From Alphaproteobacteria bacterium (GTDB taxonomy: Bacteria; Pseudomonadota; Alphaproteobacteria; JABAAW01), in assembly GCA_014237925.1 (NCBI GenBank), contig JABACB010000006.1, positions 1-62,448 of the forward strand: a DNA stretch of 62,448 nucleotides, given 5' to 3'. The position numbers were made by a program, and so were the translations under genes. The notes under the pieces are model-generated. The model saw only the letters and a program-made list of their open reading frames with translations, was not told where the DNA came from and did no database searches. This document shows, one piece after another, positions 1 to 62,448 of this stretch (its first letter is position 1; each line of letters starts with the position of its first letter).

Positions 1-56
1 AGTAGGGCGTTGCCGTCCCTTCTCTGCACGGATACTCAAAAATAGATATGGAAAAC

Positions 57-120
57 ACAGACTGGAAAAAACAGACTGGAAAATATAGACTGGAGAAAAT
101 ATAGACTGGAGAAAATATAG
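57..120. repeat. Short tandem repeat array, 14-16 bp units, 4 copies
   Basis: Four consecutive units built on the core agactggaraaa fill positions 57-120: two of 14 bp, then two of 16 bp (atagactggagaaaat). The stretch 1-309 contains no gene I can support. After this array, 150-190 is a second low-complexity stretch with repeated ttgttt/tccttg words, ending just before the first glycosyltransferase. Confidence 0.85.
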
Positions 121-309
121 AAAAGAGAAATTGCATACGAAAATTCGCAAGTTCTTGTTTATCCTTGTTTGTCTTTGTTTGTCCTTGTCTTTCAGCGTTT
201 TCGTGCTTCGTACGGGCTTGAAGCCGCGCCAGTTTGCTTGAATTGCGGATTCTCGTATGTAAGCCCTCAAAAAAGGCTAAAAAAGAATAAACAAAGAATC
301 AACATAGCC

Positions 310-2022
310 ATGAGCACAACACAAAAAAACATAGGCATCGTTCTCTTTTTTCTTGTCGCGCTCAAGGCGAGTGCTCTCGTCGTTGTCTTCTCCGTCTTGC
401 ACCCAGGGTTCTCCTTGGATGCAGCCGAAATACTTTACTGGGCGCAAGAGCTGCAATGGAGCGGGCAAAAACATCCCGCCATGCCAGCGTGGATCCTAAA
501 AGCTTTCTTGTTGTGGTTGCCTAGCACTGCCGCGTCTTACTATCTTGTCGGGCAAGTAACATTGCTTGCAACCTATCTGTTCGTTTGGCTCTTGGCGAAA
601 GAGTTCCTGCAACCCTTCGCCGCGTTGCTCGCAACGCTTGTCCTTGCTTGCGGGCTCTTCTACAGCTTTTACAGTCTCACCTACAACGCCAACACCTTGT
701 CGCTACCGGCGTGGGCTGCCTTCAGCTTTTTTCTGTGGAAAGCGCTCGAAGACGGTAGATGCCGATGGTGGATCGCGCTCGCTTGCGCCGCAGCCTTCGC
801 GTTGCTGACAAAATATGCCGTCGTCTTGTTGTTCGCAGCAGCGGGGGGGGCTGTTCTGATCGTTCCGAAATGGCGCGCTTGTCTCAAAACCTACAAGCCT
901 TATTTGGCAGCGATCGTCGTCTTGCTACTGACGCTCCCCCACTGGCTGTGGGTTGTCGATCACAATTTCATCACCTTCGATTACGCAACAGCGCAGCTCT
1001 CGAAAAACATGCCGACTCTGTTTGCTCCCGCCCTTTATTTTCCGTTGCGATTCACTTTCGGACAGATCGTCAATATGCTTCCGGTGCTGTTGTGTCTCGC
1101 GGTCTTCTTCGTGCCGAAGCATAAAAAGACGAAGCGTACAAAGACGAAGCGTAGAAGGGGCTCGCGCCTTCAAGCGCTAGATGTGTCTTCCTGCTACAAC
1201 AAGAAAGTCTTTCTGTTGACCATGGGACTGATCCCTTGTTTTGTGACCGTTGTGTTGTCGATGGTTTTGCAGAAGTATGTGCATAGCTTGTGGGGATTGT
1301 TCTATTGGAACTTGACGGGGATCGCCTTCTTTTATTTCTTGAGAGAGAGGATCACACAAGAGGTGATTGCGAGAAGGGTTCGCCTTTTTTTTGTCGTTTG
1401 GACGCTTCTTGTTGTTCTGACGACCGTCGGTTTTTTGCTGCTGCCTTTCGCTACGAGTTCTAGCAAGGTATGGGTGTTTGAGAGTCCGTACCAGGGACAG
1501 AGAAGAGTCGGCGTGGGTTTTGAAGAGGGTGGAAATGAGCAGGCGAAGCGAGCGACTTCCAAGGAACGCGATTTTGTTCTTGATCTTAATCCCAGCTATC
1601 GTCCTTTCTTCGATGTCGATGTTGTCGTGCGGACGATTGCCGAAGGATGGCGTAGGGAGCGATCGTCGACTTTGTCGGTGATCGGCAGCGAGCAGTGGCT
1701 TGCGAGCAGCGTGTCTTTTTTCTCGCCGTCGCGTTTTTCGATCGTCGCGCTGTTTGACGCACACAGGACGGCGTGGCTGGCGCACAATCGAGAGCAGTGG
1801 AACGAAGAGGGGGGAGTTGTTTTGTGGGTGGCGCACGATGACACGCCTTATATGCCGCGTCGGTATCGACGGGCTTTGAGCGACCGTCCCTATGCTTTGC
1901 AGCCCTCGTTTTCTGTGCCGTGGCGAAAAATCTTGGGCTTGGAGGCGAGCATCGTGCGCGGACTTCCTGCGTCTACGATAGGTTGGGCGATCGTGCCGCC
2001 GTTGCCAAAAAAGAGTGAGTGA
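310..2022 (+). CDS. GT39/ArnT-like membrane glycosyltransferase (first paralogue)
   Basis: A 570-residue polytopic protein of the dolichyl-phosphate-mannose mannosyltransferase (PMT_2/ArnT) type. Such enzymes take a sugar from a polyprenyl-phosphate donor and transfer it to an acceptor on the outer face of the inner membrane. The family signature is near the N-terminus: an acidic D37-A-A-E40 followed by ILYW, and KHPAMPAW about 15 residues on, matching the first periplasmic loop with the catalytic Asp. About ten hydrophobic segments follow, then a soluble C-terminal domain (about 380-570). I chose ATG 310; the frame stays open to 169, but those 47 residues are basic, non-conserved and come from a repeat-rich region. 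The KTKRTKTKR stretch in a loop is encoded by a short repeat. The next gene is a close paralogue. Substrate unknown. Confidence 0.8.
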   Translation: MSTTQKNIGIVLFFLVALKASALVVVFSVLHPGFSLDAAEILYWAQELQWSGQKHPAMPAWILKAFLLWLPSTAASYYLVGQVTLLATYLFVWLLAKEFLQPFAALLATLVLACGLFYSFYSLTYNANTLSLPAWAAFSFFLWKALEDGRCRWWIALACAAAFALLTKYAVVLLFAAAGGAVLIVPKWRACLKTYKPYLAAIVVLLLTLPHWLWVVDHNFITFDYATAQLSKNMPTLFAPALYFPLRFTFGQIVNMLPVLLCLAVFFVPKHKKTKRTKTKRRRGSRLQALDVSSCYNKKVFLLTMGLIPCFVTVVLSMVLQKYVHSLWGLFYWNLTGIAFFYFLRERITQEVIARRVRLFFVVWTLLVVLTTVGFLLLPFATSSSKVWVFESPYQGQRRVGVGFEEGGNEQAKRATSKERDFVLDLNPSYRPFFDVDVVVRTIAEGWRRERSSTLSVIGSEQWLASSVSFFSPSRFSIVALFDAHRTAWLAHNREQWNEEGGVVLWVAHDDTPYMPRRYRRALSDRPYALQPSFSVPWRKILGLEASIVRGLPASTIGWAIVPPLPKKSE

Positions 2023-2050
2023 GAGCTATCGCAACAAGGCCATGACACGT

Positions 2051-2105
2051 GCGTTGTGGACACGTGCGTTGTGGACAGGCGCGTTGTGGACATGCGCGTT
2101 GTGGG
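2051..2105. repeat. 15 bp tandem repeat, 4 copies (last partial), between the two GT39 genes
   Basis: Units of 15 bp (gcgttgtggacacgt and variants) start at 2051, 2066, 2081 and 2096. The array lies between the stop of the first glycosyltransferase and the ATG of the second. It is translatable in frame with the second gene, but is most simply an intergenic array. Confidence 0.9.
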
Positions 2106-2154
2106 CTTGTGTTGCGTTGCTGCTGACATCTTGCGCGGGCGAGGCAATCTGACG

Positions 2155-3879
2155 ATGCGTGTTCGCAAGAACGACTGGGGAATATGGCTTGGTCTTGTTT
2201 TGTTGGTCCAAGCGGTTGTTTTGGTCGTGGTCTTTGCTTGTCTGCATCCGGGCTTGCAAGCGGATGCGGCGGAGATTCTCTACTGGACGCAGGAGCTACG
2301 ATGGAGCGGACAAAAGCATCCTGCCATGCCGTCGTGGATTCTGAGGGTCTTCTTGTTCTTTCTGCCCGATACCCTCGCCTCCTACTATCTTGTCGGACAA
2401 ATCACGCTAGTAGCCACCTATTTTTTCGTCTGGCGGCTGGCTCAAGAGTTTCTTGCACCCTTGTCTGCTCTGCTTGCGACGCTGATCCTTGCCTGCGGGT
2501 TTTTCTACAGCTTCTACAGCTTGACCTACAACGCGAACACCGTGTCGTTGCTGTCGTGGGCTGCCGTTAACTTCTTTTTTTGGAAAGCTCTCGACGACGG
2601 GCGACCACGATGGTGGATGGCACTCGCGCTCGCGGCAACGGTCGCGCTGCTGACGAAGTACGCAGCCGTCTTGTTGCTGGCGGCAGCGGGGATGACGGCA
2701 CTGATGCGCCCTCACTGGCGGAGACACTTCCAAACTTACAAACCTTACGCATGTGCGGGGGGGGTGTTGCTGCTCACCTCGCCGCATTGGTGGTGGGTCG
2801 TACAAAACGGCTACGCCACCTTTGCTTATGCAACGGTGCAGATCTCGCAAAAACCGGCTGTGCCGTTCTTGCCCGCGCTCTACTTTCCGTTGCGCTTCGT
2901 CTACGGACAGATCGTCAATATGCTCCCCGTTTTTTTGTGTTTCGCGGTCTTTCTTCCGTGGCGCGCCGCGCCGCAACCTTCTCACGAAGAGCTTCGCTCA
3001 GCACGCGATCGACGCGTTTTTCTGCTGACGATGGGACTGCTACCCTTCGTTTTTTCGGTTGCCTTCTCGGCATTGCAGCAGAAGTACATTCACAGCCTCT
3101 GGGGTTTGTTCTACTGGAACTTGACGGGAGTGGCACTCTTCTACTTCGCCAGGAACGCGATTTCTCTGCAGACGATTCGTCGAAGGGTGCCTGTTTTCTT
3201 TGCCGTGTGGGGTAGCCTCGTCTTGTTGACGACGGCGGGAGTGCTCGCCTTGCCTTTCGTCGCATCTCCGCGACAAGCGTGGCTGTTCGACGGTCCGTAT
3301 CAGGTGGTGACGAAACCCGTTGCCGCGAAGCCCTCGCTTATCGATGCGTTGCTCGGTCGTCGTGCACGGCAAACTTCTGGGCAACGGCTTGGGCAAAGCT
3401 TTGGAGATGAGAAAATGTCGTCGCGCGTCTTGCCGCGGATTTCGATGCCTCCGAGCTTGCGTCCTTTCTTCGACGGCAAGCTTGTTGCTCGGAGGGTTGC
3501 AGAGGGCTGGCGAGAGGCGGGGTATTCGCCGTTGTCGGTTGTCGGCGGCGGCTGGCTTGCGACCAATGTTTCTTTTTTTGCGCCTTCGAGACCTGCGGTC
3601 GTCGCGCTGTTCGACGGGGAGAGGACGGCGTGGCTTGCCCACAGCCGAGAGGAGTGGCGCGAGCAGGGAGGGGTTCTCTTGTGGTTTGCACGACATTCGA
3701 ACGAGGAGTTGCCGCGTCGGTATCGTCAGGTTTTGCGCGACCGACCTTATGTGTTGCAACAACCCTTTGTTGTGCCGTGGCGAAAGATTTTCGGAGTGGA
3801 GGTCAGGAGGGTGCGCGGCGTTCCCGCGCCGCTGATAGGGTGGGCGCTTGTTCCGCCCTTGGACGCGCGGCGTGAGTGA
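2155..3879 (+). CDS. GT39/ArnT-like membrane glycosyltransferase (second paralogue)
   Basis: A 574-residue paralogue of the preceding gene, alignable along its length. It has the same D37-A-A-E40-ILYW signature, KHPAMPSW, the FFYSFYSLTYNANT segment, YALxxPFxVPWRKI near the end, and a membrane-embedded N-terminal two thirds followed by a soluble tail. ATG 2155 is placed like the start of the first copy; the frame is open 33 codons upstream through the 15 bp repeat, which I exclude. The basic loop of copy 1 is different here. The pair looks like a tandem duplication that has since diverged, probably to glycosylate different lipid or polysaccharide acceptors (inference). It overlaps the start of the next gene. 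Confidence 0.8.
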   Translation: MRVRKNDWGIWLGLVLLVQAVVLVVVFACLHPGLQADAAEILYWTQELRWSGQKHPAMPSWILRVFLFFLPDTLASYYLVGQITLVATYFFVWRLAQEFLAPLSALLATLILACGFFYSFYSLTYNANTVSLLSWAAVNFFFWKALDDGRPRWWMALALAATVALLTKYAAVLLLAAAGMTALMRPHWRRHFQTYKPYACAGGVLLLTSPHWWWVVQNGYATFAYATVQISQKPAVPFLPALYFPLRFVYGQIVNMLPVFLCFAVFLPWRAAPQPSHEELRSARDRRVFLLTMGLLPFVFSVAFSALQQKYIHSLWGLFYWNLTGVALFYFARNAISLQTIRRRVPVFFAVWGSLVLLTTAGVLALPFVASPRQAWLFDGPYQVVTKPVAAKPSLIDALLGRRARQTSGQRLGQSFGDEKMSSRVLPRISMPPSLRPFFDGKLVARRVAEGWREAGYSPLSVVGGGWLATNVSFFAPSRPAVVALFDGERTAWLAHSREEWREQGGVLLWFARHSNEELPRRYRQVLRDRPYVLQQPFVVPWRKIFGVEVRRVRGVPAPLIGWALVPPLDARRE

Positions 3880-4885
3880 CGGGGCGGCGAGGGCGAGGGG
3901 AGAGGAGGGTGAGGGTTTGCGCGTCGGGGCATCGTTGAGAAGGCGTTTGGCGTTGCGCGAGCGTATCGTTTCGCGGCGTGTGCGACGGGGCAGGGATGCG
4001 GAGTTTCTTTTTCGCCATGCGGGCGAGTTGTTGGCGGACAAGTGGCTTGATTTGAAGCGGCCTGTCGAGCGTGTTGTGGCGCTCACGCCGCGCGACGGCG
4101 CTTTGTTGCAGGCTTTGGCGGAGGGGGGAGCTTTGCAGCGCATGGGTCAATTGACGCTGTGCGAGCCCTCGCGGCGTTTGGCGATGTTGTTGGAACAAAA
4201 CGCGGTGCGGCTTGTGCCGCGGGAGTTGCGTTCTCGGTTGCGCGTCAAGGTTTCTTTGGAGGACGAGGTTGAGCTGTTCGATGCGGCGCTGTCTTTCTTT
4301 TCGTTGCATTGGGAGCAGGACTTGTCGCGGTCTTTGACGACACTGGCGGCTTTGCTGAAGGCGGACGCACCTTTCTACGCTGTTGCGTTCGGCGAGGGGA
4401 CGCTCGGTGTTTTGGCGCAAACCTTGTTGAAAGCCGAATCGCGCTTGCGGCATCGTGTTTGCATGCGCGTGCCTAGTTTTCCTTCGCTGGAGCGTGCGGG
4501 CAATGCCATGCGCGACTTGCCTTTTATGCACCAGCCTTTTGTCGAAAGTTTTTGTGTCGAGGCGGACTACGAGAACCTGTGGGATTTGCTGAGCGACGTG
4601 CAGGCGATGGGAGAATCGGGGGCGCTCGCCGAGACGACGCCTTTGTCGAGGGAGGTGGTGGCGCTAGCGGACGCGCTGTATCCTCGTTCTAGGGGGCGAT
4701 TGTTGGCAGAGTTCCATGCGCTCGTGCTGCACGGCTGGACGGCATCGGCTCCTTCATCTTCGTCCTCCGCATCTTCGTCCTCAGCGTCTTCGTCCTCGGC
4801 GTCTTCGTCCTCAGCGTCTTCGTCCCCGGCGTCTTCGTCCTCGGCGCACAAGGGAGGAGACAAGCGTCGGGAAGGCGAGCGTTAG
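3872..4885 (+). CDS. SAM-dependent methyltransferase, BioC/NDUFAF5-like
   Basis: A class I methyltransferase of the alphaproteobacterial family related to BioC and mitochondrial NDUFAF5. The N-terminus has the family's typical basic stretch and FLFRHAGELLADKWLDLKR. LSFFSLHWEQDL and LLKADAPFYAVAFGEGTL match the conserved LSLHWVNDLP and LKPDGxFxAALFGGxTL segments. The usual glycine-rich SAM motif I is degraded here (VVALTPRDG), so cofactor binding needs checking. GTG 3872 overlaps the previous stop; TTG 3848 is an alternative start. The last 45 residues are a Ser/Ala tract encoded by a 15 bp tandem repeat and are not part of the fold. It ends 3 bp from the convergent gltX. Specific substrate unknown. 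Confidence 0.7.
   Translation: MSDGAARARGEEGEGLRVGASLRRRLALRERIVSRRVRRGRDAEFLFRHAGELLADKWLDLKRPVERVVALTPRDGALLQALAEGGALQRMGQLTLCEPSRRLAMLLEQNAVRLVPRELRSRLRVKVSLEDEVELFDAALSFFSLHWEQDLSRSLTTLAALLKADAPFYAVAFGEGTLGVLAQTLLKAESRLRHRVCMRVPSFPSLERAGNAMRDLPFMHQPFVESFCVEADYENLWDLLSDVQAMGESGALAETTPLSREVVALADALYPRSRGRLLAEFHALVLHGWTASAPSSSSSASSSSASSSSASSSSASSSPASSSSAHKGGDKRREGER
4756..4845. repeat. 15 bp tandem repeat, 6 copies, in the methyltransferase 3' end
   Basis: Six 15 bp units of the form rtcttcgtcctcrgc, coding for repeated ASSSS. The unit is a multiple of three, so copy-number change keeps the frame. Confidence 0.92.
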
Positions 4886-4888
4886 GGG

Positions 4889-6358
4889 CTAGGGTTGGGG
4901 TTGGGCGAGGGCTTGTTCCAGCCGTTCGAGGGTTTGGCGTTTTCCAAGCACGGCGATCACTTCGCTGATGTCGGGCGAATCCATGCGTCCTGTGCAGACG
5001 GCGCGCAGGGGTTTTGCAAGGTCGGCGAATCCGAGCGACAGGCTCTGCGCTGTTTGGCGCATCGTTTGCGCGAGGGCGTGGGCTTGCCAGTCTGCGTCGT
5101 TCGTCTGCGCGAGGTTCTCGTCGAGGCGGGTCAGGGCTTGGGGCGGAAGGTTGAGAAGTGCCTCGTCCCAAACCTTTCGCGCCGTGGCATCGGGCAGAGG
5201 GAGGGTGGGCTTCTCGAAGTAGAAGCTGCCGAGCGCGACGAGGTTTTGTAGCGTTGTTGCGCGCTGCCGCAAGCCTTCGAGTCCTTGAAAGAATCGACGA
5301 CGGGCATCGGAGTCCGCCGAGGCGGGCAGGAAGGGTTGCAAGCGCGCTTGCAGATCGTCGAGCGGCAGAGTTCGCAGGTAGTGTGCGTTCAGGTGTTCGA
5401 GGCGTGCGTAGGAGACGCGCGCGGGTGCGGCGTTCAAGCCTTTGAGGTCGAACAGCTCGATGGCTTGTGGCATCGAGACGATCTCCAAGTCTTTGTGTCC
5501 CCAGCCGAGACGGAGAAGGAAGTTTGTCAGCGCTTCGGGGAGAAACCCTTGCTTGCGAAACTCTCCGATGGAACTTGAGCCGGTGCGTTTCGAAAGCTTG
5601 TGGCCGTCTTCGTCCAGCACCATGGGGATGTGCGCGTAGGCGGGTTTCGCCTGTTGTGTCGAGAAGATGTTGGCGCTTAGGCAGGCGTTGTAGAGGGCTT
5701 GTTGGCGGAAGGTGTTGGTGAGGTGGTCGTCGCCGCGGACGATGTGGGTGATGTTGGAATCGTAGTCGTCGACGACGACCGAGAGCATGTAGGTGGGGGA
5801 GCCATCGGAGCGGAGCAGGACGAAGTCGTCGATTTGCGCGTTTGGGGAGGTGATCGTTCCTTTGACGCTGTCGTCGAGGGTCGTTGTTCCTTCGTGCGGC
5901 ACTTTGAGGCGCACGACGGAGCTGGCATCGGCGTTGCGAGGCGCGTCCTTATGGGATTTTTCGCGCCAGGGGCTTTTGAAGACATCGCCGCGGTTGCGCG
6001 CTTCGGTGCGGGCTGCGTCTTTGCTGTCGCGCAAGACGCTGTCGTAGCAGCGGTAGGCTTTGCCTGCTTCGAGAAGTTGATCAGCGACTTTTGTGTGTTT
6101 GTCGTGTCTTGCGGATTGAAGAACATGCTCGCCGTCCCACTCGATACCGAGCCACTGCAGGTCTTGGACGATGCTTTCTGTGTTGTCGTCGATGGTTTGT
6201 CCGTTCGAGGGCGGATTCTTCTTGTCGGTGTCCTCGATGCGAAGGAGGAACTTGCCGTTGTGTTTTTTGGCGTAGAGAAAGTTGTAAAGAGCCGTGCGGG
6301 CACCGCCAAGGTGCAAACCCCCCGTGGGGCTTGGGGCAAATCGTACGCGGGTAGTCAT
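4889..6358 (-). CDS. gltX: Glutamyl-tRNA synthetase
   Basis: A class I aminoacyl-tRNA synthetase of 489 residues, the usual bacterial length, that charges tRNA-Glu in the cytoplasm. The N-terminus reads VRFAPSPTGGLHLGGAR, the GluRS version of the HIGH motif (residues about 8-20). HKLSKRTG, the KMSKS-type loop, lies at 253-260. The IEDTD and RGDDHLTNT segments of the catalytic domain are present, and a helical anticodon-binding domain follows from about residue 310. ATG 6358 starts directly on the conserved N-terminus. The gene is convergent with the methyltransferase (3 bp gap). Its upstream side faces a 500 bp repeat region rather than a normal promoter spacer. Confidence 0.96.
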   Translation of the reverse strand: MTTRVRFAPSPTGGLHLGGARTALYNFLYAKKHNGKFLLRIEDTDKKNPPSNGQTIDDNTESIVQDLQWLGIEWDGEHVLQSARHDKHTKVADQLLEAGKAYRCYDSVLRDSKDAARTEARNRGDVFKSPWREKSHKDAPRNADASSVVRLKVPHEGTTTLDDSVKGTITSPNAQIDDFVLLRSDGSPTYMLSVVVDDYDSNITHIVRGDDHLTNTFRQQALYNACLSANIFSTQQAKPAYAHIPMVLDEDGHKLSKRTGSSSIGEFRKQGFLPEALTNFLLRLGWGHKDLEIVSMPQAIELFDLKGLNAAPARVSYARLEHLNAHYLRTLPLDDLQARLQPFLPASADSDARRRFFQGLEGLRQRATTLQNLVALGSFYFEKPTLPLPDATARKVWDEALLNLPPQALTRLDENLAQTNDADWQAHALAQTMRQTAQSLSLGFADLAKPLRAVCTGRMDSPDISEVIAVLGKRQTLERLEQALAQPQP

Positions 6359-6856
6359 CGAATCAGCGTGGCATCAGTGTTACGCACCAGTATGAGACGC
6401 ATGTGTTACATCGCCTCAACCTTCAACGCCAAGCTATAACACGAACCAGATTGAAAGTAAAGTCTCAACCCAGCTGGTTTTCTTGGCGCGTCTGTTGCGC
6501 GAGCGCGTGCTTGTCAAGAAGCACAAGCGTGCGCGTAACAGAGATGTCACAGACGGACAAATCTATCCCAACCTCCTCTCTATCCCAACCTTCTCCTGCC
6601 TTCTGCCAATCCTCTCGTCCTGTCATGCGCAAAATCGTCGCCTCTGTGACGCGAGCCAGCTTGAAAGTAAAGTCTCAACCCAGCTGGTTTTCTTGGTCGT
6701 CTGTTGCGCGAGCGCGTGCTCGTTGCGCGCAACAGACATGTCAGTAGAACTTCGCATCGCTCATCGATGCTTCGCACTATTGTTTGTTCATTTTTTTGCG
6801 CCCATCTTTTTGCGCCTATTTTTTTCCACCCCCACCCATTTCTTACTGCTCTTGTC
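6359..6856. repeat. Duplicated intergenic block with hairpins between gltX and rsmA
   Basis: This 498 bp gap holds no gene. A segment of about 60 bp starting ttgaaagtaaagtctcaacc occurs at 6451-6511 and again at 6661-6720, exactly 210 bp apart. The second copy ends in a perfect 12 bp hairpin (arms GTCTGTTGCGCG and CGCGCAACAGAC, about 6699-6737). The first copy forms a longer imperfect version. Between the copies lies a decayed duplicate of the rsmA 3' end. The block looks like a tandem duplication of the rsmA downstream region. The 6780-6880 part is T-rich with several short repeated words (ttactgctcttg, tttttgcgcc). Confidence 0.8.
6553..6645 (-). pseudogene. Duplicated fragment of the rsmA 3' end
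   Basis: Read on the minus strand, this stretch gives ATILRMTGREDWQKAGEG and, after a short duplicated insert, GIDLSV. The intact rsmA product has STILRMAGREDWRKAGED followed by GIDLSRRAG (its final 35 residues or so, encoded around 6920-7005). Nucleotide identity is obvious (gacaaatctatccca, gccaatc, cgcaaaatcgtcg). It has no start and no catalytic parts, so it is a dead partial copy. Confidence 0.8.
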
Positions 6857-7744
6857 TTACTGCTCTTGTTTTGCTGCTTTTGCCCAGCGTAGCCACTCTT
6901 CTCCCCTCGCCTCCCCCGCCCGTCTGGACAAATCTATCCCAGCGTCCTCCCCCGCCTTCCGCCAATCTTCTCGCCCCGCCATACGCAAAATCGTCGACAT
7001 CTTCTTCCTGCGATACGAAAACAATAGCCCCGTCATCTCCGCCACAAGGGCATACTCCTCGCTGGTCGCCGTGTGTTCTCGCTCTCCGCGAGGAAAGAAT
7101 CGCACCACACACGAAACAACCTTAGGCACAGGAACAAAAGAAGACGGCGCAACATCAAAACATCGCTCGACACGAGACCGCAACCCCACCAACACCGAAA
7201 GCCTCCCGTAAGCGGCATCGCCGACCTCCGCCGTGATACGCTCGGCAACCTCGCGCTGAAACATCAACACCATCACCTTATGGCGACCTTCCCCCTCGCG
7301 CTCTAGCAACCTTCGCAAAATCACCGTACCTACGCTGTACGGCAGGTTGCCTACAATAACCGCGTCGTCTTCGCCGTCTCTTTTTTGAAGGATTTTTCCA
7401 TAATCCATCGTTCTCGCATCTCCCTCCACCACCTCCAATTCCCTTCCCTCGCTTAGCCCCTCGCTCCATCGTCTTAAGAAATCCGCTAGCCTTGCTTCCG
7501 CCTCGATGGCAACGATCCGCCTAGCTCCCTGGTGAAACAGCGCGCGCGTCAAAGCCCCTGCGCCTGCGCCAATCTCCACCACCGGCGACGAAGAAAGCCC
7601 CCCCCCGACATCACAACTTTGGGCAATACGCCTCGCGCAATCCGCATCTCTCAAGAAGTTCTGTCCGCGACTCTTCTGTCTGGCGCTCGCTTGCAACAAG
7701 CCGGCAGAGCGCAGCAGAGCCTGCATGTCCTCGTTCTCCTTCAA
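6857..7744 (-). CDS. rsmA: 16S rRNA dimethyladenosine transferase (KsgA/RsmA)
   Basis: Dimethylates the two adjacent adenosines in the 3'-terminal hairpin of 16S rRNA during 30S assembly. The 295 residues include GQNFL (27-31), the SAM-binding EIGAGAGALT (57-66), the catalytic NLPY (133-136) and SFVPVPKV, all diagnostic. The C-terminal helical domain ends in a Lys/Gln/Glu tail. Two starts are possible, ATG 7744 and ATG 7726; neither has a strong ribosome-binding site. It is the last gene of the lptF-lptG-lptD-surA-pdxA-rsmA run, 48 bp after pdxA, the same association as the classical surA-pdxA-ksgA cluster. Its 3' end has been partly duplicated downstream. Confidence 0.95.
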   Translation of the reverse strand: MKENEDMQALLRSAGLLQASARQKSRGQNFLRDADCARRIAQSCDVGGGLSSSPVVEIGAGAGALTRALFHQGARRIVAIEAEARLADFLRRWSEGLSEGRELEVVEGDARTMDYGKILQKRDGEDDAVIVGNLPYSVGTVILRRLLEREGEGRHKVMVLMFQREVAERITAEVGDAAYGRLSVLVGLRSRVERCFDVAPSSFVPVPKVVSCVVRFFPRGEREHTATSEEYALVAEMTGLLFSYRRKKMSTILRMAGREDWRKAGEDAGIDLSRRAGEARGEEWLRWAKAAKQEQ

Positions 7745-7792
7745 GCTTCTTGCCAGGAATCAGAATTCGGAGTCAGAATTCATGGGCAGAGC

Positions 7793-8950
7793 TCACGCGG
7801 CTTGTTTCGGGTTGTGCGAGCTTGTCCTCTTGTCGTCCCCCCCTTGTCGCCCCCTTGTCGTCTCTTTTGTCGTCTCTTTTGTAATTTCTTTTGTAATTTT
7901 TTGGGTCGTCCTTTCGCGCCTCGTCTTCGCTATCCGCCACGCCATCGCCAAAGCAGCGGTAAGGCTGCCCGCATCGGCAATCCCTCGTCCGACAATGTCG
8001 CGTGCCGTACCATGGTCGGGCGAACAGCGCACGATCGGCAACCCCAGCGTGATGTTGACCGCTTGTTGATTCGACAGCAGCTTCAAGGGAATCAAACCCT
8101 GGTCGTGATACAAGGTCAAAGCGCAGTCGAAAGTCTTGCGCAGGCGGGGCAGGAAAAGGCTGTCCGAAGGATGCGGTCCTGTCGTGGCGATCCCCTCCTT
8201 GCACAAGCGAGCAACGGCGGGTTGTAGAATTGTCTTCTCCTCGTCGCCGCACGCTCCGCCCTCTCCCGCGTGAGGGTTCAACCCCGCGACCGCCAGCCGA
8301 GGTTGCTGGATGCCGAAATCTTCCTTCAACGCTCTGTGAGCCATGCGCGCAGCCTCCAGCACGCTCGTCTTGTCCAGCATCGCCACCGCGTGTCGCAGCG
8401 CGACATGCCGCGTGACAGGCAAGGTGCGCAGCCCGCGCCACGCGAGCAGCATTCCGTATCGCTCGACCCCCAAGGCTGTGGCGATGTATTCCGTATGTCC
8501 CCAAAGGACATGCTCGTCGTGGGAGAGAGCCGAAGGATTTCGAGGCTGTTCGGAAAAAATCTCCTTTTCGACAGGAAGCGTGACGACCCCGCAAGCCTTC
8601 CCCTCGGCGCACAAGCGCACGGCTGCATCGATCGACGCACGCGCTGCTAGCCCCTCGTCCAACAAGGGCAGGGCGAGCGGGAAGTGCGCGCGCGCCTCCT
8701 CGACCCCCGACACTCTGCGACAAGGTATAGAGAAAGCTTCGAAGTCTTCTTTGCGTCCGCCGAGCGACAGGAAGCAAGGCGATTCTTTGCCGCCCTTGCC
8801 CTGATGTCGCTGCGCCCAAAAGCGCCATGCCTTAGAAAGAACCTCCGCACCGATGCTTTCACGGCTACCCGCGGTGACGACCAACGGAGGCTGAGGTGCA
8901 TCAGGAGATAATCCGCAAGGAAACTGGGAAGATGATTCGGAAGATAGCAT
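7793..8950 (-). CDS. pdxA: 4-hydroxythreonine-4-phosphate dehydrogenase
   Basis: NAD-dependent, metal-requiring dehydrogenase of the DXP-dependent pyridoxal phosphate pathway. It makes the amino-ketone that PdxJ (encoded at 33.4 kb) condenses with deoxyxylulose 5-phosphate. Family segments are clear: VTAGSRESIGAE (N-terminus), GHTEYIA with a metal-ligand His, GLNPHAGEGG, LYHDQGLIPLK with a second metal His, and VNITLGLPIVRCSPDHGTA. The core is about 335 residues. The last 45 residues are a Lys/Thr-rich tail (KITKEITKETTKET) encoded by a 12 bp-type repeat at about 7845-7900 and are probably dispensable. It lies between surA (69 bp gap) and rsmA. Confidence 0.95.
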   Translation of the reverse strand: MLSSESSSQFPCGLSPDAPQPPLVVTAGSRESIGAEVLSKAWRFWAQRHQGKGGKESPCFLSLGGRKEDFEAFSIPCRRVSGVEEARAHFPLALPLLDEGLAARASIDAAVRLCAEGKACGVVTLPVEKEIFSEQPRNPSALSHDEHVLWGHTEYIATALGVERYGMLLAWRGLRTLPVTRHVALRHAVAMLDKTSVLEAARMAHRALKEDFGIQQPRLAVAGLNPHAGEGGACGDEEKTILQPAVARLCKEGIATTGPHPSDSLFLPRLRKTFDCALTLYHDQGLIPLKLLSNQQAVNITLGLPIVRCSPDHGTARDIVGRGIADAGSLTAALAMAWRIAKTRRERTTQKITKEITKETTKETTRGRQGGDDKRTSSHNPKQAA

Positions 8951-9019
8951 GGCGTTTGGGGAAAAGACCGCTGCCGCTTCGTTCGGCGAGAATGAGAACT
9001 TTGCGCGCAGGAAGAGAGA

Positions 9020-10372
9020 TTACGGAGCAGGCAAGACAAGCGGACGAGGCGCAGACAGAGCCTCGTCCGCCTGTTTTTCGATGCTGGCTTGTGTGCGCAA
9101 ATTTTCGACAAGGCTGAGCGCGAGCGCGCGCGCGCGTATCAAGCGCAGATTCCTTGTCAGTTCTTCGAACGAATCGCCTCGATCGGCTGCTTGCTGCTTG
9201 TCGCAGAGCGTTATCATGACGATCAAACTTTGCGCGAAAGGAAAAGGACCTGCTGTCTCGCCGATCGATAGCGTCGCGAGTCCCTGCTTCAATTCGGAGT
9301 TGAGATCGGCTTCGGGAATGTCGTCGAAGGTTTGCAAGTCGTAGTAGCCCAACGACAGCGAGGCTTCTCGCGGCGCGGTGCAGAAACTCGGATTGGCGAG
9401 GATGGATACCTGTTCTGCTCCGAACCCGCTTTGCAAAAAGAATGTTTGTACGAAGCTGTAGCGCGTGGTTGTTTTCTTGTCGACATGCCGCGTGACGCGA
9501 TAGAGATGCACGCCGTAGGGCGAGGTGACAGGAGGGAGGATTCCGCTTGCTCTGCCTTTCCTTCGTGCGAGCGCGTCGAGGACGGCGGGCGGCAGGTCGC
9601 TCTTGTAGAGCAGCTGGGTTGCCAGCCCTTCGTGCGCGTAAGGCGCGGGCAGGATGCGGGCGACCTTCGCAAATACGCCTCCTCTTCTCGAAGAGCGCGA
9701 GGAGCGCGAGGCTTGCGATTGCAAGGAACGATAGAGCGTATTAGCGAAATCGCGCGTGTTTTTTCCCGCCTCCAACCTTGGCAAAAAGATTTCTTCGAGG
9801 CGATAGCGCGGCTCATAGGCGTTCGCGCGCAAGCGCGTGCGCTCGTCGAGCGTGTCTTCAGGCGTGACCGGCGCGTTGAACTCTGCAACGCGCCCGACAT
9901 AGCCCTCCCAAACGAGCTCGTGTCGCGCGAAGGCTTCCCAGAACGATCGCTCCGTCTTCCCGCTCGCCCTCGTTGTCAAGAGCGACAGCCTCTTCTTCAC
10001 GGCATTCTCTGCCACAGGAAGCGCGCGTTCTTTGATCAGATGCCGCTGTTGCAAGATTTTTTGCAACAACAAGTCGAGCGTCAAAGCTTGACGGTTTTGC
10101 TTGTCGAGTCGCAAGGCGGGCAGCAGATTGGCAAGCCTTTTTTGCAAAAGGGCACTGCGTCTCGCCACATCGCGTTCGGTGACGATCACACCGTCGATTT
10201 GCGCGACGATCTCCGCCGTCATCTCTGCGGCGGTCGCCTTCGCTGCCAGTCCGAACAGCAAGCCGCCCAGCAACAAGCCCGACGCGACAACAACCCCCGT
10301 CATCCCAGCGGCGATTTTTGCGAGCAGGCGTAGACCCGCGAGATCAGGAGAAATCGAAGCGGAGGGACGCAT
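9020..10372 (-). CDS. surA: Periplasmic peptidyl-prolyl isomerase / OMP chaperone, SurA-like
   Basis: A secreted chaperone that escorts outer-membrane proteins such as LptD to the BAM complex. Starting at ATG 10372, the 450-residue product has a hydrophobic signal segment and cleavage site near LAAKATAAEM. It then has the SurA-type N-terminal helical region beginning IVAQIDGVIVTERDVARRSAL, and a parvulin-like domain (YRLEEIFLPRLEAG to TSPYGVHLYRVTR). The second parvulin region is weak. The frame is open up to GTG 10438, but ATG 10372 has GAGGA about 13 nt upstream. The gene starts inside the 3' end of lptD (29 bp overlap), indicating translational coupling, and is followed by pdxA. An SRSSRSSRRGG linker is a small repeat. 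Identification rests on order plus moderate sequence features. Confidence 0.85.
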   Translation of the reverse strand: MRPSASISPDLAGLRLLAKIAAGMTGVVVASGLLLGGLLFGLAAKATAAEMTAEIVAQIDGVIVTERDVARRSALLQKRLANLLPALRLDKQNRQALTLDLLLQKILQQRHLIKERALPVAENAVKKRLSLLTTRASGKTERSFWEAFARHELVWEGYVGRVAEFNAPVTPEDTLDERTRLRANAYEPRYRLEEIFLPRLEAGKNTRDFANTLYRSLQSQASRSSRSSRRGGVFAKVARILPAPYAHEGLATQLLYKSDLPPAVLDALARRKGRASGILPPVTSPYGVHLYRVTRHVDKKTTTRYSFVQTFFLQSGFGAEQVSILANPSFCTAPREASLSLGYYDLQTFDDIPEADLNSELKQGLATLSIGETAGPFPFAQSLIVMITLCDKQQAADRGDSFEELTRNLRLIRARALALSLVENLRTQASIEKQADEALSAPRPLVLPAP

Positions 10373-12848
10373 TGTAGGATTCGCTGTCCTCGCGGTCGCT
10401 GTAGATGGTGCGATCATAGGAGAGCTTAAGAGTGACACAGCTACCCTTGTAGGTCAAGGAAAAGCCTATTGGTACGCTGTGTCCCAAGAAACCGTACCCT
10501 GCGGAAAGGTCGAATTGCCATCGCTGTCGCAAGCGCAGGCTGCTTTCGACGGTGATGTCCTGCTCGTAGAACGAAGGAGAGTCGAAGGCGCGGAACTCTT
10601 TGTAGGCGAGCGTCAAGGTGAAAAATTCTCCCTTCGTCTCCGCTTCTGCACGCTGACTGAGCAGGCGCATGTTCGGCAGCTCCCAAGTCGTGTCGTATGC
10701 GAACGAGAGTCGATCCTTCCAGCTTGCGCGTGCCCCTGTCCATAGTCGCCCTGAGAGATCGTCACGCTTCTGTCGCAACAGGGTGGGGGCTGCGAACAAC
10801 GCCGCGGAGCTTCCTTGCGCTCCCCTGACCCCGAGCTCTGCTGCGACGAGCAACCTCTGTCCCCCTTCGAGCGTACTGTCGAAAGCTAAACGATCGCCCA
10901 GCCTCGCTCCCGTCTCGTAGAAGGTCGCTCTGCCACCGACCTTGTCGTGCAGCGTGTCGCGCAGTGTGGGTGGGCTGTCGTCGTCAAGGGTCGCGTAGAA
11001 CTCAAGCATAGGACGCAGGTACAGAGTGCGCTTGCCCTTCTTGGAACTTTTTGCAAAAAGTCCTTCGAAGCTCTGCTGAAATTCGGGCAGGAAGAGGACG
11101 GCGTCTCCTTCTTGCGTATCGTGCCAGTATGTCGTTGCGAGGTTGAACGCGGTTCGGCTGACGAAGCTGAAGGGCAGGTTTTCTCGCCATTCGAGCGCGA
11201 CGGCTGCGCTGACAAGGTCTTGTCGAAAGGCTTCCTGTTCTTCGATGACGGTGTCGATGGCTTGTTGCGCGTCCTGGGCGGCGCCTCGCCACAAGCTCTC
11301 GATCTTCCACGAGCCACCGCCTTTCTGCGAGCGCGCGAAGGTGCCGCCATTGTTATAGACAAGCTCCGGCAGCAACATGGCATCGGCACGCGGTACCGTC
11401 AGCAGCTCGCGCTGTTCTTCCAGCGTCAAGCGCGCGTATCCGTTGCGCGAGAAGTGTTCGATGCGCGCGTGATCGGTGAGACTTGAGGGCGCGCTCGTCG
11501 AAAAGATATCCACGCCTTGCCCGTAGTTGCGGAGGTACAGGCGGTCTCCCACCCCGTGATAGAGGGCGTCGGCGCGCAGTCCCCAGGGAGCGCGCCAGCT
11601 CATCTTGCCGAATGCGAAAAATTGCGCGTCTGCGCCACTGCCTACCTGTCCGTGCGGCAGGCTCCAGCTTGCGGTCGCGTCGAACAGGTGTTCCACTTTG
11701 CTTGTCGTGTTTGCGCTTGTCGTGTTTGCGTTTGTCGTGCTTGCGTTTGGCGATGCTTGTTCGGTGTCCTTCGTTCCGCCTGCGCTCCAAGCGGCGCGTG
11801 TTTCGAAGCGACTGGCATCCCTGTTTTTTGTCGCGAAGATAGGAACATAGGTTACATCCCAGCCGCGATGCGGCGCCCAGTAGAGGGGAAGCGCGACATA
11901 CCACCCCCGCTGGCTGTTCTGCCCGTAGCGGGGCGGCAGCAGTCCGGACGCACGCACGCCGTTGCGCGGAAAGGACAAATAGGGCGAGTAGAAGATAGGC
12001 ACGCCGTAGATGTTCAAGCGCGGATTGTGCAAGTGGATGCGCGGCACTTCGCCGAACCATCCGTGCTTCTTGCCTTCAAAACGCTCCCAGCGCATGCGCG
12101 TGGCATCGACACGCCACAGAGGAGGAGTTTGAGAGCTCCGTTGTTTTGTCTCTTGCTCGTCATTCGTGGCGTCTGCGTCTGCGTCTGCGTCTGGGTCTGG
12201 GTCTGGGTCTGGGTCTGCGTCTCTCTGCTCCTGCTTTGCCAGCGCGTCCGCGCAGATGGGGCAACGGGTGTAGCGTATGTCGTTAAAAATCCAATCGTCT
12301 TGTTTGTGTCGTTTTCGTTTGCGTCGGTGGAAGGTCGCGGCGCTGAGCCCGCCGTGCCTCTCGGTCCCGCGCCATCCCAAGCCTTCGCCTTTCAGAGGTT
12401 GCAGAGAGTCGTCGGTTTCCAAATATTGAAAAAAGATCACCTCGCCTGAATGGAGTCGCAAAGCGCCTTGCGTCTTGCGGTTGCGTCCTTTGCCGAAGTT
12501 TCCTCCTTGTGCGCGGACAGTTCCTTCCGTCCCGTCGTAGTCGAGACGGTCGGTCAGAATGAGGATCCGTCCGTTGTTGCGGTGCACTTGCAGCCGTACC
12601 TCCCCTTGCGCACGGAAATGTCGCGCCGTGCCTTCGTAGAGGATTTCGTCTGCCCACAGGCGGTCGTTGTTCTTTTCGTCTCGCGGCATCGCTTTGGCGG
12701 GCAAAACTCCCAGCCAACAACCGAGCAAATGGAAAAGCGCGATGCCGACGAGGACGGATAAGCTTGTCTTGTAGCTTGTTTCGCAGCTTGTTTCGCGGCT
12801 TGTTTTGCGTCGAAGTTCTCGTTCTCGTCGCGCCCGTGCCTTGTGCAT
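10344..12848 (-). CDS. lptD: LPS-assembly outer membrane protein LptD
   Basis: The outer-membrane β-barrel that inserts lipopolysaccharide into the outer leaflet. The 834 residues divide into a signal region (hydrophobic at about 29-52), an OstA-type periplasmic jellyroll (WADEILYEGTARHFRAQGEV, TDRLDYDG, YTRCPICAD) and a large C-terminal barrel with alternating aromatic strands ending in FDFS. YGVPIFYSPYLSFPRNGVRASGLL is the typical strand linking jellyroll and barrel (quoted here in part as FPRNGVRASG). Two inserts come from repeats: a DPDPDPDADADADA tract in the jellyroll and TTNANTTSANTTS in a barrel loop. The first 28 residues are also repetitive (RETSCETSYKTS), so the true start may be further in. 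It lies 8 bp after lptG and overlaps surA. Confidence 0.93.
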   Translation of the reverse strand: MHKARARRERELRRKTSRETSCETSYKTSLSVLVGIALFHLLGCWLGVLPAKAMPRDEKNNDRLWADEILYEGTARHFRAQGEVRLQVHRNNGRILILTDRLDYDGTEGTVRAQGGNFGKGRNRKTQGALRLHSGEVIFFQYLETDDSLQPLKGEGLGWRGTERHGGLSAATFHRRKRKRHKQDDWIFNDIRYTRCPICADALAKQEQRDADPDPDPDPDADADADATNDEQETKQRSSQTPPLWRVDATRMRWERFEGKKHGWFGEVPRIHLHNPRLNIYGVPIFYSPYLSFPRNGVRASGLLPPRYGQNSQRGWYVALPLYWAPHRGWDVTYVPIFATKNRDASRFETRAAWSAGGTKDTEQASPNASTTNANTTSANTTSKVEHLFDATASWSLPHGQVGSGADAQFFAFGKMSWRAPWGLRADALYHGVGDRLYLRNYGQGVDIFSTSAPSSLTDHARIEHFSRNGYARLTLEEQRELLTVPRADAMLLPELVYNNGGTFARSQKGGGSWKIESLWRGAAQDAQQAIDTVIEEQEAFRQDLVSAAVALEWRENLPFSFVSRTAFNLATTYWHDTQEGDAVLFLPEFQQSFEGLFAKSSKKGKRTLYLRPMLEFYATLDDDSPPTLRDTLHDKVGGRATFYETGARLGDRLAFDSTLEGGQRLLVAAELGVRGAQGSSAALFAAPTLLRQKRDDLSGRLWTGARASWKDRLSFAYDTTWELPNMRLLSQRAEAETKGEFFTLTLAYKEFRAFDSPSFYEQDITVESSLRLRQRWQFDLSAGYGFLGHSVPIGFSLTYKGSCVTLKLSYDRTIYSDREDSESYNASLRFDFS

Positions 12849-12856
12849 GGGAACCT

Positions 12857-13921
12857 CTACGAGAACAGAAGTTCGTTGCGCACGAGGAAGCCCGTGGCGC
12901 AGGCGAGGGCGAGGGGAATGCCGAGCGTAGGAAGGAGGGGGTGGAGGCTATCGGCAAACACGCGCGACCAAGCGATATGGCGAAGAAACTCGATGCTGCT
13001 AGGCAACAGCACGACGAACAGCGCCATGCGTGCGCCCGTCGTGCGATGCGGCAATGTCAGACACAGGGCGTAGGCGAGTACGCCGAAGCTTGCGTAGAAC
13101 AGAGGCAGGCTGAGCAGGAACAGCGCACGGTCGACGAAGGGCTTGGTGTTGTGCGCATTCGCTCGCGCGGCACGAAAGGCTTGCGGCAGATTGACGAGCG
13201 ACAAGACTTGCGGGTCGGGTTGCAGCGCGTGAGCGAGCGCTGCCAAGTCGGTTTCGATGGCGAAACGTTCTTGGCGGACATGCGTTCTGTCTCCTGTTGC
13301 GTCCAAGCGCGTTGCGTCTTGGATCACCCATGCGGTGGGTTCTATGCGTCCGCTGCGTGCCGAGAAGACGCTTTGCACGCGAAAGCTCTCGTCGAGCAGA
13401 AGCACGCGAGCATCGCGGAACGCGCCGTTGTGCAGACGATAGTGATCGGCGAACAGCATGAGTTTTGTCCCTTGTTGCGCGTTGCGTACGATCTGCAGGC
13501 TGCGGAGGACGACTCGGTCGACGTTCCCATCGGCGAGGTGTTTCCAGTTCTCGACAAGGGTTGCATGCAGCGTTCCGAAGAGCAGTCCGCAGAGAACGGC
13601 GTTGCGCCACAGGATGTTTCTTGCGCCGAGGAGGTGGTATTGCAGAAATTCTCTCCGTCGCCAGAGCGACCAAAATCCGACGAGGAACCCCGCCAATCCG
13701 GCGTATGCCATCGTCTCCGAAGCGTATTTCGGAAGATGCCTGATGCGGTTGCGCAGGATATCTGCGAAGACGGAGCTCGTCTCCTGTCCGACCGCATCGC
13801 TGAGGCGGTTCATCGAGTGCTCGACGATCCCCAAGACGAAGACGCTGATCGTCAGCACTGCCCACACGCCGCCCAAGTGCAGCGCAAGGTGTTTCAACAG
13901 GAACCTTCCCAGCACGCTCAT
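12857..13921 (-). CDS. lptG: LPS export ABC transporter permease LptG
   Basis: One of the two YjgP/YjgQ-family inner-membrane permeases that, with LptB and LptC, push LPS onto the periplasmic bridge. At 354 residues it has the family layout: N-terminal helices (about 15-35, 65-85, 97-115), a periplasmic β-jellyroll in the middle (residues about 130-260), and three C-terminal helices (about 270-350). Assignment as LptG rather than LptF is by position: lptF is first and lptG second in this operon. The start ATG 13921 is 11 bp after the lptF stop, and lptD follows 8 bp downstream, so LPS transport genes are co-transcribed. Confidence 0.9.
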   Translation of the reverse strand: MSVLGRFLLKHLALHLGGVWAVLTISVFVLGIVEHSMNRLSDAVGQETSSVFADILRNRIRHLPKYASETMAYAGLAGFLVGFWSLWRRREFLQYHLLGARNILWRNAVLCGLLFGTLHATLVENWKHLADGNVDRVVLRSLQIVRNAQQGTKLMLFADHYRLHNGAFRDARVLLLDESFRVQSVFSARSGRIEPTAWVIQDATRLDATGDRTHVRQERFAIETDLAALAHALQPDPQVLSLVNLPQAFRAARANAHNTKPFVDRALFLLSLPLFYASFGVLAYALCLTLPHRTTGARMALFVVLLPSSIEFLRHIAWSRVFADSLHPLLPTLGIPLALACATGFLVRNELLFS

Positions 13922-13931
13922 CTACGCACGC

Positions 13932-15065
13932 TCATGTCTGTCGGGAGGCTTGGCGCACAGCCAAAGCACACGCGCCTGCGCACACGGCGGCGCTGAGAAC
14001 GAACACGGCAACCGTCGCCAAGCCGCCTCGTTCGGAGAGGGTGATGGCATAGATGTGAACCGTAGTGTAGACGATCAAAAAAGAGAAGGATGCCAGTCCG
14101 TTCCATCGCCCCTCGGAACGCGCTCCCCTCGACACAGAGAGGGCAAAGATTGCCAACACATAGATGGGGGCAAGCAACGGATAGGCGAGGCGCAAGACGA
14201 GCTCGCGCCTTGCCTGTTCTCCTTTGCGCAATGTCTCGGCATCGGGCGTCGCGGTGTCGGCGCGCTCCGCCTGTCGTACGCGCGCGATCCGCTCCAAGAG
14301 CAGGACGGTCGGTATTTCCAGCCGTGTCCACTCCCTCCATCGGTTCTGCCAATGTTGCGGCGGATTAAGAAGCTCCTCCAGTCCGTAGCGAAGCCTTTGA
14401 AAGCGAATCGTTTGCGAAACATTGCTGTCGAAACGCGACACGGTTCCGTTGTGCGCCTCGAACATCAGTCCGCCCGCGCTTCGCAACAGCCGTCCCGATT
14501 GCGCCGCGACGGTGGTGTGGCGTCCCTTCTTCTCGATCGTCAGCACGAGGTTGCGCAGCTCGTCGGGCAAGGGTTTCTCCTCGACCCACAGCTTCACGCC
14601 GTCGGTGAGCTCGGCAAAACGTCGCGGCTTCGTCGACAGGAAGAAGCGATCCGCGTAGAGATCGCTGACGCGAGAAAAATAAATCCTCGCCCCGTACGGA
14701 CCGAGCCACAGCGTAAACATCCACCCGATCAACGCACAAGAAAGCGCGAACAGCAGGAAGGGAACTTGCCATCGGCGAACGCCGTAACCTGAAGCCAGTC
14801 CGCCCAGCCACGCGCCCTCGCGCTGCCAGCCGCGCATGCACAAGAACGCGGCGAGACCTGCGGCGGGGGGGACGAAAAAACTCACATGCATCGGAATACC
14901 CGCAACGCAGGTTGCAACAACCGCCGAGAGGACCTGGTGGTGTTCCGAAATCAGACTGCTGTAGCGCAGAATCAGCACCGAGAAGAACAGCAACAAAAGA
15001 CTCGACAAGGCGAGAAAAAAGACAGCTGTCAGCGAAGAAAAAATATGGCGATCGAGAACGCGCAT
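13932..15065 (-). CDS. lptF: LPS export ABC transporter permease LptF
   Basis: The partner of LptG in the LptBFGC complex of the inner membrane. ATG 15065 gives MRVLDRHIFSSL, the family-typical N-terminus, and 377 residues; the frame is open to 15128, but those 21 residues are not conserved. Six hydrophobic segments flank a central periplasmic domain containing RFAELTDGVKLWVEEK and FEAHNGTV, typical of YjgP proteins. It is the promoter-proximal gene of lptF-lptG-lptD-surA-pdxA-rsmA, facing a divergent repeat-filled gap that leads to tRNA-Thr. Confidence 0.9.
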   Translation of the reverse strand: MRVLDRHIFSSLTAVFFLALSSLLLLFFSVLILRYSSLISEHHQVLSAVVATCVAGIPMHVSFFVPPAAGLAAFLCMRGWQREGAWLGGLASGYGVRRWQVPFLLFALSCALIGWMFTLWLGPYGARIYFSRVSDLYADRFFLSTKPRRFAELTDGVKLWVEEKPLPDELRNLVLTIEKKGRHTTVAAQSGRLLRSAGGLMFEAHNGTVSRFDSNVSQTIRFQRLRYGLEELLNPPQHWQNRWREWTRLEIPTVLLLERIARVRQAERADTATPDAETLRKGEQARRELVLRLAYPLLAPIYVLAIFALSVSRGARSEGRWNGLASFSFLIVYTTVHIYAITLSERGGLATVAVFVLSAAVCAGACALAVRQASRQT

Positions 15066-15371
15066 GCATCCGGTGCGAACAAGGGGAGAGCGCGCATGAT
15101 AGAGCAAAACGGCGCGCGTATAAAGCACTGCACAACATTCTCAAGGGGGTAAACAGGCGCAAAAAAATAAGCGCAAGAGATAGGCACAAGAGATAGGCAC
15201 AAGAAATATCAGGCAAGAAATAATGACAAGAGATAACGACAAGAGGTAACGACAAGAGATAATGACAAGAAACGGGGGGAAAGTTTGCTAGCATGGGTTT
15301 TTTGTGCGCGGGTTTGCCAACCGCAGTCTGCCGAACGCAGTCTGCTGAACGCAGTCTGTCGAACGTAGTTT
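15066..15371. repeat. Intergenic region with two tandem repeat arrays, lptF to tRNA-Thr
   Basis: No gene in these 306 bp. From about 15165 to 15275 there are degenerate units around acaagagataa / acaagaaat (roughly 12-14 bp). From 15316 to 15371 there are four 14 bp units (gcagtctgccgaac and variants). The last unit (gtagtttgccgaag) runs straight into the 5' acceptor strand of the tRNA gene, whose first bases are gccgaag. The lptF promoter and the tRNA promoter must both lie here. Confidence 0.8.
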
Positions 15372-15443
15372 GCCGAAGTAGCTCAGGGGTAGAGCAACTG
15401 ATTCGTAATCAGTAGGCCGGGAGTTCGAATCTCCCCTTCGGCA
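15372..15443 (+). tRNA. tRNA-Thr (CGT anticodon)
   Basis: A 72 nt cloverleaf. The acceptor GCCGAAG pairs with CTTCGGC, followed by discriminator A. The D arm is GCTCAGGGGTAGAGC, the anticodon stem ACTGA/TCAGT with loop TTCGTAA (CGT, reads ACG), and the T arm GGGAG TTCGAAT CTCCC. CCA is not encoded. folK follows 42 bp downstream. Confidence 0.95.
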
Positions 15444-15485
15444 TCTTTTTGCGGTCGGTTCTCGAAGCGTCTTGGGAGGGACAAG

Positions 15486-16004
15486 ATGTGGCATTCTCCT
15501 GTTTTCGTCGCCTTCGGTAGCAACCTCGGCGACAAGAGGTCTCACATCGTCGCTGCGCGCAACGCCTTGGCTGCGAGAGAAGACATCGCCATCGAGAGCT
15601 TCTCGTCGCTCTATCGCAGTCGCGCGATGTACAACCGCGACCAACCCGATTTTCTCAACGCGGTCTGTCGTTGCAAGACGCGCTTGTCGCCCGCTTGTCT
15701 GCTCGCGTGCTTGAAGGAGGTGGAGCGCGAGTTGGGAAGGGTCGACGAGAAGCTGCGCTACACGCCGCGCGTGATCGACTTGGACTTGCTGTACTACGAG
15801 CAGCAAATCTTCAACGAGCAGGCGTTGATCGTTCCCCATCCCCGTCTTGCGGAGCGTTCTTTCGTGTTGGTGCCGCTTGCCGAGATCGCTCCTTCCTTTT
15901 GCGATCCGCAACACGGATGCTCGATCGTCGATCTGGCAACAACGCTCGAGCGCACAGGGCGGGCAGAGGCTCTTGAAAAAGTGTGCGATCAGGATGCGTC
16001 GTAG
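15486..16004 (+). CDS. folK: 2-amino-4-hydroxy-6-hydroxymethyldihydropteridine pyrophosphokinase
   Basis: Transfers pyrophosphate from ATP to hydroxymethyl-dihydropterin in folate biosynthesis. The 172-residue protein begins with FVAFGSNLGDK, the family start, and carries FLNAVCR, the catalytic RYTPRVIDLDLLYY, and HPRLAERSFVLVPLAEI. This is full HPPK length without a fused FolB or FolP. It is flanked by tRNA-Thr and tRNA-Val. No other folate gene is present in the window. Confidence 0.95.
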   Translation: MWHSPVFVAFGSNLGDKRSHIVAARNALAAREDIAIESFSSLYRSRAMYNRDQPDFLNAVCRCKTRLSPACLLACLKEVERELGRVDEKLRYTPRVIDLDLLYYEQQIFNEQALIVPHPRLAERSFVLVPLAEIAPSFCDPQHGCSIVDLATTLERTGRAEALEKVCDQDAS

Positions 16005-16038
16005 CGCATCGTGGCATACGGCTCTGGCTCTTGACTCT

Positions 16039-16157
16039 TGTCTTGGATTATTTGTCTTGGATTATTTGTCTTGGATTATTTGTCTTGGATTATTTGTCTT
16101 GGCATTGATCTTGGCATTGATCTTGGCATTGATCTTGGCATTGATCTTGGCATTGAC
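16039..16157. repeat. Two adjacent tandem arrays: 14 bp x4 then 12 bp x5
   Basis: Four units of tgtcttggattatt (16039-16094) pass directly into five units of tcttggcattga (about 16097-16157). The two units share tcttgg, as though one array arose from the other by a change of register and sequence. The array lies between folK and tRNA-Val. Confidence 0.92.
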
Positions 16158-16203
16158 CTTTCGTGCGCCCTCGGCTAGGCTGGTTTTTGCGGCGGAATCC
16201 TGA

Positions 16204-16275
16204 GGGTGCGTAGCTCAGGGGTAGAGCGTTGCCTTCACACGGCAGAAGTCGTTGGTTCAATTCCAACCGCACCCA
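16204..16275 (+). tRNA. tRNA-Val (CAC anticodon)
   Basis: A 72 nt cloverleaf. The acceptor GGGTGCG pairs with CGCACCC plus discriminator A. The D arm is GCTCAGGGGTAGAGC, the anticodon stem TTGCC/GGCAG with loop TTCACAC (CAC, reads GTG), and the T arm GTTGG TTCAATT CCAAC. CCA is not encoded. Confidence 0.95.
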
Positions 16276-16321
16276 TGCCTCTTCTTTTTGCGTCCTTTCT
16301 CCGCGCCTGCTTGTTTTGGAG

Positions 16322-17572
16322 ATGTCGTCTCTCGTGTTGCAAACCCTCGATCAGAAAGATCCTGTTGTCATCGTCGCCGCGCGTCGCACGCCGATCGGCA
16401 GCTTTCAAGGATGCCTCGCGCCCGCAGACGCTCCGTACCTCGCCGCCTGCTGCATCAAAGCTTGCCTGAAGGACATGGCTTGCAACGAGGAAGATGCTCG
16501 TCGTGTCTTTTCTGCCCGTAGTGTCTTTTCTGAAGGTCTTGTGGGTTGCGTGCTTTCCGCAGGAATCGGACAAGCACCAGCGCGTCAAGCCGTACGGGCA
16601 GCAGGCTTGCCCGACAGCGTGGGCGCGACCACAGTCAACAAGATGTGCGGCTCAGGTCTGAAGACGGTGATGATGGCGTGCGACTCCCTTGTACACAACG
16701 CCGATGCCGTGATCCTCGCCGGAGGCATGGAAAGCATGAGCTCCGCCCCGTACCTGTTGCGCGCGCGCGGCGGCTTGCGAATGGGACACGCACGCCTGCT
16801 AGACCACATGCTGTGCGACGGCTTGGAGGACGCCTATCCTCAAGAGGGCGAGGCAAAGAAGAGCATGGGCGTGTTTGCCGAAGAGACGGCGCAGGAGCTG
16901 CAAATCTCGCGCAAGGAGATGGACGACTTCGCCATCCGCTCCTTGAACGAGGCACGGCGTGCCAACGAGGACGGAAGCTTCGAGGGCGAAATCGTTCCCA
17001 TCACGCTACCCTCGCGCAAGCAGGCTTCGGTCGTGCAAAAAGACGAGCAACCCTTCAAAGCCGACCTCGCCAAGATTCCGCGTCTGAAAGGAGCCTTTGT
17101 CAAGGACGGCAGCATCACGGCAGCGAACGCCTCGTCCATCTCCGACGGAGCTGCCATGCTCGTCTTGGCACGAAGATCGTTTGCAGAACGACAGGGCTGG
17201 AAGCCACTGGCAAGCATCAACGCTGTCTCCGCGCACGCACGCGAACCGCAACGTTTCACGCTCGCTCCCATCGAGGCGTTGCAAAAACTCGAACGGGCTT
17301 GCGGATGGGGCTTCGAGAATGTCGATCTGTTTGAAATCAACGAGGCATTCGCCGTCGTCACCTTGGCTGCAATGCACGCCTTGCGCTTGCCCGCCGAGCG
17401 CGTCAATGTCAACGGCGGCGCGTGTGCACTCGGACATCCCATCGGCGCATCAGGCGCACGCATTCTCACAACCCTCCTCCACGCCCTGCACCGAAGAAAC
17501 TTGACGCGCGGCATGGCCGCGATTTGCATCGGCGGCGGCGAGGCGCTCGCCATCGCTATCGAACGCTTGTAG
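16322..17572 (+). CDS. Acetyl-CoA acetyltransferase (thiolase)
   Basis: A thiolase of 416 residues, probably biosynthetic or ketothiolase type (AtoB/PhaA). It condenses or cleaves acetyl-CoA units. The nucleophilic Cys109 sits in NKMCGSGLK. GGMESMSSAPY follows, then NEAFAVV, GHPIGASGAR with the active-site His, and the second catalytic Cys in CIGGGEA near the C-terminus. ATG 16322 is chosen because upstream codons run back through tRNA-Val. A short Arg/Phe/Ser duplication (VFSARSVFS, about residues 62-70) is a small repeat insert. No phaB or other lipid gene is adjacent, so the pathway cannot be fixed. A repeat array starts on its stop codon. Confidence 0.93.
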   Translation: MSSLVLQTLDQKDPVVIVAARRTPIGSFQGCLAPADAPYLAACCIKACLKDMACNEEDARRVFSARSVFSEGLVGCVLSAGIGQAPARQAVRAAGLPDSVGATTVNKMCGSGLKTVMMACDSLVHNADAVILAGGMESMSSAPYLLRARGGLRMGHARLLDHMLCDGLEDAYPQEGEAKKSMGVFAEETAQELQISRKEMDDFAIRSLNEARRANEDGSFEGEIVPITLPSRKQASVVQKDEQPFKADLAKIPRLKGAFVKDGSITAANASSISDGAAMLVLARRSFAERQGWKPLASINAVSAHAREPQRFTLAPIEALQKLERACGWGFENVDLFEINEAFAVVTLAAMHALRLPAERVNVNGGACALGHPIGASGARILTTLLHALHRRNLTRGMAAICIGGGEALAIAIERL

Positions 17573-17660
17573 AACGCTTCTTCGCTTCTTGGAACGCTTG
17601 TTTTGGAACGCTTCTTGGAACGCTTATGATGGAACGCTTATGATGGAACGCTTATGATAG
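17561..17660. repeat. Tandem repeat seeded on the thiolase stop codon
   Basis: The last thiolase codons and stop (gaacgcttg tag) are followed by repeated (g)gaacgctt words, becoming 14 bp units ggaacgcttatgat at about 17618-17659. A smaller repeat, (cc)aagatcgt twice, lies just ahead of hemC at 17733-17755. Confidence 0.88.
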
Positions 17661-17760
17661 ACAGGCAGCCTCGCGTGTTCTATCCTCGCTAAAGAGAAAG
17701 AGTTCTTGTCGCAGACTTTCATTTTTTGTCTTCCAAGATCGTACCAAGATCGTTTTTTCT

Positions 17761-18726
17761 ATGCCCCCTCCCCTTTGGCGTCTCGGCACGCGACGCTCGC
17801 CCCTTTCGCGCGAACAATCTTTGCAAGCTCAGCGCTTTTTGCGTTCCGCCCTTGCCGAAAAGTCGGGTGCAGAGATTCCCACGATGGAGGTGCAGGGGTT
17901 TGTTGCAAGCGGCGACCGTATTCTCGATCGTCCGCTTGCCGAGGTAGGCGGCAAGGGGCTTTTTACCAAAGAGCTCGATCGCGCGCTGCTGGACGGCGAG
18001 ATCGACTTGGCGGTGCATTCGGCGAAAGACATGGAATCGACGCTCGCTACAGGCACGACGATCGCTGCCTATCTGCCGCGCGGCGAGCGGCGCGATTGTC
18101 TGGTGATGCGCAACCCTGAAGGCGGCGGGCTTGCCAGCTTGTCGCGCGGCGCGAACCTCGGCACCTCGTCGCCGCGCCGCGAAGCGCTTGTCAGGACGAT
18201 ACGACCCGATCTCAACATTCGAACATTGCGCGGCAACATCGACCGAAGACTCAGAAGCCTCGACGAAGGCGACAACGATGCCATCGTCATGGCGCGTTGC
18301 GCTTTGCAAAGGCTAGGCATCACCGTGCCCTTGTGCATGCTGGACGAAGAAAACTTCCTGCCCGCAGCAGGACAGGGTGCGATCGCGCTGGTCGTCCGAT
18401 CGGAAGACGCTGCGCTGCTCGCGCTCTTGCGCGACATCTCCGACAAGACATGCCTTGCCGAAGTGACCGCCGAGCGCTCCTTCCTCCAAGCCGTCTCAGG
18501 AAGCTGCTACACGCCGCTGGGTGCGTCCGCGCGCTTGCGTGAGGGAGAACTCACCCTGACGGCTTTTGTCATCTCGATGGGGCAGAAGAAGCAGGCTACC
18601 GTCGTCGGTACGGAGGAGGAGGGCGACAAGCTCGGAGGCATCCTCGCGCGCCGTTTGGCAACATCAGAACTGGCAGCGCCCTTGTCGCAGACCCCCCTCT
18701 CGGAGGAGGCGGTCGAAAGACTCTGA
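17761..18726 (+). CDS. hemC: Porphobilinogen deaminase (hydroxymethylbilane synthase)
   Basis: Polymerises four porphobilinogens into hydroxymethylbilane for haem synthesis. The 321 residues show the N-terminal RLGTRRSPLS, GGKGLFTKELDRALLDGEID, HSAKDM with catalytic Asp90, LGTSSPRREALV and NIRTLRGNIDRRL. Cys249, in SGSCYTPLGA, carries the dipyrromethane cofactor. The usual HS(L/M)KD reads HSAKD here, but the essential residues are kept. It is first in hemC-hemD-Mic60-hemY; hemD begins 18 bp after the stop. Confidence 0.96.
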   Translation: MPPPLWRLGTRRSPLSREQSLQAQRFLRSALAEKSGAEIPTMEVQGFVASGDRILDRPLAEVGGKGLFTKELDRALLDGEIDLAVHSAKDMESTLATGTTIAAYLPRGERRDCLVMRNPEGGGLASLSRGANLGTSSPRREALVRTIRPDLNIRTLRGNIDRRLRSLDEGDNDAIVMARCALQRLGITVPLCMLDEENFLPAAGQGAIALVVRSEDAALLALLRDISDKTCLAEVTAERSFLQAVSGSCYTPLGASARLREGELTLTAFVISMGQKKQATVVGTEEEGDKLGGILARRLATSELAAPLSQTPLSEEAVERL

Positions 18727-18744
18727 AGATCTGCTTGGGGTCTC

Positions 18745-19548
18745 TTGCTCGAAGGCAACAACCGAGGCGTCTTGCTGCTGACGCGCTTGCGCGAAGAATC
18801 GTTTGCGAGCGCAGTGAGGTTGCGCCGTCGCGGCTGGTCTGTCGTTCGCGCTCCCTTGTTGTCTCTCGAAGCGTTGCCTGCCCCCGATTTTGCCGAGAAG
18901 CTGGAGCAAAAGCCTGCGCTGGTCGTAACCTCGAAAAGCGCGTTGCGTACGCTTAGCCGTACGCATGCTTTCAAGTCTTCCTCCAAGTCTTCCTTTTCGC
19001 CGTTGCAACGCTCCGCGATCGGTGCCTTGTCGATCTATGCGGTGGGCGAAGAAAGCGCTGCCTTCGCCAAACGAATAGGCTTTGCAAGCGTACGCGCGGC
19101 GCAAGGTACGCTTGCTAGCCTGATCGAAGAGATCCGACAACACCATCCCCCAGGCGCCCCCGTTCTGCATCTCTGCGGCAGGCATCGTCGAGGGAATCTT
19201 GTGGAATCTTTGCGAAAAATGGGCTATCCTGCTTGCAGGTCCGTTCTGTACGAGGCGGTCTCGGCGCGAAAGTTGCCCGTTTCCGCCTACAACATCTTGC
19301 TTCCCGCCATGCACCCTTCTCTGTACGCTTCGCTGTTTTACTCGCCGCGCACGGCAGATATCTTCGCCACGCTGTACGCGCAAACCTTCGGAGAACCCTC
19401 CATGCTCCGTGCCTGCTTGCGCTTCTTCTGCCTTGCGCCGAGCATAGGCGTACGCTTGCGCCAAAGGTTCCCTTGCGCACGCATCGTTTGCGCCGTAGCA
19501 CCTTCGGAGTCGAGCCTGTTCCAAGCCCTTGACGAGGTCTCGACATGA
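18745..19548 (+). CDS. hemD: Uroporphyrinogen-III synthase
   Basis: Cyclises hydroxymethylbilane to uroporphyrinogen III. The 267 residues show the two-domain HemD pattern: VLLLTRLREESFASAVRLRRRGW at the start (seen in part as LLLTRLREES), LVVTSKSALR, then LHLCGRHRRGNL and FYSPRTADIFATL in the second half. HemD is poorly conserved, so position after hemC carries much of the weight. No ATG is available; TTG 18745 is the likely start, 18 bp after hemC. The 3' end overlaps the Mic60-like ATG by 4 bp. A KSSSKSSFS stretch is a minor repeat. Confidence 0.87.
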   Translation: MLEGNNRGVLLLTRLREESFASAVRLRRRGWSVVRAPLLSLEALPAPDFAEKLEQKPALVVTSKSALRTLSRTHAFKSSSKSSFSPLQRSAIGALSIYAVGEESAAFAKRIGFASVRAAQGTLASLIEEIRQHHPPGAPVLHLCGRHRRGNLVESLRKMGYPACRSVLYEAVSARKLPVSAYNILLPAMHPSLYASLFYSPRTADIFATLYAQTFGEPSMLRACLRFFCLAPSIGVRLRQRFPCARIVCAVAPSESSLFQALDEVST

Positions 19549-21254
19549 CGGACAAAAAGCAAGAACAAGAACAAAGTTTCGATTTCGACGAACGCTCAGA
19601 TGTCGAGGCGCTGGTCGCTCGTTTCGGGGGATTGCGTCCTTGCGCCGCGCAGCTAGGGCTTGCCGTCGGCACGGTTCAGGGCTGGAAAAAACGAGGCTCG
19701 ATCCCCCCACCTCACCAACAAAAAATCCGAGACCTCCTCAGCACCCTGAGCGCACAAGAACAGGCGATAACGCAAAAAAGACAAACGCAAGAAGGACAAG
19801 CGCAAGAAGGACAAGCGCAAGAAGAAACGCAAGCAAAAACGCAAGAAGAAACGAAAGAAGAAAGGATAGAAGAGCCGAAGAAGGAGGAAGAACAAAGCAA
19901 GGAGCAAGGTAAGAAACAAGGCAAGAAGGATGCTGAAGTCGCCACGGGCGAGGAGGCAGCAACAGAAGAAGGGATCGTCAGCGCCTTCACAAGCAGCGGC
20001 GATTCAACCAGCGGCGACGAGGAAGGTTTGGACATTTCGAGCGAGGTGTGGGAACACGCCGCCCTGCCGCGCAGCACCAGCGGTCAGTGGGCAATTCTGA
20101 TCTCGCTGATCGCCCTTGTCGGCGTTGTCACGCGCCCTCTTTGGGCGGCACCGATCGATACAAAACTGATGGGCGCATTAGACGACGGGCACACCACCGC
20201 CTCGCCCGCCACCTCACCATCGTCGGCAGGCGATGCCGAAAGCGAAGGCGCGCACGACCCGTCAGACAAGACGGAAGGAAGGGAGGCGGCTGCGTCCGAC
20301 GGCTCCGCGTCTTCTGCGGGGGGGGCGGTCGCGTTGCCGCGCGACTTGCTGGTGCGCTTGGAGGGCTTGGAGCGTGATATGGCAACGGTGAGCGGGCAGC
20401 AGTCGACACCTGCGGCGGCAGAGTTGCGTCGTCTGAAAAGCGAGAGCGACGCGCTCGCCGCTGCTTTCGACAATCAGTCGGCGCGCTTGGATTCGCTCGT
20501 CGGGCTGTTGCAACAACGCAGCGAGGCTTTGTCGCGTTTGCGTGCGCAAGTGGAACGCTTAGAGCAGAACCGCGCGACCGAGCGCCTCTCGCGTCGATTG
20601 AACGCTCTGTTCCAACTGGAGAACATCGCCTATGCGATCGTGCAACGCAGCGCGTTCTCGCTGGAGCCGCTCGAGTCCTCCTTGAGCCTCGAAGAGCGCG
20701 CTCAAACAGAGGGAGCCTTGGCGCTTCTGACGCAGGCGAACGATATGTCCTCCCCGCAGCAACTGCTCGCCGATTACCGCCGCTTGCTGCCCGACCTCTT
20801 GGTATGGCAGGCGATGGGCACAGCAGAGCAGGACGCACAAGAACAAGGAGTTGCGCAAGGGGACGGGAAAGGGGACGGGCAAGGGGACGGGCAAGGATTC
20901 GCCAAAGGATTTGTAGAGCGATTCGCTCAAAAACTGCGGGCGCAGCTGTTCGGCATCGTCTCCTTGAGACGACGCTATGGCGAGCGTAGCGGCGACAAAG
21001 AATCCGCGCTGTTTCAAGTCGAGCGCATGCTCGAAGAAGGACGCCTCCAACAAGCTGAGGAGCGTCTCGCGCAAACATCCCCCTCCCGCGTGCAAGCGCG
21101 CGAGCAACTGGGGGAAGAGGTTGCGGCTCAACTGGAGGCTTTTCGCACTGCCCTGTCCGTGCGCAACAACGTCTTTGCCGCCTTGCACGACATTCGTGAT
21201 ATCTTGAGCAGCGGAGAGACGGGCGACCTAAAGACTCGCGCCCCCTCTTTCTGA
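19545..21254 (+). CDS. Mitofilin/Mic60-like inner-membrane protein with N-terminal HTH-like segment
   Basis: A 569-residue protein in the place of alphaproteobacterial Mic60 (COG4223), between hemD and hemY. Order: residues 18-65 form a compact helix-turn-helix-like unit (VEALVARFGGLRPCAAQLGL, VGTVQGWKKRGSIPPPHQQK). A Gln/Glu/Lys-rich repeat tract (about 70-130, QEGQAQEGQAQEE) and an acidic linker follow. One membrane helix lies at about 181-204 (SGQWAILISLIALVGVV), then a Ser/Gly/Ala linker, a long coiled coil (about 265-350), and a C-terminal mitofilin-like helical region. Mic60 homologues shape intracytoplasmic membranes or envelope contact sites. The function here is inferred from position and architecture. 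A GDGKGDGQGDGQG insert is repeat-derived. Confidence 0.78.
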   Translation: MTDKKQEQEQSFDFDERSDVEALVARFGGLRPCAAQLGLAVGTVQGWKKRGSIPPPHQQKIRDLLSTLSAQEQAITQKRQTQEGQAQEGQAQEETQAKTQEETKEERIEEPKKEEEQSKEQGKKQGKKDAEVATGEEAATEEGIVSAFTSSGDSTSGDEEGLDISSEVWEHAALPRSTSGQWAILISLIALVGVVTRPLWAAPIDTKLMGALDDGHTTASPATSPSSAGDAESEGAHDPSDKTEGREAAASDGSASSAGGAVALPRDLLVRLEGLERDMATVSGQQSTPAAAELRRLKSESDALAAAFDNQSARLDSLVGLLQQRSEALSRLRAQVERLEQNRATERLSRRLNALFQLENIAYAIVQRSAFSLEPLESSLSLEERAQTEGALALLTQANDMSSPQQLLADYRRLLPDLLVWQAMGTAEQDAQEQGVAQGDGKGDGQGDGQGFAKGFVERFAQKLRAQLFGIVSLRRRYGERSGDKESALFQVERMLEEGRLQQAEERLAQTSPSRVQAREQLGEEVAAQLEAFRTALSVRNNVFAALHDIRDILSSGETGDLKTRAPSF

Positions 21255-21264
21255 TACTCCTTGT

Positions 21265-21312
21265 TGACAACCCCCGCTGACAGCCCCCGCTGACAACCCC
21301 CGCTGACAACCC
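21265..21312. repeat. 13 bp tandem repeat before hemY, 4 copies (last partial)
   Basis: Units of tgacaacccccgc run from shortly after the Mic60-like stop to the hemY start codon. Each unit contains a TGA. Confidence 0.9.
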
Positions 21313-22581
21313 GTGTTTTGGACGATCGTCAAACTCGCGCTGCTGACGCTCATCGTTGCGTGGATGGCGACCGCGCGCGGACAACTCGAACTCGCATGGG
21401 GGGAATGGCAGCTCACCGCCAGACCGGGCGCGTTGATCGTCTTGTTGCTTTTGGCGCTCTTGCTCGTCGCGTGGGGGGGAAGGCTCTTTCGAGAGCTGTG
21501 GTTGTTGCCGCGGCATGTCGGATTGTGGCGGCGGACGCGGCGGCGCGATGCGGGCTATCGAGCTTTGCTACAGGCTTTGAGCGAGGGCGGAACAGCAGGA
21601 ACAGAAGCAGGCGAAGGTGTTGCCGCACGCTTGAACAAGGCTTTGGAAGCGCGAAAGCTTTTGGACAGAGACAGCCTCTCCACCCTGATCGCCGCTCAGA
21701 TCGCCGAGAGCGCCTCCGATCTCGATCAAGCGCAGACGCTCTACGAGAACCTGAAACGATCCCCCGATACGCGTTTCGTCGCTCTCGTGTCGTTGGCGCG
21801 GCTCGCGCGCCACAAGGGTGCTTACGGACGCGCTCGGGCTCACGCGCGTGAGGCGGAGACGTTGCGTCCGTCGTCGTTGCTGCTGTGGATCGAGCAAATC
21901 GAGATTGCAAGATGCGGCGATTCGCCTGAGGCTGCCCTCTCTCTTTTGGACAAAATACGACGGCGCGGCATCACTCTGCCCTCGACTTTCCAGACGCTGG
22001 AGGCGGGCTTGCGAATCGATGCCATGCGAAAAGCCTTGGAGGCGGGAGACGAAAAGGATGCCGTGCGACAGGCGCATTTGGCTTATCTCGCCTCCCCGCA
22101 GCGCGGCATCGTCGCCTATGCGCAACGACTCGCATTCGGAGGGGCGGCGGCGAAGGCGCAGGGACGAAAACTCGTCCGCGCACGATGGACAGAGTTCGAA
22201 GGACGTCCGCTCGCCGAAGTGTTCTTCCGTCTGCACGACGCGACCAAACCCATCGAGCGGGCGCGTCTGCTGGAAAGCTTGTGCGCCAAAAAACCGCCCT
22301 TGCAACCTTCCTTGAAGTCGCGGCTCTTTTTATGCGAACTGCTGCTCGACGCCAAGGTGTGGGTGCGGGCAACGCAGACGCTGGATGATCTGGCGGCGGA
22401 AATAGAAGAAAGCGACAGATCCTCAAACGCTCCCATCGCGCAGGCGGATTGGCTTTCTTACAACGTCCTGCGCGCACGCTTGGCTAAGGAGGCGCACAAC
22501 GATTTGGAAGGACAGCAGTACTGGCTCGACCGTCTCGCCGAGCAGGCGCGCCAGCCACGACAACAAGAACAGGCGAGCTAA
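21313..22581 (+). CDS. hemY: HemY-like membrane protein
   Basis: HemY-N family (not protoporphyrinogen oxidase): two N-terminal membrane helices (residues about 4-22 and 36-58) followed by TPR-like helical repeats facing the periplasm. The 422 residues show WGEWQLTARPGALIVLLLLA, the RRRDAGYRALLQAL segment and TPR-like pairs such as ASDLDQAQTLYENL and KGAYGRARAHAREAETL. Its biochemical role in haem biosynthesis is unsettled; it is conserved next to hemCD. It starts at GTG 21313 straight out of a tandem repeat. It converges with the DUF4167 gene, 4 bp away. Confidence 0.88.
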   Translation: MFWTIVKLALLTLIVAWMATARGQLELAWGEWQLTARPGALIVLLLLALLLVAWGGRLFRELWLLPRHVGLWRRTRRRDAGYRALLQALSEGGTAGTEAGEGVAARLNKALEARKLLDRDSLSTLIAAQIAESASDLDQAQTLYENLKRSPDTRFVALVSLARLARHKGAYGRARAHAREAETLRPSSLLLWIEQIEIARCGDSPEAALSLLDKIRRRGITLPSTFQTLEAGLRIDAMRKALEAGDEKDAVRQAHLAYLASPQRGIVAYAQRLAFGGAAAKAQGRKLVRARWTEFEGRPLAEVFFRLHDATKPIERARLLESLCAKKPPLQPSLKSRLFLCELLLDAKVWVRATQTLDDLAAEIEESDRSSNAPIAQADWLSYNVLRARLAKEAHNDLEGQQYWLDRLAEQARQPRQQEQAS

Positions 22582-22585
22582 TCCT

Positions 22586-23221
22586 TCACTCGTAGGATGC
22601 CTCCGAGCTGTAGCTCCTGTCGGAGTCTGTCCCCGCGCTTTCGGGAGCATCTGCCGTAGGCAGTCCGCCTTCGGAGAGAGGGCGTCTTTGTTCTACTTGC
22701 GCCTGCTCTTCGCTCGTCTCTTCGCTCGTCTCTTCGCTTGAATCTTCGCTTGTCTCGCGCGGCGACTCTGCGCTCTGCGCAGAAGAAGCGGCAGGTTCGG
22801 AAGAAGCATACCCTTCGCGCGCAGGCCCCTCAGGTGCGACAGCCCAGCGACGGCGCGAGTTCGCGCGCGGCGCAAAACGGCGATAGCCGCCGTCGCCCTC
22901 TCCCTCGTCAGAATCGCTATGACTATGGCGTTCCAAGGAGCGTTCGGGCGTGCTTTTGTCTCGATCGAAGGTTTGCAAGCGCAGGTAGTGTTCGGCGTGC
23001 TGAAGAAGGTTTTCCGTCAGAATCTTGTCGCCGCTGGCAGCCGAATCGCGGGCCAGCTGCACATACTTGTCGTGGATTTGGATGGGTTTGCCGCGCACGC
23101 GGAAGTTTGCAGGACCGTTCGATTCAAAGTTGCGTCCTGATCCTGAAGAGGAGGGGCTCCGTCCGCGTGGGGAGTAGCCGCCGCCGTTACGGGGGCGGGA
23201 GGGTCTTCGTTGACTGTACAT
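22586..23221 (-). CDS. DUF4167 protein
   Basis: A 211-residue alphaproteobacterial protein of unknown function. The conserved core is about residues 30-85: RNFESNGPANFRVRGKPIQI, then KYVQLARDSAASGDKILTEN and LLQHAEHYLRL. The N-terminus is Arg/Gly/Ser-rich, as in RNA-binding proteins. The C-terminal two thirds are disordered, acidic and Ser/Glu-rich with SEETSEETSEEQ repeats. In alphaproteobacteria this gene usually follows prmC, as it does here (73 bp gap). An RNA- or ribosome-linked role has been suspected from that context (inference). Confidence 0.85.
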   Translation of the reverse strand: MYSQRRPSRPRNGGGYSPRGRSPSSSGSGRNFESNGPANFRVRGKPIQIHDKYVQLARDSAASGDKILTENLLQHAEHYLRLQTFDRDKSTPERSLERHSHSDSDEGEGDGGYRRFAPRANSRRRWAVAPEGPAREGYASSEPAASSAQSAESPRETSEDSSEETSEETSEEQAQVEQRRPLSEGGLPTADAPESAGTDSDRSYSSEASYE

Positions 23222-23293
23222 GGCTCGTAGGGTGGAGGGGGAATATTCTCCAAAAGAGGATAGGCGAGAGAGGAGCGATCGCGCAAGGTTTTT

Positions 23294-24229
23294 TTAAGAA
23301 GAATGCCTTCTCAGAACGGAGACTCTGTCGCGTCCTGCCAGATCGGGAATCGTGCGGAGGTGGCGGAAGCGTTTCCGTTGCGCAAGGGCTTTGAGAACGC
23401 TCGTTTGGCGGGGCGCGTGTTCAAGGACAAGAAAGCCGCCGCAGCGCAGCGTCTGTCGTGCGTAGCGGAGGATAGAGCGAAAACTGCGCATGCCGTCGAA
23501 GCCGCCGTCGAGCGCGAGGGGAGGGTCGAAACGCGCAACTTCGCGCGAGAGCATGATGCGCTCGACGCGACGGATGTAGGGGGGGTTGGCGAAGAGGAGG
23601 TCGAGGCGTTGGCTTGAAAGATGTTTTTTGCAAGACTTTCTGTCGCTCCAGTTTTGGCGAAAGAATCGGACGGGAAGTTTTCTTGGCAAGCCTTGTGCGT
23701 TGTGTCGTGCTGCGACAAGGGCTTGGGCGGAGATGTCGGAGGCTAGTAGGCGAGGTCTCCGAGGTTTGCAGAAGAGCTTCGCTGCAGGGTTTGCGGCAGG
23801 GTTGGGGAAGAGCGTGGCAGCGAGGGCGAGCGTGATGCATCCGCAGCCGCAGCCGAGTTCCAAGACGCTGCGAACAGGGTGCGGAGAGACGATAAGCTCG
23901 AGGACAGCCGCGAGCAGTGTTTCGCTGTCGGCTCTTGGAATGAGGCAGGCTTTGTTCAGACGAAAGGTCAAAGAAGCGAACTCGCGCGAGCTTGTGATTC
24001 TGGCGAGGGGTTCGCGTGTTGCTCTGCGTTCGACGAGGCGCGTCAGGCGGAGCGCGAGCTTAGGCGTGAGGTTCGAGGAGGCGAGCAGGGGGAGGGGGTT
24101 GTTTGTCGATGCTCGCCAGAGCGCGTCGAGTTCTGCTTGGGGGTCGGAGAGGCTGGCTTCTTTTAGGCGGCGCAACCATTGTTGACGGAGACGGAGGATT
24201 TCTTGGCTTGTGAGTTGTGCGTGATGCAT
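23294..24229 (-). CDS. prmC: Release factor glutamine methyltransferase
   Basis: Methylates the GGQ glutamine of RF1 and RF2. From ATG 24229 the product has 311 residues. It has a helical N-terminal domain, SAM-binding ELGCGCGCITLALA, SDISAQALVAARHNA, and the diagnostic NPPYI catalytic motif followed by FDPPLALDGGFDG. The frame is open 115 codons further upstream, but that stretch is the antisense of prfA. It is 8 bp downstream of prfA, its substrate's gene. A small NPAANPAAK repeat sits in the SAM domain loop. The glycine-rich loop reads GCGCG rather than the more usual GTGSG. Confidence 0.93.
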   Translation of the reverse strand: MHHAQLTSQEILRLRQQWLRRLKEASLSDPQAELDALWRASTNNPLPLLASSNLTPKLALRLTRLVERRATREPLARITSSREFASLTFRLNKACLIPRADSETLLAAVLELIVSPHPVRSVLELGCGCGCITLALAATLFPNPAANPAAKLFCKPRRPRLLASDISAQALVAARHNAQGLPRKLPVRFFRQNWSDRKSCKKHLSSQRLDLLFANPPYIRRVERIMLSREVARFDPPLALDGGFDGMRSFRSILRYARQTLRCGGFLVLEHAPRQTSVLKALAQRKRFRHLRTIPDLAGRDRVSVLRRHSS

Positions 24230-24237
24230 TCGGGGTA

Positions 24238-25356
24238 TTAAGATTTTTGGGTTTGTTGGGTTTGTCGTTGGAGCGTTTCGATCTGCTCTGCTTTTCGTGC
24301 GGCTTCGAGAGGATTGAGTAGGAGCTCGAGTCCGTCGCCTTGCATGATTCGGTCGAGTTTGTAGATCGTGAGCGCGATTCGGTGGTCGGTGATTCGGTTC
24401 TGCGGAAAGTTGTAGGTACGGATTCTTTCGGAGCGGTCTCCGCTTCCTATCTGTGTTTTTCGTGTTGCAGCGAGTTCGGCGTTTTGTGTTTCGCGGATAT
24501 GTCGGTGGACTCTGGCGGTGAGAACTTTGAGTGCTTTCTCGCGGTTGCGGTGTTGGGATTTTTCGTCTTGGCATTGGACAACTTGTCCGGAGGGGATATG
24601 GGTGATACGGATGGCGGAATCGGTCGTATTGACATGTTGTCCTCCCGCACCTTGTGCGCGGAAGGTTTCTGTTCGGAGGTCTTGTTCCAAGAGGGGTTGT
24701 TGTGTTTCCGTCGATTGCGGGAGGATGGCGACGGTCGCGGCGGAGGTATGGATCCTGCCTTGTGCCTCGGTTTCGGGAATGCGTTGGACGCGGTGGACGC
24801 CTGATTCTACGGAGAGTCTTGCAAACGCTCGAGGTCCTTCGATGGTAGCGACAGCTTCTTTAATTCCGCCTTGTTGTGTTTGTTGTGTTGAAACAGTTTC
24901 GAACTTGTAGTTGTTGTTTGCGGAGAAGCGTTGATACATGGTGAGCAGGTCGCTTGCAAAAAGAGCGGCTTCTTCTCCGCCTGTACCAGGGCGAATTTCA
25001 AGGATGGCGGTATTGGCGTTTTCTTCGTCTGTTGCGTTGAGCATGAGGTTTTGGATATGTTGCAGGCTGTCGTTTTGTTGTTGTTCTAATGTTGAGATTT
25101 CGTCTGAAGCGAGGGCTTTGAGCTCTTTGTTAGATTCGGTGAGAAGATCTTGTGCGTCGGATTTTTGTCGGGCGAGGTTGTTGTAGGAGCGGATGGCGTT
25201 GCAGAGGGGGGTTAGGTGAGCGAGTGTTTTGGCAAGCGTGATGCGCTCAGAGTTAGGGAGGGTGGGGTTGTTGAGGGCGTGTTGTGTCGCTTCCTCTTGG
25301 CGGAGGGTTGTAGCGAAGCGTTCTTGCCAAAATTCGTCTGAAGGGGAGGAGGACAT
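24238..25356 (-). CDS. prfA: Peptide chain release factor 1
   Basis: Terminates translation at UAA and UAG. The 372 residues include the catalytic GAGGQHVN (GGQ at 238-240), [13 protein letters not shown] and a PxT-type recognition motif, here P194-E-T in [11 protein letters not shown], where E. coli has PAT. The decoding loop therefore carries Glu in the middle position, as many alphaproteobacteria do. ATG 25354-25356 follows a clear GGAG-type site (minus-strand context). The Gln/Thr-rich tail [10 protein letters not shown] is short. The gene lies between hisS and prmC. Confidence 0.96.
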
Positions 25357-25442
25357 GCTTTCTTATACTACGGATAGCTTTGTCGGTGTTTGTTTTTTTT
25401 GAGTTGTTTTTTTAGGTAGGGTAGATTCCCCCCTCCTCTTTT

Positions 25443-25623
25443 CTCCGCTCACAGAAAAACATGGTGTTGTGGCGGAGGAGGCGTGGTGTTTTGAAGTTAA
25501 GCGAAACAACATGCGGATGACTTGTTTTGCGAGGTTGTATTTTCTGCCAGAGTGCTGGGTTGGGAGCGCATGCGTTACAAAAATATCATCTTTACCGAGA
25601 GGGTGTTTTTTCTGTGAGCGGAG
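25443..25623. repeat. Inverted repeat pair bracketing a 181 bp AT-leaning segment next to hisS
   Basis: CTCCGCTCACAGAAAAACA (25443-25461) is repeated inverted at 25604-25623 with one extra T in the run. The right arm ends 1 bp before the hisS stop codon. The 142 bp between has no convincing gene (a 95-codon minus-strand frame covers it but starts inside hisS). It resembles the ends of a small non-autonomous element or a large stem-loop. I see no target-site duplication. Confidence 0.7.
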
Positions 25624-25624
25624 G

Positions 25625-27004
25625 TTATGGATCTTCGTTTTTGTTGCCAAAGTTATCCACCAACCAGTTATTAAAATTCACCTCAGAATTGTGGAGATCA
25701 AAATCGAATACAACATCTCCTGTAGATACATTCGTTAATTTGATTTGATATGGCTGACCTTCTTTTCTAGCAACGAAAGCAATATAATCTGGTTTTGTTT
25801 TTTCTGCTTCTTCGTAAGAAGAAGATTCAAAAAAAGCAGCCCCAGAAAAATTATTTTTACAAAACTCATTTCTTAAATCTTCAATGAGATTAACAAGATC
25901 TCTTCCATAATCAGATGCTTTAAAAGAGTCGTTTCCTATTAAACATATTTTTGTTATACGAGGGTCAGCAGTTTGAATTTTTTCGTTTTCTTGAAATTCC
26001 AACAAACGTTCTAACCCTGCAGCCCACCCAATGGCACTAACAGGATTTTTTCCTCCCAACTCCACGCATAATCCGTCATAACGTCCCCCCGCCAACACCG
26101 TTGCCTGCGCCCGTTCCGTCCTATTTTCCACAAATTCAAAAACAAACCCATTGTAGTAATCTAACCCACGCACAAGCCTTGTGTCGCAAGAATATGGAAT
26201 TTTTAAACTTTCAAAAGACTCTTGAACTTTATCAAAATTATCTTGTGAAATTTTATTTAAGACAAATGGAGGAGCTTTTTCTATCGCCTCCTGGTCGACA
26301 GAATTTTTAGAATCCAAAATACGCAAAGGGCTACGCTTCAATCGTTCGATACTCTCGTCCGAAAGAGCCTCGTTCTTTGCGTATTGTTGGAAATGCTGTC
26401 TTAAAACCTCGCTGTAACGCGCCCTCTCCTCCGTATTGCCAAGCCAATTGATCTTAAGCTCAATAACATCTTTTAATCCCAATTTTATAAGAAAACGCCA
26501 AGCGCAAGCGACAACCTCTACTTCTTTGTCGATATTGTAGACATCGCGCGCGGGCTTATGTAGACACTCTACGCCGCATTGATGAAATTGACGAAACCTC
26601 CCCCTTTGCGGTCTCTCCCTGCGAAACATCGCTCCTTCGTAAAACCACCGCTGCGGCAAAGTCTGCGTCAACCCATTCTCGATCAACATTCGCACGACCC
26701 CCGCCGTCCCCTCAGGACGCAAACACAACTCATCGCTACGATCGTTCTTGTCCTTCTTGTCCTCAAACGAATACATCTCCTTCATCACAACATCACTATC
26801 TAACCCCAACGAACGCCGATACAAACTCGCCCGCTCCAAGATAGGAATCTCCACACGCTCGAATCCATACAAGCGCGCAACATCCTCCGCAATCCGCGCA
26901 ATCCTCCGTAGCCCCGCCGCACGCGCAGGCAAAAAATCCTGCATCCCACGAACCCGACGAATAGGCTCAATCCTGCCTCGCTTCTTTTCGCTCTTCTCGC
27001 TCAT
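25625..27004 (-). CDS. hisS: Histidyl-tRNA synthetase
   Basis: A class II synthetase of 459 residues that charges tRNA-His. It has motif 1 region VRGMQDFLP, motif 2 FRRERPQRGRFRQFHQ (127-142), the histidine-specific LVRGLDYYNG (277-286) and AGGRYDGL. Motif 3 GWAAGLERLL and a C-terminal anticodon-binding domain follow. ATG 27004 is used. Base composition changes inside the gene: the 3' half (about 25625-26310, residues 232-459) is strongly AT-rich with AAA/AAT/TTT codons, whereas the 5' part resembles its neighbours. The protein remains intact, so the change is compositional, possibly from recombination with an AT-rich donor. Confidence 0.95.
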   Translation of the reverse strand: MSEKSEKKRGRIEPIRRVRGMQDFLPARAAGLRRIARIAEDVARLYGFERVEIPILERASLYRRSLGLDSDVVMKEMYSFEDKKDKNDRSDELCLRPEGTAGVVRMLIENGLTQTLPQRWFYEGAMFRRERPQRGRFRQFHQCGVECLHKPARDVYNIDKEVEVVACAWRFLIKLGLKDVIELKINWLGNTEERARYSEVLRQHFQQYAKNEALSDESIERLKRSPLRILDSKNSVDQEAIEKAPPFVLNKISQDNFDKVQESFESLKIPYSCDTRLVRGLDYYNGFVFEFVENRTERAQATVLAGGRYDGLCVELGGKNPVSAIGWAAGLERLLEFQENEKIQTADPRITKICLIGNDSFKASDYGRDLVNLIEDLRNEFCKNNFSGAAFFESSSYEEAEKTKPDYIAFVARKEGQPYQIKLTNVSTGDVVFDFDLHNSEVNFNNWLVDNFGNKNEDP

Positions 27005-27045
27005 CGCCGTTGTTCACACACAAAAAGATCCCCCCACACCTCCCC

Positions 27046-27333
27046 CTAAAGCATCCGAAACGCATACTCCCGAATCAACTGCCCCAAAAACCACAACCCA
27101 ATCAACGCGATCACCGGCGAGAAATCAACCCCCGAAACCGAAGGAATAACACGACGAATCGGACGCAACAAGGGCTCGGTCAAACGATACAAAACCTCCA
27201 ACACCGAGCGCACAACAGACGAATGCGCGTTGATCACGCCAAACGCCAACAGCCAACTCAACACCGCAACCGCAATGATGCACCAGCCGTACAAACGCAA
27301 CAGCAACAACACAAGATTGATCAAAGAATGCAT
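27046..27333 (-). CDS. YggT-family membrane protein
   Basis: A small inner-membrane protein of 95 residues (ATG 27333; TTG 27339 possible). Two hydrophobic hairpins, SLINLVLLLLRLYGWCIIAV and SPVIALIGLWFLGQL, flank the conserved LYRLTEPLLRPIRRVIP loop that defines YggT. Homologues are linked to osmotic stress or cell-division/segregation phenotypes; no enzymatic activity is known. It lies 41 bp upstream of hisS on the same strand. Confidence 0.9.
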   Translation of the reverse strand: MHSLINLVLLLLRLYGWCIIAVAVLSWLLAFGVINAHSSVVRSVLEVLYRLTEPLLRPIRRVIPSVSGVDFSPVIALIGLWFLGQLIREYAFRML

Positions 27334-27370
27334 AAGCAAACCCTAGCGAAAACCCCCCTCGACACGCAAG

Positions 27371-27413
27371 CAAAAAAAGAGGACGCGGGCAACAAAACGA
27401 AGCCCGCGTCCTC
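27371..27413 (-). terminator. Rho-independent terminator of the outer-membrane protein gene
   Basis: A perfect 12 bp stem (gaggacgcgggc 27379-27390 with gcccgcgtcctc 27402-27413) and an 11 nt loop. On the minus strand it is followed by TTTTTTT (27372-27378). It lies 45 bp after the stop of the gene ending at 27458 and insulates yggT from it. Confidence 0.93.
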
Positions 27414-27457
27414 AGATGTTCCCAAAAGAGCTAGCAATCGAGAACTGGCAATGAAAG

Positions 27458-28567
27458 TTAGTAGATGTAGCCCAACGCGAAAGTCGGGCTGGCGTAGAAG
27501 ACCTTCTCAGGTTCGACAGTGAGAGAAGGGATTCCTCCTCCAAAATCGTACTTCACTTCGCCAGGATCGATGACACCAAGCCCCGTCTTGACCGTGAGGT
27601 TGAACCCGTTCTTCAGGTAGTAGCTGATGCCGAGAACACCGCCGCCGCCGATGCCGCCTTCGGTCGAGACGCTCGGCAAGGAAGGAATCAAGCTGGCATA
27701 CCCCCCTTGCGAAACATACAGCTCGCCTCCGACGATGAAGCCCAGCCCAGGCATACCGCTTCCCAGCACATATTCGTACGCCGCTGACACGAAGAAAGCC
27801 GTAGCATCCCCCTTGGCTTTGGAAAGATCATCGATGCCGTAGCCTGCTTGCAGACCCTGTTCCAATGCAGCGATTGCCGCGGCTCTTGCTGTGGCTCTTG
27901 CCTCGGCTATTGCTGCCTGTCCTTCCTCCGAGGCTATTGCCCCGGCTATTGCTGCCTGTCCTTCCTCCGAGGCTATTGCCTCATCACGGATTCCTTGGAA
28001 GACTTCGTTGATGATTTCTTGCTGAGCTTCAGGAGGCAGAGAAGTAAATGCCGGAGCTCCCGGCTGTGCGCCTGCGCCCAACGCATAAGCACCAGCAGCA
28101 ATAGCACCATCGACTTGTGCTTGTAATGGCTCACTTATTCCGGCACCGGCGAGGGCTTGAATGGTACCATCTCTAGCAGCTTGGAGACCACCATCAGCAA
28201 CTCTTTCCTCAGCAATATCCCTAGCAACGCCCTCAGCAATATCCTGAGCAGCACCTGCAGCAGCGTTTTGAATTCCGCTACGAAAGTCATCGTAGCTCTC
28301 CCCGTTCCATGTGGCTTTGGTGAGGTTGGCCCCAGGGCTTGTTCCTGCAGCGCCTGCCAAGCCGATGCGTAGCACCGAACCTTTCGGACGATGCTCGTCT
28401 TGTCCCTGGAAGCCGAACAGAAACTCTCCGCCCATGCCGTGCAACTGGAAGCCCACCGAGGTGTAACCCACGTTGAAGCCGAACTGCAACCCCTTTGCAG
28501 GAGACGCAAACAAACCCGAAAAACCCGCCGCCAAGCAAGCGAGGGCAACAACAATTCCTTTTCTCAT
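27458..28567 (-). CDS. Outer-membrane β-barrel protein with Ala-rich helical insert
   Basis: A 369-residue exported protein I do not recognise by name. It has a classic signal peptide (MRKGIVVALACLAAGFSGLF, cleavage near SPAKG). An N-terminal β region (LQFGFNVGYTSVGFQLHGMG) is followed at about 95-245 by an Ala/Glu/Gln-rich, apparently helical insert with a 13-residue direct duplication, (A)IASEEGQAAIAGA/AIASEEGQAAIAEA. A second β region (FFVSAAYEYVLGSGM to FALGYIY) ends in a terminal aromatic residue, as barrel substrates do. ATG 28567 has a strong AAGGAG 9 nt upstream. With its own promoter gap and terminator it is probably a single-gene, well expressed unit. The insert may form a surface or periplasmic helical hairpin (inference). 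Confidence 0.75.
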   Translation of the reverse strand: MRKGIVVALACLAAGFSGLFASPAKGLQFGFNVGYTSVGFQLHGMGGEFLFGFQGQDEHRPKGSVLRIGLAGAAGTSPGANLTKATWNGESYDDFRSGIQNAAAGAAQDIAEGVARDIAEERVADGGLQAARDGTIQALAGAGISEPLQAQVDGAIAAGAYALGAGAQPGAPAFTSLPPEAQQEIINEVFQGIRDEAIASEEGQAAIAGAIASEEGQAAIAEARATARAAAIAALEQGLQAGYGIDDLSKAKGDATAFFVSAAYEYVLGSGMPGLGFIVGGELYVSQGGYASLIPSLPSVSTEGGIGGGGVLGISYYLKNGFNLTVKTGLGVIDPGEVKYDFGGGIPSLTVEPEKVFYASPTFALGYIY

Positions 28568-28800
28568 CGGAAAAAACTCCTTTTTGTGATGATGTTGTTC
28601 GTATCAGAACGATCGTCCCCCTGTTGATCCCCCTGTGTCTCGCTTCGCTCCAAGTTCCCCCGCAGTCCCCCCGCTCCAAGCTCCCTGCAAGCACGACACA
28701 AGAGGCACTTGTAGCACCCTCGTCTTCCCCTCGTCAACGCCAAATGAAAAAAGACATGGGAATCCGTAGAATTCGTCGAGGATCGATCAAGGTTGATCGA
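28568..28800. promoter_or_regulatory. Promoter gap of the outer-membrane protein gene with a palindrome
   Basis: A 233 bp non-coding gap. At 28781-28802 two 10 bp arms, GATCGATCAA and its exact complement, are separated by only 2 bp, giving a near-perfect 22 bp palindrome. It touches the stop codon of the upstream small membrane gene and has no T-run, so it reads more like an operator or protein-binding site than a terminator. No clear -35/-10 pair could be fixed by eye. Confidence 0.5.
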
Positions 28801-29268
28801 TCAAGTTTCGAAAAATGTGCTCGGATTGCTCGGTACAGGCAAATCGATGCCCCCCTCTCCGAAGCCGCCGAAAAGCCCCGCCAGCAATGCCACCACGAAA
28901 AAGACAACATTCATGACGCACAAACCCTTGACGACAGCAGACCAAAAGGGCTGCTTCGCGCCGTTCTTGTGCGCCGAGCGCCACAACCCCACCAGCTGCC
29001 ACACAGAGATCCCCACCGAAAACACGCCCAACAGCACAACGCCTGTCGGCGAGAGCATGATGCGTCGTAATAGGATCCCCGCTCCCAAGTTGACGAAGAA
29101 GCAGTTGATCCAAAAGGACTCGGCAAGCGACAAATTCCCGCGCCAATGGTCTTGAACCCACGCGCACAAGGAAAGCCACACGCGCCGCCAAAAGTCTTCC
29201 CCATGGAATTTGTTGGGGAATTTGTTGGGGAATTTGTTGGGAAATTTGTTGGGGGACATGTCTGCCAT
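28801..29268 (-). CDS. Small conserved-type membrane protein
   Basis: A 155-residue protein of unknown function (ATG 29268; ATG 29259 possible). After a repeat-derived NKFPNKFPNKFPNKF leader come W-rich segments FWRRVWLSLCAWVQDHWRG, then membrane stretches FVNLGAGILLRRIMLSPTGV and VLLGVFSVGISVWQLVGLWR. The Gly-Leu-Trp-Arg-Ser-Ala signature ending the second helix is shared by a family of small hypothetical membrane proteins. A third helix lies near the C-terminus (VVKGLCVMNVVFFVVALLAG). It is 54 bp downstream of mttB on the same strand and may be co-transcribed with it. Confidence 0.65.
   Translation of the reverse strand: MADMSPNKFPNKFPNKFPNKFHGEDFWRRVWLSLCAWVQDHWRGNLSLAESFWINCFFVNLGAGILLRRIMLSPTGVVLLGVFSVGISVWQLVGLWRSAHKNGAKQPFWSAVVKGLCVMNVVFFVVALLAGLFGGFGEGGIDLPVPSNPSTFFET
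29205..29252. repeat. 12 bp tandem repeat, 4 copies, at the start of the small membrane gene
   Basis: Four 12 bp units (ggaatttgttgg) code for repeated NKFP right after the start codon. Confidence 0.92.
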
Positions 29269-29322
29269 CGGTGTTAAAACAATCTGCGGCGGCAAAGCTA
29301 TCCGCCAAGGCGATCATCAAGA

Positions 29323-30894
29323 CTAGATCCAGGAATCGGGCATGGACTCCTTGCGCTTTTGGACGAAGTCTCGCAGGTTCTCATCGAGCGCCGCGTCGAT
29401 CGGCGGCGCTTCATACTCGTCCAACATCTTCTCCACCTTTTCCGCCGCGCGCGCGACCATGTCCTTCTCTCCTTCGGCTTTCCAGCGCTCGAAGGATTCG
29501 TTGTCGACGAAGGGCGAGTTGTGGGAGGCGGTCTCGAAATTGGTTTGCGTGTGCGCGCATCCCAAGTAGTGTCCGCCCGGTCCCACCTCTCGGAGCGCGT
29601 CGAAGGCGAGCTGGTTTTCGTCGATATCGGGCGCGGTAGCAAGCCTGACGAAGCCCATGGCTTGGTCTGCGTCGATGACGAACTTTTCGTAGTCCATAAC
29701 CAGCCCTCCCTCCAGCCATCCCGCCGAATGCATGACGACATGGTTTCCCGCGAACAGGTTTGTTTGCATGGAGATCGCCGATTCGTAGGCTGCCTGCGCG
29801 TCCGTGACCTTGGAGCCGCACAAGGCGCCGCTGGAGCGCAACGGGAAGCCCAGCCTGCGCGCGATCTGCGCACAACCGAGCTGTACCATGCTGGATTCGG
29901 CTGTCCCGAAGCAGGGCGCGCCCGAGAGCATGGAGAGCGAGGTTGCGAAAGTTCCCATGATGTGCGGTGCACCCTTGTGGTAGAGCTGTACGAGAGCTGC
30001 GCCGAACAGGCTTTCGGCGTAGATTTGCGAAAGCGTGCCTGCAACGGTGACGGGTCCCATCGCGCCGGAGAGGATGAAAGGCGAGACGATGCAGGGCTGG
30101 TTCGCGCGCGCATAGACCTTGAGCGCGCCCGTCATCGTGCTGTCGAAGACGAGCGGCGAGTTGACATTGATGATGGCACTGATCACGGCGTTGTTGCGGG
30201 TGAACTCTTCGCCGAAGATGATCTTTGCAAAGTCGACGGAATCTTGAGCGCGCTCGGGCGCCGTCACAGAGCCAAGAAAGCTTTTGTCCGAATAGCGCGC
30301 GTGGCTGTAGAGCATTTCCAAGTGTCGCTTGTTGACGGGAAGATCGGTCGGCTCGCAAAGGGTGCCGCCGTTGTGGTGCAACGCGGGCGAGAGGTAGGTC
30401 AGCTTCGAAAAGTTGCGGAAGTCCTCGATCGTCGCATAGCGACGTCCCTCCTTCAGCGAGCGCACGAACGGAGGTCCGTAGGTAGGCATAAACACGGTTG
30501 CATCGCCGCCGATTTGCACCGAGCGCTTCGGATTGCGCGCATGCAGCGTGAACTGAGACGGCACGCTTCTCACGATATCGAGCAGCATGGATTCGTCGCA
30601 TCGAACGCGCTCGCCTTCGACCTTCGCCCCCGCCTGTTTCCACAGCGCGAGCGATTCGGCGTCTTCTCGAAACTCCAAGCCGATCTCCTTGACAATCTTC
30701 GCGCCGTTGCGGCAGATGCGATCGATCTGCTCGTCGGAGAAGAAGTTGTAGACGGGCATGCGGCGCGTGATATAGGGCACCGCCGTGTCGCGTTGATCGA
30801 GGGCGGCTTGCGCACGCAGTGCCTTGCGACCTTCGCGCCCGCCGCTGCGACGACGTTCCGAAGAAGAAACATCCGTGGAAACTTCTGCCATCAT
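29323..30894 (-). CDS. MttB-family (trimethylamine methyltransferase-like) corrinoid methyltransferase
   Basis: A 523-residue member of the MttB superfamily (COG5598). It contains RRMPVYNFFSDEQIDRI, FMPTYGPPFV, LHHNGGTLCEPTDLPVNKRH, GSVTAPERAQDSVDFA, INVNSPLVFDSTMTGA and LREVGPGGHYLGCAHTQTNF. The reading frame has no internal UAG. It is therefore a pyrrolysine-free type, like glycine-betaine methyltransferase MtgB and its relatives, which move a methyl group from a quaternary amine to a corrinoid protein. No corrinoid-binding protein gene is in the window, so the partner is elsewhere. ATG 30894 or 30891. Substrate unknown. It is divergent from the protease gene across a repeat-filled gap. Confidence 0.88.
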   Translation of the reverse strand: MMAEVSTDVSSSERRRSGGREGRKALRAQAALDQRDTAVPYITRRMPVYNFFSDEQIDRICRNGAKIVKEIGLEFREDAESLALWKQAGAKVEGERVRCDESMLLDIVRSVPSQFTLHARNPKRSVQIGGDATVFMPTYGPPFVRSLKEGRRYATIEDFRNFSKLTYLSPALHHNGGTLCEPTDLPVNKRHLEMLYSHARYSDKSFLGSVTAPERAQDSVDFAKIIFGEEFTRNNAVISAIINVNSPLVFDSTMTGALKVYARANQPCIVSPFILSGAMGPVTVAGTLSQIYAESLFGAALVQLYHKGAPHIMGTFATSLSMLSGAPCFGTAESSMVQLGCAQIARRLGFPLRSSGALCGSKVTDAQAAYESAISMQTNLFAGNHVVMHSAGWLEGGLVMDYEKFVIDADQAMGFVRLATAPDIDENQLAFDALREVGPGGHYLGCAHTQTNFETASHNSPFVDNESFERWKAEGEKDMVARAAEKVEKMLDEYEAPPIDAALDENLRDFVQKRKESMPDSWI

Positions 30895-30906
30895 TGACCT
30901 CTCATC

Positions 30907-31172
30907 AGTTCGTTCTTGCAGTTCGTTCTTGCAGTTCGTTCTTGTAGCGTATTCTTGCTTTTTTTTGCCTTGTTCGCAATTTTTTTACGCAAAAAATCTT
31001 GCTTTGGAAGAAGAAAATACCATATGATAGATAGCATAGAATTTAACGCTTGCTTTGTCGTTGTGTCTCTCTACTTATCGCTCTTTCGGGAATCTCTCTT
31101 TCGGGAGTCTCTCTTTCGGGGATCCCTCTTTCGGGAATCCCTCTTTCGGGAATCCCTCTTTCGGGGATCCCT
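30907..31172. repeat. Divergent mttB/degP gap with 13 bp and 15 bp tandem arrays
   Basis: At 30907-30958 there are four 13 bp units (agttcgttcttgc). At about 31081-31172 there are six 15 bp units (ctctttcgggaatct type, alternating gaat and ggga). The second array ends 14 bp before the protease ATG. It is open in the protease frame back to ATG 31024, where it would encode LFRES/LFRGS repeats. Both divergent promoters must lie within or between the arrays. Confidence 0.88.
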
Positions 31173-31185
31173 CTTGGGGTCTCGT

Positions 31186-32751
31186 ATGTCCTTTCTCTCG
31201 CGTGTGCTGTCGCGTGTGTCCTTGCGCGTACTATTGCGCGTACTCTTGACTCGTGCTTCGGCGAGCGCGACGCTCGCTTTGCTCCTTTTGTCCGTCGTTG
31301 CAACGGCGGAAGCGCGCTCTCGTCCCGGCTCTTTCGCCGACCTTGCCGAAAAGCTTTCGCCTTCGGTGGTCAACATTCAGGCGCGTTATGCCGTCAGCGA
31401 AAGCAAGCGTCGGAGCGGATTGCAGTTTGAGTTTCGCGCACCGCCTGGCTCGCAGTTGGAAGAGCTCTTTCGCCAATTCCGCGAGCAGCAAGGACAAGGC
31501 AACCGCCAACAGCGCCGTCGTTCGCGCTCGCAAGGCTCGGGCTTTGTGATCGATTCGAAAGGGCTGATCGTCACGAACAACCATGTGATCGACAAGGCGG
31601 AGAGCATCTTAGTTGTGTTGCAGGACGGAACCAAGCTTGCGGCAGAGGTTGTCGGCAGGGATATTCAGACCGACCTGGCCTTGTTGCGCGTCAAGCACGA
31701 GAAGGCTCTGCCCGCCGTCTCATGGGGCGATTCGAACAAGACGCGCGTAGGAGACTGGGTCATGGCGATCGGCAACCCGCTCGGCTTCGGCGGCAGCGTG
31801 ACGGCGGGGATCGTCTCGGCGCGCGGACGCAACATTCGCGCAGGTCCCTACGACGACTTCATTCAGACGGACGCGCCGATCAATCGCGGCAATTCGGGGG
31901 GACCTCTGTTCGACCTTTCGGGGCGCGTGATCGGTATCAACACGGCGATCGTCTCGCCCAGCGGTGGATCGATCGGAATCGGGTTCGCCATACCCTCGCG
32001 CGTCGCGCGCACGATCATCGACCAACTCGGACAGCACGGCGCGGCACGGCGCGCTTGGATGGGAATCGCGTTTCAGCCTGTGACGGAAGATATCGCGCAG
32101 GGCTTGGGCTGGAAGAGATCTCGCAAGGCGGAGGGCGTCATCGTTACGGGTGTGGCGCCGAAAAGCCCTGCGGCGCACGCGGGAATCAAGAGCGGCGATG
32201 TCATCGTTTCGTACAATCGCAAGAAGGTGACGCGCGACGATCGTCTGCCGTGGATGGTTGCGCAGACGCCTGTCGGCAAGACGGTTCCTGTCGAGGTTTT
32301 GCGCTCAGGCAAGCGGCTTGTGTTGTCGTTGAAGGTTGCACGCCTCAGCGAGGAACGCCTTGCCAGCGCGCGGCAAGGGGGGGCTCAAGGGGGGGCGGAG
32401 AAGGAGAAGTCTCGCAACGGCGTTGTGAAGGGAGAGGTGAAGACGACCGCGTTGCCTGCGCTCGGGGTCGAGGTTGTGGCGCTGACCGAAACATTGCGTT
32501 CGCGCAACAAGGTTCCGCGCTCTGTCGAGGGGGTCGTTGTCGTGAAGGCGGGCATCGAGGCGAGGGAGAAGGGTTTGCAACGCGGCGCTCTGATCCGCGA
32601 GATCAACGGTGTCAAGGTTGCCTCCATCGCAGCGGCGGGACGCGCTTTGGCGAAGGCGAAGAAGGCGGGACGCAAGGCGGTGCTGTTGAAAATCTCCGAC
32701 TTGCAGGGCAAGCGCGATCTCTACATCGGCGTTCCGTTCAAGGCTTCGTGA
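31186..32751 (+). CDS. degP: Periplasmic serine protease, DegP/HtrA family (Do-like)
   Basis: An envelope quality-control protease of 521 residues from ATG 31186. It has an Arg-rich then hydrophobic signal sequence (to about residue 42, TAEA-R). The trypsin-like domain has triad His133 (TNNHVI), Asp163 (TDLALL) and Ser237 (GNSGGP). A Gln/Arg-rich LA-type loop (about 98-116) and two PDZ domains (about 265-360 and 425-515) follow. This two-PDZ layout is DegP/DegQ-like. An earlier ATG 31024 would add 54 residues of repeat-encoded LFRES units that do not look like a signal peptide. rpoZ follows 28 bp downstream. Confidence 0.93.
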   Translation: MSFLSRVLSRVSLRVLLRVLLTRASASATLALLLLSVVATAEARSRPGSFADLAEKLSPSVVNIQARYAVSESKRRSGLQFEFRAPPGSQLEELFRQFREQQGQGNRQQRRRSRSQGSGFVIDSKGLIVTNNHVIDKAESILVVLQDGTKLAAEVVGRDIQTDLALLRVKHEKALPAVSWGDSNKTRVGDWVMAIGNPLGFGGSVTAGIVSARGRNIRAGPYDDFIQTDAPINRGNSGGPLFDLSGRVIGINTAIVSPSGGSIGIGFAIPSRVARTIIDQLGQHGAARRAWMGIAFQPVTEDIAQGLGWKRSRKAEGVIVTGVAPKSPAAHAGIKSGDVIVSYNRKKVTRDDRLPWMVAQTPVGKTVPVEVLRSGKRLVLSLKVARLSEERLASARQGGAQGGAEKEKSRNGVVKGEVKTTALPALGVEVVALTETLRSRNKVPRSVEGVVVVKAGIEAREKGLQRGALIREINGVKVASIAAAGRALAKAKKAGRKAVLLKISDLQGKRDLYIGVPFKAS

Positions 32752-32779
32752 TGCAAAATTTGGTGAGAAAGGTGCTGCG

Positions 32780-33319
32780 ATGTCGCGTGTTACGATAGAG
32801 GATTGCGTCGCCTCGATAGCGAATCGTTTTCGCTTGGTGATGTGCAGCGCGCAGCGCGGGCGCGAGCTGGCGAGCGGGGTCGAGCCTACGGTGGAGCGTG
32901 ATCGAGTGATCAAGCAGGAGAAAAACGCGGTGATTGCCTTGCGCGAGATTACGCAGGGCAATTTGGATGTCGAGGCTTTGGAGGATTCGATCGTGAGGAA
33001 TCATCGCCGCTTCTCTCCGATCGAGGATGCTGCAGACGAGGGCAGCGAGAAGGACGAGGGGCGAGCTCCGTTGCTTTCTGCAGAGGGGGCTGCTTCTTCC
33101 GTTGCGGGTTCTGACGAGCTTCTGCCTGAAATTCATGCAGAGGCGGTTTTCGGGGCGGAGAAGGCTACGGACGACACGGTCTCCGATCCCTCCGGTATCT
33201 CCGATACCTCCGATCCCTCCGGTATCTCCGATATCTCCTCCGATACAGAGGATGCCTCCGCCTCCGCTTCTGCTTCTGACAGCGGCGGCGCGGTTGCCGA
33301 CGACGGGGAGGGCAGCTGA
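32780..33319 (+). CDS. rpoZ: RNA polymerase omega subunit with long acidic tail
   Basis: Residues 1-80 are a typical omega: MSRVTIEDCVASIANRFRLV, an RARELA-like RGRELASG, and KNAVIALREITQG. Omega helps assemble RNA polymerase by holding β'. The gene is 179 codons; the extra 100 residues form a disordered, acidic Ser/Asp/Glu tail with a repeat (DPSGISDTSDPSGISDIS) and an (SA)n tract. Such tails are seen in alphaproteobacterial omegas but are usually shorter. It lies between the protease and pdxJ, 20-35 bp from each, probably in one transcript. Confidence 0.93.
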   Translation: MSRVTIEDCVASIANRFRLVMCSAQRGRELASGVEPTVERDRVIKQEKNAVIALREITQGNLDVEALEDSIVRNHRRFSPIEDAADEGSEKDEGRAPLLSAEGAASSVAGSDELLPEIHAEAVFGAEKATDDTVSDPSGISDTSDPSGISDISSDTEDASASASASDSGGAVADDGEGS

Positions 33320-33354
33320 GGCTGTTCGAGCTGTCGCGTTTGGGAGGGCTTGGA

Positions 33355-34233
33355 ATGCGACCTCTTCATCAACCCCCAGGTCAATCCCCAGGTCAATCCC
33401 CAGGTCAATCCCCAGGTCAATCCCCAGGTCAACTCCTTGGGCGACCTCTTCGGCTGGGCGTCAACATTGACCATGTTGCGACTTTGCGGAATGCGCGCTT
33501 TGGCGAGCATCCGAGCGTTGTTGCGGCGGCGCGGGTTGTGTGCGCGCATGGCGCGGACGGGATCACGGTTCATCTGCGCGAGGATCGGCGGCATATTCGC
33601 GACGACGATGTCGAGGCGTTGCTTGCGGCGGGGGTTCGGCTGAACTTGGAGATGGCGGCGTGCGAGGAGATGGTTCTGATCGCCGAGCGGCTTCGTCCTG
33701 CTGCCGTTTGTTTCGTGCCTGAGCGGCGCGAGGAGCAGACGACGGAGGGAGGATTGGATGTTACGGGATCAGGGGAGCTGTTGCGTTCTTTTGTCGGGCG
33801 GGTTCGGGCTGCGGGGTGCGAGGTTTCGTTGTTTGTCGAACCCGACGAGGATCAGATCCTCGCAGCAGGCGAGACGGGTGCGCAGGCGGTCGAGTTGCAT
33901 ACGGGGAGTTATGCCCTGCATCCTTGCGATGGTGTGCAGGTGGCGCGCTTGGGCGAGGCGGCGCGCGTTGCGGAGCGGGCGGGGCTTGCCTGTCATGCGG
34001 GGCATGGGTTGACCTTTGACAATGTTGCGGCGGTTGCGCGCATTCGGCAGATCGAGGAGTTGAACATCGGCTATTTTCTCGTTTGTCAGGCGTTGTTCGA
34101 TTCTTTGGGGAGGGGGGTTGCGAAGATGAAGAGACTGATGCACGAGGCAAGGAATAGAGATGGCGATGGAGACAGAGAAGGAGAAGGAGACAGAGAAGGA
34201 GACAGAGAAGGGGCGGCGGGGGTTCGGTCGTGA
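33355..34233 (+). CDS. pdxJ: Pyridoxine 5'-phosphate synthase
   Basis: Makes pyridoxine 5'-phosphate from 1-deoxyxylulose 5-phosphate and the PdxA product. Hallmarks are LGVNIDHVATLRNARF, HGADGITVHLREDRRHI, LNLEMA, CFVPERREE, VSLFVEPD and HAGHGLTFDNV, completing the TIM barrel. The natural start of the fold is near residue 30; the N-terminus is (GQSP)5 encoded by a 12 bp array. ATG 33355 precedes it, and TTG 33340 is possible. A Gly/Asp/Arg/Glu repeat tail (GDREGEGDREGDREG) follows the barrel. The stop overlaps the acpS start (GTGA), a coupling also found in other bacteria. Confidence 0.95.
   Translation: MRPLHQPPGQSPGQSPGQSPGQSPGQLLGRPLRLGVNIDHVATLRNARFGEHPSVVAAARVVCAHGADGITVHLREDRRHIRDDDVEALLAAGVRLNLEMAACEEMVLIAERLRPAAVCFVPERREEQTTEGGLDVTGSGELLRSFVGRVRAAGCEVSLFVEPDEDQILAAGETGAQAVELHTGSYALHPCDGVQVARLGEAARVAERAGLACHAGHGLTFDNVAAVARIRQIEELNIGYFLVCQALFDSLGRGVAKMKRLMHEARNRDGDGDREGEGDREGDREGAAGVRS
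33374..33433. repeat. 12 bp tandem repeat, 5 copies, in the pdxJ 5' end
   Basis: Five units of ccccaggtcaat coding for GQSP repeats before the enzyme fold. Confidence 0.93.
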
Positions 34234-34718
34234 TTTTGGGGGTTGGCACAGACTTGTGCGCGCACGCTCGTATTGCGCGGTTAGTTTCGATGTATGGGGA
34301 TCGTTTTTTGTCGCGTGTTTTTGTCGAGGGTGAGATTGCAGAGGCTCAGCGGCGGGGGATGGGCGGGGGCGGTCGGGGAGATGGTCGGGGAGATGGTCGG
34401 GGAGTAGGGTATTTGGCGAGTTGTTTTGCAGCGAAGGAGTGTGTGGGGAAGGCGTTGGGAACAGGGGTTCGTCGTTTGGGGGCGGGGGCTCGCAATGCGG
34501 CGGTTTATTGGCGGGATATCGAGAGCGTCCGTTTGTCGAGTGGCAAGCCTTGTGTGAGATTGGGGGGTGGTGCGCGGCGGATTGCGATGGCTCGTGCGGC
34601 GGGGATGGGTTGTGTGGCTTGTGCAGAGATGAGCACGAGCGACGAGGGGGGATTGACGCAGGTGATCGTTGTCGTGCACGGGGTGGAAGAGATAGGCGAG
34701 GGCATGATCGCGGTATGA
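34230..34718 (+). CDS. acpS: Holo-[acyl-carrier-protein] synthase
   Basis: Transfers 4'-phosphopantetheine from CoA to acyl carrier protein. The 162-residue product opens with ILGVGTDLCAHARI (metal-binding Asp). It continues with FAAKECVGKALGTG, the diagnostic second motif with Glu and Lys, and ends in a short β/helix. A GRGDGRGDGRG insert just before that motif is encoded by 12 bp repeats (about 34376-34402). The start is GTG 34230, overlapping the pdxJ stop by 4 bp. Confidence 0.93.
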   Translation: MILGVGTDLCAHARIARLVSMYGDRFLSRVFVEGEIAEAQRRGMGGGGRGDGRGDGRGVGYLASCFAAKECVGKALGTGVRRLGAGARNAAVYWRDIESVRLSSGKPCVRLGGGARRIAMARAAGMGCVACAEMSTSDEGGLTQVIVVVHGVEEIGEGMIAV

Positions 34719-34776
34719 GGGCGCGGTGTGAGAAATTGGTTTCCAAGTTGTTTTGTGCAAAAAAAGGCAGGGGGGA

Positions 34777-35034
34777 ATCCGATTGAGTAGCCGTTGCCTG
34801 TTGGTGTTAGTTCATTTATCTTTGATGTACAATAGTGGCAGGGGCGTTTCAAAAGATATTTCTATTGCTTACGCTATGTTTTCAATCGTCAAGGAAAGAG
34901 GAGAAATGTTTTTTATTATTGAAGATACCTATCATGAGATCGAGGCAGGGCTGAGTGATGATGACCGCCTAAAAGCGAGAGACTTCTTGGTGGAGCTGCA
35001 GCAAAAGCGCCTAGAAGCGAGGAGGAAAAAGTAG
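34777..35034 (+). pseudogene. Truncated Sel1-repeat protein remnant
   Basis: The frame from about 34777 (open to 34753) reads LSLMYNSGRGVSKDISIAYA then MFSIVKERGE and a helical tail. The LxxMYxxGxGVxxDxxxAYxxF pattern is one Sel1 repeat plus the usual closing helix (LSDDDRLKARDFLVELQ). Normal Sel1 proteins have several repeats and a signal peptide, which are absent, so this is a 3' fragment with no proper start. Base composition is much more AT-rich than the flanking acpS and dnaX. A tandem array begins on its stop codon. Confidence 0.65.
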
Positions 35035-35165
35035 ATGACAAAGTAGATGATAAAGCAGATATGGTTTGCAAAGTAGATATGATTGGCAAAGTAGATATGA
35101 TTGACAAAGTAGATATAATATAGAGAGTAGATATAACATAGAGAGTAGATATAACATAGAGAGGC
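35022..35165. repeat. AT-rich tandem array starting on the Sel1-remnant stop codon
   Basis: Degenerate units of 12-18 bp around aaagtagatatgattg / gagagtagatataacata run from the last Lys codon and TAG of the Sel1 remnant to 35165. Nearly every unit repeats a TAG. Confidence 0.88.
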
Positions 35166-35180
35166 AAGCAATATGATCGC

Positions 35181-35324
35181 TCACTTCTTGCCGTGTGCGT
35201 CTGTGTAGATGGAGTAGATACCCTCCGCGATAACGCAGGGGATAGCATGACCTTGCGATTCTATGGTGCTTACGAAGCAGCAGATTTCACCGACTTCTTC
35301 TACGCGCATCGAGGCGGACAAGGC
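35181..35324 (-). CDS. Possible small protein downstream of dnaX
   Basis: A short frame, TTG 35321-35323 or ATG 35307-35309 to the stop at 35181, encodes about 43-48 residues including EEVGEICCFVSTIESQGHAI and VIAEGIYSIYTDAHGKK. Codon choice looks coding-like, and an AGAGGA lies upstream, just past the dnaX stop. I do not recognise the family; it could be the last piece of a decayed gene. In most alphaproteobacteria ybaB follows dnaX, and this is not ybaB. Confidence 0.3.
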   Translation of the reverse strand, partial: ALSASMRVEEVGEICCFVSTIESQGHAIPCVIAEGIYSIYTDAHGKK

Positions 35325-35346
35325 CAGCGTGCGTCCTCTTTTCCCT

Positions 35347-36798
35347 CTACATCGTGCGCTCTTCGATCGTCGCCCCCGGAAAAGCCTCGCGCAACTTCTC
35401 CTCGTAAGCACCTCCTCTCTCCTCTTCTTTCTTCTCCTCTTCTTTCTTTTCTTCTTTATTTTCTTCTTTATTTTTTTGCCCCCTTGCCAGCCTCGCCAAG
35501 ACCTCCCTCGGCAAGGGCATGCCCGCAGCGCAAACTAGGCGAACAACAAGCATATCCAACGCGGAGCGAGGATGCGGCGCCAAGCGCAACTCTTCGTACC
35601 CCCGCAACGCGATCTGCCACAAGCGCGACAGGGACGCCAACGACAAGCCCTGCGCCAGTTTTTCTCCTCGCTCTCGATCGCTAGGCTCCAACAACAAGGC
35701 AGTCCCTCCCTCGACCTTCAAGCGCGAAAGACGATGCAACCGCTCCATCAGCTCGCGCAACAACCGCTCGGCTTGAGCCCCTTTCAAGATCAAGGCATCC
35801 AAACAAGTCAAGGCTTCGGGAAGGTCTCCCTTCACGATCGCCTCCAGCAAATCGTACAAGGCATGCCCGTCCGATAAAAACAACATACGCCGCACGCGCT
35901 CTAATACGATGCTCCGCCCCTCGCTCTCCACCATCGCACAATCCAACAACGACAAGCCGTCGCGCACCGAACCCTCTGCCGCGCGCGCGATCGCCAAAGC
36001 CGCCTCGCGCTCGATCTGCCAGCCCTCGCGCTTGCTCACAGACACATAGTGCGCCGCCAAAGTTTCGCTATCCAGCCGCGTCAGCTCCAAGCGCAAACAA
36101 CGAGACAACACCGTCAGAGGAACCTTTTCAACCTCGGTCGTGGCGAACAGAAAACGCAAGTGCGGCGGTGGCTCCTCCAATGTTTTCAACAGCGCGTTGA
36201 AGGCTGCGCGCGACAACATGTGAACTTCGTCGATGATGTAGACGCGACACGGCATCGACACAGGACGATAACCCGCGCCGTCGACGATCTCTCGCACGCC
36301 GTCGACCCCTGTGTGCGAGGCGGCGTCGATCTCGACCACGTCGATCACCTCCCCCCGCGCCATCGCTTCGCAAGACGAACAAGCGCCGCAAGGATCGACC
36401 TCCTTCCCCCTGCCCCTGCAATTCACCGCGCGTGCGATCAGGCGCGCCATCGTCGTCTTGCCCGTGCCGCGCGGTCCCGAGAGCAGAATCGCGTGATGCA
36501 ACCGCCCGCTCGACAAAGCGTTCTCGACGATCCTGCGCACCTGATCTTGTCCGATCAAATCTGCGAACCTTCGAGGACGATAGGCACGCGCAAGCACAAG
36601 ACGTTCTCCTGCTACCGACAGGGCTTTCGACTTAACTTTCGGCTCTATTATTGACGCGTCCTTGGCGGACGTCGCCGCGTCCTTGTCGGACGTCGCCGCG
36701 TCCTTGTCGGACGTCGCCGCGTCCTCTGTGGACGGAAGAGGAGGCAAGGCTTGCTCTGGCGCACTCTTCTCCGTTGCGCTTTTCTTCGTCTCGTTCAT
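35347..36798 (-). CDS. dnaX: DNA polymerase III subunit gamma/tau (short form)
   Basis: Clamp-loader ATPase. From ATG 36798 (483 residues): a repeat-rich leader (DAATSDKDAATSDKDAATSAKD), ARAYRPRRFADLIGQD, Walker A GPRGTGKTT (108-116), and a zinc module with Cys127, Cys137, Cys140 and Cys143. Walker B/DExH VYIIDEVHMLS, sensor 1 LFATTEVEKVP with SRC, and domain III follow. After domain III comes only a Lys/Glu repeat (KEENKEEKKEEEKKEEER) and the short terminal motif REAFPGATIEE. The usual tau-specific domains IV and V are mostly missing, so this is closer to gamma in length. The SRP RNA gene lies upstream. Confidence 0.94.
   Translation of the reverse strand: MNETKKSATEKSAPEQALPPLPSTEDAATSDKDAATSDKDAATSAKDASIIEPKVKSKALSVAGERLVLARAYRPRRFADLIGQDQVRRIVENALSSGRLHHAILLSGPRGTGKTTMARLIARAVNCRGRGKEVDPCGACSSCEAMARGEVIDVVEIDAASHTGVDGVREIVDGAGYRPVSMPCRVYIIDEVHMLSRAAFNALLKTLEEPPPHLRFLFATTEVEKVPLTVLSRCLRLELTRLDSETLAAHYVSVSKREGWQIEREAALAIARAAEGSVRDGLSLLDCAMVESEGRSIVLERVRRMLFLSDGHALYDLLEAIVKGDLPEALTCLDALILKGAQAERLLRELMERLHRLSRLKVEGGTALLLEPSDRERGEKLAQGLSLASLSRLWQIALRGYEELRLAPHPRSALDMLVVRLVCAAGMPLPREVLARLARGQKNKEENKEEKKEEEKKEEERGGAYEEKLREAFPGATIEERTM
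36656..36732. repeat. 21 bp tandem repeat, 3 copies plus partial, in the dnaX 5' end
   Basis: Units of gcgtccttgtcggacgtcgcc encode DAATSDK repeats in the N-terminal leader before the ATPase domain. Confidence 0.9.
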
Positions 36799-36859
36799 GG
36801 GTTGCCTCAGGGTTTTCGGCGCGACGCTCTGCGACAAGGTCAGGAAGGCGCGAACAGCA

Positions 36860-36949
36860 GGGACGGGCGCGACCCGAAGCACTCCGTTACGGCTGCGCTC
36901 TCTCGAACCTGACCGAGTTGGCGGAACATCTCGCCCGCACCCGTTCCCC
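36860..36949 (-). ncRNA. ffs: Signal recognition particle RNA (4.5S, bacterial small type)
   Basis: On the minus strand, 36949 down to 36860, a 90 nt RNA starts GGGGAACGGGTGCG and ends CGCGCCCGTCCC; these ends pair with one bulged base. The conserved Ffh-binding region reads GGTCAGG, an apical stem-loop TTC-GAGA-GAG, then CGCAGCC and GTAACGG. E. coli has GGTCAGGTCCGGAAGGAAGCAGCC-type sequence here. The apical tetraloop is thus GAGA, still GNRA, and the A before GCAG is C. Its location 61 bp upstream of dnaX is the classic alphaproteobacterial arrangement. A TATGGT sits about 7-12 nt upstream of the 5' end. No T-run terminator follows. Confidence 0.85.
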
Positions 36950-37047
36950 GAAACACCATAGAGCATCTTAGGCACGCACGGGGCGTTTCTTTTGCTATAG
37001 TGACGCTTCCAACGAAAACAGGCAACGAACACGGAGCGCAAAAAGCG

Positions 37048-37785
37048 ATGGTTGCAACAGTTGCAACGGCAGCTTACTTGGCGATCGGAAACGAGCTCTT
37101 AGTAGGAAGGACGCAAGAAAAGAATTTGCAAGTCCTGACGAAGTTTCTCAATCCGCGCGGCATTCGTCTTGTCGAAGCGCGTTTGATCTCGGATCGTAGC
37201 CGTGAGATTCGTAGCGCAGCCCGAACCCTCTCGCGCCGCGCCGATGTTCTGTTCACCTCAGGCGGCATCGGTCCCACGCACGACGACATCACAACGGCAG
37301 CCGTTGCCGCCGAGTTCGGCTGTCCGCTGGAAATCTCGGAAGAGCATTTCGAAAGAATGAGCAAATACTACAAGGAGCGCGGCGAATCGATGACGGCACC
37401 ACGCTTGAAAATGGTCAGGCTTCCGCGCGGCGCAGAGCCGATCGCCAATCCTCTTACCATCGCACCGGGGTTTCGAATCGACAATGTCTATGTCTTGGCA
37501 GGCGTGCCGCAGGTGTTCGAAGCCATGCTGCAAACGCTCGCGCTCAAAATCGCTGGCGGCAGCGCGCGCCTCAGCGAAACGCTCTACACGATCTTGCACG
37601 AAAGCCGCTTCGCCGAAGCTCTGCAAGGCATTCAAGAACGCCACCCCGAAAGCGAGATCGGAAGCTATCCGCGCATGCAAGGCGAACGATGGAAAAACGC
37701 CATCGTCGTCTCGGATACCGACGCTCTCCGTCTCGGCGCGGTTGTCAAAGATTTGCGCGCTATGCTAAAATCCCTGAAATCTTGA
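37048..37785 (+). CDS. CinA N-terminal-type / molybdopterin-binding domain protein
   Basis: A 245-residue protein with the MoCF (MoaB/Mog-like) fold of CinA: AYLAIGNELLVGRTQEKNLQ, FTSGGIGPTHDDIT (the domain's signature) and VYVLAGVPQVFEAM. The C-terminal nicotinamide-nucleotide deamidase domain of full CinA is absent, as in a common alphaproteobacterial single-domain form. Exact activity is uncertain. ATG 37048 has GGAG about 14 nt upstream; TATAGT at about 36999-37004 could be the -10 of its promoter. A repeat array begins on its stop codon. Confidence 0.85.
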   Translation: MVATVATAAYLAIGNELLVGRTQEKNLQVLTKFLNPRGIRLVEARLISDRSREIRSAARTLSRRADVLFTSGGIGPTHDDITTAAVAAEFGCPLEISEEHFERMSKYYKERGESMTAPRLKMVRLPRGAEPIANPLTIAPGFRIDNVYVLAGVPQVFEAMLQTLALKIAGGSARLSETLYTILHESRFAEALQGIQERHPESEIGSYPRMQGERWKNAIVVSDTDALRLGAVVKDLRAMLKSLKS

Positions 37786-37835
37786 AAGAATCCTCTTGAG
37801 AGTTTTCTTGAGAATCCTCTTGAGAATCCTCTCGC
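37778..37835. repeat. Tandem repeat seeded on the cinA-like stop codon
   Basis: Units around aatcctcttgag repeat the final codons and TGA of the preceding gene three to four times (aatcttga, cctcttga, ttcttga, cctcttga) into the ynjB leader. Confidence 0.85.
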
Positions 37836-37885
37836 CAGCTTACACTGCCTTGTCTTTTTCACTTTCACCAAAGGATCGTTGTTCT

Positions 37886-39118
37886 ATGCCCTCCACCTTC
37901 TTGACGCGAGCGCTGTCTCGCCTGATGTTGCCGCTTTGTGTGGCAGCCATGCTAACCTTGTCGCTCGAAGCGCGCGCCGACCACGATGCCTTTCACAAGA
38001 CGGAGGACAAAGCGCGCGGGCAGACGGTGTGGTTCGCCGCGTGGGCAGGATCGGAGAAGATCAACGCCTACTTGCGCTGGGTCGCCGAGCAGGTGCAAAC
38101 GCGCTACGGGGTGACGCTCAAGCACTTCAAGCTGAACAACACCGCCGATGCCGTCAAGCGCGTGCTGGCAGAGAAGAGTGCCGGCAAAGACACGGGCGGA
38201 GGCATCGATCTGATTTGGATCAACGGCGAGAACTTCCGCACCATGAAAGAGCAGAAGCTGTTGTTCGGTCCCTTCGCAGAGCGTTTGACGAACTGGAAGT
38301 ATGTCGATACGAAGGGCAAGCCGGCAACGACGATGGACTTCACGATCCCGACCGAGGGCTACGAATCGCCGTGGGGAATGGCGCAACTGGTGCTGATCAG
38401 GGATACGGCGCGCGTAGGCAAGGCACCGCGCTCGCTCAAGCAGCTGGCGGCTTATGCGAAGAAGAATCCAGGTCGTTTCACCTATCCCGCGCCGCCGGAT
38501 TTCGTGGGCGTGACCTTTCTGAAACAAGCCCTCTACGATTTGGGCGCGGACAGGGCGACGCTCGCACAGCCTGCAGGCGACAACTTTGAACGGACGACAG
38601 AGCCCTTGTGGAAATTTTTGGATGCGTTGCATCCCGTGTTGTGGCAGAGAGGTCGCAGCTTTCCGAAGAACTGGCCGCATCAAAATCGGCTTCTGAACGA
38701 CGGCGAGATTTATTTTTCGCTCACCTTCAACCCCGGCGATGTCGCCTCCTCGATTGCCGGCGGCACCTTGCCTGAGACGGCGCGCGGCTTCGTCTTCAAG
38801 AAGGGGACGATTGGAAACGCTCACTTCGTCGCCATCCCTTACAACGCGCGTGCCAAGGAGGGAGCGCAGGTGGTGGCAAACTTCCTCCTGTCCGCCGAGG
38901 CGCAAGCGCGCAAGGCCGACTTGAACCTTTGGGGCGATCCCAGTGTCTTGTCGATTGCAAAACTGCCGAAAGCCGAGCGCGCGCGCTTTGCTGAAATCGA
39001 AGCGAAAGCGGCGACAGGCGCGATGAGCGTCAAAGAGCTGGGACGCAGCTTGCCCGAACCCCATCCGAGCTGGCACGACCTTCTCAAGAAGGCATGGCAA
39101 AAACGCTACGGAGGATAA
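37886..39118 (+). CDS. ynjB: ABC transporter periplasmic substrate-binding protein, YnjB-like
   Basis: A 410-residue exported solute-binding protein. It has a signal peptide with cleavage after ARA (MPSTFLTRALSRLMLPLCVA start) and QTVWFAAWAGSEKINAYLRW. GGIDLIWINGENFRTMK, FTYPAPPDFVGVTFLKQAL and FNPGDVASSI are the YnjB/thiamine-type binding protein segments. ATG 37886 has AAGGA 10 nt upstream. It is followed, after a 578 bp gap, by the permease and ATPase, so it forms a YnjBCD-type uptake system. The substrate is not experimentally clear for this family; thiamine-like compounds have been suggested from similarity to ThiB. Confidence 0.88.
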   Translation: MPSTFLTRALSRLMLPLCVAAMLTLSLEARADHDAFHKTEDKARGQTVWFAAWAGSEKINAYLRWVAEQVQTRYGVTLKHFKLNNTADAVKRVLAEKSAGKDTGGGIDLIWINGENFRTMKEQKLLFGPFAERLTNWKYVDTKGKPATTMDFTIPTEGYESPWGMAQLVLIRDTARVGKAPRSLKQLAAYAKKNPGRFTYPAPPDFVGVTFLKQALYDLGADRATLAQPAGDNFERTTEPLWKFLDALHPVLWQRGRSFPKNWPHQNRLLNDGEIYFSLTFNPGDVASSIAGGTLPETARGFVFKKGTIGNAHFVAIPYNARAKEGAQVVANFLLSAEAQARKADLNLWGDPSVLSIAKLPKAERARFAEIEAKAATGAMSVKELGRSLPEPHPSWHDLLKKAWQKRYGG

Positions 39119-39696
39119 GAACATGCGCTGCTCCGCTCACCCAAAACCAAAGGGGCGATGCGTGAACAAAGAAGAAGCGCAACGATAAGGCAAGCGGCAA
39201 GGACAAGAGCAACGACGCAGAGGGCGATCTCGTCTTCGACGACTTCGTGGTCACCCGCACCATTGCGGTGGCGTGCAAAGAGCTGGGGCGAAGATGGAGA
39301 AGATGGATATGTCACGACATCAACGATGGGGCTGTCAGAATCGCCTGCGAGCTTGTCGCTCAAGCCTCTCTGACTCCGTCGTTGTTTGCGAAAAGGGACA
39401 CGACATCGAAGCAGGCGGAGGTTGCGTTGTGGACGAATCCGCGCTACAAGGTCTGCGTGCGAAGAGCAGACTTGGGGGAAGGTGGCACTCATTCCTACGG
39501 CGTTTTTCGCCCCCTCGTTGCCCTCTCCCCTCGCCGCCCTCTCTCCTCCTCGTCCTCTCTCCTCCTCGCCCTCTCTTTTCGGCGATAATGCGCTGCGCAA
39601 GGGCAAGAGAGCAAGAGTAAGAATAAGAGCAAGAGCAAGAGCAAGAGCAAGAGTAAGAGTAAGAGCAAGGACAAGGATATAAGGGGAGAAGTTGCG
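39119..39696. other. 578 bp gap inside the ynjBCD cluster: low-complexity sequence and a 6 bp array
   Basis: This gap splits an otherwise compact transporter operon. From about 39190 to 39590 a frame is open (separate entry). From 39515 to 39590 there is a C/T-rich repeat (ccctctcctcctcg words). From 39601 to 39676 a 6 bp array (aagagc/aagagt) runs up to the ribosome-binding site (GGGGAGAAG) of ynjC. I see no terminator or RNA gene. Confidence 0.7.
39247..39588 (+). CDS. Uncharacterised open frame between ynjB and ynjC
   Basis: A GTG-started frame of 113 codons (open from about 39187 without a start) encodes VTRTIAVACKELGRRWRRWI, DGAVRIACELVAQASL and ALWTNPRYKVCVRRADLGEG, then a Ser/Leu/Arg low-complexity tail that is repeat-derived. 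The first 80 residues look plausible as a small αβ domain, but I recognise no family. A minus-strand frame covers the same DNA with a worse composition. It may be a decayed gene inserted in the operon. Confidence 0.3.
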   Translation: MVTRTIAVACKELGRRWRRWICHDINDGAVRIACELVAQASLTPSLFAKRDTTSKQAEVALWTNPRYKVCVRRADLGEGGTHSYGVFRPLVALSPRRPLSSSSSLLLALSFRR

Positions 39697-41487
39697 ATGC
39701 GTTTTGCCCCCCCCCTGACCCTGTTGCTGTTCCTTGCTCCCGTCTTGTGCGGGCTGGCTGCGGTCGTGCTGCCCGCCTTCGGCTACTTTCCCGCGCTCGG
39801 ATTGCGCGACCTTTCGCTCGCGCCGCTAGCTGCGTTTTTGGAAGTTCCGCACCTGCTCGATTCTGTCCTTTTCACGCTTAGTTGCGGCTTGGGCGCGACC
39901 TTGCTCTCGTGCCTCGTCGTCTTTGCGCTGTTTTCCTCCTTCGGCGAGCGCGGCGTGATGCGCTTTTTTCGCCGCTGCCTCGCGCCCTTGCTCTCCGTTC
40001 CGCACGCGGCGATCGCGCTGGGCATGGGTTTTTTGTTCGCTCCCAGCGGCTGGTTTCTGCGCGCGTTCTCCCCTTGGCTGACGGGCTTCGAAGAGCCGCC
40101 CTTGTGGCTGACAAACCCCGACCCTTACGGAATCTTGTATGTTCTCGCGCTTGTCGTCAAGGAGGTGCCGTTTCTGTTTCTGATGACGCTCTCCGCCGAG
40201 AACGCCGCGAACGCACCGCGCGCCCTCTTCGTGGCGCAGGGCTTGGGCTACGCACGCCGTGCAGCCTTTTGTCATAGCGTCTTGCCGATGCTCTATCGAC
40301 GCTTGCGTCTTCCGATCTACGCTGTCTTGGCGTTTTCGCTGACAAACCTGGAGGTAGCCTTGACGCTGGGACCCTCGCGCCCAGGGTTGTTTGCCGAGCG
40401 ATTGCTGGCTTTGGCGAACGCTCCCGATCTAGCGCAACAGCCCACAGCCGCCGCCGCAGCGTTGTTTCAAGTGCTGCTGGTGGCAGGCGCGATCGTCTTA
40501 TGGCGCGGCGGCGAAAAAATGATCGAAACCTGCTGGCGCGCAGGGTTGCAAGCAAAAAAGACGACAGGCTTTGTCATGGGAGATACAAGGGGAGGTACAA
40601 GAGGAGGCATAAGGGGAGGCATAAGCCGTTGCAACGACACGCTTAAGAACATGCTTGCAGGCGGCGGCGGGCTGCTCGTCTGCCTGCTCGGATTGCTTGC
40701 GATCGCGCTCTTGCCTCTGTGGTCCTTCGCAAAAACATGGCGATTCCCTTCCGCCTTGCCTGATACATGGACGCTCGCTTTGTGGAGCAACAAGTTCGAG
40801 CGAATTCTCGCCCCTCTATGGCTTTCGCTCACCCTCGCCTTGGCGGCGGCGGCGTGCGCCTTGCTGCTCTGCATGCTGTGCTTGGAGCAGGAGTCGCGGC
40901 AGAAAACGCGCCGCATCGACAAGAATCCCAATTCACAAACCAATTCACAAACCAAAGCACAAGCCAAGGCGATGGTGGCTCTCTATTTGCCGTTGTTGTT
41001 GCCGCAGACCTCGTTTTTGTTCGGCATTCAGATCTTGCTGTTTTCTCTTTCTTTGCAGGCGAGTTGGTTGATTCTCGTGTGGTCGCACATGCTTTTTGTG
41101 CTGCCTTATGTGTTTCTCTCGTTGAGCGGATCATGGCGTAGTTTGGATCGAAGGTTCGCCTTGACCGCCGAAAGCTTGGGTTGCTCGCCTGCGCGCAGGC
41201 TTGTGCGCGTGACGCTGCCGTTGTTGTTGAAGCCTCTGCTGACCGCGTTCGCGTTGGGGGTTTCTGTTTCGATCGCGCTGTACGCGCCCAGCGTCTTGAT
41301 CGGCGCGGGGCGTTATGCGACCTTGACGAGCGAGGCGGTCGCGCTTTCGTCGGGGGGCGATCGTCGCATCGTCGGTGCGTTCGCGTTGTTGCAGGCAGCC
41401 TTGCCTTGTTTCTTCTTTATGGCGGCTTTGCTGGTGCCGCGAGTTGTGTGGCGCAAGCGCGCCTTCATGAGAGGACTCTACGGCTGA
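39697..41487 (+). CDS. ynjC: ABC transporter permease, YnjC-like (fused two-domain)
   Basis: A 596-residue inner-membrane permease with two binding-protein-dependent transport domains in one chain, about six helices each. EAA-type cytoplasmic loops are visible as AQGLGYARRAAFCHSVLP (first half) and AESLGCSPARRLVRVTLPLL (second half), which contact the ATPase. The linkers carry repeat inserts (GDTRGGTRGGIRGG and SQTNSQTKAQAKA). A good ribosome-binding site precedes ATG 39697. It works with YnjB and YnjD. The final codons and stop are duplicated directly downstream. Confidence 0.9.
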   Translation: MRFAPPLTLLLFLAPVLCGLAAVVLPAFGYFPALGLRDLSLAPLAAFLEVPHLLDSVLFTLSCGLGATLLSCLVVFALFSSFGERGVMRFFRRCLAPLLSVPHAAIALGMGFLFAPSGWFLRAFSPWLTGFEEPPLWLTNPDPYGILYVLALVVKEVPFLFLMTLSAENAANAPRALFVAQGLGYARRAAFCHSVLPMLYRRLRLPIYAVLAFSLTNLEVALTLGPSRPGLFAERLLALANAPDLAQQPTAAAAALFQVLLVAGAIVLWRGGEKMIETCWRAGLQAKKTTGFVMGDTRGGTRGGIRGGISRCNDTLKNMLAGGGGLLVCLLGLLAIALLPLWSFAKTWRFPSALPDTWTLALWSNKFERILAPLWLSLTLALAAAACALLLCMLCLEQESRQKTRRIDKNPNSQTNSQTKAQAKAMVALYLPLLLPQTSFLFGIQILLFSLSLQASWLILVWSHMLFVLPYVFLSLSGSWRSLDRRFALTAESLGCSPARRLVRVTLPLLLKPLLTAFALGVSVSIALYAPSVLIGAGRYATLTSEAVALSSGGDRRIVGAFALLQAALPCFFFMAALLVPRVVWRKRAFMRGLYG

Positions 41488-41590
41488 GCTACGGCTGAGC
41501 CAAACTAGGTTGGGTGAGGCTATAAGGTTAGACTATAGGGCTAGGCTATAGGGTTAGACTATAGGGTTAGACTGGGGGTTAGTTAGGCTG
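41478..41590. repeat. Stop-codon duplication and tandem array after ynjC
   Basis: The 11 bp ctacggctgag, containing the ynjC stop TGA, occurs at 41478-41488 and 41489-41499. It is followed by 15-19 bp units around ctatagggttagacta from about 41515 to 41590, up to the ynjD leader. Confidence 0.9.
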
Positions 41591-41653
41591 TGGGGTGAGG
41601 CGCAAGGGGGTGGACGCGCTAAGTTGAGGCGTTAGGGGCAAGGAGGTAGACGG

Positions 41654-42337
41654 GTGACAAAACAAGCGGCACAAGGTTGCCAAGAAAGCCACGAGGGGTT
41701 GCGCTTGGAGGGCGTTTCGCTGTTTTTGGACGAGCAGTGCTTCGTGCGTGCACTCGACTTGCAGGTCGGGCGCGGCGAGATCGTCGTCTTCATGGGGGCG
41801 AGCGGGTCGGGCAAGTCGTCGTTGCTCTCGTATTTGTGCGGTGCGCTCTCGTCTTCCTTCCGCGCGTGCGGTCGCGTCTTCTTGGACGGCGAGGAGATCA
41901 CCGAGCTGCCCGTCTGTCTGCGTCGCGTCGGGCTGCTGTTTCAGGAGGACTTGCTCTTTCCTCACATGTCGGTCGGCGAGAACTTGGCGTTTGCAGCGCG
42001 GGTTGTCGAAGATTCGCGCGCGCAAATTCGCGCGCGCGTCGAAGAGGCGCTAGAGCAGGCGGGACTTTCGGCGTTCGGCGCGCGCGATCCGCACAGTCTT
42101 TCGGGCGGTCAGAAAGCGCGCGTCTCGTTGATGCGCTGCCTGCTCGCGCGTCCGCGCGCCTTGCTGTTGGACGAGCCGTTCTCGAAGTTGGACTTGCCTT
42201 TGCGGCGTAGCTTTCGTCGCTTCGTTTTTGCCAAGATCAAAGAGCGCGGCGTGCCGACCCTTCTCGTGACGCACGATCCTGCCGACGCGCGTGCTGCGGG
42301 GGGAAGGCTGCTGGCGATGGAACACTTAGCAAATTAA
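41654..42337 (+). CDS. ynjD: ABC transporter ATP-binding protein, YnjD-like
   Basis: A 227-residue ATPase. It has Walker A GASGSGKSS, Q-loop LLFQED, signature LSGGQKARVSL, Walker B LLLDEPFSKLD and switch His in VTHDPADA. All catalytic residues are intact. It starts at GTG 41654 after a tandem-repeat leader. Third gene of the ynjBCD system; it powers the YnjC permease at the inner membrane. Its stop TAA is the seed of another array. Confidence 0.93.
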   Translation: MTKQAAQGCQESHEGLRLEGVSLFLDEQCFVRALDLQVGRGEIVVFMGASGSGKSSLLSYLCGALSSSFRACGRVFLDGEEITELPVCLRRVGLLFQEDLLFPHMSVGENLAFAARVVEDSRAQIRARVEEALEQAGLSAFGARDPHSLSGGQKARVSLMRCLLARPRALLLDEPFSKLDLPLRRSFRRFVFAKIKERGVPTLLVTHDPADARAAGGRLLAMEHLAN

Positions 42338-42412
42338 CTCGGCAAAAAACTCGGAAAATTAACTCGGCAAAATAACTTGACAAAAAACTTGACAAAAAAC
42401 TTAGTGTAAAAA
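42331..42412. repeat. Tandem repeat seeded on the ynjD stop codon
   Basis: Units of (c)aaattaactcggcaaaa, which include the ynjD stop TAA, pass into cttgacaaaaaa units. Confidence 0.88.
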
Positions 42413-42564
42413 TTCTTGTAAGCCGTTGATATTGCTGAAGAAATTCTGTTGGCACAAGTCTTGCGATGAAGAGAGAAATGAGACAAGGGCGAACTCCTTC
42501 GTGGAGTCCTGCACGGGCTTCGAAGATGCCGAGAGAAGAGAGCAGAACAGAGGTGGCGAGTATG

Positions 42565-42780
42565 TCGGAAGATACGGTGTTGTTGGCGGAGCCTGCGCCG
42601 AGCGCAGATTTCGAGGGAGCGTTGCAAGATTTGGAAATGTTGGCGCACGAGGAGCTGCATCGTCTGCATGCGTCTTCGGATGAAGAGGCGTTGAACGGCG
42701 CATCGGTCGCGCCGACCTTGGCGTGCTTGGTCGAGCGGCTGGCGGAACTGGGAAGGGAGGCACGACCGCAACGAAGGTAA
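42565..42780 (+). CDS. Small hypothetical protein
   Basis: A 71-residue acidic helical protein (MSEDTVLLAEPAPSADFEGA at the start; ALQDLEMLAHEELHRLHASS in the middle). ATG 42565 has AGAGG about 9 nt upstream. An upstream ATG 42466 would add 33 basic residues and seems less likely. The FEGALQDLEML stretch faintly recalls exonuclease VII small subunit (XseB), but the rest does not match, so I leave it unassigned. A strong terminator follows about 100 bp downstream. Confidence 0.45.
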   Translation, partial: SEDTVLLAEPAPSADFEGALQDLEMLAHEELHRLHASSDEEALNGASVAPTLACLVERLAELGREARPQRR

Positions 42781-42882
42781 TATTCAAGGACAGCGAAGCG
42801 TGATGAGAAGACACGCTTGGCAGTGAGGTTCGCGCGTGTGGTTCCTTCTTCTCTCTTGCCCTTCCATGCGTGCGACAGTTGG
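42781..42882 (+). other. Possible structured RNA ahead of a terminator
   Basis: A gap with a perfect 7 bp hairpin (AAGCGTG 42796-42802 with CACGCTT 42812-42818) and several G/C-rich words that can pair, running into the terminator. It could be a small RNA or simply the 3' untranslated region of the preceding gene. I could not fit it to 6S, tmRNA or RNase P RNA. Confidence 0.3.
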
Positions 42883-42930
42883 CCGGCTCCCCCGACAAAA
42901 ACAGAACAACGGGGGGGCCGGTCTTTTTTT
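42883..42930 (+). terminator. Rho-independent terminator
   Basis: Stem CCGGCTCCCCCG (42883-42894) pairs with CGGGGGGGCCGG (42910-42921) with one G-T pair, followed on the plus strand by TCTTTTTTT. It closes the ynjBCD/small-gene transcription unit and faces the convergent lolD. Confidence 0.93.
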
Positions 42931-42987
42931 AAATTCTTGAGATAAACCTTAGAGATAGACAAAGACTACACGCTTCGTGAATGTTTC

Positions 42988-43707
42988 TCACCGAGTCGGA
43001 ACGATCTTCTTCTCCCGCAAAGTCAGGCGCCGTCCAACCCCCCGCACCAGCCTCTCGTCGTGGGTTGCCACCAACACAGCCCTATCCTCGCACATCTCCA
43101 TCATCAACTCGAAGACGGAAAGCCGCAACTTCGCGTCCAAGTTGCCCGTGGGCTCGTCCGCCAGCAACAACGACGGATCGTTGACAAGCGCCCTCGCAAT
43201 GGCAACACGTTGCCTCTCCCCTCCCGAAAGCTGGCTCGGACGATGGTGCAATCGATCCTTCAAGTCAACGCGGTAGAGCATCTCGCGTGCTCGCGTGCGG
43301 GCTGCCTCAGGGGTTGCACCCAGAATGCGCGCCGCCAAGGCGACATTGTCTTGCGCAGAAAACTCGTCCAGCAGGTGGTGGAACTGATAGACAAACCCGA
43401 CATGGCGCGCACGCAGAAAGCTCGCGCGTTCTTGAAAACTCTTCTTGCGCGGATCGGGGCTCTCGCCCGCCAAGCTGACCTTGCCCGCGCTGGGTTTGGC
43501 GAGCAGTGCTGCGATGTGCAGTACCGTCGATTTGCCGCTGCCTGAAGGCGCGCTGAGCGCTGCCTTCTCGCCCTTTCGCAAGGTGAGGGAGGCTTCGTCC
43601 AACACTTGCAGCCCCGTTGCGGATTGGCTGTCGAATGTTTGCGAAACCTTGTCCAAGACGAGCGCGGCTGTCGAACCCGTCTGCGGCGGCGGTGATCTCG
43701 AACTCAC
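42988..43707 (-). CDS. lolD: Lipoprotein-releasing ABC transporter ATPase LolD
   Basis: ATPase of the LolCDE complex that extracts outer-membrane lipoproteins for LolA. GTG 43707 overlaps the lolC stop (GTGA) and gives 239 residues. [33 protein letters not shown] and [11 protein letters not shown] are the LolD-type signatures, and the switch His is in VATHDERL. The Walker A reads APSGSGKST, with Ala replacing the first Gly of the P-loop consensus. The longer frame upstream is the antisense-phase continuation over lolC and is not real. Confidence 0.93.
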
Positions 43708-44951
43708 GAGCTGCGGAGGATGTCGATCGGCGAAAGCTTCGCCGCTCGCCGTGCAGGGTAGAGCGCGCTTGCAAAACTGACCGCCACAGCGAGCGCAATG
43801 ATGACCGCAACTTGCGTGAGATCGATACGCGAAGGCAGCGAGGGCAGCGAGTAGACATCGAAAGGGAAGAGGCGAATGCCGAAGAGACGCTCGAAAAACC
43901 GCTCGACAGAGACGATGTTGTCCGCAAAGACCAGCCCCAACAGCGCACCGCAGAAAGTTCCTGCCACACCGATCGAACAGCCGATGGCGAGAAAGATGCG
44001 TAAAACGCCGTTCGGACTCATGCCAAGCGAGCGCAGTACGGCGATGCCCTGTCGCTTGTCTTGCACCAGCATGACCTGTCCTGAGACGATGTTGAAGGCT
44101 GCGATCAGCACGATCAGCGTCAAAATAAGAAACATGACATTGCGCTCCACGATCAGCGCCTCGTGCAGGCTGGAGTGTTGTTCCTGCCAAGTGCGTACAG
44201 CAAACCGTTCCGGCAACAGCTGTTGCAAGCGTCTTTGGACGGAGGCAGCCTGTTCGGGATGCTCCAGTCGCAGCTCGATCGTATCGACGCTTTGTCCGTA
44301 GCCAAGGAGGTTTTGCGCGCGCGCGAGCGGCAGCAGCACGAAGCCGTTGTCATACTCGTAGATCTCGGTCTTGAAGATCCCGACCAACGGCAGCGTCGCT
44401 TCGTTCGGAAGGCTGCCGAAGGCAGTAGGAACCCCTTGCGGCACAAGGAGGACGAGCCCGTCGCCCAGCTCCAGCCCCAGACGCAGTGCCAGCTGGTCTC
44501 CGATCAGCACGCCCTCCTGCTCGGCAAAGGCGGTGCGCGATTCGACGGAAAGCGAACGAAAAAGACGCGGCTTGTGCGGCAAGCTTGAAGCCGAAAGTCC
44601 GCGTAGCAAAACGCCCGTCGAAATGCCGCGCACGCTCAACAACGCCTGCCCCTCGACGAGCGAGGTGGCAGAGCGTACTTGCGAATCTTCCTGCGCGCGC
44701 GCGCTCCATTGTTCGGGATCGTCGATCTTGTCGCCGGGCATCGTGATCGAGGCTTCGGAGGTAAAGCCCAGCATGCGATCGAACAGCTCTTCGCGGAAGC
44801 CGTTCATCACCGAGGTGACCACGATCAAGGTCGCAACCCCCAGCGCGATCCCCACCAACGCAAAAACGCTAGTCAAGGTGATGATGCCCTCGTTGCGCGG
44901 CGCACGCAGATAGCGCCAAGCGACGAAGCGCTCAGTCGAAGACGGGATCAT
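43704..44951 (-). CDS. lolC: Lipoprotein-releasing system permease (LolC/LolE family)
   Basis: A 415-residue permease. The N-terminal FVAWRYLRAPRNEGIITLTS is the family hallmark, then GIALGVATLIVVTSVMNGFR (helix 1). A periplasmic domain spans about 50-260. Three C-terminal helices include NIVSGQVMLVQDKRQGIAVL and the terminal YPARRAAKLSPIDILRS. As in most alphaproteobacteria there is one such gene, likely a homodimeric LolF-type permease. It overlaps the proS 3' end by 20 bp and lolD by 4 bp, giving the order proS-lolC-lolD. Confidence 0.93.
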   Translation of the reverse strand: MIPSSTERFVAWRYLRAPRNEGIITLTSVFALVGIALGVATLIVVTSVMNGFREELFDRMLGFTSEASITMPGDKIDDPEQWSARAQEDSQVRSATSLVEGQALLSVRGISTGVLLRGLSASSLPHKPRLFRSLSVESRTAFAEQEGVLIGDQLALRLGLELGDGLVLLVPQGVPTAFGSLPNEATLPLVGIFKTEIYEYDNGFVLLPLARAQNLLGYGQSVDTIELRLEHPEQAASVQRRLQQLLPERFAVRTWQEQHSSLHEALIVERNVMFLILTLIVLIAAFNIVSGQVMLVQDKRQGIAVLRSLGMSPNGVLRIFLAIGCSIGVAGTFCGALLGLVFADNIVSVERFFERLFGIRLFPFDVYSLPSLPSRIDLTQVAVIIALAVAVSFASALYPARRAAKLSPIDILRSS

Positions 44952-46329
44952 GAGCTCTTGTCAGCTTCAAGCTTTCGCGCACCTTGGCAAGCGCGTTCTC
45001 CAGAGGCAGCGTTTGTTTTTTGTTGCCGTCGCGCCGTTTCAGCTCGACGCTGTCTTTGGGGTTCTTGTCGCCGACGACAATCTGCCACGGCACGCCTACC
45101 AAGTCCATCTCGGCGAACTTCACGCCCGCGCGCACATCGAGACGGTCGTCGTAGAGCGTCTCGATACCCTCGCGGCACAGCCCTTCGTAGAGCGCTTCTG
45201 CCTCCTGCCTCCCTTTCTCGTCCAAAGCGAGCGAGACCAAGCCTACGGAGAAAGGCGCGATAGAATCGTGCCAGACGATGCCGTTCGCGTCGTGCGAGGA
45301 CTCGATGGCAGCGGCGACCAGCCGCGAGATGCCGACCCCATACGAGCCCATGGCAACGGGGACGCTGCCGCCTTGTCGAGTTGCAACGCTAGCCTCCAGC
45401 GGACGCGAGTACTTGTCGGCGAAGAAGAAGACATGTCCAACCTCGATGCCTCTGGTCGAAACCCTGCGCGCTGCGGGAACCTCCGCAGCGAAGCGCTCGG
45501 CATCGTGTTCTTCGTCGGTGGCAGCATAGCAGGAGGTGGCGCGCGCGAAGGCGTCGGCGTGCGCCTTGGCATCATTGCCCTTGTCGTCATTGCCCTTGGC
45601 ATCATTGCCCTTGTCGTCCTGCCACTTTTGTTCCAATAGCGTGCTGTCGCAATAGACGGCGCTCTCGCCCGTGTCCGCCAAGACGACGAACTCGTGGCTG
45701 TTGTTGCCGCCGATCGGTCCGGTCTCGGCGCGCATCGGCACCGCCGTCATTCCCATGCGCTCGAAGGTACGCAGGTAGGAGACCGCCATCGCTCGATACG
45801 AAGCCATCCCCTGCTCCTCGTCCGCGTCGAAAGAATAGGCATCCTTCATGTAGAACTCGCGCGCGCGCATGACCCCGAAGCGAGGACGAATCTCGTCGCG
45901 GAACTTCCACTGGATGTGATACAGACGGCACGGAAGATCCTTGTAGCTCTTCGTCGTCTCAGCGAACAGCTGCGTGATCGCCTCTTCGTTCGTAGGACCG
46001 TACAGCAGGGGGGCGTCGTGGCGATCGGTGATGCGTAGCATTTCTTTGCCGTAGTCGTCGTAGCGTCCCGACTTCTTCCACAGCTCCGCCGACTGAATCG
46101 TCGGCATCAGGCACTCGTGCGCACCGATGCGGTCTTGCTCGGCGCGCACGATCACTTCGATCTTCTTCATGACGCGAAAGCCCAGCGGCAGCCAGTTGTA
46201 GAGCCCTGCGCTCGCTTGGCGAATCATTCCGGCGCGCAACATCAGACGATGCGAGACGACCGAGGCTTCGGCAGGCTCTTCGCGCAGCGTCGGCAGAAAG
46301 TACCGCGAGCGGCGGACACCGATTTTCAT
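44932..46329 (-). CDS. proS: Prolyl-tRNA synthetase
   Basis: A class II synthetase of 465 residues, the short alphaproteobacterial type without the large editing insertion. ATG 46329 begins MKIGVRRSRYFLPTLREEPA. It has motif 1 region LMLRAGMIRQASAGLYNWLP, motif 2 WKFRDEIRPRFGVMRAREF, then GSYGVGISRLVAA (motif 3) and the anticodon domain with ALDEKGRQEAEALY. A Gly/Asn/Asp/Lys insert (DDKGNDAKGNDDKGNDAK) at about 240-256, where the small insertion domain would be, is made of 15 bp repeats (about 45572-45625). Confidence 0.95.
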   Translation of the reverse strand: MKIGVRRSRYFLPTLREEPAEASVVSHRLMLRAGMIRQASAGLYNWLPLGFRVMKKIEVIVRAEQDRIGAHECLMPTIQSAELWKKSGRYDDYGKEMLRITDRHDAPLLYGPTNEEAITQLFAETTKSYKDLPCRLYHIQWKFRDEIRPRFGVMRAREFYMKDAYSFDADEEQGMASYRAMAVSYLRTFERMGMTAVPMRAETGPIGGNNSHEFVVLADTGESAVYCDSTLLEQKWQDDKGNDAKGNDDKGNDAKAHADAFARATSCYAATDEEHDAERFAAEVPAARRVSTRGIEVGHVFFFADKYSRPLEASVATRQGGSVPVAMGSYGVGISRLVAAAIESSHDANGIVWHDSIAPFSVGLVSLALDEKGRQEAEALYEGLCREGIETLYDDRLDVRAGVKFAEMDLVGVPWQIVVGDKNPKDSVELKRRDGNKKQTLPLENALAKVRESLKLTRAHDPVFD

Positions 46330-46467
46330 GGCGGAAAATCTCGTGGAAGAGCTTGTGGATCGCAACCCCCACTCTAGCACAAGGCGAGCGCCGAGACAAA
46401 CAACCCTCGCGTGTCAAAATTGTCAAAAAAAGATCGCACCGCGTTCGTTTTTGGTTATGCTTCGCCA

Positions 46468-46523
46468 GCAAGGACAACGAAGCAAGGACAACGAAGCAAG
46501 GACAACGAAGCAAGGACAACGAA
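46468..46523. repeat. 14 bp tandem repeat, 4 copies, before the transglutaminase-like gene
   Basis: Four exact or near-exact units of gcaaggacaacgaa at 46468-46523, ending 17 bp before the next start codon. The gap 46330-46539 has no gene. Confidence 0.93.
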
Positions 46524-46539
46524 GAGAGGAAAAGAAGCG

Positions 46540-47934
46540 ATGCGATGGATTATGTTACGCTTGTTGCTGCTAGGCGGAATGCTGCTACCGACAGAATCGA
46601 CGGCGGAGCAGTTGCTCTTTGACAAGGAGGACAAGGAAGAAAAAACCGTCTTTCGCTACATCTATCAGGATAGTGCGAAGCGCAGCGAGAAGATCAACTT
46701 CGCGTTGCCGACGAAGACGATCGTAGCATCCGAAACATTGCTGCCAGACAACGCCGCGCTCGACCGCGCGGCAAGCGACTTCCTGCTGATCGAAGGGCAG
46801 GCGACGGCAGCCAAATACCTGCTCGCCTTGCAAGCGGGCTTCGACGCTGCCATCGCCAGCATTCAAAGTTCGATTGCAACCTTCAACGGCAGGCTGGGCG
46901 CGAAGGTCGTTTCCATGACCGTGAAAAAGCCCTCGACGCTGGAGCTGCAGCTGCGGCTTTCGGGAAACGATCTGCTGGACATCCAAGTCTCGTCGCTCGT
47001 GCCGGGGATGGCATTTGCTCGCAACACGCAAACCTTCACAACGCAGACTTATGCCGATCTCGAGGCGATCGTCGCCCAAGCGAACAACGCCTTGCCTGAA
47101 GGGTTGCAATTCTCCGTTGTCAAGGAGGGGGGCGGAATAAAAATTCCTCTGAAAAACGAGAAGCGCATCTACGACAAAGGCACGCGCGCACGCGCCGCGC
47201 AAACTGTCAGCAAGACGAACGCACGCTTGCGCACGCGTCTCGCGCGGCACAAAAGCGACTTGCTGGAAATCGGCAAGTTTGTCGAGGGCAGCAAGGAGCG
47301 CGCTCAAGCCTTGATTACAGAGACTTCGCAACGTCTGTCCTTGGCACGCAAGGATGTCATCGCGGATATGAAGGTCAACAAATTTCAGTTCTACGCCGCG
47401 CACTACCTTCTCCCCTCGAAGAAGGACGAGAACCGAACCTTGATCGATTACGCCCGCATTGCACAACAGGCGCAAGTGCGCCTGCGTCCTATCGCGCACG
47501 CCTTTCGCGCTCGATCCAAAGGACAGAGCGTACGCGCGCAGGTCGCCGAGGTGCTGCACTTTTTTCAAAACATTCCCTATAACGATCTGACGCAAGGCAA
47601 AGTGCGCGGTTTCAAGGGCTTCTCGCCGCCGTTGGAAATGATCGCGCAAAACTTGGGCGACTGCGACTCCAAAGCCACCGCCATGATGGGGCTCTTGCGT
47701 CTGCTGGAAGAAGAACGATCCGTTGCCATCTTTCTTGTTCCCAAGCACGCCTTCCTCGGTGTCGAGATGGAGCCGCGCGAAGACGACGCTCACTACACCT
47801 ATCAAGGAACAACCTATGTGCTGATGGAGCCTACAGGACCGCGCGTCCGTCCGATCGGCTCGTTGTTGAAAAGCTCCCGCGAACATTTGCAGGCAGGGCG
47901 CATCGACGACATCGTCGCGCTCTCGCCGCGCTAG
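46540..47934 (+). CDS. Exported transglutaminase-like cysteine protease-fold protein
   Basis: A 464-residue protein with a signal peptide (MRWIMLRLLLLGGMLLPTES, cleavage near TAE). Its long N-terminal part (to about 330) is of unknown fold, with a helical region at 225-320. The C-terminal domain has transglutaminase-like features: FFQNIPYNDL, nucleophile Cys in NLGDCDSKATAMMGLL, catalytic His in VPKHAFLGVEM, and an acidic residue in YVLMEPTGP. Such domains act as periplasmic proteases or amidases or bind peptides; the substrate is unknown. GAGAGGA lies upstream of ATG 46540. polA follows 7 bp downstream. Confidence 0.75.
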   Translation: MRWIMLRLLLLGGMLLPTESTAEQLLFDKEDKEEKTVFRYIYQDSAKRSEKINFALPTKTIVASETLLPDNAALDRAASDFLLIEGQATAAKYLLALQAGFDAAIASIQSSIATFNGRLGAKVVSMTVKKPSTLELQLRLSGNDLLDIQVSSLVPGMAFARNTQTFTTQTYADLEAIVAQANNALPEGLQFSVVKEGGGIKIPLKNEKRIYDKGTRARAAQTVSKTNARLRTRLARHKSDLLEIGKFVEGSKERAQALITETSQRLSLARKDVIADMKVNKFQFYAAHYLLPSKKDENRTLIDYARIAQQAQVRLRPIAHAFRARSKGQSVRAQVAEVLHFFQNIPYNDLTQGKVRGFKGFSPPLEMIAQNLGDCDSKATAMMGLLRLLEEERSVAIFLVPKHAFLGVEMEPREDDAHYTYQGTTYVLMEPTGPRVRPIGSLLKSSREHLQAGRIDDIVALSPR

Positions 47935-47941
47935 CAGTGCG

Positions 47942-50836
47942 GTGGTAGCGCAGGCAAGTCCACGCGGCGACAAGGCTGCGCCAAGCCAAACTTCGCAGGA
48001 ACCTTCGCAGGAATCCTTGCAGGCACAGAAGGCGCAGGAACAGAAGGTGCAGGCACAGAAGGCGCAGGAACTCTCGCCGGACCTGACCCTCATCGATGCC
48101 TACGGCTATGTTTTTCGCGCCTACTACGCGCTTCCGCCGATGGCGCGCTCGGACGGCACGCCCGTAGGCGCGCTCTACGGGTTCTCGCGGATGCTCGCTC
48201 AGCTGTTGGGCGAGCGTCCGCAGCAACGTTGCCTCGTCGTCTTCGACGCTGAGGGCAAGAGCTTTCGCAACGCCATCTACCCCTCCTACAAGGCGAATCG
48301 CCGCGAGACGCCGCCAGACCTCAAGGCGCAATTTCCTCTCGTGCGCACGGCAGCCGAAGCCTTCTCCATGCCCAAGGTCGAGCAGGAAGGCTTCGAAGCC
48401 GACGACCTCATCGCCCTCTACGCTCGCTTGGCGCGCGAGAAGGGGTGGCGCGTCGAGATCTGCTCTTCCGACAAAGACCTCATGCAGCTCGTCGAAGACG
48501 GACAGATCTTCTTGCGCGACCCCGTCAAGGGAATCGTCATCGACGAGGCGAAAGTCCTGGAACGATTCGGCGTACCGCCGAACAAAGTGTGCGATGTCAT
48601 GGCGCTCGCAGGCGATCTCAGCGACAATGTCCCCGGCGTGCCTGGGATCGGGGTCAAGACCGCGGCAGAGCTCATCGTGCGATTCGGAGACTTGGAGACA
48701 TTGCTGGCAAAAACAGCAGAGATCACGCAGCCCAAGCGACGCGAAGCCTTGGAGAAGCACAAAGAGCAAGCCAGACTCAGCTACAAGCTGGTCTCGCTTG
48801 CAGACGACGCGCCTTGTCTGCTTTCTTTGGAGACGCTGGAAGCCCCGCGTCCCGAGCGTGAGAAGCTGCGCGCCTTCTTTCAAGAACAAGAGTTCCGCTC
48901 GCTGTTGCGCGACCTGGATTCACCCCGACAGCAGGGCTTGAACAGCCTGCTCGTAGTGCACGACAGCGCCAAGCAGCACGGCGACGAAGACGACTTGAGC
49001 GCGCGCCACAGCGTCGAGACCTTGAGCGAAAAAGAAGCGTTGGAAAATTTTTGCAGCACCGCGCGAGAGCAAGGCTATACGGCGATCGACATCGAGACGA
49101 CGGGGCTGAATGTGGTTGCAGCTGAGCTTGTCGGCGTTGCTCTGTGTGTCGGTTTTCGCGCTGCCTATCTGCCCTTGGCGCACCGCGATGCGGAAGGAGA
49201 ACTGCTCGAAAAGCAGATCGCACTTGCCGAGGCATTGGCGATCTTGAAGCCCTTGTTGGACGATCGCGCAACGCTCAAGGTGGGACACAATCTGAAGTAC
49301 GACGCGGCGATCTTGCAAAAATACGGCGTGGACCTCGCGCCTTGCGACGACACGCTTCTGATGTCGGCGGTGCTTGACGGCGGCAAGCACGGACACGGCT
49401 TGAAAGAGCTGGCAGAAAAGCATTTGCACCATCGCATGACGCCCTACAAGGAGGTCGTCGGCATAGGGCGCAAGGCGGTTTCTTTCGATCGCGTCTCGAT
49501 CGAGGCAGCGAGCGCTTACGCCGCAGAGGACGCTTGGGCAACGCTACGTTTGCACGAACAATTCTCGCCGCGTCTGCTGCGCGAAGGCGGCAAGCAGGTC
49601 TACGAGACTTTGGAGCGTCCGTTGATTCCTGTCATCGTCGCCATGGAACGCTGCGGCGTGCGCATCGATGTGGGTGTCTTGCAAGCCTTGAGCGTACGCT
49701 TCGAACGCCAGGCGGCGGCGTTGGAGAAACAGATCGTCGAACTGGCGGGAGGAGATTTCTTGATCTCGTCGCCGAAGCAGCTGGGCGAAGTGTTGTTCGA
49801 GCGTCTCAACTTGAGGGGGGGCAAGAAGACGCCGAGCGGGCAGTATGCAACCGACAGCCGAATCTTGGAGGGCTTGGCAGCCGAAGGACACGAGATTGCA
49901 GAGCTTGTCCTGCGATGGCGCCACCTATCGAAGTTGCGCTCCACTTACACCGAGGCGCTGCCGCGCGAGGTGCAAGCGGCGACAGGACGCATCCACACCT
50001 CCTTTTCCTTGAGCGGCGCGCAGACGGGGCGACTCGCTTCGTCCGAGCCAAACTTGCAAAACATTCCCGTGCGCAACGAGGAAGGACGCGGCATCCGCAG
50101 CGCCTTCGTCGCAGCGAAGGGCTTCGCGCTGGTCTCGTTGGACTATTCGCAGATAGAGCTGCGACTCGTCGCTGCCATCGCCTCCGTCGAAGGCATGCTG
50201 GAAAGCTTCGCACAAGGGCGCGACATTCATCAGGCGACCGCACAAGAGATGTTTGGCGCAACATCGAAAGACGAACAAGACGCCAAGGAACAACGCCGTG
50301 CAGCGAAGGCGGTCAACTTCGGATTGCTCTACGGCATCTCGCGCTTCGGCTTGTCGAAGCAGCTGGGGGTGAGCGAGGCGGAAGCGCAGGATTTGATCAA
50401 CCTCTACTTCGCGCGCTACCCCCAGCTCAGAGACTATCGATCGAGCACGATCGCTTCCTGTCGCACGCGAGGCTATGTCGAGACGCTTTTCGGAAGAAAA
50501 ATTCACCTCCCCCTGATCGCCGAGCGTAAGCAGAACTTGCGCTTGCACGCCGAGCGCCAGGCGATCAACGCGCCGATACAGGGGACGGCGGCGGACATCG
50601 TCAAGCAGGCGATGATTCGCATCCACCGCGCCTTAAAAGACAAGACGCACGCGCTGGCTGGCACGCGCATGCTCTTGCAAGTCCACGACGAGATCGTCTT
50701 GGAGGCACCCTTGGAACAAGCGGAATCGAGCGCGCGTGCTGCACAAGAGATCATGCGACAAGCCGCCGCGCCACAACAACAGCTGTCGGTTGCGTTGGAG
50801 GTCGACTATCGCATCGGCGAAAACTGGGCTGTCTGA
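47942..50836 (+). CDS. polA: DNA polymerase I
   Basis: Repair and Okazaki-fragment polymerase, 964 residues, full three-domain form. The 5'-3' exonuclease spans about 38-330 (LIDAYGYVFRAYYALPP, EADDLIALYA, GDLSDNVPGVPGIGVKTA). The 3'-5' exonuclease is intact with AIDIETTGL, GHNLKYDAA and YAAEDAW. The polymerase has motif A LVSLDYSQIELR, motif B RRAAKAVNFGLLYG and motif C LLQVHDEIVLEAP. The first 37 residues are a Gln/Ala/Lys-rich repeat (QAQKAQEQKVQAQKAQE); the start GTG 47942 is uncertain. The last 19 bp including the stop are duplicated directly downstream. Confidence 0.96.
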   Translation: MVAQASPRGDKAAPSQTSQEPSQESLQAQKAQEQKVQAQKAQELSPDLTLIDAYGYVFRAYYALPPMARSDGTPVGALYGFSRMLAQLLGERPQQRCLVVFDAEGKSFRNAIYPSYKANRRETPPDLKAQFPLVRTAAEAFSMPKVEQEGFEADDLIALYARLAREKGWRVEICSSDKDLMQLVEDGQIFLRDPVKGIVIDEAKVLERFGVPPNKVCDVMALAGDLSDNVPGVPGIGVKTAAELIVRFGDLETLLAKTAEITQPKRREALEKHKEQARLSYKLVSLADDAPCLLSLETLEAPRPEREKLRAFFQEQEFRSLLRDLDSPRQQGLNSLLVVHDSAKQHGDEDDLSARHSVETLSEKEALENFCSTAREQGYTAIDIETTGLNVVAAELVGVALCVGFRAAYLPLAHRDAEGELLEKQIALAEALAILKPLLDDRATLKVGHNLKYDAAILQKYGVDLAPCDDTLLMSAVLDGGKHGHGLKELAEKHLHHRMTPYKEVVGIGRKAVSFDRVSIEAASAYAAEDAWATLRLHEQFSPRLLREGGKQVYETLERPLIPVIVAMERCGVRIDVGVLQALSVRFERQAAALEKQIVELAGGDFLISSPKQLGEVLFERLNLRGGKKTPSGQYATDSRILEGLAAEGHEIAELVLRWRHLSKLRSTYTEALPREVQAATGRIHTSFSLSGAQTGRLASSEPNLQNIPVRNEEGRGIRSAFVAAKGFALVSLDYSQIELRLVAAIASVEGMLESFAQGRDIHQATAQEMFGATSKDEQDAKEQRRAAKAVNFGLLYGISRFGLSKQLGVSEAEAQDLINLYFARYPQLRDYRSSTIASCRTRGYVETLFGRKIHLPLIAERKQNLRLHAERQAINAPIQGTAADIVKQAMIRIHRALKDKTHALAGTRMLLQVHDEIVLEAPLEQAESSARAAQEIMRQAAAPQQQLSVALEVDYRIGENWAV

Positions 50837-50970
50837 CGAGAACTGAGCTGTCTGACGAGAACCGCAGAGCGCATCACTCGTCAGATTTTGCCGTCAGATT
50901 TTGCCGTGGGCTCTTGTCTTCATGTCTCTTGTCTTCATGTCTCTTGTCTTCATGTCTCTTGTCTTTAGGT
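50822..50970. repeat. polA stop-codon duplication and 15 bp array at the polA/thrC junction
   Basis: The 19 bp aactgggctgtctgacgag, which contains the polA stop, is followed at 50841-50859 by an almost identical copy. Then comes a doubled cgtcagattttgc (about 50879-50905) and four 15 bp units ctcttgtcttcatgt (50911-50970), ending inside the last codons of thrC. Confidence 0.93.
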
Positions 50971-53556
50971 TTTTTCTTCGTCTTCCGCAAGAGGAGGGGG
51001 GGTGATCACAGAGGAAGTTTCGCTCGATTCTGTCGTCGCCTCTTCTGTTGTCGTCTCTCTTGTCGTCGCTTCTTCTGCGGTCTCTGTTGACGCTGCGGAG
51101 GGGGAAAAGAAGTTCTCGGCTCCGACGAGCGTGTTTGTCGCTTCATCGTTCTCTTGGTCTGCTTCTTGTGCGGTCTCCTTGATTTCCTCTTCTAGGCTTG
51201 CAGGAGCGGGGGAGGAGGGGAGAGGGTAGCCTGTCTCAAAGGTTGCGTGCGCTGTCTCCGCCACTTCGTCGAGCTTCGCGCTTTGTTCTTTCAGCTTGGC
51301 GATCTTCTCTTGCAACGACGCTTGTCCTTGCTCGGCGGCGGCGGCGAGCGAGACGATGCCATCGTCCGAAAAGGGAGCAGAAGAGGGATCAGAAGCGATG
51401 CCAGAAACGATTCCCTCGTCTCCTATTTCTGCGTCTCCTATTTCTGCGTCTCCTATTTCTGCGTCTCCTATTTTTGCATCTCCCATCGTTTCGGTCATGA
51501 TTTCTGTCTCTGTCTTCTCGTCTTCCCACGCCATCGGCGCACGATCCATCGGCGCACGATCGAAGGGGGAGGGGGACAAGGGATCGTCCGCCAGCGCAGA
51601 GGAGGGAGCGGTCGCAGGCTTTTCGAGCGTCTCGTCGAGTTGCGCCGTCTGTTCTTTGAGCTTGGCGATCTTTTTCTCCAGCGAATCTTCCTCCGCCGTC
51701 AGCGCCGCCACGGCGGGCATCTCAGGCATGGAGGAAAGAATTGGAGGAAGGGGGGCGGCGGAGAAGGGCGACTCTGAGCTTGCCTCCGCCAATGCTTGCC
51801 CTTGTCTTTCCTCCTGCGTCTCCGCTTGCGCCTCTGCTTGCATCTCTGCTTGCGCCTCTGCTTGCGTCTCTGCTTGCGTCTCTGCTTGCGTCTCTGCTTG
51901 CGTCTCTGCTTGCATCTCTTGCTCCCCCAAGCCGTTCCTCCCTTCTTCTGTCGGGGCTTCTGTTGCAGCGCTGCTCGTCTCCGTTGCGCTTTGTTCCGAA
52001 AGTGCATCTTTTTGAGGCACTTCTTCCTGGAGCGTTGTCGGCGCAACGGCGGCGGTCGTCGCAGCGGCTGCAGTGGCTGTGCCGCCTCCCTCTTCGCTCG
52101 GCACTGCCGCATCCGAATCGAGAGACTCTTTCAAGCGCGCAACGACGATGCTCTCCAGCGCATCCACATCGGCAGGGATCGTCTCAAACGCCTCCGCCCT
52201 CGTCTCCAGCTCGGCAAGCCTCAAGGGAATGTGCGGTCTCGTGCCGATGGCGCGCTCTAGCGTCTCAGGAAACTTCGCCGCAGAGGCGGTCGCAAAGACA
52301 ACGGTGCTACAATCGTGCGCCGTGCGTTTGTTCGCGTTGCCGCTTGAGCCGCTGCGTGCGTCTTTGGCAGCGTTGAGCGCGATGGCAGAATGCGGATCAA
52401 GAGGCTCGCCTACGCTGTTGTAGGCTTGGCTCATGGCTTCGAGAATCTGCTCGTCGTCGAAACGTTGCGTGCGGAAAAATCGAAAGATCTCCGAGCGCAT
52501 CGCACCCTTCGGCACGCGGAGCGTCCCGCTTTCTTCCGCCTGCTCGCGCATCTTTTTCCATTTGCGCACGCTCTCATTGAGGCTACGGAAGAGCAGTCGC
52601 TCGATGTTGTTCGGCGTCATAATGTCGATGCTGGGGGCGAGGCTAGGCACGACCTCACCGCTTGCCGCCGAGCCGTGTTGAAAGAGGTTATGCAGGAAAT
52701 CGTTGTGGCTAACAGCGAGCGTCAGCCCTTCGATGTTCGCGCCCAATTTCTTCGCAACATAGCCGGCATAGGCGTTGCCGAAGTTGCCGCAGGCGAGCGC
52801 GAAGCGCACCGATTGGGTACGGGGAATCCGTTGCGCCGCGTAGAGGTAGACGGCGCTTTGGACGGCGATACGAATCCAGTTGAACGAGTTGACCGAAGAA
52901 ATCTGTCCGCGTGCTTGAATCGCTTCCGATTGCGCAACCGCCTTGACCAAACGCAGACAATCGTCGTAGCTGCCTTCGACGGCGATGTTGCAGATGTGCG
53001 GCGCTTGGACGCAAGTCATCTGCTTGCGTTGCAGGGCGGAGATGCGGTCTTTCGGATGCAGCATGAACAGTCGAACGCCGCGAACGGATTTCAGCGCCTC
53101 GATGGCAGCTGAGCCCGTATCGCCTGAAGTTGCGCCGATCATGATCAGCAGACGCTTCCTCTCTGTCGCAAGGGCTTCGAGAAGCTGTCCGTAGAACTGC
53201 AGCGGGATGTCCTTGAAGGAGAGCGTCGGTCCGTGAAAAAGCTCGAGCAACCAAAGGTTGCGCTCCACCTCGCGCAAAGGAACGACGGCGCGGCTGTGGA
53301 AAGGTTCGAAGGCTTTGTGAGCAATCTTCGTGAAATCAAGATGCGGCAGAACGCGTCGTCCGGCGAAAAGCCCCACCACAGCTCCTACGATCTGCGGGAA
53401 AGTAGGGTTCTTGGCAAGGAAGTCGCGCAAACGACGCTTGCGCGGCCAGCTCGTAGGCTCGTACAGACCGCCGTCAGCCGCAAGCCCGCCGCTGAAAATA
53501 TCCGCAAATGTCCGCTTCTCGCCCCCGCGAGTCGATCGGTAGTGCATGGTGTTCAT
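50965..53556 (-). CDS. thrC: Threonine synthase with a ~380-residue acidic, repetitive C-terminal extension
   Basis: Converts O-phosphohomoserine to threonine with PLP. Residues 1-480 are a complete threonine synthase: MHYRSTRGGEKRTFADIFSG, PLP-lysine K115 in GPTLSFKDIPLQFYG, GATSGDTGSAAIEAL, HPKDRISALQRKQM, SSVNSFNWIRIAVQ and ALACGNFGNAYAGY. The remaining ~383 residues (50965-52116) have no counterpart in ordinary ThrC. They comprise Ala/Thr/Glu low complexity, a (AETQ)n tract, GDAEIGDAEIGDAEIGDE repeats, and two copies of a helical KIAKLKEQ(S/T)A(Q/K)LDE motif about 125 residues apart. The extension is strongly acidic and probably disordered or coiled-coil. ATG 53556 or 53547. Confidence 0.93.
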   Translation of the reverse strand: MNTMHYRSTRGGEKRTFADIFSGGLAADGGLYEPTSWPRKRRLRDFLAKNPTFPQIVGAVVGLFAGRRVLPHLDFTKIAHKAFEPFHSRAVVPLREVERNLWLLELFHGPTLSFKDIPLQFYGQLLEALATERKRLLIMIGATSGDTGSAAIEALKSVRGVRLFMLHPKDRISALQRKQMTCVQAPHICNIAVEGSYDDCLRLVKAVAQSEAIQARGQISSVNSFNWIRIAVQSAVYLYAAQRIPRTQSVRFALACGNFGNAYAGYVAKKLGANIEGLTLAVSHNDFLHNLFQHGSAASGEVVPSLAPSIDIMTPNNIERLLFRSLNESVRKWKKMREQAEESGTLRVPKGAMRSEIFRFFRTQRFDDEQILEAMSQAYNSVGEPLDPHSAIALNAAKDARSGSSGNANKRTAHDCSTVVFATASAAKFPETLERAIGTRPHIPLRLAELETRAEAFETIPADVDALESIVVARLKESLDSDAAVPSEEGGGTATAAAATTAAVAPTTLQEEVPQKDALSEQSATETSSAATEAPTEEGRNGLGEQEMQAETQAETQAETQAETQAEAQAEMQAEAQAETQEERQGQALAEASSESPFSAAPLPPILSSMPEMPAVAALTAEEDSLEKKIAKLKEQTAQLDETLEKPATAPSSALADDPLSPSPFDRAPMDRAPMAWEDEKTETEIMTETMGDAKIGDAEIGDAEIGDAEIGDEGIVSGIASDPSSAPFSDDGIVSLAAAAEQGQASLQEKIAKLKEQSAKLDEVAETAHATFETGYPLPSSPAPASLEEEIKETAQEADQENDEATNTLVGAENFFSPSAASTETAEEATTRETTTEEATTESSETSSVITPPPLAEDEEKT
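51419..51478. repeat. 15 bp tandem repeat, 4 copies, in the thrC extension
   Basis: Four units of tctcctatttctgcg encode GDAEI repeats on the minus strand. A second array of 12-bp-type units (gcttgcgtctct, gcctctgcttgc) at about 51828-51916 encodes the QAETQAE tract. Confidence 0.92.
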
Positions 53557-53575
53557 GTCATGCTGTGCGCTCGTC

Positions 53576-54757
53576 TCAAAGTGCTCGCTCGAGGTCGCTC
53601 GCTTCAGGATGCTCCGCTTGGCTCACGCCGCTGCTCGCAGCAAGGTTTGCAGCAAGGTTTGCACCTCTGTTAGCACCTCTCGCGTTCGCTCCTCCGACTT
53701 GTCCTTTTGTCTGTCCGTCCTCTTGCATTCTACCTTTTTGCATGGCGCGACGCAACACCAGCAAATCGTGCCACGCCGCAGCCTTCTTTGCAGGCGTGCG
53801 CAAAAGATAAGAAGGGTGGAACGAAGGCAGAGCGGTTGTAGGGATGCCTGCCAGCGTGATCGGAAAGAATTGTCCGCGCAACTTCGTGATTCCTCTTCGT
53901 TCGCCCAAGACATTTTGCATCGCAACATTGCCGAGCAAAAAAAGCCAGCGTGGTTTCACAAGCGCCATGTGGCGCAGAAAGAAGGGATAGCAGACGGCGA
54001 TCTCGTCGCTGTCCGGCTGACGATTGCCCGGCGGTCGCCAGTAGACCAAATTGGTGATGCGATACTGCTCGCGGCTTTCGATGCCGATCGTGCTTAGCAT
54101 ACGAGCAAGCAGCAGCCCGCTTTCGCCGACGAAGGGTTTTCCTTGTTCGTCTTCCGCGCGCCCAGGCGCTTCGCCGACGATCACGAGCTCTGCTTCAGGA
54201 TTTCCTTCGGCGAAGACGGTGTTGCGCGCAGCTTTTTTCAACGGACAGAGATCGAAGGATCGGATCGCTTGCTCGAGCTCTTCGAGCGTGTCGCACGACG
54301 AGGCGACCTTGCGCGCCTCCACGACAGCATCAACGGGCGCAAGCAACGAGGGTTTACTCTGCGAGGGTTTACTCTGCGAGGGTTTCCTCTGCGTTGCCAC
54401 AGCTTCTGACATCATCCTTGGCATATCTCTTGGCATAGCCCTTGGCGCAACGCCCTCTGCGAGATTGGGCGGCGGCGAAGTTTGAGACAGCGAGGTTTGA
54501 GACAGCGAGGCTGGAGAAGAGAGAGAGTCCAGCACGCTGCGCACAAGGCTTTCCGCTTGAACCCATCCCTGCGTCTCCCCTTGTCTTTTCCCCTGTCTTT
54601 CCCCTTGTTCCTGCGCGCCATCGCTTGCAAGCCAGCCGTCGCATCCCGCCTCATACTGCCATTCGAGGCAGGCAAGAAGGATCGCGCGCTCTTCCGCCGT
54701 GTTCGCCCCCGCGTTCGCCCCCGTGTTCGCCCCCGCGTTCGCCCCCGTGTTCGCCAT
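53576..54757 (-). CDS. Uracil-DNA glycosylase, family 4 (Udg-a type), repeat-expanded
   Basis: Removes uracil from DNA. ATG 54757 gives 393 residues. The catalytic core is at about 165-350: CPLKKAARNTVFAEGNPEAE, VIVGEAPGRAEDEQGKPF and VGESGLLLARML, ITNLVYWRPPGNRQP, and FHPSYLL with the conserved His. The rest is repeat-derived: an N-terminal (GANA/GANT)n, GERQGKRQGETQG, a QSKPSQSKPS linker, and a C-terminal GANARGANRGANLAANLA. Typical family 4 enzymes are about 200-280 residues. It lies between thrC and the aminotransferase, on the same strand. Confidence 0.9.
   Translation of the reverse strand: MANTGANAGANTGANAGANTAEERAILLACLEWQYEAGCDGWLASDGAQEQGERQGKRQGETQGWVQAESLVRSVLDSLSSPASLSQTSLSQTSPPPNLAEGVAPRAMPRDMPRMMSEAVATQRKPSQSKPSQSKPSLLAPVDAVVEARKVASSCDTLEELEQAIRSFDLCPLKKAARNTVFAEGNPEAELVIVGEAPGRAEDEQGKPFVGESGLLLARMLSTIGIESREQYRITNLVYWRPPGNRQPDSDEIAVCYPFFLRHMALVKPRWLFLLGNVAMQNVLGERRGITKLRGQFFPITLAGIPTTALPSFHPSYLLRTPAKKAAAWHDLLVLRRAMQKGRMQEDGQTKGQVGGANARGANRGANLAANLAASSGVSQAEHPEASDLERAL
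54704..54756. repeat. 12 bp tandem repeat, 4-5 copies, at the start of the uracil-DNA glycosylase gene
   Basis: Alternating units ttcgcccccgcg / ttcgcccccgtg encode GANAGANT immediately after the start codon. Confidence 0.92.
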
Positions 54758-54774
54758 GGTTGTTGCGCCCTCTG

Positions 54775-55938
54775 TCACGGATTTTTCGCAAACCACGCGT
54801 CGATACGGAGCAAGGCTTCGTCGATCTGCTCGTCCGCAGCGGCGCAAGAAAGACGGATATGATGCTCCCCAGTCCGTCCGAAGCCGATCCCTGCAACGAC
54901 GGCAAGGTCGATCTCCTCCAGCCATCGTTTTTGCACGACGCTGCCCGTAAGCCCTCTGCCCGCAAGCGAAGGATAGACATAGAACGCGCCGCGCGGCGGC
55001 ACGCACACGACGCCTTCGATGGCATTCATCGCCTCCGTGATCTTGCGCGCTCGCCGAGCGAAATTTTTGCGCATGCTCACGACAGATGCCTTGTCTCCCG
55101 CAAGCGCTGCGATGGCGGCATCTTGCAGGGGCGTTGCAGGACACGAGTAGCTGTTGACGGCGAGCGAAAAAACCTTCGCCACAAACTCCTTCGGCCAGAC
55201 AGACCATCCCAGCCGCCAGCCCGTCATGGCGAAGCTCTTCGACCAGCCGTGCACAAGAATCGTGCGCTCGCCCAAGCTCTTGCAGTGCAGCGCAGAGGCA
55301 TGGCGTTCTCGCTCGTCGAACAAGAAGTCGCTGTAGATCTCGTCCGACAGCAATGTGAGCTGCGGAAAATCCTGTACAAGCTCTTCGATCTCCTGCCAAT
55401 CGTGCGCGCGCATGACGCTGCCCGTCGGATTGTGCGGCGAGTTCACAATCAGCAGCCGACTGTTGTTCGTCAGCAAGGGGCGGAGGTCGCTTGCGCGCAT
55501 GACAAAGTCATTCTCTTCCTTCAGAGGAACGGGAATGCCTTTCGCACCGCTGGCGCGTGCCATCGAGGCGTAGATCGGAAAACCGGGATCGGGGTAGAGC
55601 ACTTCCGCTCCTTCGCCGCCGCAGATCAGCAGCGCCCAGCAGATCGCCATCTTGCCGCCGGGGGTGATGACGACATTCTCCGCATCTACCGTTGTTCCGA
55701 AACTTTTTTGCACATAGGCAGCGACGCTCGTGCGCAGCTCGGGGATTCCGAGCGGAGGCGTGTAGCCGTGCTTGCCGCAGCGGAGTGCCTCGATGGCAGC
55801 CTCGCAGATGTGCGCGGGTGTCGGAGCATCGGGCTGTCCGACACCGAGGTTGATGACAGGACGCCCTTGTCGTTGCAACGCGACCGCTTGCGCCAGAACT
55901 TCCAGCGCGCTTTCGTTTTCAAGAAGGTCTAAGAACAT
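54775..55938 (-). CDS. Class I/II PLP aminotransferase (aspartate aminotransferase-like)
   Basis: A fold-type I aminotransferase of 387 residues. It has INLGVGQPDAPTPAHICEAA, HGYTPPLGIPELR, VVITPGGKMAICWALL, NSPHNPTGSV (substrate Asn), LSDEIYSDFLFD (cofactor Asp/Tyr), PLP-lysine in VHGWSKSFAMTGWRLGW, and the closing IRLSCAAADEQIDEAL with the carboxylate-binding Arg. The subgroup is AspC-like type Iγ, but alanine- or aromatic-type activity cannot be excluded. It ends 17 bp upstream of the uracil-DNA glycosylase ATG and is 55 bp from hicA. Confidence 0.9.
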   Translation of the reverse strand: MFLDLLENESALEVLAQAVALQRQGRPVINLGVGQPDAPTPAHICEAAIEALRCGKHGYTPPLGIPELRTSVAAYVQKSFGTTVDAENVVITPGGKMAICWALLICGGEGAEVLYPDPGFPIYASMARASGAKGIPVPLKEENDFVMRASDLRPLLTNNSRLLIVNSPHNPTGSVMRAHDWQEIEELVQDFPQLTLLSDEIYSDFLFDERERHASALHCKSLGERTILVHGWSKSFAMTGWRLGWSVWPKEFVAKVFSLAVNSYSCPATPLQDAAIAALAGDKASVVSMRKNFARRARKITEAMNAIEGVVCVPPRGAFYVYPSLAGRGLTGSVVQKRWLEEIDLAVVAGIGFGRTGEHHIRLSCAAADEQIDEALLRIDAWFAKNP

Positions 55939-55993
55939 GATGGCAACGCGTATCAGCTCTTTGCAACAACCGCAACGATAGATTTTTTTCGCA

Positions 55994-56284
55994 TCATCCG
56001 CGTTTTCCTTTGAGGAAACAAGACAAGTCTTCCTCTGTCAAGCCTGCGGTTTTCAAGTTGTTTTTGACGATCCTTCCTTTGATTCTATGCTCTCTAGGAT
56101 GAGGCACAGGGAGAGGACGTGATACGCCCTGTTTTGACAGCATCGCGTGACTTCCTGTCGTCCTTGTCTGTTTGAAGCCGTGTGCTTCCAAAAACCTAAT
56201 GAGGTCACGCGAACGAACTGCCCCCGACTTTCTATGCGTCTTGCTGCCTGTCGCCCGTTGCCGAGGAGGTTTTGCGATGCTCAA
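55994..56284 (-). CDS. hicA: HicA-type mRNA interferase toxin
   Basis: A 96-residue toxin of the HicA/YcfA family with a double-stranded-RNA-binding-like fold. After a 20-residue basic leader the core reads RDLIRFLEAHGFKQTRTTGS, H45-A-M-L with the catalytic His in GSH, then VPHPREHRIKGRIVKNNLKT and AGLTEEDL. HicA cleaves mRNA when not held by HicB. The ATG overlaps the hicB stop by 4 bp, so antitoxin is translated first. The nearest gene downstream on the same strand is the aminotransferase. Confidence 0.88.
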   Translation of the reverse strand: MSIAKPPRQRATGSKTHRKSGAVRSRDLIRFLEAHGFKQTRTTGSHAMLSKQGVSRPLPVPHPREHRIKGRIVKNNLKTAGLTEEDLSCFLKGKRG

Positions 56285-56733
56285 GCGACAACGGCTGCGT
56301 CGGAAAAGATTTGCGTCGTCACCCCGTGCATCGTCTCGTATTGGGAGGAAGATTTTTTAGGAGGCTTATGCATTTCTCGAAAGCCGCAATCCTCCAGAAC
56401 GGCATCGAGCGTCTCTCGCTCGGCACAAGATTCCAAGAAAAGTGCGACGGCTTCTCGAATGTTTGCGCGCGCTTTCTGCTCGTCGTCGCCGCAACTGACG
56501 ACATCCAGCGCAGGGCATTCTCCGATGATGTCCCCCTCGTCCTCGCAGACCTTTATTTTCAGATCGAAGACAACTAAAGGAATAGCCCGCTTCTTCTTTT
56601 TTTCTTTCACAGGAGACATCACAACGACAAACTGCTCGCCCTTCTTCCAAATCGCCACCGAATCCAAATGATCAGGAGGAAGGGAGGAAGGGAAGTTCTG
56701 GATATTCGAGGAGGGAAAGTTCTGTCTGTTCAT
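56281..56733 (-). CDS. hicB: HicB-type antitoxin
   Basis: A 150-residue partner of HicA. The conserved HicB region is in the second half: EDEGDIIGECPALDVVSCGD, EQKARANIREAVALFLES and LDAVLEDCGF. It is preceded by a β-rich segment (VAIWKKGEQFVVVMSPVKEK). I see no clear ribbon-helix-helix or helix-turn-helix at the C-terminus, so autoregulation is uncertain. ATG 56733; the first residues contain a small repeat (NFPSSNIQNFPSS). The promoter lies in the repeat-rich leader shared with flgI. Confidence 0.85.
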   Translation of the reverse strand: MNRQNFPSSNIQNFPSSLPPDHLDSVAIWKKGEQFVVVMSPVKEKKKKRAIPLVVFDLKIKVCEDEGDIIGECPALDVVSCGDDEQKARANIREAVALFLESCAERETLDAVLEDCGFREMHKPPKKSSSQYETMHGVTTQIFSDAAVVA

Positions 56734-57108
56734 GGCGATCCCAAAACACAAGGGTTAAAAAACAGCGACAAAAGCTTCAAGCCAAAGAGCTTCGAGCTAA
56801 AGCCTGCGCTTATCGTAGTCGCATCGAGACAGAAAAGCAAGCAAAAGCTTCAAACCAAAGTTCACGCCTATGACAATCGCTTGAAGGTATCAAAGCAAGC
56901 AAAAGCTTCAAACACAAAGTTTTCGCTCCTAGCGATCGACGGGAAGGGAAAAAGCAAAAAACAGCGTCGCTTTTCACGCTGTTTTTTGCGCGAGTATCGA
57001 AGATTCTTCTGCTCTCCGCCTCTTGTGGCAAGACTCTGGCATAGATTTTGCATCCCTCCTCGCAGACACTCCCTCTTGCTCGCTTCCTCTGGCTCCGCCT
57101 TGACTCCT
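56734..57108. promoter_or_regulatory. 375 bp divergent hicBA/flgI gap with imperfect repeats
   Basis: No gene is supported here although the flgI frame is open backwards. An imperfect repeat around gcaagcaaaagcttcaaac occurs three times (about 56770, 56838, 56900), the last two followed by similar sequence. A perfect hairpin terminator follows at 56956-56987. The final 120 bp before the flgI ATG is C/T-rich. Confidence 0.7.
56956..56987. terminator. Perfect hairpin with T-run between hicB and flgI (bidirectional form)
   Basis: AAAAAACAGCG (56956-56966) pairs exactly with CGCTGTTTTTT (56977-56987) across a 10 nt loop. The A-run and T-run make it work in either direction. Placed between divergent genes it has no obvious gene to terminate, so it may end a small plus-strand RNA or attenuate flgI. 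Confidence 0.75.
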
Positions 57109-58224
57109 ATGTTTCTTCTATTGCGTTTCTTCTTGGGATGGATCTTCCGCTTGGCACTCATCGCGCTCGTGTGCCTCGTCCTTGTGCAGAAAGCCTTCGG
57201 CACCTCGCGCATCAAAGACATCACCGACTTTGAAGGCGTGCGCGACAACATGCTCGTCGGATACGGAATCGCCGTCGGACTCAACGGCACAGGCGACACC
57301 CTGCAAGACTCGGTCTTCACACGCGAGAGCCTGCTCGGCATGCTCGAAAGACTCGGCGTGAATGCTCGCGACACAAACCTGCGCACCGACAATGTCGCCG
57401 CCGTCATGGTCACCGCAACGCTCTCGCCGTTTGCAAGACAAGGCTCGCGCCTCGATGTCACCGTCTCCGCGCTGGGAGACGCAACCTCCTTGCAAGGAGG
57501 CACTCTGCTCGTCACTCCCCTCATCGGCGCGGACGGAGAGGTCTACGCCGTAGCGCAAGGCAGGGTAGGAATCGGCGCGGTCAGCCGACAGGACGCGCTC
57601 AGACAAGGGCGCAATCAGCGCGGCGTTTCCACCAGCGGGCGCATCGCCGACGGCGGAATCGTCGAGCGTGAAGTCGCCTTCGACCTGAACGCGCGCCAAA
57701 ACCTGAAGCTGGCACTACGACAGCCCGATTTCACAACCGCCAGCAGAATCGCCGCTGCAATCAACGGCTTCGTCGGAGACGAGATCGCGCGTGCCATCGA
57801 TCCAGGAACAGTCGATTTGTTCATTCTCTCGCAGGAACGCGGTAGCGCCGTTTCGCTGATCGCCGATATCGAACAGCTGCGCGTTAGCACCGACCAACCC
57901 GCCAAGGTCGTCATCGACGAACATTCGGGCGTCATCGTCATGGGCGAGGATGTCGCCATCGAGGAGGTCGCCATCGCGCACGGAAATCTGACCATAAGAG
58001 TCAGCGCAGAAGTCGAAGAAAATCCCTTCGGCAACGCTGATGCAGAAGCCGTCATTCAACAAACCGCAGACGGCAACACCATAGCTCTCTTGCCGCGCAG
58101 CGTGCCCTTGCGAAGACTCGTCGAAGGACTCAACCGACTGGGAACGACACCGCGCGACCTCATCGAGATTTTGCAAACGATCAAAGCCGCAGGCGCGCTG
58201 AAAGCAGACCTGGTCGTGCTGTAA
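57109..58224 (+). CDS. flgI: Flagellar P-ring protein FlgI
   Basis: Forms the peptidoglycan-associated P ring around the flagellar rod. From ATG 57109, 371 residues: a signal sequence (MFLLLRFFLGWIFRLALIAL, cleavage near AFG), RIKDITDFEGVRDNMLVGYG, GLNGTGDTLQDSVFTRESLL, NVAAVMVTATLSPFARQGSR, PAKVVIDEHSGVIVMGEDV and the terminal PRDLIEILQTIKAAGALKAD. These are all standard FlgI segments. It begins the flgI-flgJ-flgN-flgK run; flgJ follows at 42 bp. Confidence 0.96.
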   Translation: MFLLLRFFLGWIFRLALIALVCLVLVQKAFGTSRIKDITDFEGVRDNMLVGYGIAVGLNGTGDTLQDSVFTRESLLGMLERLGVNARDTNLRTDNVAAVMVTATLSPFARQGSRLDVTVSALGDATSLQGGTLLVTPLIGADGEVYAVAQGRVGIGAVSRQDALRQGRNQRGVSTSGRIADGGIVEREVAFDLNARQNLKLALRQPDFTTASRIAAAINGFVGDEIARAIDPGTVDLFILSQERGSAVSLIADIEQLRVSTDQPAKVVIDEHSGVIVMGEDVAIEEVAIAHGNLTIRVSAEVEENPFGNADAEAVIQQTADGNTIALLPRSVPLRRLVEGLNRLGTTPRDLIEILQTIKAAGALKADLVVL

Positions 58225-58266
58225 CGGCAAAACAAAACGAGACGAACACACAAAACGAGCCGAAAA

Positions 58267-58695
58267 ATGGACATCGCCACAAGACCCGACCTCCTCCCCT
58301 TGCTTTCGCCGCCCTCTCCGCCTGCGCTCGAGCGTGCGCTCGATGGGGCGAAGCAGAGCGATCACAAGCAACAGGCAAGGGTCGCCGCAGAAAAATTCGA
58401 GGCGTTCTTCTTGCGCACCGTCCTGGAAGACATGATCCCGGAACCCAAAGAAGACGCTTTCGGCGGAGGCAGCAACGCAGAAAAACTTTGGAACTCCATG
58501 CTCCACGAGCAATACGCCGAGATCCTGGCGCGGCGCGGCGGAATCGGCATCGCCGACCTCGTCTATCGACAGCTCCTGACGCTGCAAGAAGCAGGTCAAG
58601 AAGCAGCCCAAGAATCAGATCAAGAAGCGCCCCAAGAATCAGATCAAGCAACACCGAGCCTCCACCCTTCCGCCCTTGAGGAGCAAGCACGATGA
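58267..58695 (+). CDS. flgJ: Rod-binding protein FlgJ (N-terminal domain only)
   Basis: A 142-residue rod-assembly protein with the FlgJ rod-binding domain: AAEKFEAFFLRTVLEDMIPE, GGSNAEKLWNSMLHEQYAEI and ARRGGIGIADLVYRQLL. The muramidase domain of enterobacterial FlgJ is absent, as is normal in alphaproteobacteria. The C-terminal tail holds a repeat (ESDQEAPQESDQ). Its stop overlaps the next start by 4 bp. Confidence 0.93.
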   Translation: MDIATRPDLLPLLSPPSPPALERALDGAKQSDHKQQARVAAEKFEAFFLRTVLEDMIPEPKEDAFGGGSNAEKLWNSMLHEQYAEILARRGGIGIADLVYRQLLTLQEAGQEAAQESDQEAPQESDQATPSLHPSALEEQAR

Positions 58696-59249
58696 GCGAA
58701 CAAAGCGAAGAACAGCCGGAAGAACTTTCTTCCAAGCAGCCCGACAAGGAGTCGAACAAGGTTGTCTCCATCGATCCTTCGGCAGAGCTTTTTGGCGAGC
58801 TGGCACCCTTGGCGCGTGTCGTCTTGCATGCCACCGACATTGTCGAGGAAGAGACGCGGATGGTGGCAGGTCGTTCTTCTCTGAGCGCGTTGCGCGCCAT
58901 CGCACAGCAGAAGGAGGCTTTGCTCACCCAGCACGACCTTCAGCTCTTGCGTCTGAAGGGCAAGAAGGACAATGAGGAGGGCGACCTTGTCGCCTTCGTA
59001 TCGAAGTTGGACAGAGGCGTGCGAGAACGCCTGCGTGCCTTGTACGCTCGCCTTGAAGAGGCCTTGCGCCAAAACGGATTGCGCTTGAAGGCGGCATTGA
59101 CTTCTTCGGAGATGCTGCTGGCAGCCCTTTCAGAAGCGGCGCAAGGCGAAAGCGACAAGGGACCCCAACTCTACACGCCGCAGGGACGGTTGACCGAGAC
59201 GGGTTCGGTCTCCTTCTCGCGCTCGGTTGCAGCTGAGCACGAAGCGTAG
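58692..59249 (+). CDS. Putative FlgN-like flagellar export chaperone
   Basis: A 185-residue mostly helical protein between flgJ and flgK, the usual site of the FlgN chaperone that delivers hook-associated proteins to the export gate. Seen: a helix pair about 35-90 with LALxxxKEALLTQHD-like spacing (ALRAIAQQKEALLTQHDLQL), a second helical region (FVSKLDRGVRERLRALYARL), and the C-terminal LYTPQGRLTETG, which recurs in alphaproteobacterial FlgN-like proteins. Sequence conservation is weak, so the call rests on position and helix pattern. Confidence 0.65.
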   Translation: MSEQSEEQPEELSSKQPDKESNKVVSIDPSAELFGELAPLARVVLHATDIVEEETRMVAGRSSLSALRAIAQQKEALLTQHDLQLLRLKGKKDNEEGDLVAFVSKLDRGVRERLRALYARLEEALRQNGLRLKAALTSSEMLLAALSEAAQGESDKGPQLYTPQGRLTETGSVSFSRSVAAEHEA

Positions 59250-59258
59250 GAGAAGACG

Positions 59259-60887
59259 ATGGCATTGTTTGCAACCTTGCGTAGCGCAGCTCTTTCCAGC
59301 CTAACCTTGAGCGACGCCGTGCGCTTGGGGTCGCAGAACATTGCCAACGCCGAAAATCCCAACTATCACCGTCACGAGGTCGATTTCTCCACGACGGATT
59401 TGAACTTGGTGCGCATCGCGCGCGTGCGCCGTGTGACAGCAGAGGGCTTGGAGCGGCGTTACACGCAACAGATATCAGAGGCTTCCTATCGCACAACCTT
59501 GCAGCGTTATACCGAGGAGCTGAAGATCGAGGCGGGATTGGGCGGCATCGCATCAGGATCGAGCAACCTAGAAGCACCCGCCTTGGACCTCGCCTTGCGC
59601 AGGTTCGAGCGTGCGTTGCGCGACTTGCAAGCCTCCCCCGAAAGCGGGAGCACCTACAACGAGTTCGTCGCAAGCGGTCGTGATTTCGCCTTGCAAATTC
59701 GTTCCTCGACGACGGGATTGCAACGCTTGCGTTTTCGTCTCGACGAGCGAATCGAACAGCAGACCGCAGAGGTGAACAGGCTGGTCGGACAGCTGCGCGA
59801 GGCGAATGTGCGCGTCGCACGCTCGCGCAACGCAGGGCAAGTCGAGGGGGCTGAAAACCAACGCGAGGAGATCTTGCGCAGCATCGCAGAGCGAATCTCG
59901 CTACAGGTGCTGGAGGACGACTCGGGCGCAAAAAACGTGTACTTGCAAAACGGACGAGCTTTGTTGCTGGGAGGAATCACCAACGAGCTCCGCTACGACC
60001 GCGGCACCAAGCAGTTCACCTTGAATGTCGATACCGATGTGGTCGCTGACGACGATACAAACAGATTGGGACCAGGCAGCCTGACAGCCCTGTTCGACCT
60101 GGTGCGCGAGGGGGAGACGAGCAGGGAAAGTACCGACGAAGATGTCGCCTTGATCGCAAAATACGAAGACCAGCTGGAAAGCTTGGCGCGCGCCTTCGTC
60201 GCAGGCAGCAGTCAAGGCACGGCGGTGGACGCGCAGACGGACTCGTTGAACGATGCTTTCCACCTAGCGCGCGCAGAGCAGTTGAGAGGCGAGGGTGCGA
60301 CGCAGGTGCAGCTGGACGCTTTGGCGCGTCGTGATTTGTTCGTTGCAAACGGAATTTCGGCAAGAAATCTGTTTCGTTTTGCAATCGAGTTTTCTCCCGA
60401 TATCATCAACGGCGTGCCTGATCGTGAACTGGCAGGAACGAACACCGTCGCGTTGGACCCTCGTGAAGCTTTGGAGTCGACGGATCCTTCGCGCAACATC
60501 TTGTCGGCGTTGCAGCTGGCTCAACGCAATTTCCCTCCTGCAACGCAGCCTCAGAACATCGAGGCGGCATTGACAGCAGCAGGCGTTCCCGACCCCGCCG
60601 TGCCCTTGTCGTTGCCGCCTTCGGCGCGACAGGAAAACCAAAACTATTACGGATTGGTGCAGGGAATCTCGGTCAGGTTGAACGACATTGCCGTCGCTTA
60701 CGACGACCGCGCCTTGCAGCAGCAGGGGACTCGTGAGGAGTTGCAAGTCTTGCTTTCTAACTTCGTCGGCGTCAACCTCGACGAGGAGTTTTTAAAGATC
60801 AGCCAGCTGCAGCAGACGTTCGCGGCGAACGCGCGTGTCATCGTTTCGGTGCAGGAGATGCTGGACGACTTGCTCGCAATCGTATAA
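59259..60887 (+). CDS. flgK: Flagellar hook-associated protein 1 FlgK
   Basis: Joins hook and filament. The 542 residues begin with an N-terminal coiled-coil (D0) region LSDAVRLGSQNIANAENPNY. They end with the matching C-terminal heptads EEFLKISQLQQTFAANARVI and VSVQEMLDDLLAIV. The middle (about 110-480) is the variable exposed domain, which includes RLDERIEQQTAEVNRLVGQL. The C-terminal IV replaces the common Leu-Ile end. No flgL follows; the next gene is miaA, 219 bp away. Confidence 0.94.
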   Translation: MALFATLRSAALSSLTLSDAVRLGSQNIANAENPNYHRHEVDFSTTDLNLVRIARVRRVTAEGLERRYTQQISEASYRTTLQRYTEELKIEAGLGGIASGSSNLEAPALDLALRRFERALRDLQASPESGSTYNEFVASGRDFALQIRSSTTGLQRLRFRLDERIEQQTAEVNRLVGQLREANVRVARSRNAGQVEGAENQREEILRSIAERISLQVLEDDSGAKNVYLQNGRALLLGGITNELRYDRGTKQFTLNVDTDVVADDDTNRLGPGSLTALFDLVREGETSRESTDEDVALIAKYEDQLESLARAFVAGSSQGTAVDAQTDSLNDAFHLARAEQLRGEGATQVQLDALARRDLFVANGISARNLFRFAIEFSPDIINGVPDRELAGTNTVALDPREALESTDPSRNILSALQLAQRNFPPATQPQNIEAALTAAGVPDPAVPLSLPPSARQENQNYYGLVQGISVRLNDIAVAYDDRALQQQGTREELQVLLSNFVGVNLDEEFLKISQLQQTFAANARVIVSVQEMLDDLLAIV

Positions 60888-61106
60888 CACACCAATAGGG
60901 GACAACCTTCATTGACGAAAGGGCGTTGCCGCGCCGATGAGGAGAGAGAGCCGTCTTGCTCGTCTTGTAAAAAACGAGACGAGAGACAAGAGACGAGCGG
61001 TAGATAGCGTAACCGAGTGTCACGAGCGAGCGTAGATCGAGCGTAGATTTAGAGCGAGTCTCTTTTTATCGCCCTCCCAAGCCGCCTTCCCTGAAGCAGT
61101 CTTCCC

Positions 61107-62147
61107 ATGTCCCCCCTCCGCCCGCTCATCCTCTTCGGTCCCACCGCCAGCGGCAAATCGCGCCTTGCCCTCGCCCTCGCCCGAGCCCTCGCACACACCA
61201 CCACAACCCACATCGTCAATTGCGACTCGCTCCAACTCTACACACACTTGCCCATCCTCACCGCCCAACCCTCTGCTGCCGACCAAGCCGAAACGCCCCA
61301 CCACCTCTACGCCGTCGCCCATCCCTCTGAACGACTCTCGGCAGGGTTGTACGCAGAGAAAGCAACAGACCTGCTCCAACACCTCCAGCGCGATCACCCC
61401 TCCGATGCCGTCATCTTGTGCGGCGGCTCAGGACTCTATCTTAAGGCGCTGCTCGAAGGCTTGACCGAACTCCCACAACCCTCGCGCCGAGCCACACAAA
61501 AAATCCGCCGATGGCAGAAAGAACAGCGCGACCTCTATACGCTCCTACAACAACGCGACCCCGCAACCGCCGCCGCTCTCGCGCCACAAGACAAACATCG
61601 CATCGTGCGCGCGCTCGAATTCTACGAAACCTGCGGCGCGTCGCTCTTCGATGCTCGCAAGGGCGTCAAGCAATCCTCCCCCTTCGCGCAACAAGAAGAG
61701 CGACAGCCCTTGCTGATCTCGCTCACCCCCTGTCGAAAAATCTTGTACGCAGCGATCAACGCGCGCTTCGAACGCATGCTCCAACAAGGTGCCATCGAAG
61801 AGGTGCGCGCTCTCGAGGCAGAGAACGCCTTGCCTTGCGAAAGCCCCTTGCCTTGCGAAAGCCCCTTGCCTTGCGAAAGCCCTTTGCGTAGCGCGTTGGG
61901 CTTGAAAGAGATCGAAGCCTATTGCAGAGGAGAATCGTCCTGGCAAGCGATGGTCGAACGAGGACAGCAGAGGGTGAGAAATTACGCCAAAAGGCAGCTG
62001 ACTTGGATCCGCCACCAACTGCCTGGCAAGGCGTTGCTGCTGCAACGCCAGCTGACAGAATCGGTCGAAGAGGATTGCAACGGGGTTTGCCACGCGGTCG
62101 GGCAAGCTTGGAGCAAAGCTTCTTGCGCCGACAAGCCGTTCGTGTAG
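61107..62147 (+). CDS. miaA: tRNA dimethylallyltransferase
   Basis: Adds the isopentenyl group to A37 of tRNAs reading UNN codons. The 346 residues include P-loop LFGPTASGKSRLAL (Gly11-Ser18), NCDSLQLYTHLPILTAQPSA with the catalytic Asp, ILCGGSGLYLKALLEG, and SALGLKEIEAY with RQLTWIR near the end. A (LPCESP)3 insert before that last motif is encoded by an 18 bp array. Starting ATG 61107 fits the conserved N-terminus. The array downstream repeats its stop codon. Confidence 0.95.
   Translation: MSPLRPLILFGPTASGKSRLALALARALAHTTTTHIVNCDSLQLYTHLPILTAQPSAADQAETPHHLYAVAHPSERLSAGLYAEKATDLLQHLQRDHPSDAVILCGGSGLYLKALLEGLTELPQPSRRATQKIRRWQKEQRDLYTLLQQRDPATAAALAPQDKHRIVRALEFYETCGASLFDARKGVKQSSPFAQQEERQPLLISLTPCRKILYAAINARFERMLQQGAIEEVRALEAENALPCESPLPCESPLPCESPLRSALGLKEIEAYCRGESSWQAMVERGQQRVRNYAKRQLTWIRHQLPGKALLLQRQLTESVEEDCNGVCHAVGQAWSKASCADKPFV
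61828..61881. repeat. 18 bp tandem repeat, 3 copies, within miaA
   Basis: Three exact or near-exact units of ccttgccttgcgaaagcc encode LPCESP repeats between two conserved segments of MiaA. Confidence 0.93.
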
Positions 62148-62225
62148 AATAAGACTTTGCAGAATAGACTTTGCAGAATAGCCTTTGCAGAATAGCCCTG
62201 CAAAACAACCCTGCGAAACAACCCT
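62145..62225. repeat. Tandem array seeded on the miaA stop codon
   Basis: From the miaA TAG onward, units of gactttgcagaata (about 14-15 bp) repeat the TAG several times and then shift to ccctgcgaaacaa units before ilvI. Confidence 0.9.
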
Positions 62226-62251
62226 CCTTGCTTTCTTCCGCGCTCCTTTCC

Positions 62252-62448
62252 ATGTCCTCCTCCCCCCTTAACGGTGCCGAAGTGGTGGTGAAAGCTCTTG
62301 TCGATCAGGGCGTCGAGATCATTTTCGGCTACCCCGGCGGCGCCGTGCTTCCCATCTACGATGCGATCTTCCAGCAAAATCGCTTGCGCCACATTCTCGT
62401 GCGCCACGAACAGGGAGCAGCCCACGCCGCCGAGGGCTATGCGCGTGC
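62252..62448 (+). CDS. ilvI: Acetolactate synthase large subunit (5' end only, runs off the window)
   Basis: The first 65 codons of the thiamine-diphosphate enzyme that makes acetolactate for branched-chain amino acids. [35 protein letters not shown] and [16 protein letters not shown] carry the family's ThDP-activating Glu (in HEQGA). The gene is truncated by the window edge, not by mutation. ATG 62252. Order miaA-ilvI is common in alphaproteobacteria. Confidence 0.93.

Follow-up and report, generated by a model that had tools for sequence, protein, structure and literature searches.

Stop-codon-copying tandem duplications in an alphaproteobacterial genome are very probably mainly a boundary effect of purifying selection

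We found that the genome of this alphaproteobacterium is unusually full of tandem duplications of about 12 bases, and that the arrays copying stop codons are, very probably, mainly a boundary effect: the duplications would arise genome-wide, most likely by slippage, and purifying selection would leave the stop-copying ones behind at gene ends. Array starts become frequent one repeat unit before the stop and their density is flat beyond that point; the stops are conserved in relatives, and the periods of arrays within genes are divisible by three. For array starts, gene ends are weak hotspots at best.

The window, i.e., the whole analyzed stretch of 62,448 nucleotides, is one contig of a 1.97 Mb MAG in 409 contigs (G000). 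Genome-wide frequencies were calculated for 754 kb in 11 large contigs of this MAG, with 541 gene ends, and stretches of four congeners (G001-G004; 41-289 kb each, from incomplete MAGs) served for comparison. Genes were called by a purpose-written hexamer-based finder, so that long gaps may conceal unannotated genes. Three array sets were used: TRF at two settings and a purpose-written independent array finder. It should be noted that many statistical tests were run across the array analysis.

The window contains 1.33 arrays per kb, versus 0.02 in the shuffled sequence, and the 11 contigs contain 0.62-1.33 per kb, versus 0.00-0.05 when shuffled; head-to-tail copies are thus far above chance. 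The window (1-62448) is also the densest of the 11 contigs, the others ranging from 0.62 to 1.00. The overall density per kb is 0.84 in G000, 0.58-0.80 in G002-G004, 0.11 in the congener G001, 0.12 in G005 and 0.06 in spirochaete loci. Arrays with periods of 11-16 bp (mode 12) are approximately 7-fold denser in G000 and the congeners G002-G004 than in G001. The latter is not simply an outgroup, being nearer to G003 and G004 (median identity 68-70%) than to G000 (59%). The period is divisible by three in 96% of genic arrays versus 46% of intergenic arrays. Because genic arrays preserve the reading frame, and because arrays recur in several independent MAGs, we consider the arrays real and reject an assembly artefact.

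The preliminary description of the window listed seven gene ends where an array was said to start in the last codons and to copy the stop. We checked them with TRF and the independent finder. A complete stop lies within a TRF-detected array in four of the seven (polA, ynjC, ynjD and the Sel1 remnant), for which the description stands; the miaA, thiolase and cinA-like arrays fit it only marginally. The polA gene (48017-50836) ends in a TGA at 50834-50836, and its 19-bp array (50818-50862, +; 2.4 copies) starts within the last six codons and copies this TGA once, out of frame; the array is near-exact, with AACTGGGCTGTCTGACGAG followed by AACTGAGCTGTCTGACGAG. At the end of the ynjC-like permease gene (39697-41487), an 11-bp array of 2.1 copies (41478-41500, +) likewise copies the TGA out of frame and is followed by a 13-bp array at 41512-41582. 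The ynjD-like ABC ATPase gene (41654-42337) has an array over its TAA (42335-42337) with periods of 13, 12 and 25 bp (42329-42402, +), called either as 42329-42377 with period 13 or as 42321-42401 with period 25. The fourth case is a 93-codon Sel1-remnant ORF (34753-35034, stop at 35032-35034), which was not called as a gene and has no Pfam match; its 12-bp array (35028-35060, +) runs over the TAG and yields in-frame stop copies.

The other three arrays touch or follow the stop. For miaA (61107-62147), a 14-bp array (62146-62195, +; start placed at 62143-62146) begins inside the TAG, and the next copy reads CAG, so that the stop itself is not copied. The thiolase and cinA-like arrays begin 2-11 bases past the stop. 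The thiolase gene stops with TAG at 17570-17572, directly followed by an array with periods of 8, 14 and 26 bp (17575-17658, +) that TRF starts at 17575-17583; only a degenerate first copy, GAACGCTT at 17561, lies in the gene. The cinA-like (MoCF_biosynth) gene (37048-37785, stop at 37783-37785) is followed by a 12-bp array (37787-37832, +), and upstream of 37787 there is only a degenerate TCTTGA.

With permissive TRF settings, 7 of the 46 called genes of the window have an array beginning in the last repeat unit. Three of these had not been listed before: 2092-3879 (+), 28801-29268 (-) and 50965-53556 (-). The last is a threonine-synthase-like gene, and a 15-bp array (50911-50965, -) abuts or overlaps its 3' end. 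Separately, the gene 6857-7726 (-) has a 14-bp array (6841-6882, -) whose start lies roughly two units into its 3' end, and this array encodes the C-terminus and holds the stop; here the C-terminus has been reshaped and no finished stop is copied.

Over the 541 stops, we measured how far each array start lies from the final base of the stop and scaled this distance by the period of the array itself. The density of array starts is 0.03-0.12 per 100 bp between -3.5 and -1 units; it rises to 0.45-0.53 within the gene's final unit and is 0.34-0.60 over the two intergenic units that follow. In the three array sets, the last gene unit significantly exceeds inner gene units (RR 5.9, 4.4 and 2.9; P from 3e-9 to 2e-7) and does not differ from the three intergenic units that follow (RR 1.04, 1.02 and 1.06; P = 0.84, 0.92 and 0.74). 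The density therefore steps up one unit ahead of the stop; at the stop itself there is no peak (541 ends, 754 kb). The same one-unit step is present in G003 and G004. Start codons have no in-gene step, and arrays become frequent only 15-25 bases upstream of them, as would be expected if upstream leaders are constrained. Our literature search turned up no earlier mapping of array starts relative to stops.

Gene ends had been proposed as either the preferred point or the first tolerated point of duplication. The former reading finds no support in these data, given that the start density in the last unit equals the intergenic density; the latter is right in substance but misplaced, since tolerance begins a full repeat unit ahead of the stop. 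With coding constraint taken into account, array starts are essentially uniform.

Could gene 3' ends nevertheless be true mutational hotspots, e.g., through transcription termination, colliding RNA polymerases or hairpins close to the stop? We compared the number of stop-overlapping arrays to a placement null model, in which each array was re-placed at random, uniformly within its own gap, under the one-unit rule. With the purpose-written finder, 31 such arrays were observed versus 23.0 expected (P = 0.03), and 45 versus 30.0 when pooled with relatives (P = 0.0008); with TRF, the numbers were 34 versus 28.2 (P = 0.10), and the TRF sets are not significant in this test. When the comparison was restricted to short gaps with a 5' margin, the excess shrank to 22 versus 16.7 (P = 0.04), and in the window alone 2 arrays were observed versus 2.0 expected. 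The residual excess of 1.3-1.5-fold in gap placement would fit a hotspot, as would seven arrays whose start coincides with the second base of the stop (P = 0.008 per position, before correction for 49 positions). The excess at stops is method dependent: 1.2-1.5-fold in the placement test, versus an RR of 1.02-1.06 in the density test. Against a hotspot, the density test gives no excess, arrays are not overrepresented in the first intergenic unit (19 versus 20.9), and array edges carry neither a motif nor a hairpin signal (see below). We regard a true hotspot at gene ends as improbable.

Under the boundary model, tandem duplications of approximately 11-16 bp would arise throughout the genome, the most likely mutational step being slipped-strand mispairing between direct repeats of 1-4 nt during replication, and arrays, once formed, would grow and decay. 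Selection would purge duplications that change start regions or proteins. If a duplicated segment of p bases holds a stop, the protein should stay intact because the first copy retains the stop and the protein still ends there; array starts would therefore be tolerated as soon as the stop is no more than p bases away, and as often as between genes. On this reasoning, stop-copying arrays would mostly mark the boundary at which purifying selection ceases, and the extra stops would be a by-product.

Orthologous genes bear on the relative age of stops and arrays. The polA, ynjC, ynjD, thiolase, miaA and cinA-like genes end within approximately one residue of the ends in relatives, except for an offset of two residues in one thiolase pair and one ynjC pair, and of eight in ynjD of G001. 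The C-terminus of polA, for example, is conserved in G001 and G004, both of which have no array there. Relatives keep all six stops and have no counterpart of five of the arrays; the cinA-like gene differs in that one relative, G004, has an array of its own, an unrelated array of 15-bp period, which starts 11 bases before the gene ends and copies its TAA. Of the array-bearing gaps in G000 that have an orthologous gap, 13 of 13 hold no array in G001 and 10 of 20 hold none in G004. Because the stop positions are kept in relatives that have no such arrays, the stops are older than the arrays.

Some stop-overlapping arrays could have the opposite history, with a lengthened or truncated C-terminus that now ends in a neighboring array. 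The one-unit cut indeed has exceptions: among 28 stop-crossing arrays with frame-breaking periods, i.e., those not divisible by three, 7 start farther than one unit into the gene. Ends within 5 residues of the relative's end are also rarer for genes with the stop in an array (7/17) than for the others (106/150, P = 0.025), although the sample is small and the tails of some pairs align poorly. This scenario does not apply to the six genes with conserved ends described above. We consider it possible, if somewhat doubtful, for a part of the stop-overlapping arrays, and it may explain part of the excess in the placement test.

The arrays had also been thought to produce runs of back-up stop codons. 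Extra stops do occur, but they are incidental, being spread over the three frames. The Sel1 remnant is the only one of the seven listed examples with an in-frame stop copy at the regular period, and polA and the cinA-like gene have no in-frame stop within 90 bp. In favor of selection on stop-covering arrays as a source of back-up stops, genes with stop-spanning arrays do carry more stops downstream (1.39 versus 0.45 in frame per 57 bp). However, the excess is alike in all three frames (46, 34 and 36 extra stops in 33 genes with stop-spanning arrays, P = 0.34), and periods divisible by three are not overrepresented among stop-spanning arrays (10/28 versus 140/303). Moreover, a survey of eubacteria detected no selection in favor of additional stops (PMC6764699). 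Selection for back-up stops is extremely improbable here; the extra stops are a by-product of copied DNA and bear no sign of selection.

The array density behaves as a genome-level trait, high in G000 and three congeners (0.84 and 0.58-0.80 per kb) and low in the fourth congener and the spirochaete loci (0.11 and 0.06), which could point to a specific repair defect, in flap processing by DNA polymerase I, in mismatch repair, or in end joining with fill-in. The three repair proteins checked (PolA, MutS and Ku) argue against such a defect. The 5' nuclease domains of PolA give full matches and can be aligned without any loss, being intact in G000, G001 and G004, and loss of the flap nuclease was rejected; MutS occurs in both array-rich and array-poor genomes, and loss of mismatch repair was likewise rejected; Ku is absent from array-rich and array-poor genomes alike, i.e., everywhere searched, which disposes of Ku-type end joining. 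We regard a specific repair defect as possible but rather unlikely. Loss of PolA proofreading was rejected as well, since the state of the motifs does not match array density: the 3'-5' exonuclease motifs DIETTG, HNLKYD and YAAED are intact in the window gene (48017-50836) and degraded in G001 (L042) and G004 (L031). The window PolA is 57% identical to that of the alphaproteobacterial MAG G004 and mostly 33-40% identical to spirochaete PolA. On these identities, a spirochaete origin, to which most contig hits had pointed, was rejected, and the host is most likely an alphaproteobacterium. A second polA fragment in the G000 assembly (L107, G000:C359:1-5289), 77% identical and running off the contig end, probably belongs to a related species whose DNA was binned into this MAG.

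A motif or DNA structure at the junctions had been suggested as worth looking for. Array edges carry no sequence motif (approximately 0.05 bit per position or less), and there is no hairpin signal, the collapsed pre-duplication sites being less foldable than control intergenic DNA. In two-copy arrays, the mean overhang beyond two periods is 2.79, versus 0.85 for blunt random duplications (P = 5e-8), where the overhang includes partial third copies and first-step microhomology is not cleanly measured. These overhangs suggest slippage between very short repeats.

The hotspot idea thus gives way to a simple rule, namely that a tandem duplication becomes neutral for the protein once it starts within one unit of the stop. 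The one-period step is a quantitative mark of purifying selection acting on duplications, and other genomes can be searched for it. Richness in 12-bp arrays in four of five congeneric genomes but not in the fifth poses a testable question on mutation spectra. It is conceivable, although we would not favor it, that this small alphaproteobacterial clade has a distinct mutational regime, in which duplications of approximately 12 bp occur at several times the congener's rate and array starts closely map coding constraint, possibly with a slight true bias toward 3' ends.

The extra stops resemble the additional tandem stop codons known from yeasts (PMC1088959) and eubacteria (PMC6764699) in lying downstream of the true stop. 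Unlike those, the stops described here come from copied DNA, fall in all frames and show no sign of selection. Slipped-strand tandem duplications and minisatellites occur in bacterial intergenic regions, and the arrays share with them short head-to-tail copies, junction microhomology, in-frame periods within genes and lineage specificity. Minisatellites are variable segments (PMC2884548). Unlike known bacterial minisatellites, the arrays reach a density far above that of the related loci sampled, and their periods cluster at 11-16 bp, 12 being the mode.
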